DNA of 64,000 bases from Liolophura sinensis (lineage: Eukaryota; Mollusca; Polyplacophora; Chitonida; Chitonidae), in NCBI RefSeq assembly GCF_032854445.1, contig NC_088301.1, positions 9,482,281-9,546,280 of the forward strand, in the 5' to 3' direction. Position 1 is the stretch's first letter, and each line of letters opens with the position of its first letter. Positions 1 to 64,000 of the stretch are shown here, one piece after another. The notes beneath the pieces were generated by a model that was given only the letters and a program-made list of their open reading frames with translations, was not told the DNA's origin and ran no database searches. Both the position numbers and the translations under genes were made by a program.

Positions 1-141
1 TTTTTTCTGTAATATTCTTGCATTTATTGTGGGACACAGCATTCACTTGAATGAAAACGACAATAGCTTCAAACGGCAAGTAGCCAGTCAATTTTCTTTC
101 ACCTTCCTGTCGCAAGGGACACACCAAACATGTTAACAATA

Positions 142-346
142 TTTATGATTTGATTGGTGTTTACGCCGTATTCAAGATTATTTCACTTATACGACGGCCG
201 CCGGCATTATGGTGTGGGAAAACCGGGTAGCGCCAGAGGGAGACATACGACCATCCACACGATGCTGGAAGACTTTCACACGTACCGACGGATAGGAAGT
301 CAGCATGAACAAGACTTGAACTCGCACTGACCGCAATGTTGACCAT
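142..346 (-). mobile_element. SINE family A copy (tRNA-headed, 'cgtaaaacaccaatcaaata' tail)
   Basis: Read on the minus strand, this stretch ends in the family tail (TTACGCCGTATTCAAG on the plus strand next to a tgattggtg run). It shares the central 'cttatacgacgg...gcattatgg' and '...gaacttgaactcgca' blocks with about twenty other copies in the window. The right end is the tRNA-like head side. It is diverged and short at the head. A 61-codon open frame here is only SINE sequence. Confidence 0.8.
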
Positions 347-539
347 AATAAAACACTGAGGCTATACTATTAACCACTAATATCACTTCGGTATCACTGA
401 TTACCCCGGAGGAATGGTTAGATTTGTCCAAGATTCAACAAGAATTCTACTGGTGGACTAAACATCTCCGGGGGCTGGTACTTGTGCAATGTTTTAATGT
501 GATTGAACGTTAAATGGTGCTATGAGGCGTGTAAATTGC

Positions 540-700
540 TACTATTTATACATTTACATGAACAGTTTGAATAAAACCCTGACTGAGGTAAATTGATAAA
601 AGGCTGTATTTCACCAGACACTTGTGACCGTTTGCCATGCATACTGTTATCGCTGCTCTGGTTTTACTCTCTATGCCGTACATCTTTCATTGTATTGCAT
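540..700 (+). repeat. Dispersed repeat family D, copy 1
   Basis: The blocks 'aaccctgactgaggtaaatt', 'ctgtatttcacc' and 'tggttttactctct' recur at 39597-39730 in the same orientation and at about 11157-11300 in reverse complement. I recognise no coding domain, terminal repeat or tRNA head, so the class is unknown. It is probably a degenerate non-autonomous element. Confidence 0.55.
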
Positions 701-889
701 GGTTCTGATAAGCGATCGACGTAGCCTTGTGTTCGTCAGTAAGTCGCCAAAGACAGCTGAAGTGTGCTCCGTGCATGTGATTTCATCTTCCAACAAACCG
801 GACCACTATCGTATTTGTCAAAAATTCTTTAGTATGAATACATGGCGTTAAACAACAGTCAGTTGAATATTAATGAAATCAATACTTAC

Positions 890-943
890 CCTGGCAGTAA
901 CCACCACTACTGCGACCCAGAGAACACTCAGCCAGGAGTACAT
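890..943 (-). CDS. First (signal-peptide) exon of a secreted protein, paralogue of the CUB gene at 6189-9297; rest lies left of the window
   Basis: The minus strand reads ATG at 943 and runs 18 codons (MYSWLSVLWVAVVVVTAR) to a consensus donor, AGG|GTAAGT, at 890/889. The peptide is a hydrophobic signal sequence. It matches the first exon of the CUB gene at 9297-9244 in length (exactly 54 nt), phase 0, final Arg and the shared core W..V..VAVVVV.AR. Both have TATAAAAG about 72 nt upstream. In the intact gene the CUB exon starts about 960 nt after exon 1, so the matching exon here would fall at or beyond the left edge, and I find no convincing one in 1-889. Product beyond the signal peptide is inferred from the paralogue only. 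Confidence 0.7.
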
Positions 944-1015
944 AGCTTGGACACTTTTTTCTTTGATGAACTGGCCGCCGAAGAGCCGTATGCAACCAAC
1001 CATTCACGACTGTCA

Positions 1016-1023
1016 CTTTTATA
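1016..1023 (-). promoter_or_regulatory. TATA box of the left CUB-type paralogue
   Basis: TATAAAAG on the minus strand, 72 nt before the ATG at 943. The same octamer sits at nearly the same distance (71 nt) from the ATG of the paralogue at 9297. This suggests a duplicated TATA-type core promoter with a 5' UTR of roughly 40 nt. Confidence 0.65.
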
Positions 1024-2264
1024 CCATCTATAACTGTCACCGTGTGAGAAGATGTTTACTTCAATCGCAGGTGTGCTAATCTCTGTTTCTCGCACAAGTG
1101 AACGACTGGTTGATTTTGTTGCAGGTGTTGGAACGATTGCCATGGCTCTTTCAAGGTGTTTCATTTGAACAAATGAGAAAAGGCCCTTTTTGAAACAAGA
1201 CTCGACAACGACAACTACCTGATCAAACAAGAGTATTGACGACATGAAGGTCATGTCGGTATTCTTACCAAATTCTGTTGGTTATACACAAAATATTACT
1301 ATTTTCCAATAATCACACGAGCCTGTATAACTTCAGATGTTCCCTATATTGCAATTTGATAATGGAACAGTCGATAATGCTATATAAGTAAACTATACAT
1401 TGTTTGACTTTACTTCACGTTCTTGATAACGATGTTTGCGAGTATACAAGCGGTAGTGAGCTGGGTGGAATTGCTTGGAATGTAGGTGATCTTGAAAAAC
1501 AGCATTTTTAGAAAAATCCATAACAGCTAGAAAATGCATGTAATGCATTTTTCCATAAAAATACGTATAATAATCCCTTTTCCAAAGAAACAAATCTGGC
1601 GTAATGCATACAGAAGTTAGATTTGGACTATTTTGTTGCTCTTATTCTGCAAGTTAGTTATGAACTTTTGAGCTCAGGATCACGAAGCGATCTTAGACTT
1701 CTAAATTCCAATCATTAATCTTTGAAATTTGTTTTACAATAACTCACTCAGAATTTACGTTATCAAGTAATATTTTGACCTTGTTACACATGAGGCAATG
1801 GGAAGCGAAGTGGAAGACACTGGACTGTCTTCACACACAGGCTAGGACTATGTTTTCAAAAACTCTACACGTTTCAAACGGCTCAGGACAAGATGTCTGT
1901 TTTCCAATTGCTCTTATATAGAACATGATGGTTTAGGACGGAAATCATCAGAGATAGTCAGTCTTCCATTGCATGTTATCGGGGGCTTGTTAGCAACAAA
2001 CGGTCCAAATGGCCAAAGTGGACTACTTCGAACACTATGATTTACTCCACCTTTGAGATAAACCACCATTGTATTAATAAATCATTTTAAAATACGATAT
2101 CCAAAACTTATATATTAAAAAACATGTCAATCAATATGGGATTATATTGTGCTGGCCGGCCTAACAACAGGAGTGTCATAGTTCTAGGATTATCGTATTT
2201 TATAAGTTTTTTTGTAGATGTATATCACTTCTACATACATATACGAATGCTGTTTTATTATTTA

Positions 2265-2455
2265 AATAATTTTTTTTTTCATTGGTGTTTTACACTGTAC
2301 TCAAAAATATTTCACTTATACGACAACGGAAAGGATTATGGTGGGAGGAAACCCACGAAAATCCCCAGGTTGCTGCCAGACCTTCCCACTTACCAGCATG
2401 AGCTGGACTTGAACTCACAGCGACCGCATTGGTGAGTGACTCCTGGGTCATATTT
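2265..2455 (-). mobile_element. SINE family A copy
   Basis: The plus strand shows a T-rich tail, then 'cattggtgttttacactgtactcaa', 'ttcacttatacgac', 'attatggtgggaggaaaccc' and 'gagctggacttgaactcacagcgaccgcattggtgag', the family blocks in reverse order of transcription. The tRNA-like head is at the right end. It is moderately diverged. Confidence 0.85.
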
Positions 2456-4429
2456 AAATAAAGGTGAATTATCAGGATTTCTTTCAGTGATAAATAGAGG
2501 ATATCTCACTGGGTGGAGTTAAATATCACTTTTGTTATTACACACCCCGACGCCACGATCTCAAAAAGACGCATTTTGTTTTATGAGATTCCAATTTGAG
2601 TTCAGCAGAATGACATGTTCAGACAACATCAAAATTTCTTACGTCAGGCAACAAGACACAACGTCATACAAGACGTCTTGTGCGACGTCACGCTATGTAT
2701 TCAAGTCTGTGAAGGCCTACAGCTATAATCCTTGCTTAACTTTGTTAAAATACACAAAATCACGATATTGTCAATATATAAATAATAAACAGAATATTGC
2801 ACAGTGAAGGTTGAATGTCATCAATATTTTTGGAGTGAAAGGTGGAAATGATAACCCCCTCTACGCTATGCGTCTCGTTCACTGTGCAAAATCCTCTATG
2901 AATTCTTCTGCAGCTTGGATATACCATTTACAAAACTTAGGGGGTATTTCATATAAACGAGGCACAGGTGTTGATATACAATATGATAAAACATTTACCC
3001 TATTCTGTAATATTTAGGCGCCTAGTGAAGAATGCAGTGTTCCTTGATTTGATGTAACGAGGGGGAAAATAACCCTGGTATCAAACACGACATTTACCAT
3101 GCACGGATCAAGCGTCCAGTACTAGCTTTGTTTATTCACGACATGCTGCAGCGAAGCACCACACTGTAATCAGAACATTTTCTGTGTCTTTTTCATTCAA
3201 TGGGCAAAATACTTGGACATTCCATGGCGGTATTCCTTAGGTACTGGCTAGTGACACTTCGATCCGTGGGCAACACGTAGAGGAACCTTGCCCACCAAAG
3301 TGATCCCGCCATAACCATCACTGACCCACACCTAGAACTATCATTCTGCCGAATGTTAACGTTGTGGTAACCCTCATTGCGTCCTTTCTCTGTTGCGCTT
3401 GTCGTTGATGTTCTACAGTATGTTCGTTAATTGGAACTAACTAATGGTTTGCATTATTTCAAATATTTTAGAACTTTTCAGTGGAAGCTACATGTTGTAA
3501 ATCGCTGATTTAGACGTTCCCACAATAATGACTTATGACCTAGATTGAAATATTGTATTTGCCTACAGTACAATCTTTACCGCATGTATGCAGCGAAGAT
3601 GGGTATACAGAACCTTAATACGAGTCATGCAAGGGGTGTGCTGATTTAGGATGTTTTCATAGTAATTAAAACAAAACCAGCCCGTGTAGTGTAGTGGCAC
3701 TACATCGGCAGGTGATCAGCCTAATGAAAATACTGTTCGCGCCGGTATCAGTATAATGTGATTAGATGGGGTATGTAAGAAATACAGTTGCGTGGACACG
3801 CAGAAAAAATATCCACGTAAAGTGTGTTATCATGCATGTTTCAGTAGAAATTTTCGAAGTATCCGTTCTTGGTCGCTTATGTGTAATGGATTACATTACC
3901 TAAGAATTTATGTCTCTGTCTCATGGCAGTCGATCAAAACCCTTGTGTATATGTATGTATGTATGTCTGCTTCAGGTTTTACTTCGTACTTACAGACAAA
4001 GAAGTATATGTCAGGTGAAAGTCCATTGAAAACTGTCCACAAAAGTGGTTGGTCTGACTTGTTTAGAATTTGTTCAACTGAGAAAAAAAGAACTTTGGAT
4101 TCTATGGATACCTTTTTCCTGGCTATATTGGGACCAGTGACGTCACACCAGGTTTTTAACACTTGGCACACGTATATCGCTTGGTTTCACAATTGCATAT
4201 TCATGTAGAGCTATGAATGCACTGGCCAAATGAACCTTGAAAAGAACTATTTCAAGGACAAAATATTGATGTAACGTCACTGACACCATCTGGGTCACTA
4301 CAGACCACCGCAGGTTATGATGTTTTAAAATAATTCTACTCGGCTGGTAAATTTCTGAAAAAATAAATCGAACTATTTATATGGACACTGTTTTATGGTC
4401 TTTCACCTGATATACACTTCATTTTAGTA

Positions 4430-4865
4430 TTTCCTTTGCCTTTAACAATTTTTTTGTCAAATGAGGTATTCTTGTGGCTGAGCGAATCTATGCTGTTAAA
4501 TAATCATACCTAGACACCACACATGACACCACACTTTAACAATTGTTCAGTCATTTGACGACGAGAGGTCATTAGGTGTGTGTATGTACAGTGTGTCTTC
4601 TTGTGGCTGAGCGAGTCTATGCTGCTAAATTATCATACGGAGACACCAGACATGACACCACACCCAGTCACATTATACTGAAATGTTTGTCAACAGGCCC
4701 TATTTCCTTGCTCTATCCTCTCAGTGCTGAGCGCCAAGCGAGGCAGCAACAAGTAGGTTACTATTATTAAAGTCTTAAGTATGATCCGACCCGGGTTTTA
4801 TTCCAGGTGTCCCGACTCTAAGGCGAACGCACTAACCAGTAGGCCACCAAAGTGGCCCAGTGTAA
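4430..4865 (-). mobile_element. SINE family B copy (tRNA-headed)
   Basis: The left end carries the tail side (attaggtgtgtgtatgtaca, then agacaccagacatgacacc). The right end read on the minus strand gives a tRNA-like head, with 'ggccactttggtggcctactgg' as A-box side and a 'gggaca...ggaataaaacccggg' B-box side. The same block order occurs at 41223-41600 and 53876-54236. The left part (4470-4560) looks locally duplicated relative to 4600-4680, both containing 'cttgtggctgagcga.tctatgct'. Confidence 0.75.
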
Positions 4866-5149
4866 CGTAGTACTCATGTGTTACAAGAGAACAATGTTGA
4901 ATACGGCAGGAGTTGCCACTGCGCGGGGAAACTATTTAACACCCAAGGGCTAATACTCTTATTAAACTGACTACAAAAATTTCCTTTTTCCTTTGTTTCG
5001 TGTGGGAAAATTTAAAAACAAGTACTGGGAACAGGTAATGATCCGTTGCTGAGAATTTAGCTTAACCTCTACCCCCTCCTTAAACTACAATTTGTCTGCC
5101 TTATCTGTACTTTATTATATTTCTGTGTAATATTAATAGCCCTGTAATA

Positions 5150-5420
5150 GATTACAACCAGTGGCAGGCGGTCGCGTGCTTTTTCAGTCAGTTAGATTTA
5201 TGCGAGATTTGGGTTAAATCCCATTTAAAGACAGACCGTTTTCAAGATTCCCATATAGCCACTCTTCTCAAGGCATTGGTGAGAAGAAGAGGCGGACTGC
5301 GCTCTGTTGTGTGGTCGTACTTGAAGTTGAATAGACATAAAGCTGGTCGCCCTTATATAATTGAAAAATTGTTGAGTATGGTTTTAAACTACAGTCAAAT
5401 AAAACATTGCTGTCAGGAGA
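5150..5420 (+). mobile_element. Possible decayed SINE family B relic
   Basis: 'attgaaaaattgttgagtatg' at about 5358-5378 matches the tail block of SINE B (clear copy at 53876-54236). 'ggcaggcggtcgcgtgc' followed by 'gatttgggttaaatccc' upstream could be a worn tRNA-like head. The middle is not clearly alignable by eye. The 77-codon open frame at 5276-5509 crosses it and is not credible as a gene. Confidence 0.3.
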
Positions 5421-5963
5421 GGACAGCGATGCCTGGGTTCAAGGCAACATTTCTGAAAGTTCTCAGAGGCTTTCCGTTATTCAAGACGGTTTTTATGAGT
5501 TGCATATAGCCTTCTGACTGCAAACATATTTCACACGTGGAAAAAGCCACAAAAGTATGGAAATAAAACACAAGTGAGGTTCGAAATCTTGTGAACTATA
5601 AATTCTACATCATCGTCGACCTTTGTGGATGTATGTTGCTACACGTAACAATACAAGAATGCTTTCTACCGTGTTTGTTAACCTGGAGGTGGCCACTGGA
5701 CTTTCAAGTCTTTTTAACGTACGGTTAAATTCATGACTTCAGTTTACATACAGAGCAAAATTGTGTACAAAAGTTCCATCATTTGACCATTTTCAGCTGT
5801 TAAAGAATATTTTTTACTGATCAAGAAGCAATGTTCGCAATTTCATCAACCATTTTCAGGAATCGGGAAGCCAAGCAGATATTTGCGGAAACCATGCACG
5901 GGAAGTTGCGCAGAGCTTGATGGACTTAAAACACAACACAAAAGTGATATAATTATTATATGA

Positions 5964-5969
5964 TTTATT
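5964..5969 (-). promoter_or_regulatory. Candidate poly(A) signal of the CUB gene
   Basis: AATAAA on the minus strand, about 220 nt beyond the TAA stop at 6189. It is the first hexamer I see downstream. Placement is plausible but not proven. Confidence 0.4.
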
Positions 5970-6188
5970 TTATGTTACAGTCAAACGTCTAAGTGGCCTA
6001 TCCTGCTGCGACCTGAAAAAAAGATTACATGAAATTATATGAGAGTGATTTTATATTGGCGGTTAATTGAATGGACGCGTTAATCCATGTTTTTTTCTTT
6101 TCAATATGCAAATTAAAAAAACTAATTGGGACGTTAAATACCAGTTCATACCACTATACAGATAATGACAGTGTAATATCTACCTGAT

Positions 6189-9100
6189 TTATGGCATTAA
6201 CCTGTTGATAACATTACTGACAGCATGTCTGTACTCCTCGAAGGCATTTTCTACAGCATACGCTTTACTGTACATAATGTTCAGCAGATCATGGATAGAA
6301 CCGTCTGAAAAACACATATATGGAACATTTTAGCCAAAAAGGCTTTTCACGATTTTAATAGGATTTCGTTTTCAAAATCTATAGAAAATGTGTAACAACA
6401 TTTTCAGATGGGCTCCTCAGAACTAGGCTCGTGAAGTCTATGCATGCTTCAATAATTCCGGTATGCACATTATGCATATATGTCAGATGTCAAATGCATT
6501 CTATCTTGCTCACAACCACCTAGTTTGATATAGATTTAATTTATAGTATAAGGCATGGTTTTATTGCACTAGAGTTACATAAACGGTGCAGCATTCTTGA
6601 CGTACTATGACTGATTAAGTGCTTAAAGGCTAAAGCTGCAAATAGGTAAAATTAAGAAACTGTTTAAAGAAAAAGAATAAATTGTCATGGACTGACGATG
6701 TAGAATGGACTTACTTGAGGGAGCAGCTGTCGTGGAGATCCACCCTGTTGTCGAGTAATTGAAAGAGGGTGTCGTGTTGTTCCACCAAGGTGTCGAGTAA
6801 TTGAAAGAGGGTGTCGTGTTGTTCCACCAAGGTGTCGAGTAATTGAAAGAGGGTGTCGTGTTGTTCCACCAAGGTGTCGAGTAATTGAAAGAGGGTGTCG
6901 TGTTGTTCCACCAAGGTGTCGAGTAATTGAAAGAGGGTGTCGTGTTGTTCCACCATGGTGTCGAGTAATTGAAGGAGGTTGTCGAGTAGTTCACAGCGGG
7001 TGTCAAACCGATGCTAATGTTGCTGTTCGGGCAGTTGGGAAGGTTACCTTGAGTGCTGTAGGCAATTTTACAGCCCCTGTCGTTGACACTACCATCAGTG
7101 TCAAAAATCACTTCTACTTTGCCGTTGGTCGACATCACTAAAACAAAGTCCCGGTGAAGCATCCGTACTATGTGAGTGTATTGATCTAATAGCTTGCATA
7201 TATTGCATATCTGTGCAAGACAAGGTAAGACAATAAGTCTTCCAACATTGCTGCGAAGTAGTTGCTAATAAAGTTTACCAATCAAGTTGATTGCCAAGAT
7301 ATCATAATTGTTTCTTTCCGCTTTTTTTCTTCAAAAGGAATTCTTATTTATCTTGTTCTTGGATTAAATTTCATGAATTCATGGAATTTACGCCATTAAA
7401 GATTCAATGCTTTGTAATGAAATATTAATGAATGCCATGCGTGATGCTTCGATTTGGCCCCCATGGCAGTTTAGCCAATTAGGTCGTTTGTTCTCATCCA
7501 GATTACCCAGTCTCGGCTATGTATTTAAAATACATCAGTACCTAGCAGCATATAGCGGTACGCTGCAGAAATTATTCGACGGCACATTGCCTTAAGTAAA
7601 AAACACTCAAATGACTCAGCTACTTATGTCTTGCAAATTCGAAATTTTCGTAGCTAAAACGGCAATGCATACCAGATCGATATCAGTGTGTAGCGTTTAC
7701 TAGGGGTTAACTCCAGGGATATTTTAGAAATTACTGCAATTTGAGAAATTTTACCAGGATATTTGCAATTAAGGTTTTAAAGGTCGCATTTCCAGTGTCC
7801 TCAGTAAGACAGTGCCTTGTTTACACATATGGATTTATGTATAACTTACAGGAAATCAACGACATTAACATTTGTTAATGCTCTTCCATGATGCCATAAG
7901 TGCATAGGTATATATCCACAGTGACAAGTACAGCATAAAAAATACTATACGTTAACACTTAACTCTCCTGAGAAAATGTCCCCCATCACCACCTCCAATT
8001 AGCACCCCTCACACTTTCATACCTGAAAACCTGCGGAAACTAACGTTGCCACAGTTCTTTGTTCCATTGTTACCAAAGCGAATGGAGTCGAAGGAGCAAA
8101 TGCTGTGATCCTCCAAGAAGCAGTCACAGGTGTAGAAATCCACATAAAACTGCGAGGAGAGGTTACTGGGTTGGATGGTGTACACACACGTTGTGTCATC
8201 ACCGTAGTTGCTGGGATAGTTGGGGGTGGATATAAACCCAGAGTTGGCCCAGAAGTCGAGGTTTCCACAGTTGCGATTTACTGTAAATAAGAACAATATT
8301 TCCAAGCGTTACGAAAAAACTGACATCGGTTCCACACAAGCAAAGAGACGAAGAGGTTGGCTTGAGTTTGCATAAATAAGAAAACCTATATTTATTTAGT
8401 TATTTATATATCTGGTTATCAAAAACATTTCACATATACCACAGCGGACAGCATTATGGATGAGAGGAATCCGGGCAGACCATCTATGGGTTGCTGCAGA
8501 CCTTTCCACGTACGACAGGAGAGGAAGTCAGCACGAGCTGGACCCCAACAGCACTGAATACAACTAATACAAGTTTAGCAAAGAAGAATTCATTGTTGGT
8601 TGACAGGATTTAATTTACCCGGATTTGAGATGTTAGCAATGTTTAAAGCTGCATCCTCGAGCAATGGAATAAAGAATTTTTAATTTTTTTTTTAATTTCT
8701 TACCTCCTCGCTTTGATACCTCGTTGGAATTTCGTGGCTTCATGGAAGGAAAAGACAAAAAGAAAGTAAATATTTCATTAACTTTCACGAACTTTGCATG
8801 AAAAAAATATATGCTGGAGAAAATGGAAAGGAATATAAAAAGTTTCAGCTGGAAATTCACGAAATTTACACGTTGTACAATTGTAATATTACGTGAGTGT
8901 TCCATTTAAAAAAATTTAAACCACAGTTTCGTGAAAATACATGCACTCTACAACATTCGCGTGGTTGAATAGTAGATGACACCAACATCCAACCTCAAAT
9001 AATTTACAGATTTGCAGGGGAAAAGAGGGACGGTTTCGTTAGATTTGATAAATGGGCCATTATTGGTATGAAGGGGAACGATAACACGAAAGAACTTAGT

Positions 9101-9297
9101 GTGGTGCAAGCCAGATAATGATTACATGAGTACAATGTCACCACTAGGCCCTAAATCTTCATGCGAAAGGCAGGAATGAAGATCAGACTGCACAGCTTTG
9201 ACCAGAATGACTATGGGCTCTATTTTAAAGCATCTAAACTCACCCTTGCGCTAACCACCACGACTGCCACCAATATAACTACCATCCAGAAATTCAT
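6189..9297 (-). CDS. Secreted CUB-domain protein with N-glycosylation-rich tandem repeat (304 aa)
   Basis: Exons on the minus strand: 9297-9244, 8737-8704, 8280-8023, 7167-6715, 6304-6189; phases close in frame (915 nt). Exon 1 is a signal peptide (MNFWMVVILVAVVVVSAR). Residues about 34-155 form a CUB domain: NCGN start, ISTPNYPSNY, TCVYTI, CSFDSIRFG, NCGN and VEVIFDTDGS, the usual CUB cysteine and beta-strand pattern, although the final GF.A.Y is GCKIAY. Residues 182-251 are five units of NYSTPWWNNTTPSF. Each offers three overlapping Asn-X-Ser/Thr sites, so the stalk could be heavily glycosylated. A short helical tail (AYAVENAFEEYRHAV) ends the protein. No transmembrane segment is seen, so it is probably secreted. 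CUB domains bind proteins or sugars; the specific role is unknown. The 34-nt exon 2 is the least certain part, supported only by splice sites and phase. Confidence 0.85.
6751..6998 (-). repeat. In-frame 42-bp coding minisatellite in the CUB gene
   Basis: Five nearly identical 42-bp units (plus-strand core 'gaaagagggtgtcgtgttgt' then 'tccaccaaggtg') plus partial units at each end. 42 is a multiple of 3, so copy-number change keeps the frame. Near-identity at silent positions points to recent expansion or homogenisation. A second open frame on the same strand (6956-6711) is the shadow of this periodicity. Confidence 0.95.
8390..8560 (-). mobile_element. SINE family A copy in CUB-gene intron 2
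   Basis: Diverged family blocks 'aaacatttcacatataccac', 'gacagcattatgg' and 'cacgtacgacaggagaggaa' lie in reverse order, with the AT-rich tail at 8390. It lies between exons 8737-8704 and 8280-8023. Confidence 0.7.
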
Positions 9298-9368
9298 GGT
9301 ATAAAATCGTCGTCTTCGTCACAAATCAAGTGTTTGGGATAAGTGATGTCCACCTCTTGTCGTGGTTT

Positions 9369-9376
9369 CTTTTATA
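9369..9376 (-). promoter_or_regulatory. TATA box of the CUB gene
   Basis: TATAAAAG on the minus strand, 71 nt before the ATG at 9297. Its position matches that of the identical octamer before the paralogous first exon at 943, which strengthens both calls. Confidence 0.65.
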
Positions 9377-10094
9377 CTATGTTACATCGCTGCCTTGACA
9401 GTTACATGTCTCTGGTGTTTGTTTCTATTACAGGTGTTGTTGCAGAGGTTTGTGTCCGATAAAATTTTAGTTGTATGACTCACAGGTGTGTGGAAATATG
9501 TCAATAGTTTTCAAAAGGATTATGTTTGAACAAAGGACAAAATGACGTATGTACGTCACATCACTTAGAGACATATTGGCAGAAAACCCAAATGATTAAA
9601 GAATAAAATGGATAACTGGAAAAAAAATGACAGCTGAATAACATATCATGTTGGATTGTGTACTCAAGTGTGCCTTTTTGAAGACTTCGGACAAATACGG
9701 ATCAGTTCATTCATAACGCCAGTGGGACGTGAATGAAAACACCGTCAAAAGGATCACGTACATAAGTAAACTATTTAGTATTTGTTTAAACTGAAAACAA
9801 TTTTAGGCGTATAAAACTTGTTTGTATAATGATCCTGAGTGCTCGGATGATAGGGACAGATAATCTTATAACTGACATAAAAGATTAGAGGATGTTTTTA
9901 ATTTGTTTATTGCCGAAACTAACGAACGGAATGTTTGTATTAAATGTAAGCTTGGACAACTTTAAGTATTTTCTATAAGGTTCCTAGACACCAACCTTCA
10001 AAGGTTTCATACACTGGTAGCCTATATTTTCGAGACTTATATTATTCTCTGTATGTTATATACACAGGGCTACCAAAGGGGTTGCACCATTCAC

Positions 10095-10320
10095 TGGAGT
10101 ACATGTACATATATTAACCAGCGCCCAGCACTGAGAGGTTAGAGAAAGTAAACAGGTCTGGTTATCCCGGTGTCAGTATAATGTGACTGGGTCGGATGTC
10201 ATGTCTTTTTTTCATCGGCTTTATACTTTAATGGCTGCAGTAATTTTGCCACATGGACTCTCCCTGTCACAAGAACGTTAAACCCCAAGCATACATACAT
10301 AAATACATACATACATCAAT
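10095..10320 (+). mobile_element. SINE family B, 5'-truncated copy
   Basis: 'cccagcactgagaggttagagaaagtaaac', 'gtgtcagtataatgtgactggg', 'atggctgcagtaattttgcc' and the tail 'cgttaaaccccaagcatac' followed by (atac)n match the internal and tail blocks of the copies at 29717 and 53876. The tRNA-like head is missing or unrecognisable. Confidence 0.65.
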
Positions 10321-11156
10321 CTGACATGAATATAAACTGTCAGGAACTCATCGAAGATCTAAATTATTATGTAGTCTTTAATTATAGTACAATGGATGGA
10401 TGGTATTTATAATGACTCTGAAACTGTATTAGGCAAATCAAGAGATCTGTACACGTTGCCTGTAGTAAGCATCAGAGGATCTTATTTCAGCTATATCATT
10501 TTTTCGATGGATAATTCTTAAATACGGCGCTAAACACCAATTGACCGGCGCTGTCATTACGAGATTTCTCCCCTGTGTCATTTTAGGTTAAAATGAGAAC
10601 AAGAAGTCGATAGATAACAGCGAAATAACGAATATAAGAATGACATGTGGGAATACATTGAATATACACCTTATATATGTCAATTTGTCTTTTTTATTGC
10701 TTCCGCAAACGATTATTTCTTATTAAAACTATGAATATATTAAAGTACACTGTATAAAATGACTCCATACACGACATCTGATTGCCCCATGTCAGGACGG
10801 CGACGGGTAACGACCCATGTCGAGGACAATTCGACTACTTCATTTGCGCAATCGTTTTCCAACCGCAACATCAACCACTAAAGCACTTTTCAAGTGCTGG
10901 TGCCACGTTGGTTCAGCAATGGCGCAGGTTGCCTAATGTTGTGTTCACGGAGATGTTAGGCGGTAAATGAGACAAAGTTGCCTTGGTGTTGCCTTACTGT
11001 TGTGAATGTCAGGGGGCATAGGCGGTACTGAACAAGCTCCAATACAGGTGGTTTCTCCCTGTGAAATCAAACAAGTGAGCCATCGTGCTACTGTTGACAG
11101 TGGAGTGTGCACCAAGCGCACCTTACTGTGCAATCCTGTTTTAGTAAAATTATAAG

Positions 11157-11420
11157 ACGCTCAGCATAGATAGTAAAACCAGAGAAGCGTCGACAGAGTG
11201 ATAGCTGGCAAATGGTCACACGTAACTGGTGAAATACAGCCTCTTTTCAATTTACCTCAGTCAGGGTTTTATTCTTACTGTTAATGTAAATGCACAAATG
11301 GTAGTAATTTACACACACTCTAGCGCACAATGGCTTAAGCAGAATTAGATTGTAAAAATCCAGTGATGTTAATTGTAATTTATTCGACGTCACTGGTCTA
11401 GAATTACTTAAAATTCTGTT
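11157..11420 (-). repeat. Dispersed repeat family D, copy 2 with a neighbouring shared block
   Basis: Reverse complement of the blocks at 540-700 ('tttacctcagtcagggtttta', 'gtgaaatacagcc'). The adjoining 'cagtgatgttaattgtaatt' and 'gacgtcactggtctagaa' blocks recur near 20930-20990 and, reversed in part, near 38855-38885. This suggests one larger, poorly preserved element. Confidence 0.5.
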
Positions 11421-11764
11421 ATCATCATATATAACAAGTGTACGCTCATTATGTCCATAAACCAAATTTATCCACTAGCAACACCCTTTGTTCTATATTC
11501 ATTGGTATGTTTGGAACCTAAGTAACACATGTTGTTCAGTATATACACTTCATAGGTTCTATTCGAAAATAATGAAAGCTTGTATATGACGTCACGGTTA
11601 TCTCAGCACAATTAAGGAACGTGCTAATGTAGACAAGTGTACACCGATATGTATTTTTGCAACAAGTCCGTACTTGACCGTTACGTTATATAGCTCCGAA
11701 ACAGTGGAATTCAACGTATACTTGTTGTCCATGCACCTGTAATATTAACGGTTATGGCGGCGAC

Positions 11765-12045
11765 TCCCTGGCCTCGATAGTTAGTGTGCCAGCGCGGCTC
11801 AATGACACATGAGCCTCTTACCAATACGGTCGCTGTACAGGTCTTATGTTGTCTTCCTCTCCGCTCGTACGTGCGGCGTTCTAGCAGAAACCTGTGGATG
11901 GTCGTGAGTTTCCCCCAGGCTCTGTTCGGTTTCCTCCAACCATAATACTGACCGCTGCTTTATAAGTGAAATATTCATGAGAACGGCGTAAAACAGCAAT
12001 GAAATAAATAAATAAATAAATAGATAGATAAATAAATAAAGGTCA
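11765..12045 (+). mobile_element. SINE family A copy, near full length
   Basis: The head side reads 'tggcctcgatagttagtgtgccagcg', then 'gagcctcttaccaatacggtcgctgt', 'ttcctccaaccataatactg', 'ataagtgaaatattcatgag' and 'acggcgtaaaacagcaatg', followed by (aaat)n. Order and tail match the copy at 28046-28316. Confidence 0.88.
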
Positions 12046-13659
12046 TGGTATTCTCTATAGGACAACCCATGAACTGCAGCGGTGGATATCGCGTCTGATT
12101 GTAATGAATGTTCGTCTATAAGCCAAAACTGCACGCGGAGATCCAAAAACACGCAAGGGCGAAATCGTTATCACATTACGTCTTTCAGCCCACTTGTGAT
12201 CTCGTCAAGTTTGTTCTGTTCAACCGTCCAGGTGTTGTTTAAGGTCATACACAAGCATCGTTCTTATTTTCGATGGCGATCGGTGTCATGGGAGGAGAAA
12301 ACCGAAGTAAACCTGACCTTTGGCAAGTCACTGGCCACGTGTGATATACGTATATCGCATTCGTGGAAGGCAAGCGACCTCCTACATACATAAGTCAAGT
12401 AAGACCACACGGGCAAGCACCGTTAACCTCGTTTACATACTGGCGCTATTATCGCTCGCGAGGGCTTTATTTTGCGTATTGCCCAGTTTCTCTGACAGGA
12501 AACGTGATAAGTGCACTCCTGTTTTTAAATAAATTCACATCATATCTTTAAGAATTGCATTCCGTGTTTTCTGATATGTACTGCCAAAGAAAATATTAGC
12601 AGCGAGAGAGAGTTTAAATTATTGGCGACTACTACACTTGTTTAAAGACTATCCCTTCTCCTTTTATACGGAACTGGCATGGCCCTTTTCCACCTCCTAG
12701 GCTTTGAAATTTGCATTTTATCTACAGCCCATAGGACATAGAATCAACATATTTAAGCGTTTCTTCATGGCATAAATCTAAAAATTTGTTTTCTACCATA
12801 TCTCTGAGAAACGTTCACAATAAACCTTACAAAAAGTATACACATATACACAATACACATGACCTAATTATGTACTAAGAATGAATGAATGATTATTTCT
12901 TATGGTCACGTTTCAATGTTTTCAGCCATATTGTGGCGATATGTGCTAAGAAATAGCAAGGGCAAGTGTGTAAATTTCTTTCTATTTCTGATATTATGAA
13001 TTATCACGTACAACAGTCTCGTGTGCATCTAAGGCGCCACATTTGACGTTCCAGATAAGTATCACTGAGCCTGAAACATTTTAATGACATCAAAAGTAAA
13101 TAATTGGACACTTATTTTTCCGGAAAAGACCAAAATGTTCTTCTAGAGACACAAAAGGCTTGTACTGTGTCTTAATCTGTGTCGATAGGTGGAGAATATA
13201 AAAAAGTTCTGTGTTTTCCACCCAATGCCATTGTTTTACAAGAAAACAAGACAGAATTTCTAAGGATTTGATAATTTTGTAGTCTTGATTCTGTATTCTG
13301 TTTACATATGCTCTGAGGGTCATTTTAATGGGTTGGTTTTTGTTCTGTGTAAAATAGTCATAAAGGTAGAGTGAAACCCAGATATCTTAATCATAATTTC
13401 ACTTGTCTTCAGGTCCGATCTAAACTGGTAGCTTCGAAGACCGCGTTTTTCTCCTAGACTTCATGTCGACACGAACAGTGCAGATTTAATTAGATTACAT
13501 AAAGGTTTTGAATTTTGGTGTCTCCTTGCATTCAACATATCGGACGAAAACATACTACATGAACCCATAAATCGAGATTATTTCTGATTCCAATGCATGT
13601 CCTACGAACTGCCCCTCGAAACATGACAATACGCAAAAAAAAACACTCGCAGTCGAACA

Positions 13660-13863
13660 ATAACGTCATTATGTAAGTAGGTTATCGCTATTGGCTTGAG
13701 GTGTTTGATCGCGGTTTATTCGCCTGGTAAGCGGTAACAAAATAGACCTTGGGCTAAAGCTCGCGGTCTATGATGTAACCTTTTACCAAGTGTACATGTA
13801 TAACCGCGATCAAACACCTCAAGCTCAGATGATAACCCTTACTTACATATTGCCATTATGGCC
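13660..13863. mobile_element. Fold-back (long hairpin) element, MITE-like
   Basis: The two halves are an imperfect inverted repeat along nearly their whole length, with arms of roughly 85-95 bp and a short loop around 'ttgggctaaagctcgc' (13749-13764). The best segment is 'gcttgaggtgtttgatcgcg' (left, 13694-13713), whose complement lies at about 13805-13824. The arms' inner ends (aatagacc / ggtctat) and outer ends (tatgtaagta / tacttacata) also pair. No coding capacity or obvious target duplication. A hairpin RNA source is an alternative. Confidence 0.75.
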
Positions 13864-14083
13864 TCATTAACTATGGACCCAAGGGAAAATCTTGAAACTT
13901 CTTGAACCGATCAATAGGCGCGAGCTTAAATTAAAATCAGACACGCTGCACGACCCTCTCCCTGTGAGGACATAATGAAACATTGAATAAAATAACACTT
14001 ATCGTTACTTTCGTCGAGTAACTTCGGATTCGGCAAAAAGACCACCACGAACGAAGTGGATTCGAACTCATCCCGGGGACAAA

Positions 14084-14339
14084 TTTTATTTATTTATTTG
14101 ATTGGTGTTTTACGCCGTACTCAAGAATATTTCACTTATACCACGGCGGCCAGAATTATTGTGGGAGGAAAGCGGGCAGAGCCCGGGGGAAACCCACCAC
14201 CATCCGCAGGTTGCTGGAGAGCTTCCCCCTTACGGTCGGAGAGGAAGCCAATATGAGCTGGACTTGAACTCACAGCGACCGCATTGGTGAGAGACTCCTG
14301 GGTCATTACGCTGTGCTATCGCGCTAACCAGCTGAGCCC

Positions 14340-14342
<3 letters not shown>
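14084..14342 (-). mobile_element. SINE family A copy, near full length
   Basis: Starts at the (ttta)n / tgattggtg tail. It continues with 'gccgtactcaagaatatttc', 'cttataccacggcgg', 'tgggaggaaagcgggcagag', 'gagctggacttgaactcaca' and 'cattggtgagagactcctgg', and ends in the tRNA-like head 'gctatcgcgctaaccagctg'. It abuts the (AT)n tract directly. Confidence 0.92.

Positions 14343-14427
<85 letters not shown>
14343..14427. repeat. (AT)n microsatellite, about 85 bp
   Basis: Uninterrupted alternating A and T between the head end of the SINE A copy and the xylose isomerase 5' flank, about 260 bp before its start codon. Probably length-polymorphic. Any influence on the promoter is speculative. Confidence 0.97.
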
Positions 14428-14428
<1 letters not shown>

Positions 14429-14684
14429 TTGTATCGAAGCAGCGGTGAAATGTGCGAACACAAGTACCCTACTTTGTAGTAACATTATCTCTACAGTTTA
14501 GGTGACCTAGAAAACAATTTTTCAGGTCGGAGATAACGGTCATGATAGCTTTGGGGAGTTATAGACGGCCTGCAGACTCGGTCTTTTGGTGCTAGACTCC
14601 GCTTGGGAACGCACACGGTTCAGGCAGGAAGACAGAGAATTCAATTCAAATTCACGGTGCTCTGCGTGAAGAACACCAGCAGCC

Positions 14685-17600
14685 ATGTCGTCGTTCGCAC
14701 CGACTTCTAGCGAGACCGGGGCAGGGAGCAAGGACTATACTCGCTTTAATTCAGCAGATGCCGAGTTTTTTCAGGGTAGGCTGACGTTTAAGGGCTTTAC
14801 ACCTGTCTTCGAAGCCGTTAGAGTTGGTATAACTGTTGTTAGTTATTGTCCTCGATATCACGAGAGATGTGATTGGACGAATAGTATGAAAATTTCGAGC
14901 ACCGCCCACCACGTCCATAAAGTAAACTAAATCCTGAGCACTGACCTTTAGTATACAAAAGTACCCATTTTTTTGTTGATACTGCACCTATAGCGTGCCT
15001 TCAGTTAAATGTGTGTACTCCCGGAGGTGGAAATTAAGTTCAAAATGATCCTCGGTGAAGTATAGTGTTGCATGATTTATTGAAACACACGACAGTTTCT
15101 GACGAGCACGATGGTGAGTTACCGTAAAGGGAGATAATTTGATCTGCCTATGAAACCACATCAATATAGAAACAATTCGTCTGTCTCTACATTGTTTTAC
15201 TTAGGGCCTACCCATCCATTCGTCGTAACTGTGGACTATATTATATGAACTCAGCTGTCATCGCGCTGATAACAGGAATGGCTCCAGTAACATTGTGACA
15301 CAGATACAGATACCTAGATACAGCGTTCCCCCGGGCTCTATCCGGTTCCCTCCCACAATGATGCTGACCGCCGCCGCATAAGTGGCATATTCTACAGTAC
15401 CGATACGGCGTAAAACACCAACCAAATAAAGAAATAAATAAACAACCTAGACACAGTGTGGCCTGTAATCGAGCTAAAAAGCTCATCCAAACATGTTTAG
15501 CTGGTGACTGTAGTCTGACATCACCGTGGATCAGAATAAGATAGAATAGTTTTGTTTTAATTTGATTATCGCACCTGTTTTCTTTTATACGGAAATACTT
15601 GTGATGGTCATTCGAGGTAATCATAAGTTGTTCTCATTTAAGGACACAAAACCAAAAACATTTTTCTTAATTCTTACAATTTTTGTATGGCATCCTCTCC
15701 ACCTATTTATTCCCATGGGTGAGATTAATTAAGATATCGACAAGTAAAATGTCATCAGTAACGGAAACTTGCTTATTAAACCCGCCATTGTATAAGTAAA
15801 ACAAATTCTTGAGTGTGAAATTTACCATCTACCAGACCGATCCAACTGATCTGCAAAAGCGATGTCATATGTATTTGTTTCTTTCTACGATATTCTTTAT
15901 TTCCCCAGGTATTAGCAGAATCGAGTACAAGCCCGACTCAAAACCAGACGAAACAATGTGTTACAAGCATTACAGTGCATCACAGGTATGCCATCGGCTC
16001 TTGTGACCACCGGCAAATGAAACAGCAATTCCTAGTAAACTGATAAACAAAAAAATAATGTTTAATATTAACTAAAATTTGCACCACACGGTCATGTTTT
16101 AAAATCCATTTAGTACTCTCGTTATCTAATGCCATATTTGAGACATACATGTATAACGTTCTATTTAGCTTGTCTACGCAGTGTCTACATTCAATATTAA
16201 ATACATTCACCTTAATCTACTGTAACAGTACAGTAAGCTGGTGGAGTAATTAGATTAGATAAGAAACCACGTCTTAAGTCCCATACCCCCAATTTATATT
16301 TGGAAAAATTAATTTACATGACTTTTAAAACCGTCATTTTCGGCATTTCTGAGGTTGTGCGTACTTTTGTAATCATCCACACTGATTGATTGCATAATTA
16401 CATCCGTCGTAACTGGTTGACTAACTGATGAACTGCATTCATCGTCAACCGTTTGATTAACTGGATGATTGAATTCATCATCAGTGACTGACAGACTGAA
16501 TGATTGCATTCATCATTACTGAATGACTGACTGATGGATTGAATTCATCATCACTGGTCGAATGACTGAATGACTGCACTCATCACGATTGGTTGACAGA
16601 CTGAATGCATCCATGCATCACTGGTTGACTGAATAAATTTATTTATTTATTTGATTGGTGTTTTACACCGTACTCAAGAATATTTCACTAATGCGACGGC
16701 GGCCAGCATTATGGTGGGAGGAAACCAGGCAGAGCCCGGGGGAAACCCACGACCATCCGTAGGTTGCTGGCAGACCTTCCCACGGCTGGAGAGGAAGCCA
16801 ACATGAGTTGGGGTTGAACTCACAGCGACCACATTGGTGAGAGGCTTCTGGGTCAACTGACTAAATGATTGAATTCATCATCATTGCTTTACGGACTAAA
16901 TGGTTGAATTCATCATCACTGGTTAACTGACTGGCTGATTGAATTCATCACCGCTGATTGACTGAATGATTGAATTCATCATCATTGATTGATGGATTCA
17001 ATGAGTGCACTCATCATCACTGGTTGACTGACTGACTGATGGCATTCATCATTATTGACTGAGTAACAGAATGGCTCAAGTCATCATCCCTGGTTGACTC
17101 ATTGATTAAATTCAACATCACTGGCTGAATGACTGAATGATTGGATTCACTCGTTGACACACTAAGTGATTGAAGTCATCATCAATGGTTGGCTGATTGC
17201 ATTCATTTCAACATCATTGGTTTACGAACTAAATTATTGCATTCACCATACTGGATAAACTAGCCTTTTTAAAAATTTATTAATGAACGAATCAATCAAA
17301 GTCAGTAATTTTGAATTAAGACTTTAAGAGAGCGTATGAATAGAGACTGTTTTGAATTTTGGCCAGGTGGTGAAAGGCCGTACGATGGAAGAGTGGCTGC
17401 GCTTTTCCGTCTGCTTCTGGCATACTTTTAGAGGCACAGGTAGGTGTATACAAATCATTGTGACGTATACAAATCATTGTGGTATAAACAAATCATTGTG
17501 GTGTATTCAAATAATTCTGGGGTATGCAAATCATTCTGATACATACATATCATTGTGGTGTATTGAAAACGTTCTCGTGCATACAAATCATTGTGGAGTA

Positions 17601-20600
17601 TACAAATTATTGTCATGTATACAAATCATTTGCATTTTATATTGCTAAATGGATTGTAATGATTTTATCAAAACTGTGCTCTCTTCATTTATCTCAGGGG
17701 CTTGGTGGCAGTAAGTTGCGTCTTGTGTGGTCTTGTATGAAGTTGGCAGTTCGGCTTTACCTACACGAACATTAACATTTCTTTCACTCATAAACATAAC
17801 CGCATATATACACATATATACGGCTTCTTGATCACGAATGAATGAATGATCTATGATGGCTTAAGGCTATACTTCATTAAACGCCAATCAAGTGAATGAA
17901 TAAAAGTATATTTTTTTGTAAACTCTCCAGCCCTGCTCTATGTTCAGGTGCAGACCCGTTCGGCTTTCCCACACTGATCAGACCGTGGGACGACGGGAGC
18001 AATACTATAGAGAACGCCAAGAGACGATTGAGAGCGGCATTTGAATTCTTCACCAAACTCGGTGTGAAGTACTGGGCCTTCCATGACCGGTGAGTACATA
18101 ATACTGACATTCCCTCTCACTTTATAATACCTTTGATTGAATGGTCTCCATTACAAGCATACATGTACCAGTGGTTGAAGGTTCTCCATTACAAGCATAC
18201 ATGTACCTCTGGTTGAAGGTTCTACATTACAAGCATACATGTACCAGTGATTGAAGGTTCTCCATTAAAAACATACATGTACCTGTGGTTGAGGGTTCTC
18301 CATTACAAACATACATGTACCTGTGGTTGAAGGTTCTACATTACAAGCATACATGTACCTGTGGTTGAGGGTTCTACATTACAAACATACATGTAACTGT
18401 GGTTGAGGGTTCTACATTACAGACATTACATGTACCTGTGGTTGAGGGTTCTACATTACAAGCATACATGTACCAGTGATTGAAGGTTCTGAATTACAAG
18501 CATACATACACAAAATATTATATTGACATCCCGCGTGAATAAAGGCTCTGCATTATAATTATAATTATAATTATACCATACTTACACCTTGTGTGGATGT
18601 TTAATCACGTCCTGTGTGTATTAAGTGTCTCCATTATAAGTATTGTTCTAAATTCAATTTATTCAGTATGTAATAGGTCTGAATTCAGTTCAACATACAT
18701 TTTCGATCATTCCGATCATTTGCACATGCATTTTGTATTATATATACCAGTAAATCCTGTAACAATGTATGTCGCATTTTTAAGGGTTGTATGAATGAAC
18801 ATAAGAAGAGCTTTCAAAACCGTTACATTTTTACTGGACATGAGCATATCGAAACGATTTAAATTTCTACTAATAACAAATTTCTGCGGTAGCACATTCG
18901 CACACAGGCTCTCATAGTAAGGGCATACAAAAAGTGTATCAAATTGATCTTCAACCAAACCAGAGAAACACATACGACAACATCTTGACTCCGGCAGGTA
19001 TTTCGAAACCTCCCAGAGTCTATTTCAAGGCCCGCTGTGCCCGCACGGAAGTTGGCAAAATGTTTTTTTTATACATGGCTAACGTGTGATCTGTTAGATA
19101 TGTTTTTTCGACTTTGTAATCACAGTAGCGGTCATTTCTGCTGCTCGAGCTGAGTGATGCAGACCATTCCTGTCTGTAAGTATCATGTAATCGTTCAAGA
19201 AAAGACCTAACATCTCCAATTCCCTGAGTCACCCCACACATATCCAAACCACAGGCGGGACAACATTCCCTAAACATAGGTAGCCCAATTAAGCTTCCCT
19301 TGCGAATCCAAATGAAGCAGAATGTAAGCCTTCTTTGGGTGTCTGTCTTCAGTATAGCTCACAACTCTTAACCAGAATTTAACATATTTACTGAGGCATT
19401 ACAAACCAGAGGAAATCGGCCACATTCGCGAAGAGTCATCAGGCTGGGGGTGCTTTTGCATGTATGTAAAAATTGCGTACACCCTCAATATTGAACTATT
19501 TCTAGCACCTCATACCCTTGGGATTCCCATAACCCGGAGCCGTACCTAAGTATAGGCAATATTTTGGCATCAAACAATTCAAAAAATATTGCCTATGACA
19601 TGTCACCAAGGTACCACGGTTCTACAGATTTACCCTGACTTAAGGAAGAAGTGAATGTCACCCCTAGATATTCATATGATGGTACGACTTCCATCTGGTC
19701 CCAAACCGCCATTTTTCAGTCTTACCCAACCTGCCACCTGTCCGGGCTACACCAACTTTTGATTTATCTGAATTAACAAAGAAACTCCATTTCTGACAAT
19801 AATCAGTGTGTCCAGTTGTTGTTGCAATGCTTTGGGAGAGATAAAAAAAGTGCTGTGTCATCTGCAAAAAGCAATGTAAATATATCAGTAAAGTCGGGGA
19901 ATAGCTGAACCTTATCTTTACCAAACTATAAGCAAATTATAAATGTGCTTTACTGATATCCTTTGTGATGAAAAGTCTAGAGTTGTTATTGCAGTCCCTC
20001 ACTAATTAAGTCATACCAGAGGTGACAATCGTCGTCTGACGTCCGTGGTAGGCCTATATTCTTCTCAATGTCTGTTGCGATATTGACCTGTATGATTGAC
20101 GGGTTACTATGTTATCAAAGAAAAAAGAATGAGCACAGGGTTAAACTCAGTGGTTCTAATCATCTATACATATGATTGTAGTTCTTTCTTCAGTTCGTCC
20201 ACGGAATCTTTTGAAGCGTTCAGGTGCCTTTCCAATTTTTACTGTGTGTTTTTTTCTACAGAGATGTGGCACCAGAGGGCGCTACACTTGAGGAATCGAA
20301 CAAAAACCTTGATGTCATCGTGGACTTGGCACAAGAGCTGCAAACGAAAACCGGGGTCAAATTGCTGTGGGCGACATGTAACCTTTTTGCTCACCCAAGG
20401 TAATTACAGCAACAAACTTCCAGTATATCGCTTTTTGCATCACTCCAGTTTAATATTTTGTTGCTCCATTACTCCATCGCCTATCTCCATTGTCCCATCA
20501 CTCCATCGCATTGCTCCATGGTTCTGTCGCATATAGCTTCAACCTTCTGCTGTATTCAGCATAACGAGGAAATGAAGCCAGGGTCCTTCTCAACCAACAT

Positions 20601-23600
20601 ACCATGGATATGGAGGCTGAGGAATGTTCATGGCGAATAAGCGAGTTTAAATCGTGTACCATGCATTTCAGTTGCGGTTTGGTTACAACTGTTCATCTCT
20701 CCATCGTGGCGATCTAATTTAACATGATGGATGCCCATTAAGCAGAATTAGACACAATCATGAAGCAGAGCGCCAGAGTTTCTGGACGCTCTGTCCTTAA
20801 TGACTTACAAAACTTACAAGCTCATTGTAAGTCTTGAAAGTTAAAGTGAATATAATATAATTAAAGGTGTACAACATGGAAAGTAAAACCAGACCATTGA
20901 CGACCGCATGATATAATGAAAAAAATGCAGTGATGCTAATTGCTATTTATTAGACGTCACTGGTATAGAAATACTCAAAATGTTGTGTTGTCAAGGCGTT
21001 TGATCGAATAAGCTTGACACCCTAGTTTTTGGAGACGTTCACATTCTTCTTAATATACACAAAGCCAACATAACCTAAAAAGGACAAAAGCTTGAATTAT
21101 TTTAACCTCAGGTATATGAACGGTGCCGCTTCAAACCCAAGTGCCCACATATTTGCCTATGCGGCGGCCCAGGTGAAAAAAGGCCTGGAAATTGCTAAGA
21201 AACTCGGAGCCGTAAACTTCGGTAAGCCTTTCAGTGGTGTTGTGTTTAGTGCATAGTTCTATGTGAGGCTCTACATAATTCTGAAATCTTGCCTTTTACC
21301 GCTAATAGCTTTTCTGTTGACCATGTTTCTCTTTGAATATAGCATTTTTTTGTCCAGGTGATGTGACAAAGATGATGAAATTAGTATTCAGTCAAAGGTA
21401 TCTAACAATAAAAGTATATTTCCAGTCAAACTCAAGGAAACGTTTTAATCAAATTTGCCGAAACTTTCTTGCCTTTTTTATTTCCATTTATTGATCTTTA
21501 AAAGCCATCGGAGATTGAGTTAGTGAGTGCCGAGGGATTAACGTCGTAATCGGAGATTAAAGAGTAAATACGTAGTTACTGATCAATTAATTTGAATATG
21601 ATTCCTAATACATAGAAATGTTTCTTGTTGTCTCAGTATTTTGGGGAGGCCGTGAGGGCTATCATACCCTCCTCAACACAAAGGTACTTTCTGAGCTGAC
21701 GCATTTGGCTAACTTCTTCAAAATGGCTGTGGGTGAGTGACGTCACATATTCTTCTGCTGAACCTCATTCATCTGCTTCTCTTTAAAATTTTTCATCTTC
21801 TGTTCAGGTTATATCGGCCTAAGACATATGAATATAGTTCCTTCTATTTGGAATCCGCTTACAAAATATGGAATCAATCCAACTGACGCTGATATGTTTT
21901 AAGAAAACTTAATATTTGACTGATGTGCATATGTTAGGGTTCTTAATCATTTTGTCTTTCAGCATACAAAAAGAAGATCGGCTTTACAGGTCAACTGCTG
22001 ATTGAACCTAAGCCTAAAGAGCCAACAAAACACCAGTATGATTACGGTAAGGAACTAAAAAGACATCGTTGTTACCAGTTATATATCTAGAGAATCAAAT
22101 TAACCCTGAGACTGCCTTTCAAACTTTAGCATAACTACGGTAAGAAATCAAATTGATCATGATTATACCATTCAGACTGTGGTATGATTGTTGTGTTGCA
22201 AATTATATACCAGTGCGATTACGGTAACGAATCAAATTAACGAGGAGATTGCCTTTCAAACATCAGCATAACCACGATAACGAATCAAATTGATCATTGT
22301 TCTTTTCATTCACACTGCAGTACAAGTGTTGTATTTAACAAGCACAAATCCATGCTTTTGCATCACAACTACCTTAATATTGTCAATTAAACATCTGCAC
22401 AATATGCTAAAAAAAACCGAAATGACCTTCATGTTACTTGTCCAGCATAAGACTGGAATGGACATTTCATACGCAGTGCAAGAACGGTAATATGGTCGTG
22501 GTAAGACACTGAAATGACTTGTTTTACGTTAATGGTAGCGATTGAATCCAATCCAATACGATTGCAAAAAGCTCTCAGTTAGTGTAGTATATCGAGTGGA
22601 TTTTTGAATCCCAGCACGGTTAATTGCCTTCACTCAAACATTGCTACAATCATGATTGGCGAGACCACAACTCATAGTGGGAAGTTATAATTCACAAAGT
22701 GACATAGGCTTAGGCTTCCTCAAAGGGATCATTGGAATTATTAAGCTATTGATGATAAAAGAATTTCTTTGACATGTTGTGTCGGTTTTAATTTGTTTTT
22801 GTTTTTTTTATTTCTTTTAGATGCCATGACAGTAATTGGATTCCTGAAGCATTTTGGGCTTGACAAGGATTTTAAGGTGGGCTGAGCAATATACGAATGC
22901 CGGTAAAACTTCATATGTTTGTTCTTTTACTACTAGCAATTACCCTCAATCGATAATCGGTGAGTTTGCCTGTATAGTTTAAGCACAGACAGCCTTGAAA
23001 TATTCAAAATCACGGCGTAAAACACATTAAAATATGAAAGTCTACTTTACTGAAACTTTTGCGGGCCTAATGATGGTATATAAAAATGTCGACGATTTCT
23101 ATTACAGATCAATGTGGAGCCTAACCACACGACCCTGGCTGGCCATTCCTACGAGCACGATGTGGTCATGTCGTCCGCGTATGTACACATGTACATGTAG
23201 CAAAACTACAATTCACATGTAGCCATGTTGCTCGTTGGAATGTGAATGCTTTATTTGATGTGCAGTTATCGTCACTGTAGATACCCCACCCCCACCCTTT
23301 CAAAACTCTTTTCTTAGTTTAGTATATGCCAGAAAGATGAAGGGGAAAATATAATTCTTTTCAAGTTAAGTATAGTTAAACTCTTTTGTTCCACAAAGGC
23401 CATATCTGCACTGAAATGTTCACCAATACTGTTCCATTTACTACCTTTGCTCATGCATTAATGAGACAATCACTATGTCCCACACCCACATAATTGCAAT
23501 GAATTAATGTTTTTTACGTGCCATCTCGTCGTAAAATCGGATTATTCTCACACATAAATGGGAGAATTCTTTTCTTTCAGGTTTGGTATGTTAGGATCCA

Positions 23601-25722
23601 TCGACTCCAACACGGGATCCCCTGACCTGGGCTGGGACACAGACCAGTTCCCAATGGACATCAAGAACTGCACGCTGGTCATGAAGGTAACAGCTCCATG
23701 GCAACACTTCTGTTAAATAGTTTGCATGTAATATAGTTTCTTGTACATGTATATCAGTGAGTTATATCTTTTGATTGCCTTGTTTTTCTTTTGTATATAT
23801 TTGAAGTTTATGCCAATCTTAAAACAGTCTTTACTTTCAATGAAATAAACGAAATTAAACTAGATAATAAGAAGAAGAGATACAGGAGGAGCTAGGAGAA
23901 ACGACGTGCCAAATATTTTACAAACATGTATGTAGACAAATATGTAGGCGATTTGTAATCTACCCAAACTGTTAATATTGACTTCGCAATATACAGTCAA
24001 TAAAGATTTGCCGCTAGTTTTATGTATGGATGGCCGAAAAAACGAAAGACAGTTTCATCTGAAGGAAATTAAGCAATGATGATTCTCTGCGACTCTTGTC
24101 ATATTATAGACAGTTCTGGAACAAGGTGGCATTGCCCCTGGTGGACTGAATTTTGACTGTAAAGTCCGACGGGAGTCCACTGACCTGAGGGACATGTTCA
24201 TATCCCATATCGGTAAGGGTGTTTTTTATGTATTTATTTAGTTAGTTGGTTATTTGATTGTTGTTTTACGCCGTACTCAAAATATTTCACATATACGACG
24301 GCGCCCAGTATGGGAGGAAACCGGGCAGAGCGCGGTGGATACCCACGACCATCTACAGGCCATAACCCTTCTTATAGCATTACCTAAACATATGTTGGCT
24401 ACATGTATGCGACATGTCCTATTATGTTGCTAATATGCCATGCAGATTATGTGGGATGTTATCTGTTTCCATTTAAGGTGCCATGGATTCCTTTGCCAGA
24501 GGTTTAAAGGCCGCTGCGAAGATTTTGGAAGAAGGTGTTCTGGAAAAATACGTCAAGGTAAAAAGAGAACAATTTATATGAAATCTTTTTGTTTTCGAAC
24601 ACCTAAACAACCCGCTAAATAGCACAACATATTGCAATATAGTCGATAGGTTGCAAAGCTATCGCTGGTGATAATTTCGCTCTGGTATGTTTAGAGCTGG
24701 CGATGCCTGAACTGGGACAGAGCCCAAGAACCGTACTGTATACCATGCACGCAGGATAAATCGTTCTGTACACCACGCGCACAGGCTAAATCTTTCTGTA
24801 TACCACGCACGCAAACTAAATCGTTCTGCATACCACACATGCTAATTTGTTCTGTATACCACGCACGCAAACTAAATCGTTCTGTATTGCACATACGCAG
24901 GCTAATTCGTTTTGTATACCAAGGACGCAATCTTGATCTTTCTGTATACCACGCACACAGGTTAATTCGTTCTGTATACCACGCACGCAGTTAAATCGTT
25001 CTGGGTTGCCTCCGTGACCGCAGGGGATAGTACGCCAGCGCGGCGTAAAGACCAAGGAGCCTCCCACCAGTGCGGTTGCTGTGAGTTCATATCCAGCTCA
25101 TGATGGACGTGGGCTTCCTCAGGGTTCTGCCAAGTTTTCTTTCACCATAATGCTGGCCGCCGTCGTAGAGGTGAAACATTCTTGAGTACGGCGTTATAAC
25201 TGTTACTATATTGCTAATTACAGGCGCGTTACTCCAGCTATGAGAGTGGAATTGGCAAGAAAATTGACGAGGGAACTGCAACCTTTGAGGAACTGGAGGT
25301 ATGTAAGAGAACTCTACTCGGTGTCCAGCAGATTTATCTGCATTCCAGCCATATACAGCGTGTCCTTTCCCCTGATTTATTTTCGCCATTTGTATTTCGC
25401 TGTGTACATGTCATTATTTAATAACGAAGTGAATCCAGAAATGTGTGGCATGCACGGACCACAATCAAATAAATTCCTTTCATACTTTTCACAACATGTG
25501 TACCAATGTTATTCGGTGCATATTACATAAGCATTCAAACCATTGTTAAATTTTACTCAGAATTGTTTATTAGCAGTTTAAACTTTCAAGTTTTACGCAT
25601 TTCATGTCTGACGATGACACACCTGTTTCTGTTTACAGGAGTTTATCAAGAAGAACGGTAACCCAGTGGCCGAATCTGGCCAACAGGAACACTATGAGTC
25701 TGTCCTTAACTATTACGTGTGA
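14685..25722 (+). CDS. xylA: Xylose isomerase, 15 exons, 461 aa
   Basis: Interconverts D-xylose and D-xylulose (and glucose/fructose) using two divalent metals. Exons: 14685-14775, 15909-15985, 17367-17439, 17948-18089, 20262-20399, 21112-21221, 21637-21732, 21963-22046, 22821-22876, 23108-23178, 23581-23686, 24110-24212, 24478-24557, 25224-25298, 25639-25722. All have GT-AG borders and the phases close (1386 nt). Motifs: [21 protein letters not shown] (residues 66-86 region), WAFHDRD with catalytic His126 and Asp129, [14 protein letters not shown] (Glu257 ligand, Lys259), VEPNH (Glu293, His296), GSID (Asp321), WDTDQFP (Asp332, Asp334), NFD (Asp364). Every one is the E. coli XylA residue plus 25, so no exon is missing. 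No signal peptide is evident, so it is probably cytosolic. Spliceosomal introns make bacterial contamination untenable. Confidence 0.97.
15245..15441 (+). mobile_element. SINE family A copy in xylose isomerase intron 1
   Basis: 'tcccccgggctctatccggtt', 'cacaatgatgctgaccgccg', 'cataagtggcatattct' and 'acggcgtaaaacaccaaccaa', followed by (aaat)n. The head is partly lost. Confidence 0.85.
16375..17265. repeat. Degenerate minisatellite in xylose isomerase intron 2, split by a SINE
   Basis: Many diverged copies of a ~35-40-bp unit built from 'ttgactgactgattgaattcatcatcact'. The array is broken by a SINE A insertion (16634-16856). The unit itself seems to have grown from the tetranucleotide 'actg/ttga'. 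Confidence 0.88.
16634..16856 (-). mobile_element. SINE family A copy inserted inside the intron 2 minisatellite
   Basis: (ttta)n tail, 'tgattggtgttttacaccgt', 'gcggccagcattatggtggg', 'cagagcccgggggaaaccca' and 'gaactcacagcgaccacatt'. The array continues on both sides, so the SINE is younger than the array. Confidence 0.92.
17440..17635 (+). repeat. ~20-bp tandem repeat starting at the exon 3 donor, xylose isomerase intron 3
   Basis: About ten diverged units of 'gtgtatacaaatcattgtg' begin within a few bases of the 5' splice site at 17440. Open frames running through it are products of the repeat. Confidence 0.85.
18140..18510 (+). repeat. ~40-bp minisatellite in xylose isomerase intron 4
   Basis: About nine units with core 'ggttctccattacaagcata' then 'catgtacctgtggttgaa'. 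They differ by a few substitutions. A short (ttataa)n-like tract follows at about 18553-18577. Confidence 0.92.
18700..19950 (-). mobile_element. Degenerate non-LTR retrotransposon (LINE) 3' remnant in xylose isomerase intron 4
   Basis: On the minus strand, in order from 19.9 to 18.7 kb: a reverse-transcriptase thumb-like segment ([18 protein letters not shown], about 19.8 kb, after a line with QMTQHFF), a segment with [16 protein letters not shown] (about 19.2 kb), and a Cys-rich end [20 protein letters not shown] (about 18.9-19.0 kb). The order and the C-x2-C...VED...VCP ending are typical of animal LINE ORF2 C-termini. Frames are broken by stops and shifts, so it is inactive. The exact clade cannot be told by eye. 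Confidence 0.7.
22031..22330 (+). repeat. Tandem duplications carrying copies of the exon 8 3' end and donor (xylose isomerase intron 8)
   Basis: The real junction reads CACCAGTATGATTACG|GTAAGG (donor after 22046). A near copy, ACCAGTGCGATTACGGTAACG, lies at about 22208-22229, and a weaker one near 22120-22145. The downstream blocks 'gaatcaaattaac', 'gcctttcaaac' and 'aatcaaattgatcat' also recur. Reading through the true donor meets a TAG stop within about 15 codons, so the copies are not alternative coding ends. Confidence 0.75.
24230..24362 (-). mobile_element. SINE family A fragment in xylose isomerase intron 12
   Basis: 'gttgttttacgccgtactca', 'tttcacatatacgacggcgc' and 'gggaggaaaccgggcagag' lie after an (attta)n tail. 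Truncated at the head side. Confidence 0.85.
24740..25005. repeat. 30-bp minisatellite in xylose isomerase intron 13
   Basis: About nine diverged units of 'gttctgtataccacgcacgc' plus 'aaactaaatc'. Two overlapping minus-strand open frames across it (24691-24930 and 24816-25067) are periodic artefacts. Confidence 0.9.
25008..25200 (+). mobile_element. SINE family A copy in xylose isomerase intron 13
   Basis: Head side 'ggatagtacgccagcgcggcg', then 'caccagtgcggttgctgtgag', 'accataatgctggccgccgt' and 'acattcttgagtacggcgtt'. The tail ends about 20 bp before the exon 14 acceptor at 25224. Confidence 0.85.
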
Positions 25723-26170
25723 ACAATCAGGAAACAGCTGTTTTACTAAACAGAAAGTTAATCTTGTTCCAATCGTCGATACTAAAATGATGAACATGGC
25801 TGAAGAAGTAATTGAGACTATCATAATTCATGAAACTATTTGTTAACCGTGATTTTCTTTGTCCAGGTTTGGGATGCCAATTATTTATGTATGATTATAA
25901 CTGCTTTCCGTTGGTATTGACTCCAAATGTATGTTCGCCCTAGAATTGTGACCTTCGCGGAAAACAAACACGGTGATAATGGGTGAAGCAGACCCATTGG
26001 ATCAGTTGAAAAACAAGATGAAAGACAAGTCCCTGTATGACCGGGATACATGCACTTTACATTGACCAGATAACATACATGTTCTCATCCAGTCCAATCG
26101 AAGTCCACCTACTTTATGCTTGACTCTACAGCGTAGGGGACTTTTCATTGTGATATTCAAATACTGATAT

Positions 26171-26176
26171 AATAAA
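26171..26176 (+). promoter_or_regulatory. Candidate poly(A) signal of xylose isomerase
   Basis: AATAAA about 450 nt after the TGA stop at 25722. Plausible 3' UTR length, not proven. Confidence 0.4.
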
Positions 26177-26384
26177 ATGAGAAACCAATGTGCACATGTT
26201 CTCCTCCCTTGAAATGACCTCATTATGTTTATTTAACAGGGCCTACTTTCCACTTGTGTGAACTTTTAACTTACTCGAGTATTTAATTGCTGTGACCTTG
26301 TCTATGTTCATACCAAAGAATATTTAACAAATATCGTCCACCTGAATCCCTGCAGAGATGGTATATACATATAGGCTAAATGTA

Positions 26385-26590
26385 TTTATTCATGTGATTG
26401 GTGTTTTCATGCAGTACTCAAGCATGTTTCCCTTATACAACGACAGCCAGCGTTATGGCAAGAGGAAAGAAGACCTTCCCACGTTCGACCCGGAGAGGAA
26501 GCCGGCATGAGATGGGCTTGAACTCCCGGCGAGACTTATCGGTCATTGTTTTGTGCTAGCAGGTTAACCGCTATGCATACCCCAGAGACC
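26385..26590 (-). mobile_element. SINE family A copy
   Basis: 'gattggtgttttcatgcagtactcaagc', 'acgacagccagcgttatgg', 'cggagaggaagccggcatgag' and 'cttgaactcccggcgag' in tail-to-head order on the plus strand. Diverged and partly deleted in the middle. Confidence 0.8.
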
Positions 26591-27214
26591 TCTGCTACGT
26601 GTAAGGTGACGTATGTATGTATTGCCATGAATTGATGACGTCGGCCCGCGACATCAAAAGCGTTTTAATTAACCCCTTGCTGATGTGGTTGCGCGTTTCA
26701 ATCCGGACTCCCATATAAGTTTTTGTCCGAAAGTTACACATTTGCTTGGCATCAGGATCTCGGCATTTACTTCAGCCCACCTAATCTGCTAGAATGACGT
26801 TTTTCGTGTATAAAACATGACTAAAAGAACGAGTTAATGGGACAAACACGGGGTAAAACAGCATCAAATATTGTGGCTCTAATTTGGTATAGCTTGACTC
26901 TTATGTAAATCGTCCAGACTCCTCCAGAAGAATTTCATTATAGCTCCGTGCATGTGTGCTTGTTGATATAGTTAAAGCCTGCACAAAAAAGAACATCTGG
27001 CGGAAGCGATGTCAGACAAGCAGTGACACAAAGATGTATGCACCTAGTTCTGTATGAAGCATATCTGTATATGTGCACGTGCGGTTAGATATATAACTTA
27101 AGCCTGTGCAGATAGACAGCTGCGATTGTATAGGCCGACCATGTGATGTTCATTGCAACAGATTGATACGATTATATGATGCCCTATAGGTGATCTATAA
27201 ACATATAAATTGAG

Positions 27215-27488
27215 TTATACTCAAGAAATTAATCACAGTTAATTTTCACAGAAAGGCTGTTGTCTGAGTAATGCTAGAATGTATTCTGCCATATTGCAAC
27301 AGACTATTCTGTTAAATATAACACACATTATCATATCAATTCATTAATTCAACATGACTATTCTATTAGACTAACAGGATATTATGTTGAATATGACACA
27401 GTATTATGTTATAATAACAGAATACATTCTAGCATCACACAGATAACAGACTTGTTAAAATTAGCAGATTAATTTTTTTGAGTGTATC
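27215..27488. mobile_element. Fold-back (inverted-repeat) element, MITE-like
   Basis: Left arm about 27215-27300 and right arm about 27407-27488 are reverse complements. 'ctagaatgtattctg' (27274-27288) pairs exactly with 'cagaatacattctag' (27418-27432). The outer ends 'atactcaagaaattaat' and 'attaatttttttgagtgt' also pair. The AT-rich spacer contains further partial inverted repeats. No coding potential. Confidence 0.7.
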
Positions 27489-28045
27489 AATCCATTGTGT
27501 CATCGTGCCATGTATATATCGTATCATGAGAAAGACATTGCTTTAGTATCCCAAAAAAGGGGCAGAAAAAAAAACTGAGAAAAAACGCTGTCTATGATTA
27601 GGTAAGTGCATTGCCTACAAAAAGCGTGCGGATTGCAGCTAGCAATACAAGTCATCTTAGGAAATATAGAGATATTGTGGAGGTTAAATGCCGTCCAGAC
27701 ATAAAACCTATATAGCTACATAGTCTGTGCTTTTGTGTAGGATGCACTAGTTTGATAAGAAGGGACAGTGTGACATAGTACCCTAGATGTACCGCTAATT
27801 TTCTCCACGTTAATATCTCCGTAACTTGGCTCTGGTGAAATGTTAGCTACAAATGTGATAGGGAGTCACACAAGAAAAGATAGCGCTGATCCACCTGGGT
27901 TGTGTCACGCGGAAAGTTATTCTCACAACAAAAATCCCTGTTTTTTACTTGACGGAAAATAACTATCCGTTATAAGAGCGCAGCAATGTCCGGGCAACGT
28001 CGGCATGATCATGCATTATAAACGCGTAATCTTAGTACCACCACT

Positions 28046-28316
28046 TGGGGGCCTCCATGGCTCAGTTGGTTAGCGCGCTAGCGCAGCGTAATTACCCAGG
28101 AGCCTCTCACCAATGCGGTCGCTGTGAGTTCAAGTCCAGCTCATGCTGGCTTCCTCTCCGGCCGTAAGTGGGAAGGTCTGCCAGCAACCTGCGGATGGTC
28201 GTGGGTTTCCCCCGGGCTGTGCCCGGTTTCCACCCACCATAATGTTGGCCGCCGTCGTATAAGTGAAATATTCTTGAGTACGGCGTAAAACACCAATCAA
28301 ATAAATAAATAAATAC
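28046..28316 (+). mobile_element. SINE family A, best-preserved full-length copy
   Basis: The tRNA-like head starts 'gggggcctccatggctcagt' and 'tggttagcgcgctagcgcag' (A box tggctcagttgg), then 'gcggtcgctgtgagttcaagt' (B box-like gagttcaagtcc). The conserved body follows: 'tggtcgtgggtttcccccgg', 'ccataatgttggccgccgtc', 'ttgagtacggcgtaaaacac' and 'caatcaaataaataaataaa'. The head implies RNA polymerase III transcription. The minus-strand open frame over it is not a gene. Confidence 0.95.
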
Positions 28317-28429
28317 CACCACTTGTAGCATATATTCAGTTATCTGTTCAATCACTCATGTAGTGAATATCAAAACAGATTTTTCAGTGAAAACGTACAC
28401 GTAACACTTCTAGGCATCTCTAGGCATCA

Positions 28430-28600
28430 GTGAGTTAGTCTTCTATGACTGGTTAGAGTGTTATGCTTGGTGTCTTGGTACTGTCCGGCTTAACCCGGTG
28501 TTAGTTTTCTAAGACTGGGTGGAGTGTCGTGCCTGGTGTCTTTGCTCCATTGAAGCTGCACTACACCATGCCTGATAACAATTAATATAATAGGAAACGA
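28430..28600 (+). mobile_element. Possible SINE family B relic
   Basis: Two tandem lines containing 'gactgg.t.gagtgt.(a/c)tgc.tggtgtct' resemble the 'atgtctggtgtctt' internal block of SINE B (29900-29925). Too decayed to delimit. Confidence 0.3.
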
Positions 28601-28679
28601 GACAGATATACTGGAACCACTACCGTAATATATGGATGTTAAAACCAATGTACATAAATACGTGTGAGTAGGCCATATG

Positions 28680-28866
28680 TGTATTTGTGAGTTCAAGTCC
28701 AGCTCATGATGGCTTCCACTTCGGCTGGGAAGGTATCCAGCAACCCGCGGATGGTCTTGGTTTCCCCCGGGGTATGTCCGGTTTCCTTCCACCATAATGC
28801 TAGCCGCCACGATATAAGTGAAATAATCTTGAGTATAGAGACACCAATCAAATAAATTAATAAATT
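28680..28866 (+). mobile_element. SINE family A, 5'-truncated copy
   Basis: Starts inside the B-box side ('gagttcaagtccagctcatg'), then 'cgcggatggtcttggtttcc', 'ccataatgctagccgccacg' and 'caccaatcaaataaattaat'. The head is missing. Confidence 0.88.
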
Positions 28867-29716
28867 ATGTTTATTCTAATGCAAAGAGGACAGTGTTTAC
28901 ATTGTGCACATTGTAACAAATGAATGGGGATAAAAATTCGCGATTTAAATAATCAGGTATTATTTCTGCAAATAAATGTATCTTATTCTAGGAATCTGTC
29001 CGAGACATAAAATGATGTTCAGCTGGTATATAAGCACTAATTAATGTGTCCGAGTTCGGGTCGACCTGTTACAAGAGAACGCGATGTGATCGAAATAATT
29101 AGCAAAGCGAATTTAAATTTGAAGAAATCAGGAATGAAAGCATAGCTTTCCAATCACACAATATTAAACTACCTTAATCCCCAAGCATACATAATCCATA
29201 CATACATAAACTTAAAATTATAAACCCAGATTTTGGACAAATTTAACCATAAAAATATCCAGTTACTCTCCCGGTAAAAAAAAACTCGTCAGGCGAAGTC
29301 TTATTCCTTATTTGCTTTTCTTGTTCTTTTTCTTTTTACTTTTTTTATTCATTGATTAAATTCCGCTATTGCTGCGTGGATGTGATCCAGAAAAGAGACA
29401 TATAGCCATAAGCAAGGTGGCTTCGATGTCAATCTTTCTGAACATCAGCCTTGGTAAACTTAGCTGTGGTCCACATGAGCTGCTGACCCTATCAGTCGGT
29501 AAAACAAACGGTCTCTATTATACACAGGTGAGTTACATGGACAGTACTATGCTCAAACATTTTGTTGAGACCTATTCACTTATTCGTTTATTTATGAGAA
29601 ATATGAGTTAATTCACTTATAAGGCATGGTACAGGGTTAACTCTGGAGGTAATCTGAGCTCATCGCATCTGAGCTCATCGCATCTCCCTTTTTTTTTTTT
29701 TTTTTTTTTTTTGGTG

Positions 29717-30045
29717 TTGAACCGCTTCGGTGGCGTAATGGTTAGAGCGTCCGCCTTGAAGTTGGGAGACCTGGAATGAAACCCCGGTTGGGCCAGACCA
29801 AAGGCCTTTAAAAATGGTACTTCTTGCCGCCTTATTTGGCACTAAGACGTTAGAGTAAGTAAAAGGGTTAGTGTGGCGTCAGTATAATGTGACTGTTGTC
29901 ATGTCTGGTGTCTTCGGCATGAAACCTCAGTGGCGGCAGCAATTTGGCGGCATGGATTCGCCTTGTCAGTACATGTAAACACACCAAGTGACTCCTCGTC
30001 GTTATATGACTGAAAAATTGTTAAGTATGACATAAACACCAGAAC
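29717..30045 (+). mobile_element. SINE family B copy with tRNA-like head
   Basis: Head 'ggtggcgtaatggttagagc' (A box) and 'ggaatgaaaccccgg' (B box side). Body 'gtcagtataatgtgactgtt' and 'gtctggtgtcttcggcatga'. Tail 'atatgactgaaaaattgtta' then 'agtatgacataaacacc'. It is preceded by a poly-T tract. An intact tRNA fold is not evident, so I do not call it a tRNA gene. Confidence 0.85.
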
Positions 30046-31033
30046 ATCAGTCAGTCTCCATACAGGCATTGACTTATTAAATGACGACTAAACCTTGTCA
30101 GTGGGCTCCTATAGCATTTTCTCATCAGACACCTCAGAAGTTTTGACACTATTTATCTAAATAAAGATTGCTAATATTAAATGTGGTTGTTTCTCAAGAA
30201 GGGCTGTGATCATTTTGACTTACATGTACTCTGACTGGCTAATATTGGCTCCATGATTCCAAATGTTTAGATTTTAAACTTTCTTTAATGAGTATGAGTG
30301 ATGAATCACTGGACACAAAATCCGCGCTGCACCATTTGGGGAAATCCAGACCAGCGTTCTAACCTAACATTGTACCTAACCTTGTTCTAGCCTAACACTG
30401 TACACATAAATCTAACATCTAACAGAAGTAGAAACTTTATAGGTTTAAGGAAACTTTCATCACAATTCTGAAAATTGGTGTTCAACTTCAAGTCTTTACA
30501 ACAAGTTAAGACAAACTCTGACTTCGGTCTAAAACTGAAAATTGGCGTTATTAAAGTCCAGATCTTAAGTAATACCGTAAGCTAAGACTAAATCTGACTG
30601 AAGTCGAAGAGCGTGGTGCCAAGGTGTATTCCATGCCTCCATGTTAACTTTCTGCACACAGCGAATTCAGATTGCTGTATAGACAATGAGGAACAAAAAG
30701 AAGTAGGCCAAGGGTCTAAGTGGTTTACATTTTCTTATGTAACATGCCACTGTGTATGGGTAGTTGTGCTGGTGATGCAAAGCGGCAAAGTAAAGAGGAA
30801 TATTAGGTGAGGAATAATTCACAATGTATTCATCAATAAGCATGGAATTAGGCATTCGTTTACCAATCGTCAACAAAACTGGGCGTTCCGAGTAAATTAT
30901 CGCAAGACCAATTTCCAAAAACAACTCCAAGCATTCTGCACTGGTACCGACATGCTCTTCGCTAATCACTATTTCCTGTACTTTATCAATCCTTTTGTTT
31001 GTTTACAGGTATTTGGGAGGAAACGAGAGTACG

Positions 31034-33718
31034 ATGTATTACAGTTGGAGGATTATCACTACCCTCGTGCTTTTCTTCGTTGTGGCTAACGAAAGTTCCC
31101 ATGTCTGTGCCCCCTGTGCATGTAACTTAACAAGTGGAACAATGGAATGTTTGAGCATGCCGTACTTAGTGCCACCACCACCCGGCATGAAAACTCTCGT
31201 CCTTCGTGACGTCGATTTTGGTACCTTCAAACACCCAAGCCTAAATAATTTAACTAGAGCTAACATCTCCGAGCTGACCTTTATAGGGTGTAATCTGGGG
31301 GCAATAAAACCTATGACTTTATTTTCGGGGCTAAGGCATCTGAAAAAGTTACGGCTGAACAGAACGACTATCATCCCCGAAAATTTACGCCTGGCGTTTT
31401 ATAGTCTGAGTAGCACAGAGATAAATGAGATTTACCTAGACGACATGGATATCGCTCCACTTCCGTGCCACGTTTTCGACGGGCTCAAGACATCCAGAAT
31501 CTTTCTAATATCACTCCGAGGAAACTCGATCCGGACCCTCCAGTTTTCTGATCATGCTGACATCTTTCAGGAAGTCCCGAGCTTACAGGCTCTTGTCCTT
31601 TCCGAGAACCAAATCGGCGCTGTTGAAGACAACACCTTCGCTGAACTCGTAGCTTTGCAACACTTGTTCCTGGACTTGAACAAAATCCGACGGTTGGAGC
31701 CGTCCGCCTTTAGGATTCCTTCTCTGGTCACGCTAAGCATCGCCGAGAACCACTTCAAGTTTTCCTCTCTAGAAGATACGAGTAAGCTGTTCAGTCACCT
31801 GAGTAAGCTCAAGGTACTCAATATCTCTGGAAACGATCTTAAAGGTGTAAATCCCCGAAATCTGGTTCTTTTGTTCAGGAATTTAACACTGGTAACAGTT
31901 TTGAAATTGGGTCACACCGGTTTGACTTTTCTACCTTCTGGCATATTTCGTGGCTTGAAGATGCTGAAGGAGATCTATCTGGAGGGAAACCAGTTAAAAT
32001 CTTGGCAACCTGAGACATTCCGAAGGCTGAATAATTTGGAGGCACTTTACTTGAACAAAAATAAAATTCAAACGGTAAGTCTTGATAAACTGTATTCCGT
32101 GGTGAACAGGACTCATACAGTCCATTTAAATCTGGCCAACAACCCATTCTCCTGTACCTGTCAAAACAGACATTTTCTCCAGTGGCTTAACCAAATTCAG
32201 CAAAAACCTGTTGGGTATCCGAATCTTTACAGATGCTCAAGTCCGTTTGAGCTCTTCCAGACGCCGCTCGACCAAGTCACCTTTAACAAACAGGGGTGCC
32301 AGAACCCTGAAGAGAGAGGGGAGGGAGGATTTCGGAAGAGAGGCCCTTGCTACCCATGCCAGTGTGACCCAACAACTCTAACCTGCAGTGGCACTGGTTT
32401 AGCCTACATTCCACGGCCACCCTCATCAGTGACGAAAGTTGTTTTCCATTCATTGCACTTCCATGTTCTAAACCAAGCGATCTTGAATAACCTTACGGAC
32501 AATGCCATCACTGATTTCAGTATAACGAACAGCACAATCATCGCACAGTCCAATGATACGTTTAGTCAGTTCTCCTTGAAAAGCCTCAGTCTGTCTGGCA
32601 CGCTGGTCACACCGGAAGTCATAAGGCAAGGCTTGAGCAGTTTGCAGGACAAAAATATTACAAGTCTTCATCTTGAGAACATGGAGTTGAGAGAACTCCC
32701 GTCAAACATGTTCGCTCATTTGAAAGGAATTATTCATTTAACCACGTTGTCGTTAGCCAATAATAAGCTGTCATCCGTACCCTCTGATGGAAATCTGTTT
32801 GTGACCTTAAGTCAATTGAGACATCTTGACCTTTCAAATAACTTGCTAAAGGCTTTAAGCAATAATTCTTTCAAAGGCTTGCTGTCTCTTTGTTATTTAA
32901 ATCTCGGCTCAAACCGCATTCAGGCAGTGGAACCTTATGTGTTCACCTTGAGTGCTCTGACGCACTTAAGGTTCGATAAGAACCGTTATGTCTTTTCTGC
33001 CGCCGATGTAGGCCACATGTTCCACAACGTAACCAGACTGCAGGTTCTAGACCTGTCCGGGAACAACTTGAGCGGCCTCAGTCCCACCATGACGGAAACC
33101 CTTCTAAAGCCCCTGGAGGAGCTCCACATCCTGTCTCTGGACAGCACCGGTCTAACTGATTTGCCGACTGGATTACTCGGCGACAAACCCGGCCTGCAAG
33201 TTCTAAGTGCATGTAACAACAGAATAACCGAAATAGTTCCCAGCTTCTTCACCAGACAGACGCACCTTAGCGCGTTGTATTTACGCGGAAACAAAATCTC
33301 CAAAATTTCCACAGACGTACTGGATATGTTGCGGGACAGCAACATCGAATATCTGAATTTAGCCAAAAATCCCATCGAGTGCTCTTGTCGCTCCAAGGAG
33401 TTCATGAGCTGGATTAACACTACGCATGTCACTCTAGTCGATTACCCAGAATCCTATATCTGTGCGACACCAAGCGGAGAGTATGGAAAACTGGTGTCCG
33501 ATTTTAGACAGGATACCTGCTCGAATTTACTACGTCATCGACTGAGTTACACCACCGCGATTGTTGTTGGCGTGGCATCTGGCATATCTGTTGTTTTGCT
33601 TGTAGCTGTTGTTATAGCCGTGTATTGTCAACGTAAAAAAATATGGTTGTCTACATTACGATTTAAGGCCCGTCTTCGCAGCCAGCGTATTGAAGCACTG
33701 ATCGAGGAGAGGATTTAG
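31034..33718 (+). CDS. TLR-like transmembrane receptor with two leucine-rich-repeat cassettes and no TIR domain (894 aa)
   Basis: One uninterrupted coding exon. I start at ATG 31034 because it opens a signal peptide (MYYSWRIITTLVLFFVVA) and an acceptor (tgtttacag) ends at 31008; the frame's earlier ATG at 30995 lies before that acceptor. Cassette 1: N-cap CAPCAC, LRRs of the LxxLxLxxNxL type, C-cap NPFSCTC..FLQWL from residue 370. Cassette 2: N-cap CYPCQC at 439, LRRs, C-cap NPIECSC..FMSWI at 779. A transmembrane segment follows (about 842-864), then a ~29-residue basic tail (RKKIWLSTLRFKARLR). The cassettes align with each other, so the ectodomain arose by internal duplication. Caps and transmembrane placement resemble Toll-like receptors, but no TIR follows, so signalling would need a partner. 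Likely cell-surface recognition or adhesion; ligand unknown. Confidence 0.95.
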   Translation: MYYSWRIITTLVLFFVVANESSHVCAPCACNLTSGTMECLSMPYLVPPPPGMKTLVLRDVDFGTFKHPSLNNLTRANISELTFIGCNLGAIKPMTLFSGLRHLKKLRLNRTTIIPENLRLAFYSLSSTEINEIYLDDMDIAPLPCHVFDGLKTSRIFLISLRGNSIRTLQFSDHADIFQEVPSLQALVLSENQIGAVEDNTFAELVALQHLFLDLNKIRRLEPSAFRIPSLVTLSIAENHFKFSSLEDTSKLFSHLSKLKVLNISGNDLKGVNPRNLVLLFRNLTLVTVLKLGHTGLTFLPSGIFRGLKMLKEIYLEGNQLKSWQPETFRRLNNLEALYLNKNKIQTVSLDKLYSVVNRTHTVHLNLANNPFSCTCQNRHFLQWLNQIQQKPVGYPNLYRCSSPFELFQTPLDQVTFNKQGCQNPEERGEGGFRKRGPCYPCQCDPTTLTCSGTGLAYIPRPPSSVTKVVFHSLHFHVLNQAILNNLTDNAITDFSITNSTIIAQSNDTFSQFSLKSLSLSGTLVTPEVIRQGLSSLQDKNITSLHLENMELRELPSNMFAHLKGIIHLTTLSLANNKLSSVPSDGNLFVTLSQLRHLDLSNNLLKALSNNSFKGLLSLCYLNLGSNRIQAVEPYVFTLSALTHLRFDKNRYVFSAADVGHMFHNVTRLQVLDLSGNNLSGLSPTMTETLLKPLEELHILSLDSTGLTDLPTGLLGDKPGLQVLSACNNRITEIVPSFFTRQTHLSALYLRGNKISKISTDVLDMLRDSNIEYLNLAKNPIECSCRSKEFMSWINTTHVTLVDYPESYICATPSGEYGKLVSDFRQDTCSNLLRHRLSYTTAIVVGVASGISVVLLVAVVIAVYCQRKKIWLSTLRFKARLRSQRIEALIEERI

Positions 33719-33739
33719 ACACTCAGCAATGATTATTTG

Positions 33740-33902
33740 ACATCTGGTATATCTGTTGTTTTGCTTGTATCTGTTGTCATTAATTAATGATTAATGTCCA
33801 CGTAAACCAATATGGTTGTGTACATTACAATTTAAGACCCGTCTTTGCAGCCAGCCCATTGAAGAACTGATCGAGGAGAGGATTTATACACACAACAATG
33901 AT
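33740..33902 (+). pseudogene. Decayed tandem duplicate of the LRR gene's transmembrane/tail segment
   Basis: From 'catctggtatatctgttgtt' the sequence repeats 33576-33734 with scattered substitutions and small indels (offset 165 growing to 169 bp). It covers the second half of the transmembrane codons, the basic tail and the region around the stop ('gaactgatcgaggagaggat'). The copy has lost the reading frame (taattaatga inside), and its stop position reads TTATAC instead of TTTAG. It lies in the presumed 3' UTR. Confidence 0.88.
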
Positions 33903-34596
33903 GGTTTTACACCGCAAAGTACACTGACTCTCCTGGCCTGGTGATACCGGGCCAAAAATGCATGGGTCAAAGGAAGAAAGTTATCTGAAAGTAACATCGA
34001 ACTGTATGTTTGATAAAAAAAATGAGGTCATCATTGTTTTTTTCGCGAAAGGTCATCATTGTTTTTTCGCAGACAACCTTGGGTGAGTTATATTTGACCC
34101 TGAAATACCAGCAAATATCTTATTTTATCACCAATAAGAAAAAGGTGAAACACTAAAGCTAACGTACTTCGTAATCCGATATTCAATAGAACTGAGAAAA
34201 ACCTATGCCTGTTCATTTTGTGGAAGGCTTGTAGATTTAGCGTTGTTTCTTTTATCAGCCATCTGTTTGCCAATATGTTTTAACTGCTTTAAAAGTCAAC
34301 TTAAACAAAGTTAAACTTTATTCCTTTGTCGATGCCCTTTGTAGCCGCATGCGTTAAGGATATCTCTTTAAAGCGTTCATAGTGACTACACAAGCAAGAT
34401 TCTCAGCAAGTTTTTATCTTCAAGGCTTTTTTGCCTGTGTGAAGTGGTGGATTTCTTTGTATAACCCATTATTTGCAATACTGACATGCATGTACAGAAT
34501 TGTGTTTATTGGGTGTGATAGGGAACGGTATTCATATAGGATATTCTTACAAAAGCTATTTTAGAGAACTAAAAAAAAGGCTTTGTAAGCTAAAGT

Positions 34597-34602
34597 TTTA
34601 TT
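34597..34602 (-). promoter_or_regulatory. Candidate poly(A) signal of the PHF24-like gene
   Basis: AATAAA on the minus strand, about 385 nt past the stop at 34986. Another AATAAA lies at about 34509-34504. Unproven. Confidence 0.35.
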
Positions 34603-34649
34603 ACAAAAAAAAATACGGTAGATACAATGTATTTATAGGGTTAGAAAGT

Positions 34650-34655
34650 AATAAA
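34650..34655 (+). promoter_or_regulatory. Candidate poly(A) signal of the LRR gene
   Basis: AATAAA on the plus strand about 930 nt past the LRR stop. If both signals are used, the convergent transcripts would overlap at their 3' ends. Confidence 0.3.
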
Positions 34656-34985
34656 TATTCTTTCCGTAAAACGTGGTCATTTGTATTGATTAACTGAATA
34701 TAACACTGACAATGTCGATTAGGATCACATCGCCTTCGGATCCCAGCCGTTCGAATTTTCCATTCAACCCAAAAAGTGCTCATGCAAATTCTTGAAGAGC
34801 TTAAGTCAAATAATGACCATTTATGAAAGGTAATATGTTCAGTTGTACACGCTTTTGTGAAGCGTCTGCATATCGCTTGCCATGAGGCCTTGAGCGGAAC
34901 AAGTCTTTTCTTCATTCCTACCACTGTCATGACGTTTTACGGATACATTGGTAACGCATTACAAATACATCGCAAAGACCAATGG

Positions 34986-37900
34986 TTAAATGAGCTTAAA
35001 CATCGGATGCCATCGCCCAGGAAATTGTAACCGATTTTGAGGAAAAGATGCTTTATTCAGCAGGAGAAAGATGGGATTGTTGTTGTAGCAGCATATCGTC
35101 TGAAGTATCTCACTTCCATGGTTACATAGTTCTCTGTGCCTTATAAGAATCTGATCCTGAGTCAGTCCATTCCAGTCCCTCGATGGCATACGAATGTTCG
35201 GACGGTTGGACAGGACATACAAAGCCTGCTCGTTTTTAAACTCCTCCCAGCTCAAAGTCCTGAAAGAAAAGATAAAAAAGACATGTGTAATCATAATGAT
35301 AGACCTATTTAGTTTCTATAGCAGTTAAACTGGATAACAATGGACTTCCCAAAGTACTGCGTTCATAGAATGTATATAGAGTTATATAATATCTGACTGG
35401 TGATCAACGCCGAGCTTAATAATGTTTCTGGGCCAAGTTGTTGAAAAATGTATTAGGACTTAAGCCCGGTATAAATGTTAGTCCAAACTAAAGGGTCATT
35501 AACTTTGCATTCGAATGATACATTGGAATGATAAGTCTGACTTAACTTTATTGCACACTGGGTAACTATCTTCCGCTAGAATTATAATTTTCAGAGATCG
35601 TGATGTTAATTTTATTACTGAAACTTTCCTTTGGGAACCTGACTTTGTAGGCCTATTTTCTTTCGTCGGTTGACCGCCTGAGGTGTGGTTTGAATACTTC
35701 GATTATATAATTTTAAGCACCCTCAGAACCCATGCCTGAAACTCATCAAGATGGCCATTACGACTTGAGGATCCTTCGGCAAAGGTTACACTGAGTTGTT
35801 ATCGGGCTATGGTGAACAATACTGTGACAACTGCGTCTCCATGGTTACGTGTATAATCTTCTGTGGGTCTTCTGGAATATCTTCCGCCTCTTTCAGATGG
35901 TTTCAGATGGCTTAGAAGAGCTTTTGTAAGCGAAAAAGCCCAAATTGCTTAGAAAGAGCACATATTCCACAAGAAGAAGAGGACAAATCTAGTCTACCTT
36001 CGCGCTAAACATAAAGGGTTAGAGAGCAGTTCTTACCCAGACTTGTTGACATCAGCTCTGCTGAAGAACCTTGAACCTTCCTCCACGTGAGAGGCCAGAT
36101 CCTCTGGGGCCGCAAATACAGCAGAACTGCAATATGTAAGGTGGGGTTAATACATTTTAACAGGGGAGTTTACAGTTCGAACTCTTCTATCGCTAAAGGG
36201 GTAAATAAAAGTCCTACTGTATCATGTGATCTGTCAAAATGTTAGGCAACTATTGCGGGATCACATTTACTATAACACGGTTTCCCAAAAAGCTATTTAG
36301 AGTAGACAAAATATGGAGAAAATAGGAGCTGAACGTTTATGAACTTGGGAAGTTTCTAAAGGAAAGAGCTGCTTTTTGTGTCTCTGGAACACGGTGAGAC
36401 AAGTGATCGGTAATTTGATGTCTACAAAGTTTGTCTAACATTCTTTACAAGTCACATGATCCAAGAGAACTGTTTTTGCCTTCAACTACAAAAAAGTTCG
36501 AACTCGAAACTCTCCTCGTGTGATCAATACAGCCGTCATAACAGACATCCGAATACCCATCGTCAACCATAATAGGCACTCCACAGAGGTTAAACAATTT
36601 CAAGACCAATTTCCTGAACAGTGGTCGTTCACAAACACAAATGCAAACTACCCATTAAGAACTAAGAAAGCGCCATGTAAAAATTAGGAAGCATTCACGT
36701 GAAAAGAAGCACTTAACACTTGTCAGTGATGCGAAAAGACGCAAGTTCAGACCGAGTAAACTTAATCCCTCAATTGTCGTAAATCATTTTATTTATTTAT
36801 TTTTTTATTTATTTATTTATTTTTCAAGAATTTTTCACATATATGACGACGGCCACCATAATCGGACAAAACCGGGCAGAACCCGACGGAAACCCACGAC
36901 CATCCGCAGGATTCTGGCAGACCTTCGCACGTACCGCCGGAGGGAGAGCTCGTTAATAAAAAAGGGTATCATGCAGAAGAACGCGAGCGTTAAATGTGTA
37001 GTTTGTCGCGTTACTCTGTTTCAAAATGCATCAAAACTTTCAGGTCGTTAAAAACTCCACATTAAAAATTACATTGAAACTACGAACTGCTGTTCTGGCT
37101 ATTACTGCTACTGTTATGCATATAAGATTTTTTCTCTGCAAAACATGCCGAAGGGAGGAGTACCGGCCGGGCTTCTGCCGCCAATAAGCCCCATCAAAGT
37201 CGTGAAACAAACTCGATGAAAAGTGTGAATAAAAGTATCTGAAGTTGTCTAGGAAGTACAGACACATGTACAGAGACCTTCTGACATCCCCTCCAAACGA
37301 TGTGAGCCACCCCCTATACGTCTTTCTGGCCTCGAACTCGATTACTCCATCTTCATTGTCGTCCATGGCTTCAAACTGCTCTTTCAAACGCAACGTTTCC
37401 TTATCTGTTAGTAGCTGTGCTAGGTCTTCCTGTCAAAAGAACGATTCACTGCTGATGTATAATTACACTGAATAATGCATAAATATAGCTTGTTTGGCAC
37501 GGAAGATTGTATACTGGTTTGTGTGCACAAAAACTGGCAATGGGCTGAACGACATGCAAATAAGTATCAAGATAGAAACTTGTAAGGTATTCTGCCTACC
37601 ATGACCAATAGGATTACACCTGGTCCTTGCTGGCCTTGTTAGAAGAACACACTATTATTTCAGTCACATCGGAAGGCTGCAATTTCAACCACATTTATTC
37701 AAACACTAGGTCACCATCTTGGAAAGATGACAAGAAACCATCATCACCATTACACAACTTACGCGTCGCGACACATTTATGCTTTTTTGCGATTCTGCGT
37801 ATTCCAGGCATCTTTTGTAGATGCGCGGACTCTTTATAGCTTGGACCTGGATCGGAAATACGATAGTGTATGTATGATTAACAACGTCTCGCCTTCCTTG

Positions 37901-40900
37901 AGGATATCCTAAAGAGGATAGTCGTGTAACTGAACATTTTACAAGATCAGGATAAAAACAACATGCACAGGAGGCTATGGGGAAATCCCATCGGCTCACC
38001 CCACACAGCATGGCTTGTATAATGTGCTCAAACGTTTTCCTGAACTTAATATAAATATATTATTGAAAACCAATAATACAAACAGATTGCCTCTTACAAC
38101 ATCGTTTTGAACAGCTAAATGGATTGCATTGGTGTATTGGAAAGCTTTTAACCACCAGACACCAGGTAACACAAGGCAGGCGAGGTTCTAAAGATGCTTG
38201 AAGAACTCAACTTTATAAAGAGTGTTATAAAATCCTAACTGGGACAATGTTGAGGGACAATGTTCAACCAGCAGAGAACTTCAGAAGCATATAAAATAAG
38301 AAATAGTCATGCAAAAGAGTACTAATCAGTATCATTCAAACTTGCCTAAAGACATAGAGAATGTTCTAGGCGCGTAAATTTATTGGCGCGTGAACTTTAT
38401 CGTCAAATCGTGTTCCTTGCCGGTTTGTAAGACGTTGTTAATCACAAATATGTCTCTTAGTTGCCCTGTGATCGAAATGCTCAGACATCCAAAGCGGCGA
38501 CTTTAATATTTTTTTAACATTTTTAACATTATCGTCAGACTGTAGCTCCAGTTTCAGCGGAATTTAAAACAATTACGAAGCAGACTAATTAGATATTCCA
38601 GGCACTCCAACCACATTTACCCTTATTTTGACAAAATTATACTCAATATAAAATTTAATAAACGTTGAATGAACATAGGTCTCGGGACACACATTCGCAT
38701 TTACTCCCAATTAAAGAAAATTAGGGTAAAAGAAATCGATGGAAATATTTGAGAAGAAATTTAGAGAGAATCCAGGCGTCGAAACAAATGAATCTCGTGA
38801 TTAGAACAACGTTTAACATAAACCATCAAAGATCAAAGAGAGTATATTAAGAATAATTCTAGACCAGTGACGTGTAATACATTGCTTCTAACAAGACTGC
38901 AGTTTATCACTCAATTCTGTTTGAGCTATGATGTCTGATGGCGTGTATGTTGCTACTGTTTAAGGTATGATGTCTGATGGCGTGTATCTTGCTACTGTTT
39001 AAACTATGATGTCTGGGGGCGTGTGTGTTGCTACTGTTTAAGCTATGATGTCTGGGGGCGTGTGTGTTGCTACTGTTTAAGCTATGATGCCTGGGGGGGG
39101 GGGGGGGGTGTTGCTACTGTTTAAGCTATGATGTCTGGGGGCGTGTGTGTTGCTACTGTCTAAGCTATGATGTCTGGGGGCGTGTGCGTTGCTACTGTTT
39201 AAGCTATTATGTCTGAGGGCGTGTGTGTTGCTACTGTCTAAGCTATGATGTCTGAGGGCGTGTGTGTTGCTACTGTGTAAGCTATGATGTCTGAGGGCGT
39301 ATGTGTTGCTACTGTCTAAGCTATGATGTCTGAGGGCGTGTGTGTTGCTACTGTCTAAGCTATGATGTCTGGGGGCGTGTGTGTTGCTACTGTCTAAGCT
39401 ATGATGTCTGGGGGCGTGTGTGCTGCTACTGTTTAAGCTATGATGTCTGAGGGCGTGTGTGTTGCTACTGTCTAAGCTATGATGTCTGAGGGCGTGTGTG
39501 TTGCTACTGTCTAAGTTATGATGTCTGAGGGCGTGTGTGTTGCTACTGGCTAAGGTATGATGTCTGGAGGAGTGTGTGTTGCTACTGTTTAAACATGTAC
39601 ATGAACAGTCCGAATGAAATCCTGACAGTGGTAAATTGACAACAGATGGGATTTCACCCCTGATACGTTTACTTATTCGCCAATTATCACACCAATTATT
39701 ACTCTGGTTTTACTCTCTGTGCGGTAGTATTTTACACTTAATGGCATATCCCCGGTAATACCTTTTTCCGTTTTGCCAGCACACGTGTACATTCCTGATT
39801 GACGAACTCCCACCAGTCGATCGCGCCGTTCCTATCAGCGTCCATCAGTTGGTACATCAGCCGATGACGCCTCAGCTCATGCTCAGGTATGGGCTCCTGT
39901 TCCTCTTCCTCGTACACACGTGACTTGTACTTCAGGTACTCCTCCTTACTGATGACAGCATCTACAAGAGACACACACATCGTAAAGTCCCAGACTTGGC
40001 TGTTTCAAAACATCGGCCTGAAACAGCCGCGCTTCGCCATGAGAGAAGAAAAGGCTGACTGGAATCGATGCCTTGGCTCTGGACCCCAAGTAACAAATTT
40101 ATAATGGTCTGGACGACACATCTGGGTGCATGCCGTCGTTATTGAGAGGTAGGTAGTTTTTGCATATGAATCAAACACCCGGAGACACGACTTAGTGAGA
40201 ACTATTGAACACAGACTCATATTGTGTAAGACTAGACCTATACACTATTTCAGCAAAGTTGCCTTCACGTCTAACAAAGATACACACACTTCTCGTACAC
40301 TGTTTCAGCACAGTTGCCTCGTCGTCTATAATAACGATACACACACTACTCGTACACTATTTCAGCACATTTGCCTCAGCGTGTAGTTGCCTCGACGTCT
40401 AACAAAGCCAAATATATTACTTGCACTCTACTTTACACATATAACTTCTAATCTACTCCAGCGTAGCTGTCCATCGTATAGCAAGGATACACACACTAGT
40501 TGTAAACTACTTCAGCAAATTTGTCCCAGTGCCCAACAAACATGTATGACTTACGTCAGGTAATAGATACCGTTTAGGCCTGTACGGCTACAATTTACAA
40601 GTATTCACATATGCACATTCTACAGTGCGCATATCATCTGTTATTTGATCAAATGTCTACGGGACGTCATTCTCAACGTACCTTTTAACGACCACAATGA
40701 TTGCATTTTATTCCTTTTCCAGAATTTCTAAGATTTTTACTGTTTGCACTAATATACAGACCTAAAAGTGAAAGGCAACAAAATGCTTCCTTGTTTTTTT
40801 ATTTTTGATTGAGAATATCATATAAAATAACACAGTATATCAAAGAACAGCTTACCTCCGTTGATGTCTCGCTTATCAAACTCTTCAATCATAATTCTTG

Positions 40901-43894
40901 TTTCTTCATTTGTGAGAAGTGTCGTCAGATCACCCTGACAACAACCACAATAAAAGAGTAATATTAGACCGGGCTTTAAGTAGGCAGAACAAAGTGAGCC
41001 GGAAAACCTTCAGATTCCCGGAAAACAATTTTTAATCGTCAGTAAACCGCTAACGTATTCACTGTTCACGATCAAACTACCGACCACACCCAGTGGTACT
41101 GTTAATAAAATCGGCCGAGGATTGCTGGGCATCAGTCAAATATAAGGAGCTGCTTTTTTTTTTCTTTTGCTAATCTTGTACTCGGGTAGTATTACAAAGA
41201 ACGTTGTGATTTCTCCCTCGACCGGTTACAAAGAATGAATGAATGAATGTTTGGGGTGTAACGTCGTGCTTAGCAATTTATTTCAGCCATATGACGACTG
41301 GGTATCATTAGGTGTGTGTATGTATACTGTGTCCCCTTGCGGCAGAGCGAGTCCATGCCGCCGAAGTTCTGCCGCCACTGAAGTATCATGCTGAAGACAC
41401 CAGTCATCACACCCAACCCAGTCACATTATACTGCCACCGAGCCAGTCAGTCCCGTTTCCTTGCTCTAACCTCTCCGTGCTGAGCGACAAGCGAGGCAGT
41501 AAGTACCATTTTTGAAGCCTTTGGTATATCCTTGGTTTGATCCCGGGTGTCTCAACTTCGAGGCAGACACTCAAATATTAGGCCACCTAAGCGGTCCAGT
41601 TATGAAGTCATACAACTTCTATAAGCACGCCGATAAGCTGACTGGATGTATACATATACGTGTGGGGGTAACTAATTTCCTTGGGTAGCATGTCAGTAAG
41701 AAATAGCTTCATGGAATAGGTCTCGAAGACGGGACGTGGAAAAGGCCATTGGGATTGGACGTTGTCCAAACTTTGATACTCACACATCTGTAGCAGCTCC
41801 AGCCTGTGATACAATGGGCTCTCTCCATCATGTCCAGGTCACCGGCTCTACAGCCATCGTACTGCTCCAGACAATCCTTGTGGAAGATGCGGGTACACAC
41901 CCGGCAAGGGTATCCACTGATCAGGAACGGGATGGTCTCATCGCACAAATAACACGCAGCGTCAGACTCCACCTTTATTTGCACCTATCAACATTAACAC
42001 GTAACACACAACGTTAGAATCCACCTTGGCTTGCAGCTGTCAACTTCAGCAAGAAACAGTAGCACGCTGCATCAGACTCCACCTTTGCCTGCACCTATCA
42101 ATATTTACAAGTAACAATCTGCGTCAGGCTGCACCTTTATTTGCACACATCAAAATTAACAAGTAACACGCTGCGTCAGACTACGCCTTTACATGCACCT
42201 GCCAACAATAACAACACACAGCGTTATATTCCACCATTACACTTACGTGTACTTCTATCAACACTAAAAGGTAACACGCCGTGTAGACGCCACGTTTATC
42301 TGCACCTAACAACATTAACAAATAAGACTCTGTATTAGACTCCATGTTTATATGCACCTATCAACATTAACAAGTAACACTCTATATTAGGCTCCATGTT
42401 TACCTGCACCTATCAACATTAACAAGTAACACTCTGCATTACATTCCCCCTTTACATACACCTGTCAACATTTATAAGCAACAATGTGCGTCAGGTTTCA
42501 CCTTTACTTGCACCTATCAACATTAAGAAGTAATACGCTGCGTCAGACTTCACCTTTGCTAATCAACATTAACAACACGCAGCGTCATATTCCACCAATA
42601 TATTCCATTATACTTCTATCAACATTAACAAGTAACACGTTGCATCAGACTCCAACTTTACCTGCACCTATAAACATTAACAAGTAAAGTGTAGTGTCAG
42701 ACAGACACCTCCTTTCCTTGCACCTATCAACATTAACAAACAACACGTTGCACCTGACTCCACCTTTACCTGCAGTTATATTTATAAGCAACATGATATG
42801 TCAAACAACACCTTTACTTGCACCTATCAATATTAACAAGACTCCACCTTTACCCGCATCTACAAACATTAACAAGTAACACTGCATCATTAACAAGCAG
42901 ACTCAGATTTCATCTTTACTTTCACCTATCAACATTAACAAGTAACACGTTGCATCAGACTTCACCTTTACATGTACCTATTGACACTAACAAGTAACGC
43001 AGAGTCTCAGACAGGTACTAACTGTGTATTGGACATGACTGAATGGCCAAGGCTTTACATCACAGGCACATTGTAATGATATTCAATATGAATATCAATC
43101 AATCATGTTTCCACACGGCTCTGTCCGGATTTCTGCCACTACAACGCTAACCGCCGTCGTATAAGTGAAATATTATTGAGTGCGACGTAAAACACCAAAC
43201 AAATAAAGAAATCAATCAATAAATAACTATATAAAACAAGCGTATGTTCCCGCAGCTGTTGTCGAACTTCTATCCACCTGGAAAGACATCTCACCCAACA
43301 CTGAAAGCAATACATTCCGGATTTGTTTTCACGAAATATTTTTAGCAAACGAAAGTAGTTTCAATGTGCAAATAAAAGTTTTTATTCATATTCGTAGACC
43401 TACATTTGGGTTCCGGTTGAAATTTATTCATGTGTGGGTGAAAATAATCCTATACACTTGGATAGGATAGACATTTGTCAATAAAAAAAAGAGCATAATT
43501 AAAAACACATCTAATATGAACTTCATCATCACATGAAGAACATAAAGCTCTCCAAGCACACAGCTTAGGTTCCATGCATATTTCAAACCTTTCTCCAGTC
43601 AGCTTCTCTGGACTCAGTAGTAGATCGCCGAACTCCGGCAGTTTTCGGTCGTATCCGGAACCTATCCACCGAAGTTTCTTCCATGTCCAAAGCACTGTCC
43701 AGTTCATTTCTCTCTTTTCTTTGTTCACACAGAAAGTCTATTAATTCTTGACGGCTATACTTATGTATTTCGTGATTTGCAGAATGTTTTCCGAAATTTC
43801 CAACGGCTACGGTTTTCACTTTTATGCAATTATTTCTTTCTTTCAAGCTGCCGTCTGCTTGATCAATCTGCGACGACGACGCACCATTTCCCAT
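34986..43894 (-). CDS. PHF24: PHF24/GINIP-like protein: myristoylation motif, PHD finger, four EF-hand loops (433 aa, 7 exons)
   Basis: Exons (minus): 43894-43589, 41984-41784, 40934-40856, 39961-39762, 37429-37278, 36126-36037, 35259-34986; phases close (1302 nt). The N-terminus MGNGASSS fits N-myristoylation. Residues 113-169 form a C4HC3 PHD finger (C113, C116, C129, C132, H137, C140, C166, C169), with PCRVCTR.FH and GWSC as in vertebrate PHF24. EF-hand loops: 192-203 (DINGDAVISKEE), 236-247 (DADRNGAIDWWE), 285-296 (DDNEDGVIEFEA, last position Ala), 338-349 (DVNKSGTLSWEE). FKNEQALYVLSNRPN matches the vertebrate C-terminal FLQENVLYILAARPN. Vertebrate PHF24 (GINIP, ~400 aa) binds inhibitory G-alpha in neurons. 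Here membrane-attached calcium sensing is inferred. The exon 2 start could instead be 41972, which removes four residues. Confidence 0.93.
36787..36960 (-). mobile_element. SINE family A copy in PHF24-like intron 5
   Basis: (attt)n tail, 'caagaatttttcacatatat', 'gacgacggccaccataatcg', 'accgggcagaacccgacgga' and 'acccacgaccatccgcagga'. Truncated before the tRNA head. Confidence 0.85.
38928..39590 (+). repeat. 39-bp minisatellite, about 17 units, in PHF24-like intron 4
   Basis: Unit 'tgtctaagctatgatgtctg' plus 'agggcgtgtgtgttgctac'. Units differ at a few fixed positions (tgtttaag/tgtctaag, gggggc/gagggc), so there are at least two interleaved variant classes. One unit carries a run of 13 G near 39093. 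No spacers, so not a CRISPR array. Confidence 0.96.
39597..39730 (+). repeat. Dispersed repeat family D, copy 3
   Basis: 'acatgaacagtccgaatgaa', 'ggtaaattgacaacagatgg' and 'ctggttttactctctgtgcg' match 540-700 in order and orientation. It sits directly after the 39-bp minisatellite and 30 bp before exon 4 of the PHF24-like gene ends. Confidence 0.55.
41223..41600 (-). mobile_element. SINE family B copy in PHF24-like intron 2
   Basis: Left: (aatg)n then 'tttggggtgtaacgtcgtgc' and 'tcagccatatgacgactggg' (tail side). Right, read on the minus strand: 'gaccgcttaggtggcctaat' and 'gagacacccgggatcaaacc' (tRNA-like A and B box sides). Same block order as 53876-54236. Confidence 0.85.
41960..43012 (-). 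repeat. ~52-bp tandem array, about 20 diverged units, derived from the splice acceptor of PHF24-like exon 2
   Basis: Plus-strand unit 'cacctttacctgcacctatc', 'aacattaacaagtaacacgc', 'tgcgtcagactc'. On the minus strand each unit reads as a branch-point-like tgttaat, then gttgatag|gtgca..., then ggtggagtctgacgcagcgt. The last unit overlaps the first ~40 nt of real exon 2, where the same bases encode VESDAACYL. The array fills most of intron 1. Units are diverged, some partly deleted. Confidence 0.92.
43105..43232 (+). mobile_element. SINE family A 3' fragment in PHF24-like intron 1
   Basis: 'acacggctctgtccggattt', 'cgctaaccgccgtcgtataa', 'gtgcgacgtaaaacaccaaa', then (aata)n. The 5' half is missing. 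Confidence 0.85.
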
Positions 43895-44732
43895 TTTGAT
43901 TTGCAAGAAAATTACTTCACAAACATCGGTTAATTACTGCAACAATTAATTACATGGTTCTGTGGCGTGCATAACTAGCCCTGGATAATGGTCTCCGAAC
44001 AGACGTGGCAAACTTTGACAACACACGTTTTGCCAGGTTCAGTGTAGGACTTGGTGATGTGCATGGCCAGGCTTGTCCAGGATTTACCTAATCCGCTTTA
44101 CCTACACAGGAATTATCGGATTTATGCCCACGAAGGCTGCACGAATAACATAATTCCACAAAAGCAACAACAACGACATGCACATATCTGCTTCCAGGTC
44201 GTTAATCCGAGGATTATGCGGATTAAACGTTCTTTTTCGGCTGGCCGAATCTGGGTTGAGATGCATACAGTGAATTGAGATCAGCCAAAACACCCCTTTT
44301 TGTGTTTTTAGAGGATGCTTTAAGCTTACAAACGACCTTGACCATACGCCGGTATTTAAGACACAATACAATACACCATACTAATTCTAATACCGATATT
44401 ATCTTTGTTATATAGGCTAATGTCTTAGTGTATGCATAGCCAAGCCTTGTTCCACGAGATTTTACTATAGGATCGCTATGATAAAGAAATGGAATTACCT
44501 AAGTTTGGGCAGTGTTCTTTTTAAGAATTTTTTTTTTTTTTTTTTTTTTATAAAATGTTCGGCGAGAGGTGTTTTAGAGTTCTGAACATGCGACTATCCA
44601 TGACATCATGTCTGGAATAACTTCAAACGTTATTCTTTTGTGAGGACTAAAAAAATTAATGATTGTTGTTTAACGCCATACTCAAATATAATTTACTGAG
44701 ATGAGAGTGGCAAGTGTAATGCATGGATGAAA

Positions 44733-44992
44733 CTACAGTGCCTCGAATAAATTGCCGACCCGTGGAAAGTAACTAACGGATTTAGTTAGTGCTCGGCGTA
44801 AATCATCGACCTTTGGCAAGCTACAGACCGATTTTCCCAGAAGTTTCGCACGGATATGCAAATCCTTTTCAATGTCACCCAGGCACCACATACAGCAAGA
44901 GATGGGAATCTGCAAAGGCCAGGTTTGAATCCCCACCTCATGAGGCCGGTGTACCTTAACCGTTTGACTACGGTCATGACTGGTCACTGCCA
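44733..44992. repeat. Dispersed repeat family E
   Basis: 'aaatcatcgacctttggcaagcta' with 'ccgattttcccag' recurs diverged at about 46890-46930 and 59770-59815. The 'agaga.gggaatctgcaaaggcc...tttgaatccccacc' part could be a worn tRNA-like head on the plus strand. Class uncertain. Confidence 0.45.
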
Positions 44993-45005
44993 CCTAGCGA
45001 TTGAA

Positions 45006-45064
45006 TGAATGAATGATTATGGCTTAACGCCACATCGGCAATATTTCAGCCATATCGTGGCGAT
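45006..45064 (-). mobile_element. 59-bp SINE-tail insertion with a perfect 13-bp target duplication
   Basis: Flanked by CCTAGCGATTGAA at 44993-45005 and 45065-45077. The insert is just (tgaa)n plus 'gattatggcttaacgccaca' and 'tcggcaatatttcagccata', that is, a SINE 3' end with its microsatellite tail. The same tail occurs diverged near 12880-12945 and 17843-17885. Confidence 0.82.
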
Positions 45065-45617
45065 CCTAGCGATTGAAGAGTTAACATCAGAAAACCGCCC
45101 ACCTATTGTATCAGACCCCAAGGACCCATTTTCACAAAATTATCACCCTTTCGTAAGGCTTATCGTGACTCACGGCGTCTTGAGACGTTTTAACTCAAAA
45201 TGATGCCATTTACGAACTTTAGTTAATTTAGGAATAATTTAAGAGAAATTTGAGATGATTTGAGTTGATGTATACACCCTCATGCAACTGCTTCTGCTTG
45301 GTCTGTACTTTATAGATGGATCTATGAGGTCATGCAGACTTAGAGTACCGATTGCTTTTTCTGTATTATCTAATCCACATATGCTAACATGTCTCTTAAA
45401 CTTTCATTGAATCGGTTTCAGCTTCCTTGTGCCGGATTCCAAATATAGACAAATATCACGTGACTAAAATCTGACGGTCTTTCATTTTTTTTTTCCGTTC
45501 CCTGCACATAAATGTTTATCGATAAGAAAGGTCTGGTTTAATGAACACATTTGCATATAACCAAGGAAACAAAATCATTGTAATTCCAGCCCACTAATAC
45601 GCCACATTCATTAATTT

Positions 45618-45858
45618 GCTAGGTGTTTCGCGTTATAACCAAAAATAATTCACTTATACGACGGCGGCCAGCATTATGATGGAAGGAAGCCGGACAAAAC
45701 CCACGACCATCCGCAGGTTGCTGCAAGATCTTCCAATGTACATCCGGAGCGGAAGCCAACATGAGCTGGACGTGACCTCACAGCGACCCACTCGTCAGAG
45801 GCTCCTAGGTCAATGCGCCGCGCTGGCACGCTAACCCCCTCAGCCACAGAGGCACGCT
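45618..45858 (-). mobile_element. SINE family A copy
   Basis: 'cacttatacgacggcggcca', 'aacccacgaccatccgcagg', 'gaagccaacatgagctggac' and 'gcgctggcacgctaaccccc' (head side at right). Confidence 0.88.
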
Positions 45859-46215
45859 ACATGCCACAAATAACAGGACTGTCAGGTCTCGTTGCTTACA
45901 CACTCTGTGACTTGTACAAGTAACGACACCATTAATTTCAAGCTGTCTTTTCAAAAAGTCCAGCTGTAGTGAAGAAAAGAACAGGGTTATGCTTTTCAGC
46001 AATCAGAATAACTGGATAAGTCGGATGTAAAATATACCTACTGCTCCTTGAAAATTACCTTCATATCCCACACGCTACATGATCCATCTGTTTAGTATGC
46101 CCAGAGGAATTTGAACTGTAATCCCATTCTCAAATGCCTTGTTTTTTCAGTTCATTGACATAATCTTAAAAAGCTGGCATCTTAACGCGTATCAATTACA
46201 TAAATATACTACATT

Positions 46216-46221
46216 TTTATT
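46216..46221 (-). promoter_or_regulatory. Candidate poly(A) signal of DSCC1
   Basis: AATAAA on the minus strand, about 280 nt past the TGA stop ending at 46500. Confidence 0.4.
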
Positions 46222-46499
46222 CACTTATAGCTTGTACAGCAACGTCACTAACTGGAGCCAGCACTGTGTCAGAAGTGACGTGTGCAAAGCGATGCCCAAG
46301 ATGTAATAAAAGTGTTGCGACACTAGCCAGCTTTAATGTGAAATCACCTAAACTTATGCCACAACCTTTGTAAATTCTCGACACAAGGGACCAGGACGCC
46401 ACGCAAACGCCATTTCAGGTCCTTGTTCACTGATCGGTCAACCAGGCAAACGATATCCTTGTAAATGTTCCCTGTTTATAAGTCATCTAGTGTTTTTTG

Positions 46500-49400
46500 T
46501 CATGTCACTGGCTTCTTGGAGTTGTAAACTTTGATTCCATTCTGCATAGAGGCTCTGCAGTACTTCATCAACAAGGCACCCACTCCGACCTTCTCTGTGG
46601 CCAAGTCTCTGCAAAGAAGCAAGGGGAATAACTTATGAGTAATGTATTTTTGTGGGGGTGGGGGGGGGGGGGAGGGGGGATATTGTTTAGTGCCATACTA
46701 AAAAATTATTGACTTATTTCTTTGGTGGGTGTTTCACGAATTACTAAAGAATTTTTCCCTTCTATGACCGCTCCCCGCATAATGGTGGGAGGAAACCGGG
46801 CCGAGCCATCCGCATGTTGCTAGAAGACCATACTCCCTAATACAATGGCAGTCAGTATATTATTGGTGTAGGAAACCAGGGAGTGACGATCAAATCATTG
46901 ATCTTTGGCAAGATATTTTGGCAAACCTTTCCATTACTGATGTACACTTCTCACATGCATGTAAGTGTGCAGAGCAAACTGCATGTAAGACTGTGTGAAA
47001 GCACTGAAGATCGTTTGTGGAAGTTCCCGAGAACAACGACAGCAGAAAAGTCTTGGAAAATTTCCTGTCCAATAATGATCTAGAGCTCACATCTTGTGCC
47101 GTGTATTGATTCACAGACAAGCCCCTTACATAGCCTCTCGCCCATCATATGCATGCCAGCTTATGGAAGAAGTTAGATGTGAGAACATACTACCAGACAT
47201 AATTAAATCCTCGATTGCATAAAACCCGAAGTGTCCAACTGACTGAATCACAGCTGTCACAAGATTTATAGACAGCAGAGCTGACCTGATATATGGGGTA
47301 ATCTCATCCAGTGTCCACTTCTCCCTTGTCTTGAACAGGAAATTTAACCTGAAACAAAGATCAAAGCAGTCTCTTAAGAAGTAGTTTTAAATCAGTACAG
47401 GCTTTACACATAACCAGTTTATAGGATATTTCATCAAACAAATTTGGAAGCTCTACACTGAATTGAGAATTCGTGTCCACACGGTCAAACATTTCTTGAA
47501 AATTGTTATTTATTTGTTTGAATTGTGTTTTATGTCATGCTCAAGAATATTCCATTTATATGACAGCGGCCAACATTAAGGTAGGAAACAGGGTAGAACC
47601 TAAGAGAAACCCATGACCATCCTCAGGTTGCTGGCAGACCTTCCCACATTTACCTGGAGAGGAAGCCAGCAATGGCTGGACTTGAACTCACAGTAACTGC
47701 ATATTGGCATGCTAACCCCCTTGGCCACCTCATGTCTTGAAAGGAAAACTATCTAATCATTAATACTCTAATTACTGACACACCTGGTCTGCTCTTTTTT
47801 GGCTTTTTTGTAATTGTAATAGCAATACAAAGACAGTCTCTCTTTTCTCTCAGGGTTATTCCACCCAATGAACAACACACCGTGTTTATCAACCTTTTCG
47901 CATGCTTGCAAGGTGTGTAGTAAAGAATATTCTAAAGGCATTATGCTATGTAGATTGATAAAATTATACTTTTTGTGAAGTCCAGAAATTGGCTGATCCA
48001 ATCAATGGAGTTTTGTCTCTAAAATCAAATTACAAATGTGTATAAATTGCACTGAAGGCTGCTTTTTCATATGCGAAAAGGAATTAGGGTTTACATATCT
48101 TTGTCCAAAAGAAAAAAAAAAAAAAAGACCTGCAAGAGAGAAGTATTTTTAGCTTTCACCTCTACTAATACCTGCCCTAAAAATATGCAGAATCACAGTG
48201 TGTCAACTTTCTGAAATTAACATGGATTTGGTAGCTAGGCTACCAAAAGCTTGCCTGTGGGAAACACATGAATACAAAATTTCAGTTCAAGTACTGAAGT
48301 CATAAATTCAGTAATTCACTGTAATTAATACACACACAGAGAATCAACCATGGAACATCCCCCTCATGTGTGCGAAATATGAGCTCAGAACATGCACTAC
48401 GTTTTAAAATACCACCCCTAACATTTCGTTTTGCGTTGCTTACCCTGTTATTGGACACTGACGCCCATGCTCGGGGAATAACAAAAACCGTGGGCTATGC
48501 CTGTACTTTGTAGAGGTAAAAATCGCTAAAATTCAGAAATCTAATACTTCCCTGTTCAAAATTTAATCAGTATGTGTGCGCCAAATTTGAAAATTAAGCT
48601 TTGAGCACCTTAAATATTTCAAATTTCCATCCTTTTTCAAAGGTTTTCACAAGCACATTTACTGAGGCAATGTATGTCTCCACTGTGTGCAGCCATACAC
48701 TTCACAGCCAGTGCAAGTTACACCTGCTTCGCAAAAGTCTCCTGTAACACATTATCTTTGCTTTTCTTTCCTCTGTACATAAAGAATTATAATATTAAAA
48801 TTAAATTAAGATTGCCTCGGTCCTCAGGGTTGGGGTTCCAATGCAACTCTCACTTGTCTGGCTGAGGCTTGAGATCAGGATGTTTGTTAGGTATTCAATA
48901 CTTACCAAAACCAGACAGTATTCAATGGTCTCTGCACAGCTTACTCCACAAATGAACCTACCTGCTGTTGCCTATATTATAGTAAAATATAGTATATTCT
49001 TGACTACGAATTCAACTACCTATCAAATGAAACTGACAGAGAAAATTTAACAAATAACAAATCATGGTTCATCTTTTACCTCTCGCCAATATCCTCTGGT
49101 AGATTGTCCGCTGGGAAAAACCAGATCACTTCAGGTCGGCTACATCTGTCAATCAGGGCAAGTCCCTGGCAACCAAAAAAGTTTTATCAGTTTTACTAAA
49201 AAGAACACGAATTAATTTAACCTTTGTTAAATTTTTTAAGATATGAAAACAGGCCTAAATGGCCAAAACAATTTTCTTCTGAGAAACCAAAAATATGATG
49301 TTGCATTTTGTTCATTCTCAGGCAACAGAAATAACTCTACCTTTTTAGCTAAAATTGGTCTATCTATTAAGACAGACATCTCTTAATCCCAGGTTAAAAT

Positions 49401-52400
49401 TGATAACCTGGCGTTTTAAATTTTTCAATGCACCCTATTTTGCTTACATTACGTTTCATTCGTACATGAACATTATCTTGTGCAGCGTAAGTTTGAAATG
49501 GACAGAATATGAGCAGAGAATAATAGAATATCTCGTAATACAGGTGATTCCAGATGACGTAACAAAATCATGGTGACATACTTTTGTGTTGCGTCGTTAT
49601 TCTCTTTACAACACGGTGACACTAATAAGCACATTTTAACACGGGTAGACACCTAATTATGCGGCAATTCGTGTAAAATAAATAGTTCAGGAAATAAAAG
49701 TCAATGATTGAAGACAATAGGAATTAATTTGTATGTAATTATACGTTACTGCATACCTGAATACTAAGCTCTGCCTGTGTTACGATAGTAGTAATGCCAG
49801 CACTTCAGCCAACGCATGCTTTACCACTGCATGGCTGAAACCTATGTCACAACTCACATGAGAACAGGTCCAGAGGGTATGGCTCAGGACATTACTTGAG
49901 CTGAGCAAAACTTATTGTCTTACGTGAACTGCTAAATGGTCATTTTCGGTTCAATTTACAAATGTGAGAACCTTAATGGGGAACTCGTCGAACTCCTTCT
50001 TGCCTGTATCAGGAAGGTCCAAAGCTGTAAAACCATTTGTTCTTTCCTTTATTATGTCACAATTATCAGTGTATGTGTGCTTATAACACGAGGTACACAC
50101 ACACACTGCGACTTCACAGAAGAAAACAATATGTTCTGCTGTCATTTGGACCATAGGTGTAGCTCGTCCTCAACTCTTGCGTTGTCCCAAAATAATATTA
50201 CAAGAAGTTTTTTCACATGTAGTTATTAGCTACCGAATCATTAGAACTCTTTGAAATGAAGGCAAAAGTAGATGGCCTGAAGAATGTTGACCTTCTTTTG
50301 CTACAGGCCAGCACATGCTTCCCTGACTCCGTAGGTATACAGAAAGAATATCCAATGTTGAGGCTATATTCCTGGCCTGTTCGATGAATGTGGTAACTTC
50401 CTCAAAGTGGACCAACAAGGAACCTGGGATTTGCTTTGTGCATGTAGTACAATGGGCTCAGAACACTGATGGCTCATGTTGCACACTATTTAAAACAAAA
50501 ACGTCCCATGATGTTCCAGGTGCTTATTATGGATAGACAGACCACTGCAGAATCCAACATTCTGAATACTAGTACTCAGTGCAAAAAAACTGACCAAAAA
50601 TATATACCATAAACTATTGTCTTGGACAGTTTTTAATTCTCTCTCTCTTTTTTTTTTTTGATGCATACTTCAGTTTTGCCTTTACCTTATATTTCTTAAG
50701 ACAAAATGGTGGTGTTTAATATGTAGAGATTACTACACAATGTACCTCTAGCTGGTAGAGACTGGTCTTCATCCCCTGTGGTACACTCTGCTTCCATACT
50801 TCCAGGAATTCTTTAAAATTGAACTGGAACAAAAACACATGGAAATGTCTACCTAAACAGAGGTCAATAAATCGATAGTTGCATTATTTATTTGCTACAG
50901 CAGACTTTATAAATATTAAGATTGATTTATTAGAGAATTCCAAAAAAAAATGTGAATCTATATGTATCAACGATCATCTGCAGGGTATTCAACCGTTGCC
51001 ATGGCAACCATTATTTACAATCTTTTATGTATTTTGGCATTGGGTTTCATGGGTGGGTGAAACCAAGCAAGCCTTTCATCAGGCAACTCACAAACTTTCT
51101 GACAAAGTCACAGCCTGATTAGCAATAGCTAGATTTGAGCTTGTGGCCTCCCTCATTAAGTGTTGTTAAGCTGAGGTGAGAGCAATGCTCTACCAGAATG
51201 TGAATGGCTAGGCGAAGCAAGCTGAAAGGGAGTGAATCTTGAGAAGCATGTTTTCCCAAAATTTTTGAAAAAAATTTCAAATGACACTTTTTCATTCAGA
51301 TTGTCTTACTTTTTCTGCATGTCGTAAAGATAACTCTGCAAAAAACCTGCAGACCTTGTCCTCATTAAGCACATACACAGTCTTTCCTGTAAACAAGATC
51401 AGAACATCACATCCAGCTTTAGACCCATGCTCGTATGTGGGTTCAGAGATAATACAGAAGAGTTAGACGCATCATGAACATACCTGTAAAAATAAAACGC
51501 TTCACAAGTTTTCAACTCTTTCGACAAAGATTCCAGTAACACAGTCAGAAGAAGGTGAAACCTTCTGCATTTACACGGTGATACCTTAAATTCGTCTTTA
51601 TTATTATAAAGATATCAGGCAAATTAACATTTCATACATGTATTTTTGATTTTCGCCCACATTTTCACACGTAATATTTTAAGCAATTATTTGATAGCAT
51701 TTTACCTCCCTGATACCTGTAAATGATTAAATGCTCTTCATGACTGATTAGTGATTAACACTGTGCTCAAGAATGTGTCCCTGACAAAATGACGGTCAGG
51801 CTTATGTGGTGGAGAAAACTGTTGTGCCTGCATTAGGCCAGGTACCTGAAAAACCTCCTTTAGTTTATAATAAACAATATTACACTTGTATTTATTAGGG
51901 TTATTTTATTCGTGTTTTTTATGGCAGGACTCAAGAATGTTTCACTTATACGACGACAGCCAGCCTTATGTTGCCATCTCACGCATCCAAGAGCTGCCCA
52001 TAAGATGAGGAAATTTGTGTGAAACCACCACCCTTTGAGAAGTTTGTGCCAAAATGTGAGCTGTGAATTGTAACTCTCTTATACATACACTGTCTAGTTT
52101 AGTTATATATGTACTTATGTACTTACCTCCTTTGTCCTCTTTATTACCGTAACAGTCCAAAACATGCAGTAAGACAGACCTAGAATTCCAGAATTAAAAA
52201 CAAACCACATTAATGAAAAACAATCTAAGGAAACTTCTGTATAAAGTTTTTACTTGCAGCTTGTTTCCTCAAAATAATCAAGTCCCTCGCACATACCAGA
52301 TGATCAAGAAGCTGCTTCAAACATTCCACGAATGTCCTCAGCTCTCAATTTCTTTCAATTTCTCTTCTATGCTACATTTTACGAAAACATTAACTATAGT

Positions 52401-55400
52401 TCTTAATCTTAATCCAAAGAAATGACACTTACAGAAAATTTGGGAACTATTTATAATATTACAACACAAGTTAGAATTAGGGCTTAAAGGAAAAGACAAC
52501 TCAAAAATAAAGTAGGTATCCCTGGATAGACCACTTAAAACTATGCATAAAAATACTTTCATTTATTAGGGGTCCACGGCATCCTAGCAGGACACTTCTT
52601 GAAATCGCTCGGATTATTACTATTATTCTCCAGAACTGGTAACGGTAGAAAAAACAAACTTTGGAGTTTTAATAATGAACCTGCGAAGTAGCTTTTGACG
52701 TTTTGTGCTGTTTGGCCAGTCATTTTGCATTTTATCGATGAGCTTAAAAAATCTTCACCAAAACAGCTAACCCTGGGGAGATTAAACTTCATTTACAGTT
52801 TCTAGGTGGATTGCCCTACAAAAGCTTTGTGGAAGACTGTATGAAACTTGTCACTGCAGTTTACCATGGGAACAGGCATCAACTTTGCAACAATGTATTC
52901 TTTCTGTCTTTTGTTATCCAGCACCAACTTTGCAACAATGCATTATTTCTGTTCCCTTTTTTTCTTCTGGTATTAGTAGAAGATCAAAGCCACCTGATCT
53001 CTGTGCTACTCTTCAGTCCTTGTACTGTACTAGACTGCAATCTAGGATTCAAACCAAAAACATTCCTTTCCATCTTTTGCATGTTTTTTTCGTTTTTTCT
53101 GTTTTTATCTTTATAATTTATGCTGAGCATACAGAGCCCATCCCCAAAAAATGCTGTCCACGACAGCTATACATGTAGCCCAGCACTGCTATCTGAGAGC
53201 AATGTTTATTTTCTTTTCACTAGTTTTCACACATGCCCCAATGGACATTGTATCCAACTGCTTGTGGTTCAAATCCAGATAATACCTCCCGAACTTTTTT
53301 TGTTTTCCCATTATCATGATTTTTATAGACAACAAGCTACCAGAAGTGGCTAAAGACAAGTTGCGTGGACACTGGCAACGCTGTCGAATAAAAGCTTTAT
53401 TTTCTTAAATTGTTTTTTTTTTTGATGAGAGTTAAAGGCATTCAACCATTTAAATTCGAAAATGGCCTTTATGGACTACCAGTGTTTATGATCTCTGACA
53501 CCACAGGAAGTTTTTCCAACCCTGAACACCACATTGAATAGCTCTTTCTTACCCATGAGTAAAAGATGACTGGAATAATGTTCTCAAAAATGTCTTACCA
53601 CTAGTGAACATAAGGAAACAAAGGTGATGTGACATCAACAGTTCCAAAACATCATCACTATGGCCAATAAAGCCCGAATTTCCAAAATATCTCAAAATTT
53701 CTGCAGTGGTTAGCATGTTAGTGCAGCACAACAATATAGGAACCTTTCACCGATGCTGTTGTGGGCCTATGGTGCCTGGTGGTAAGCGTGCTTGCACAGA
53801 ACAACTGATCCAATGCTATCATTATCTGACTTTAGGTCCAGCTTATGCTGGCTTCCTCTGCAGCCCTATATGGGAGTGAGGGAGTGCTTGGGGTTTAACG
53901 TCATACTCAACAATTTTTCAGTCATATGACGACGAAGGAATCATTAGGGTGCATGTACGTGTAATGTGCCTCCTTGTTGCAGGACGGATTTCCATCGCTC
54001 TTTTATTTAGTGCTGCTTCACTGAGACGACTTACCGAAGGCAAGTAAGCCGCCCCGCCCGAGCCATTATACTGATACGGGTCAACCAGTCGTTGCACTAT
54101 CCCCTTCATGCTGAACGCCAAGCGAGGAAGTTACAACTTCCTCTTTTAAAGTCTTAGGTGTGACTCGATCAAGGGTTGATCCTGGATCTACCGGTCCCGA
54201 AGCGGACGCTCTACCAACTGTGCTATCCGGGCCGGTCCCTATATGGGAAGGTCTGCCTGCAACCTGGGTACGGTCTGGGTTTCTGACTAGAGTGCTTTCA
54301 CCATCATGCTGGCCATTGTTGTACAAGTGAAATATCTGAATATAGCGTAAAACACCAATTAAATAAGTCACTAAAGCTGTGTAAGAATACATGTACATGA
54401 ATGTCTGTATCAAAGAAGGCTTATTTATACCTCGGGAAAAGGGGCTCAAGTTCACCACAGTAATCCTCAGCAGGTGCCCCCTCTGATAGCCAATCATTTT
54501 CCTCAGATAAACTGATGATGTGGCCCAGTACTTTGGTGAGAAAGTCAAACTCCAGCAACCTCCAATGACCTGAAACATTCCCCAAAACCTTTGTTCAAAT
54601 GATTCAGTATGAACAGATAGGATTTATCAAGGACTTTACTACAGAACCAACATCCTATGTTTTTCAGCACTTTCAAGGACCAACTGTTTCAAAAACACAC
54701 TTCCTTAATACATAATATTTTGTAAGCTTACTTAATGGTCCAATCTGAAAGTAATGCAAAATGATATTTAACACTCCAAAAGCACATACAAGTACTCTCA
54801 AGGAATAATTAAAAAATGAACTATTTTCCCAGGACTTTCAAGGTCTTGAAAACCTTTGAACAAAATTCAAGTACTTTCATGGATTTGAAGGACCTACGGG
54901 AACTCTGCAATGGCTGCACACAGGAAGAGGATAGGCTTCTATTACCTTCTATTTCACAGGCATGCAGTTTTCTCAAAGCCTCTAATATCTCTGACTGGCT
55001 GGCTTGTACTGAGTTAAGCAGATCTGAAAATGTGTACTGTAAAGAAGAATAAAAGAAAATTCATTTCCATATCATTTGCATGATTTGATTTTTTCCTCTT
55101 GTGAATTGTAGTCTATCGTCACACTCAAGGACTTTTTTACTCACCGACATCATATTTACTTTACAATAAATTTCAACCAAAATAACGGACAGGAAGATAC
55201 TAAATTTAATGACTGAAATGTTGACTTTAGTGTAAGATTGCTTCGTGATCCTGGGGCCTGGAGTAAACCAATGACTGGCCAGTTACCGGCCAACTATCTC
55301 ACATGTGACATACCGTACCTTCTCAGTAATTACCGACCCTCGCTAATTAAGACACACTGACAGTAAGCCAGTAGATCGGACAAGTCTCCAGCAAAGTGCT

Positions 55401-58400
55401 CACCATGGGTGACATCACCATGCCAGTGGGTTCAGCTGGTATATAGGCCTAACCTGGCTTATAAAGCCAGCCCTTCCTGACAGCTAATACAAAGCAACTC
55501 ACAATGTCACTTTTCAGCATTCGCACTTGATTGAAAAAAGAAAAAGATAAAAATATTGATACCGGAATATCAATCTGGTGAAAATATATCTTTGCAATTT
55601 CTCTTCCCACTACACTTACCATGCCGTTTTCCAGGCTGTGTTCTACAAACTATGCTTTCCAATATTTAAAGTCCATGGTTGTATGACATTATTTATGCCT
55701 CATAATCGCAGGATTGTCTTGAATCTACCGATCACTTGTCTTCCTCCCCACTCGTGTAATATAAGAATGGAACACGGATGATCACTGAAATAATAATGCT
55801 GCCTTGGATATGTAGATAAAACACCCATGACGATAACGCGCGTGTCGATTTGAAGGCAGACTTTCCATTTATTACACACGCCGTGTCTACTTTGGCGGGA
55901 ACATAACATAAATCTGACAGCTGAGTCCCATTGAGGAGGGCGAGGTGTGGGAGTGGGGGGATTTGGGCTACACTTTGTTTAGATTAATTTTATAAACGTA
56001 GTTTGCAACATATTACCACGGGCATTTCAAGAAAACGTCAGTACTACACGTAGATTCATGTGTATATGTCACTAAATTAGCTAAACCGGGATTTAAACTT
56101 TAGCATTCAAATGCCTCCAAATGATGCACAGTATGACATGGTTTCATGGTACCTCAACACCCATCCCTCAGAAACCTCACATTCGGACTTCAATTAAACT
56201 TAAAATTAAAGTATCTTGATAAAGTCCTCAGTTAACTGTTAGTGAGACAAAACAGGCAATGTGTAAGTGGATTACAAAAATCAAGACCTCAAGCATAACA
56301 CCAGCTATAGGTACTGGTTTTAGAAATTACTACCAGATAACAAACTCAGAAAAAAACGCATGACTTAAATATTATGGAAATTCACAGCTTGTATGTATCC
56401 CACTGATAATATGTTTTTAAGGAGCTTTCCCAAATCATCCGCAGGCTTACAGATACATAAAATAGCTAATGAATGAACGATAACCTCCTGCGAAAAAACT
56501 TTTGAACCAGGTTTTATTTTTAATTTGGCAACAACAGCTTTTAAACAGGGCTTGATCAGCAGGAGTCATCACCAGATGCTTCTGGCCACATCAAGAGTCC
56601 CAAGAATGGACACAAACTATTAACACTGGTATTCTTAAATAGATTCCAAGCCAAGATTTCCTCGTATTTGAACAAACATGCATTATACAAGACAGAATTC
56701 AGCAATGAGTGGAATTTGACATCGGCCAGTAGGTTACAAAACCTCCACAACTGTCCAAGCCTACATACATAAAGTATGCCACACCACATATAATGGCTGA
56801 TATGATGGGCTCGGGAATACTGTGAAATAAGTAAGCAGCTGTGTATATTGTTAAACTGTGCCAAACTTTAATTTTCTTTCAGAAAGGTTTGTATCAAGTC
56901 GTGTCGTTGTTGTCGTTTCTGCAGAATTGTTTCTAGCGTGCGCTCGTTTAGTTTTCTACTGCCCACCGGTTTACCCTACGATGTCTAAAATAAACTTTCT
57001 TTTTCAGATAGTCTTTGTGTAAATTGTAAATACCACTAGTTGTTATGAATGACTTAATTAGCTTTCAAATTTCGAGAACCACATGTTTTGACAATGTCAT
57101 GTATATCCAACGAGAGATTCTATTGGCTAATATTCAGTTGAACACAGCTACTCAATACATATGTAACAAACGCGATGTACCCACGTGTTACTAGCTAAAA
57201 TTCCGGAAATGTCTGTTTTTCCAAATTTGTAATTTTGCAGTTAATACAGGTCTACCAATGTGTGTGGAATTTTAAACGGCACTGGCATGATTGAAAAACA
57301 GACGTCCAATCACACAAGTTAAATCTTCTCAAATCCCGGCAGAATGTCTCTCCCTGTCTTGCCAAGCTGATGAGGCTCACTGAGGTGTGACAGAGATGTG
57401 AACTACTGTCACTGATCGACTACCGGTAATCCCCTACTCCCCACACAGAATGTACGACGCAAGACGACACTGCCCCTACAAGGCATCATGGTACACATAT
57501 TCTAAACATGCCTCTGAAATTATTGAGAAGGTGTGGTCTGTCATACTGTGGTAACAGAAGGCAAGATATGACCTCTAGCAAACAGCATGGCTGACTTCAC
57601 CAGAAAATATGAACAACTACTTTTTACTGCCAAGGTCCCGAGAACCACATCAGATTTCATATACCTGGACATTTGAAAATGACCTCAATAGCTCTAATGC
57701 AGACACATAAATCAAATAAAATTATAACTAAATTAATGTTTGCTAAAATTACAGAACTTAAAATGTGTCACTAGGTAATCATGAATGTTTATTTTGTAAA
57801 ATCAACCAACCAATCACATACAGTGTCTTACTACAGGCCATTCGGTTTAACAGAAAGTTAGTGATTGGTTACCTTGTTACCATGGTGATCCTCGTCTTCC
57901 TCACACTCTTTGCCGCTGTAATAATTTTCCTCCAACAATTCTTTCAGCTTTTTAAGTCGTGGCTTACACCGCCGAAGCTCATAATAACTGTGTAACATTG
58001 AACACACCTGAAAAAACAAAACAAACAACATATATCTTTCGCTCTAGAAAGTTAATTAGAAGAAAACAATATTTTCATATATTTACAATTGGCGATCTTA
58101 GGTATGAGGATGGGTCCATTTATTACATGTGGTTAGCCCACTGTTAGTAAAAGGTTACAGCAGGTGGCATCATATCATTACAATTTTAACTCAGGTTTGC
58201 TTTATTTTCGCTGATGTTCAAGATTTCAGTCACTCTTTTTTATGATGAACCGCTAAATATGTTACAACGAGCCAGGATTTCTGTGATAATGAACTCCTGC
58301 TTCTGTAACAACGAACACCCAAATCTCTTATAATGAACCCCTAGTTCTGACATAATGAATCCCCAGGTATATCACAATGAGCCCCTAGTTGTTTGTCCAT

Positions 58401-61400
58401 TCTGAATGTTCTCACTGTCATTTTGAAAGCCATTCATTGTCTCCTGTTTTGAGCATGTTTTCAACAATGAACCCCTAGCTCTGTTATAATAAGCCCCCAG
58501 GTCTATTAGAATGAACCTCTAGTTCTGTTTGTCTATTCTGAATGTTCTCATTGTCACACCGAAAGCCATTCGCTGTCTCCTGTTTTGAGCATGTTTTAAC
58601 AATGAACCTCAACTTCTGTTATAGTAAGCCCCAAGGTTTGTTAGAATGAACCTGTAATGCTCCGTCTATTTTCACTGTTGTCACATTGAAAGCCGTTCAG
58701 TCTCCTGTTTTCAACAATGAACCCCTAGTTCTGTTATAATAACCTCCCAGGTCTATTAGAATGAACCTCTAGTTCTGTTTGTCTATTCTGAATGTTCTCA
58801 TTGTCACACCGAAAGCCATTCGCTGTCTCCTGTTTTGAGCATGTTTTAACAATGAACCTCAACTTCTGTTATAGTAAGCCCCCTGGTTTGTTAGAATGAA
58901 CCTGTAATGCTCCGTCTATTTTCACTGTTGTCACATTGAAAGCCATTCACTGTCTCCTGTTTTCAACAATGACCCCTAGTTCTGTTATAATAACCTCCCA
59001 GGTCTATCAGAATGAACCTCTAGTTCTCTTGTTCATTTTAACTATTCTCACTCTCACATTGAAAGTCATTCATGGTCTCCTGTTTTGAACATGTGCTTAG
59101 CATGATATGACTGAAACATTGCCAATGTCTTATTTAACCACAATAATTCACTTATTCCTTGGTTCTTTTACAATGCACTTCCAGTTATGCTATAATGAAC
59201 TCACAATTCTGTTAGAATGAACCCTGTTCAGTTACAATTAACCCTTAATTCTTTTATAATGAATCCACACTTCTGTAACAATGAACCGCTATTTCTGTAA
59301 GAACAAATCCATATTTCGGTAACAATGTATTTCTAGTGCTGTAACAATGTGGCCCTAGCTCTGTTATACAGAACCCCCTATTTCTGCTATAAAGAAACTT
59401 TAGTTCTGTGATAAGGACACCTACAAGCTCTGCATAGTTGTATTAAAATGAACAGCCAGGATCTGGTCAGTCCTGTTAAAATGAGCCCCTAGTATGATTA
59501 TAATGAACCCTTAGTTTTTACAATAGTTCTTTACCTGTAAGGGCCTGATATCAGCTGTGTCACACGCCCCTGCCAGGTCTTTCCCCGTTACACATCCCGG
59601 CACCAGTAGCAGAGAGTTAGAGATGTCGGCTTCCTTGATGTCATAGGTCCTGTTGGCTGTACACAACACAGCATAATCCTCCTCTCCCCCTCTAATCACC
59701 ACCCTGAAACATTCACTTTCACATCAACCTATAACGATAGCCTTACATTTATTGTTTAAGTGCCCAGAGTAAACCATCAACCTTTGGCACCTAACTCACA
59801 ACCTTTTCCCAAATACAGATGTGCTCTAGGTATTGGAAGGCGCAGACAAGTGGTTAATACTGGGTACAAAAAACACACAAATGTTGTTTATTGTTACAGC
59901 AGCAGAATCAACAAATTCCCTGTCCAAGGTCAATATTAAACCTCCACTGACCTTTGTCTATCTGTACAAATGCAATTTTCAAGTGAATTTTACTGTGAAT
60001 ACAGTAGTCTGGGGGCAATAAATGTATAGGGAGCTGTTGGGTACTAGATCTGACTTCAGTGAGATTTGTGTTATAAGATGGTGGAGAAGAGTTATTATGA
60101 AGGCCTCCCTGATCACTGACAGGTGAATATGACTTACTCATCTCCCTGTGACAGAGAACTTAGTACAGTGGCATCCATCTCCATAAGAACTAAGCTCTCA
60201 TTGTCCAACTGCTGAGAAAAGCTCAGTGTCTGGACGTGACCCTTAAGCTCAGACTTCTCCAGCTTAGCAAACTCCAACAATGCCTCCACATCTTCAGTTG
60301 TCCTGACAAAAAAAAAAAACGAAATATCAGAAAATAAAAATAATTCAATAAATAAATAAATAAAACAGACAAAAGAGAAGGCAATACACAACAAAAGAAT
60401 GATAAAAAACCTTTAATACATTCCATTTATTTAAAATATAATCTTAATATTTAAATTAAAAAAAAAATGCTCTGCTTCATAAATGAACTCATTGCCTTTC
60501 TACAAATCTCCAATCAAAATGTACTTGGTGAACAGTGTCTACAATCATAGCCTTGTGGTTACGTGTCCAAACGAGGGTAAAACTCCCTAAACTACACCTC
60601 CATCATCCCTCACCCCAGGAAATAATACTTTTATGCCATCCCCAAAATACTTTAAGTCAAATAAATACTAATTAAACTTTTGCCTCTGATATTTTGTGTG
60701 TCATTAATGTTTTACCCGTGTGATATAGCAGGCTGTTGACACGACTGGTTCATATGTGTATTTGTAAGTTCAAGTTTAGCTCATGCTGGCTTCCTTTTTG
60801 GCCGTATGTTGGAAGGTCTCCCAGCAACCTGCAGATGATCATGGGTTTTTCCTAGGGCTCTCATCGGGTTTCCTCCCATCATTATACTAGCAATACTCTT
60901 AAGTAAACATAAAACCGCAATCAAATAAATATATAAATAAATAAAACTAGAACCCAAGGGCTGTGAAATGGGTCTGTTGCCTTTATTCTATTTTTATTTT
61001 TTCATGTAATGACAATGACAAATGACAAATTGTCTTCTAGTACAATTCATTGGTCTTCTCCACCCATAAAGGCCTATCAGTTATTCTGTCCGTAATGGAG
61101 GACCCCACCCCACCTCATTAGGACGTGACTTTAAAAAGAATGCAACTGTCCTATTTGGCAACTTATCACGGCAACATATCGTAATATAATACGTTTTGAT
61201 TCTTACATTGTACAGTTGTATCTCAACAGTACAAATACGGCAAGGACACATAAAATACATGTACAATCTGTCAACCTTTTTTTTTTTTTTGTTAAATTTT
61301 TTCAAGATTATATCCAAATGTTCATCACATATAGCAAACGATATATACATGTGTATACGGTAGATGTATAGGCCTACATACACCCACTGGTACAGATTCT

Positions 61401-63172
61401 TGTAGTTACATATAGGACTACAAGTATATGCATGTACACGTTGACTGCCCAGAATTACGACTTGCCATAACATTCTAGAATTAATAATTTCAGCTCTTCC
61501 ACGAGGAATGAATCTGAATTCCGCTCATAGGCCTACACTTATTTATTACACCTCAACCTGTAGGTCTACTGGGTTTATTCCAATAACTCACTCACTGACA
61601 ACTTTACCTTTTCATTTTGTTTTGATATCAGAAAGTGCAGTTTTATTTCATTCTATGGTAACCTGCCTAATGCAACAGGTAATTTTTTTTTTTTACCTGT
61701 CGAAACATTTCTGCATGCATAAACAACTGCTGTTTTGGGATCAAAACATGATACACTTGTTATGCTAAATCCAAATGCAGGCCTACATGAGAAGACAAAA
61801 CTTTATTATTTGTGCATTATTTCCTGGCAGTATATAGTATAAATCTTGAGTGTTTCTGAACACTAGCTGTTCTCATGATCGTTGTATTTCGTTGCAATTA
61901 GCTTCTCTCTTCAGAAATCGCTGATACATGTGTACACGTTGGCAACTGGACCCTCGATGACTCTTTAATTTAGCACAAATAACTGACGATCGGCGTATAA
62001 TTAAAACCGTAGACTGGGAACAAAGAAAAATGAAGATTTAATGCAATACAGTAGCAGAACCTCCTGTATAGTAAATAACTATAGCCAAATAACCATTTTT
62101 TCAGCCCTTGTTACATCTTCATGGCAAACATTAGACATGCTATAGAAAGTCACAGATACACATTATATATCACAGTAGTCATTCTCCATGGCTGCAGGTA
62201 ATGGTATATGAGACTTTGATGTAACCTTCAGTTTCGGAAAACTAACACGTCCTTGAGAGTGTCGGGCACATAAACTACTTTGGAGATCTACTTTTAATAT
62301 TGACAGGACTGTTTGCTTTAAATCTCCCATGAAAGATATAGCTACCTGGAATTTTGGCATACAAATCGTCATGCATATACAATACGCTCTGATTTAATTT
62401 TAGAAACATATCTTCTATTTTCTAAACACATTTACGCCTGTACGTCCCATATCTGTAACAATAACCAATAATACATGAAAGTATGACTCAAAACATAATT
62501 AAAATTTTTATTCAATCCATAATCATAACACATTAATCCCAACAAAACAATGAAGAAAACATCACGAATGGAAACTAATATTTGACCATAACACACGGTC
62601 TACTTCGCTAACCACACTGACAAGCTGTACTTGGGTGAAACTACTTTCGGCACTGTCTTCACAACTTTTCATGCCTCTATACTGGGCCTCTGGCGAATCT
62701 CACCCACAGACCCATAAAAATAAATAAATTATAACGTTAATAGGAGGTGACTCTCAAACATGTAACAGGCAGAGTCAACCTTTCACCTCCCCTTAATTTT
62801 GCACTGCCTCATGTGGTACTATGATGTCAATTCTAACAAACCTTGACAAACGTCAGAAACATCAGCCTTCCCTTGTGAAAAGTGAAGACCAAAAGTTGCG
62901 TTTTTTTTCTTTTCTTTTTTTTTTTTTTTGATTTACATATTGGTGCAAGCAGTTGTACTCAGCCTTTCGATTCTTGTCTCACTCTTAGATCGGCGAGATG
63001 ACCATACTACTTAATTATGGTGTGTATTTACAGATAAAATATGATACGGATAAAAGCCCTTTAATTCCAAAGACACGGCTCCCAAATTTACAAGATATAC
63101 GACAGTCACAACGATGGTTGGCAAAGCAAAACAAACCTACCGTCCTTCCATTTTCCCGCGAAATGTCTTCAT
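46500..63172 (-). CDS. DSCC1: DSCC1, sister-chromatid cohesion protein DCC1 (398 aa, 12 exons)
   Basis: DSCC1 joins CTF18 and CTF8 to make an alternative RFC clamp loader that loads PCNA and supports cohesion at replication forks (nuclear). Exons (minus): 63172-63141, 60302-60138, 59703-59535, 58007-57873, 55036-54946, 54569-54431, 52179-52127, 51386-51310, 50823-50746, 49165-49080, 47348-47286, 46608-46500; all GT-AG, phases close (1197 nt). Collinear matches to human DSCC1 (393 aa): EDVEALLEFAKL, VVIRGGEEDYAVLC, SLLLVPGC, SYYELRRCKPRLKKLKELL, HWRLLEFDF, VLHVLDCYG, FKEFLEVWKQSVP.GM, GLALIDRCSRPEVI, REKWTLDEITPYI and ASMQNGIKVYNSKKPVT. The 32-nt first exon is least certain; a second in-frame ATG lies seven codons in. 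Single-copy housekeeping gene, about 16.7 kb because of repeat-laden introns. Confidence 0.96.
46690..46830 (-). mobile_element. SINE family A fragments in DSCC1 intron 11
   Basis: 'tggtgggtgtttcacgaatt', 'cgcataatggtgggaggaaa' and 'ccgggccgagccatccgcat'. Strongly diverged, preceded by a G-rich tract at about 46653-46678. Family E-like sequence follows to about 47130. Confidence 0.65.
47503..47735 (-). mobile_element. SINE family A copy in DSCC1 intron 10
   Basis: 'attgtgttttatgtcatgct', 'acagcggccaacattaaggt', 'aacccatgaccatcctcagg', 'gaggaagccagcaatggctg' and 'gcatgctaacccccttggcc' (head side). Confidence 0.88.
51900..51975 (-). mobile_element. SINE family A tail fragment in DSCC1 intron 7
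   Basis: 'atggcaggactcaagaatgt' and 'ttcacttatacgacgacagc' are the tail-proximal blocks only. Confidence 0.65.
53740..54370 (+). mobile_element. SINE family A copy interrupted by a SINE B insertion (DSCC1 intron 6)
   Basis: The left part (53740-53875) has 'tccagcttatgctggcttcc' and 'gcagccctatatggga'. The right part (54237-54370) resumes at 'ccctatatgggaaggtctgc', then 'catcatgctggccattgttg' and 'agcgtaaaacaccaattaaa'. The two parts join seamlessly if the insert and one copy of the 12-bp duplication are removed. Confidence 0.9.
53876..54236 (-). mobile_element. SINE family B, complete copy nested in SINE A with a 12-bp target duplication
   Basis: Flanked by CCCTATATGGGA at 53864-53875 and 54237-54248, giving a 361-bp insert. 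On the minus strand the head reads 'ggcccggatagcacagttgg' 'tagagcgtccgcttcgggac' (clear tRNA-like A box) and 'ggatcaacccttgatc' (B-box side). The tail ends 'gttaaaccccaagcactccc'. This copy defines the ends of family B. Confidence 0.93.
58240..59510 (+). repeat. Compound tandem array in DSCC1 intron 3
   Basis: Short ~20-bp units ('aatgaacccctagttctgtt' plus 'ata') run through the region. Superimposed is a longer ~240-bp unit that includes 'ctattctgaatgttctcatt' and 'cgaaagccattcgctgtctc', repeated about three times between 58440 and 59075. It ends just before exon 3 (59535). Confidence 0.9.
60755..60945 (+). mobile_element. SINE family A, 5'-truncated copy in DSCC1 intron 1
   Basis: 'gtaagttcaagtttagctca', 'gctggcttcctttttggccg', 'cccagcaacctgcagatgat' and 'aaaaccgcaatcaaataaat'. 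Diverged. Confidence 0.85.
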
Positions 63173-64000
63173 GTTGGCACAGCCACGGTTTCGTCAATAT
63201 TTTCATGCCTGTAGTTAACTCATGTCCTTACTAACTGAATTTCTGTGTTTGTTTAGTTATATTTAGGATGAATACTAAGCATATGAATTCTAAGACAAGA
63301 CGACTGTAGCAAATTTGGCAACTCTTACTTATACGACGAAGCGACTCGGGTTTATTCCCATCATATTACTAATGCCACTGTGAGGAGTTTGGAATAAGTA
63401 GGCGTGGCGAATACATGGCGTCAAATGACGAGGAAGAAACACGCGGCAAAGTCCAAACCAAAGTCAAAGGTCACCTGAGGATTGACAGGTACACTGGGAC
63501 ATGTAGGTATATATATATATGTATATTTACAAGTGTTATAACACGTGCTAACCAAGAATTAGCTACCCAGAGTTTTGCATAGGAGGTAGACGACGCATGG
63601 GAAAATGTGCTCCAAGTTTTACGCATGGATTGCGGGCGAGCAGTTGAGGTGAGGTACTGCATTATGTGTCAGTTTGCTGCTTATGTGGTGTAAATGTAGT
63701 GTAAACGTGAATATGTTTTTTTCTTTCCTGACAAAATTGATAAATAACCGTGTACATTCTAACTACCTCATTTTCAATTAGACGTTACTTGTCTTTATTA
63801 TCTTGTGAATGTATTTCGTAATTTATTAATTTGCCATCGTATTAGAGTAAAATTGGTGAAGTACAAAATTACAAATAAATTACAAAAATCAAATAAATAA
63901 TTAATTACAAGTGAAACATTCCTGGGTTTGTGCATTTGGTAAATATGCTACTGTATATTCCCAAAAATCACTTGTAAGTTAATTTACTTAAAAGTCCTGG
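63173..64000. other. DSCC1 promoter side and right edge
   Basis: Upstream flank of DSCC1. No clear TATA box was found. Contains a short (ta)n tract near 63508-63525, an AT-rich right end and a possible divergent gene start (see 63415-63652). A scrap 'cttatacgacgaagcgac' at about 63328 resembles SINE A. Confidence 0.5.
63415..63652 (+). CDS. Possible divergent gene start (exon-like pieces), unrecognised
   Basis: ATG at 63415 opens a hydrophilic peptide (MASNDEEETRGKVQTKVKG...) with possible donors at 63488/63489 and 63505/63506. Further on, an acceptor-like 'tgcatag' is followed by an open stretch (EVDDAWENVLQVLRMDCGRA, about 63581-63652) ending at a good donor, GAG|GTGAGG. The reading phases of these two pieces do not join with the donors I can see, so they may not belong together. 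I recognise no family. Position head-to-head with DSCC1 is the main argument. Confidence 0.22.

Follow-up and report, generated by a model that had tools for sequence, protein, structure and literature searches.

Tandem repeats across splice junctions in the chiton Liolophura sinensis: a candidate mirage minisatellite in a PHF24-like gene and junction arrays at other sampled exons

Tandem arrays whose repeat unit includes both exon sequence and a splice site recur at several sampled junctions of the genome of the chiton Liolophura sinensis, and this recurrence is what is new here. The array described most fully below lies in a stretch of 64,000 nucleotides (the window, to which coordinates refer unless a locus or contig is named; NC_088301.1, positions 9,482,281 to 9,546,280), where about 20 units of 52 bp lead into exon 2 of a PHF24/KIAA1045-like gene. 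It is quite probably a “mirage” minisatellite that grew from a duplicated intron 1/exon 2 junction and is carried as passenger DNA that splicing passes over. Boundary-spanning tandem repeats were named mirages in the amphioxus Adh3 gene, with later cases in globin, troponin C, and PGBD5 genes; they occur at 5' or 3' splice sites, reportedly leave normal splicing undisturbed, vary in number of copies from haplotype to haplotype, and are a possible source of introns (PMC3087553, PMC3902484). Our search of the open-access literature, with subscription papers outside its scope, found no report of mirages in molluscs. The chiton genome first appeared under the name Liolophura japonica, since corrected to L. 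sinensis (PMC11068029; PMC12441733).

The PHF24-like gene lies on the minus strand, from about 43894 to about 35100. Its predicted first coding exon (43589 to 43894, MGNGASSS...EADWRK) is of uncertain end and closes in phase 0 at a weak donor, AGAAAG|GTTTGA. Exon 2 is the zinc-finger exon; in a profile search it matches PF16744, “KIAA1045 RING finger”, with 44.8 bits against a cut-off of 30.8, and it ends at the donor AGATGT|GTGAGT. Downstream, the region of exons 3 and 4 (GDLTTLLTNEET..., DAVISKEEYLKYK...) spans 39741 to 40934 on the minus strand; the exons that follow exon 2 lie near 40934, 39961, 37430, 36110, and 35250. A paralogue with a homologous exon (VNDDLCSIC...) is found at locus L002 (C7:1121577-1121774). 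Because it fits PF16744 better than the window gene in the same genome search (67.3 versus 46 bits), the window gene may be the divergent paralogue rather than the orthologue of vertebrate PHF24. No junction array was found at the homologous exon of L002.

TRF detected a 52-bp period at 41945-42774 and at 42902-43012. Wrap-around alignment joins both blocks into a single minus-strand array that runs from 43012 to 41945 with the consensus GTTAATGTTGATAGGTGCAAGTAAAGGTGGAGTCTGACGCAGCGTGTTACTT. The intronic part (41999 to 43012) comprises a 21-bp partial unit and 19 full internal units, aligned as degenerate copies of the intron 1/exon 2 junction, and is followed by a terminal exon unit at 41998-41947. 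An earlier note on this DNA had described about 20 copies of a unit of about 52 bp leading into exon 2, and both methods bear this out; the array is present in the span that it gave (41960-43012) but reaches 15 bp deeper into the exon.

The repeat unit straddles a single splice junction, with sequence from both intron and exon. In the terminal unit this comprises a branch-point-like TGTTAAT, the motifs GATAG and AAAG, and the first exon codons. This unit agrees with the consensus at 49 of 52 positions, where the best of 100,000 shuffles reached 29; for the exonic half alone the values are 24/26 and 19. It is continuous with the authentic exon, since exon 2 runs on from 41946 into the PF16744 zinc finger, and the codon for the first zinc-ligand cysteine lies inside the unit. 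The reading of the final unit as the real exon border, with the first cysteine on its exon side, is thus supported.

Only three departures from the consensus are found in the terminal unit: CAAGTAAAG to CAAATAAAG, GCA to GCT, and TAC to TAT. The last two are its only exonic changes and both are synonymous (probability about 0.05 by chance). The other units carry a mean of 8.7 substitutions per 52 bp (about 83% identity to the consensus) as well as indels, and share no common reading frame. The terminal unit is the closest of all to the consensus (3/52 versus the mean of 8.7, Poisson P of about 0.03); each of these two constraint tests is marginally significant on its own. Translation of the exonic half gives VESDAACY in the terminal unit and variously broken versions in most others. 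Divergence in the decoy units is 0.20 in the exonic half versus 0.12 in the other half; this is not read as selection, as the excess falls largely in a CpG-rich GACGCAGCG stretch. A whole-genome DNA search with the array returned only the array itself and no second copy, and a dispersed-repeat origin of the 52-bp unit was rejected on this basis.

Splice sites were scored with a position-weight matrix built from 61 acceptors and 55 donors of the same genome, chosen by an automatic procedure next to kinesin and ligand-gated channel exons. Two acceptors could open exon 2, and the choice between them is ambiguous from the sequence. GATAG|GTGCAA at 41984 scores 6.8, which is close to the lower quartile, and AAAG|GTGGAG at 41972 scores 0.1, below the bottom decile. 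The branch-like TTAAT would be 9 nt away from the AG at 41984 and 21 nt away from that at 41972. The L002 acceptor, which scores 3.7, aligns with the site at 41972 (CAG|ATT GTT AAC GAC GAT CTG TGT in L002, AAAG|GTG GAG TCT GAC GCT GCG TGT in the window). The two sites are 12 nt apart and both are in frame, giving an exon of 201 nt (41784 to 41984) or 189 nt (41784-41972). Each unit does carry the acceptor region, as had been proposed, and its share of coding bases, put at about 30, becomes 38 with GATAG or 26 with AAAG. The pairing of exon 1 with exon 2 is tentative, because the exon 1 donor scores only 2.5.

The unit-by-unit scoring of splice sites that the earlier note had proposed was run, and about 13 upstream acceptors equal or exceed the score of the real one. 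Acceptor strength alone is therefore insufficient for the correct choice. The top decoys score 13.0 at 42198, 11.6 at 42661, and 11.0 at 42403, and CAG|GTAAA, an acceptor followed directly by a donor, occurs in three units. Such values would fit repeated acceptors that are functional or disruptive, acting as alternative acceptors or 6-nt micro-exons and leading to isoforms or regulated nonsense-mediated decay. We regard this as unlikely, because the units lack a common frame and stop codons interrupt every readthrough tested: all 15 upstream acceptors tested, read in phase 0 into exon 2, terminate after 5-58 codons, whereas the two genuine candidates stay open. The exact TTTACCTGCACC occurs just twice. 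The AG of the two candidate acceptors is kept in 16/18 and 16/19 decoy units, like neighbouring columns, so the decoy sites have no extra conservation; compared with these columns, neither purging nor preservation of the decoy AGs was apparent, and selection against decoys was rejected because their AG columns had diverged no more than their neighbours. Amphioxus mirages, moreover, splice normally. The statement that “many” units contain CAG|GTAAAG was overstated, and the suggestion that decoys alter splicing or produce isoforms is unsupported by the neutral AG columns, the stops within 58 codons, and the amphioxus equivalents. The micro-exon idea keeps a weak lead in the three units with CAG|GTAAA.

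The same AG|GT units could also serve as ratchet points for recursive splicing, in which the intron would be removed stepwise and the mature mRNA would bear no trace. The strongest candidate, GTGCAG|GTAAAG (42656 to 42668, minus strand, junction at 42661/42662), combines an acceptor score of 11.6 with a donor score of 8.0, and GTGCAG|GTAAAC at 42403/42404 is similar in scoring jointly high for both. Known ratchet points serve long introns, whereas the intron here measures about 1.6 kb, and only a few degenerate units have the motif; recursive splicing is very doubtful here.

As to the order of events, exon first and array second appears by far the likelier, in line with the earlier proposal that the exon seeded the array. 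VESDAAC is conserved, the terminal unit is little diverged, its exonic changes are silent, and the exon of the paralogue is free of an array. The reverse order, in which a repeat unit gave rise to the start of exon 2 by exonisation or gene conversion, draws on the proximity of the terminal unit to the consensus, an outcome that conversion by the array could also give. It is highly improbable given that the exon-side residues, the first cysteine included, align with both the paralogue and the Pfam profile, and that the exonic changes are silent. Misassembly is possible for tandem arrays, but the PacBio HiFi reads average 8.3 kb (PMC11068029), longer than the 1.07-kb array, and the diverged units are individually distinguishable, which leaves an assembly or sequencing artefact a negligible chance.

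For the preferred reading, a mirage minisatellite that is spliced past, the following course is proposed. A 52-bp segment made up of the last bases of intron 1 and the first bases of exon 2 would have been duplicated in tandem, probably via slippage or microhomology at TTGT, and unequal exchange of one or several units could then have raised the copy number to about 20 as the array grew into the intron. Coding and splicing constraint would have persisted only on the terminal copy, which is joined to the intact exon; the remaining copies would have become intron, and their divergence indicates that they drift. Exon 1 is most likely spliced to the terminal copy, since no other copy leads into a full exon that is free of stops and has a donor about 200 nt further on. 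The right acceptor is probably chosen by exon definition. By analogy with amphioxus, splicing is expected to ignore the extra copies, and the array would be passenger DNA that the gene tolerates, perhaps with mis-splicing at a low rate; its consequence for splicing is probably minor.

Judged by its unit, its terminal copy, and its kept splice signals, the PHF24-like array is best filed as a mirage minisatellite. As in amphioxus Adh3, TnC, BflGb6/BflGb9, and PGBD5, the units cross the exon/intron boundary, the terminal unit is the real junction, and many units retain AG or GT signals; published unit lengths are 10-160 bp (PMC3087553, PMC3902484). The chiton array differs in being hosted by a mollusc and not a cephalochordate, in having about 20 units versus 3-6 in BflGb6, and in its far more diverged units (about 83% identity to the consensus versus 81-100% pairwise in BflGb6). 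Normal splicing is reported for amphioxus and expected for the chiton array. The 31-bp VNTR of human CBS, c.1444_1467+7(16_21), is comparable in that its unit, by its coordinates, runs from the end of an exon 7 bases into the following intron and is present in 16-21 copies; however, it is a donor-side repeat and a human polymorphism. CBS 844ins68 is similar but consists of a single extra copy, and is a human polymorphism with transcript data. Minisatellite expansion at exon-intron borders is also described for internal tandem repeats in human segmental duplications (PMC2812944), where new introns or alternative splicing are possible in recent primate paralogues; the chiton array gives no such sign. 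Tandem duplication of AG|GT as a route to intron gain (Rogers 1989 and later work, cited in PMC3087553) likewise places adjacent AG and GT in tandem copies. In contrast to that model, as it is relayed there, the chiton array is intronic, precedes a conserved exon, and gives no sign of a new intron.

Exons with their flanks from three families, together with 40 further short regions, were sampled elsewhere in the genome, and an array was counted as a junction array only if its unit contained exon sequence and a splice site. Coordinates from a fourth family supplied 20 short regions. Among 70 kinesin and ligand-gated channel exons, five had such arrays. With two junctions per exon this is 5/140, or 3.6% (95% interval 1.2-8.1%), a figure for two gene families and not a genome-wide estimate. 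At a kinesin acceptor, TTGTACAG|GAAGCCATGTCCATC..., a 64-bp unit is repeated 11.8 times with 89% matches in the upstream intron (L056:773-1529; C8, near 682171). At a kinesin donor, ...CTCATGTTTGGACAGAG|GTAAGATAG, a 73-bp unit extends into the downstream intron (L069:1605-3168; C11, near 27412983) with at least 21.6 copies, as the array reaches the end of the locus sequence examined. A second kinesin donor, ...GGGCCAGTTACAG|GTAACG, has four copies of 125 bp (L051:935-1428; C6, near 81506676); its decoy donors are dead, because they read CAG|GGAATG where the genuine copy reads CAG|GTAACG. The other two are also donors, ...AACATTGGAATACG|GTAAGG with 6.7 copies of 34 bp (L084) and ...GCTGTCACTAACAG|GTAACC with four copies of about 61 bp (L116). 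A half-mirage at a ligand-gated channel exon (L119, C5:2489999-2490561), in which the region of branch point and AG recurs in five 45-bp units, was left out of the count because its unit lacks exon sequence. Arrays at five further loci of the kinesin and receptor samples (L052, L067, L080, L099, and L115) were excluded as purely intronic. No junction array was found in 41 kinase and sugar-transporter loci, although many of these consist of long open frames and contain few introns.

In the sampled kinesin loci, minisatellite arrays make up about 16% of the sequence, with some double counting where loci overlap. Random placement at that density would yield 1.5 junction arrays, against the five seen (P of about 0.02). 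This value is too weak, and too dependent on the families chosen, and a preference of arrays for junctions was not accepted. Since 1.5 junction arrays are expected from density alone, a high minisatellite birth rate may be nearly sufficient to account for them. The sample, though small, suggests that mirages are common in the genome of this mollusc. We lean towards a genome-wide mirage load in chiton introns, in which several per cent of junctions would have been copied in tandem into the adjacent intron and, in a natural experiment spread over very many genes, up to about 20 near-identical sites would compete, with the right one still found.

Other repeats and open frames are present in the window. 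A 39-bp array of 17 copies (38917-39592) sits further along the PHF24-like gene, in one of its later introns, and a long minus-strand open frame runs through it (HHSLNSSNTHAPR repeats). A 38-bp array (18128-18507; 10 copies, 89%) starts about 38 nt past a xylose-isomerase-like exon (...KYWAFHDR), near its donor and not across it. Both were rejected as junction arrays, as they lie near exons and straddle none. A 42-bp array at 6728-6992 (95% matches) keeps the frame of the 213-aa minus-strand open frame that contains it (NTTPSFNYSTPWW repeats) and could be a coding repeat. In addition, the 3' end of a 940-aa plus-strand open frame (30896-33715) overlaps a 169-bp tandem duplication (33576-33902).

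The direct consequence of the lone PHF24-like array is probably small, and the recurrence of such arrays at several sampled junctions is a more interesting result than its effect on splicing. Mirages have so far been reported mainly in amphioxus genes. They are a plausible source of new introns and isoforms, and they pose a risk to automatic gene annotation. Should they be as frequent in chitons as this sample implies, these genomes would offer many natural tests of how the spliceosome chooses among near-identical neighbouring sites.
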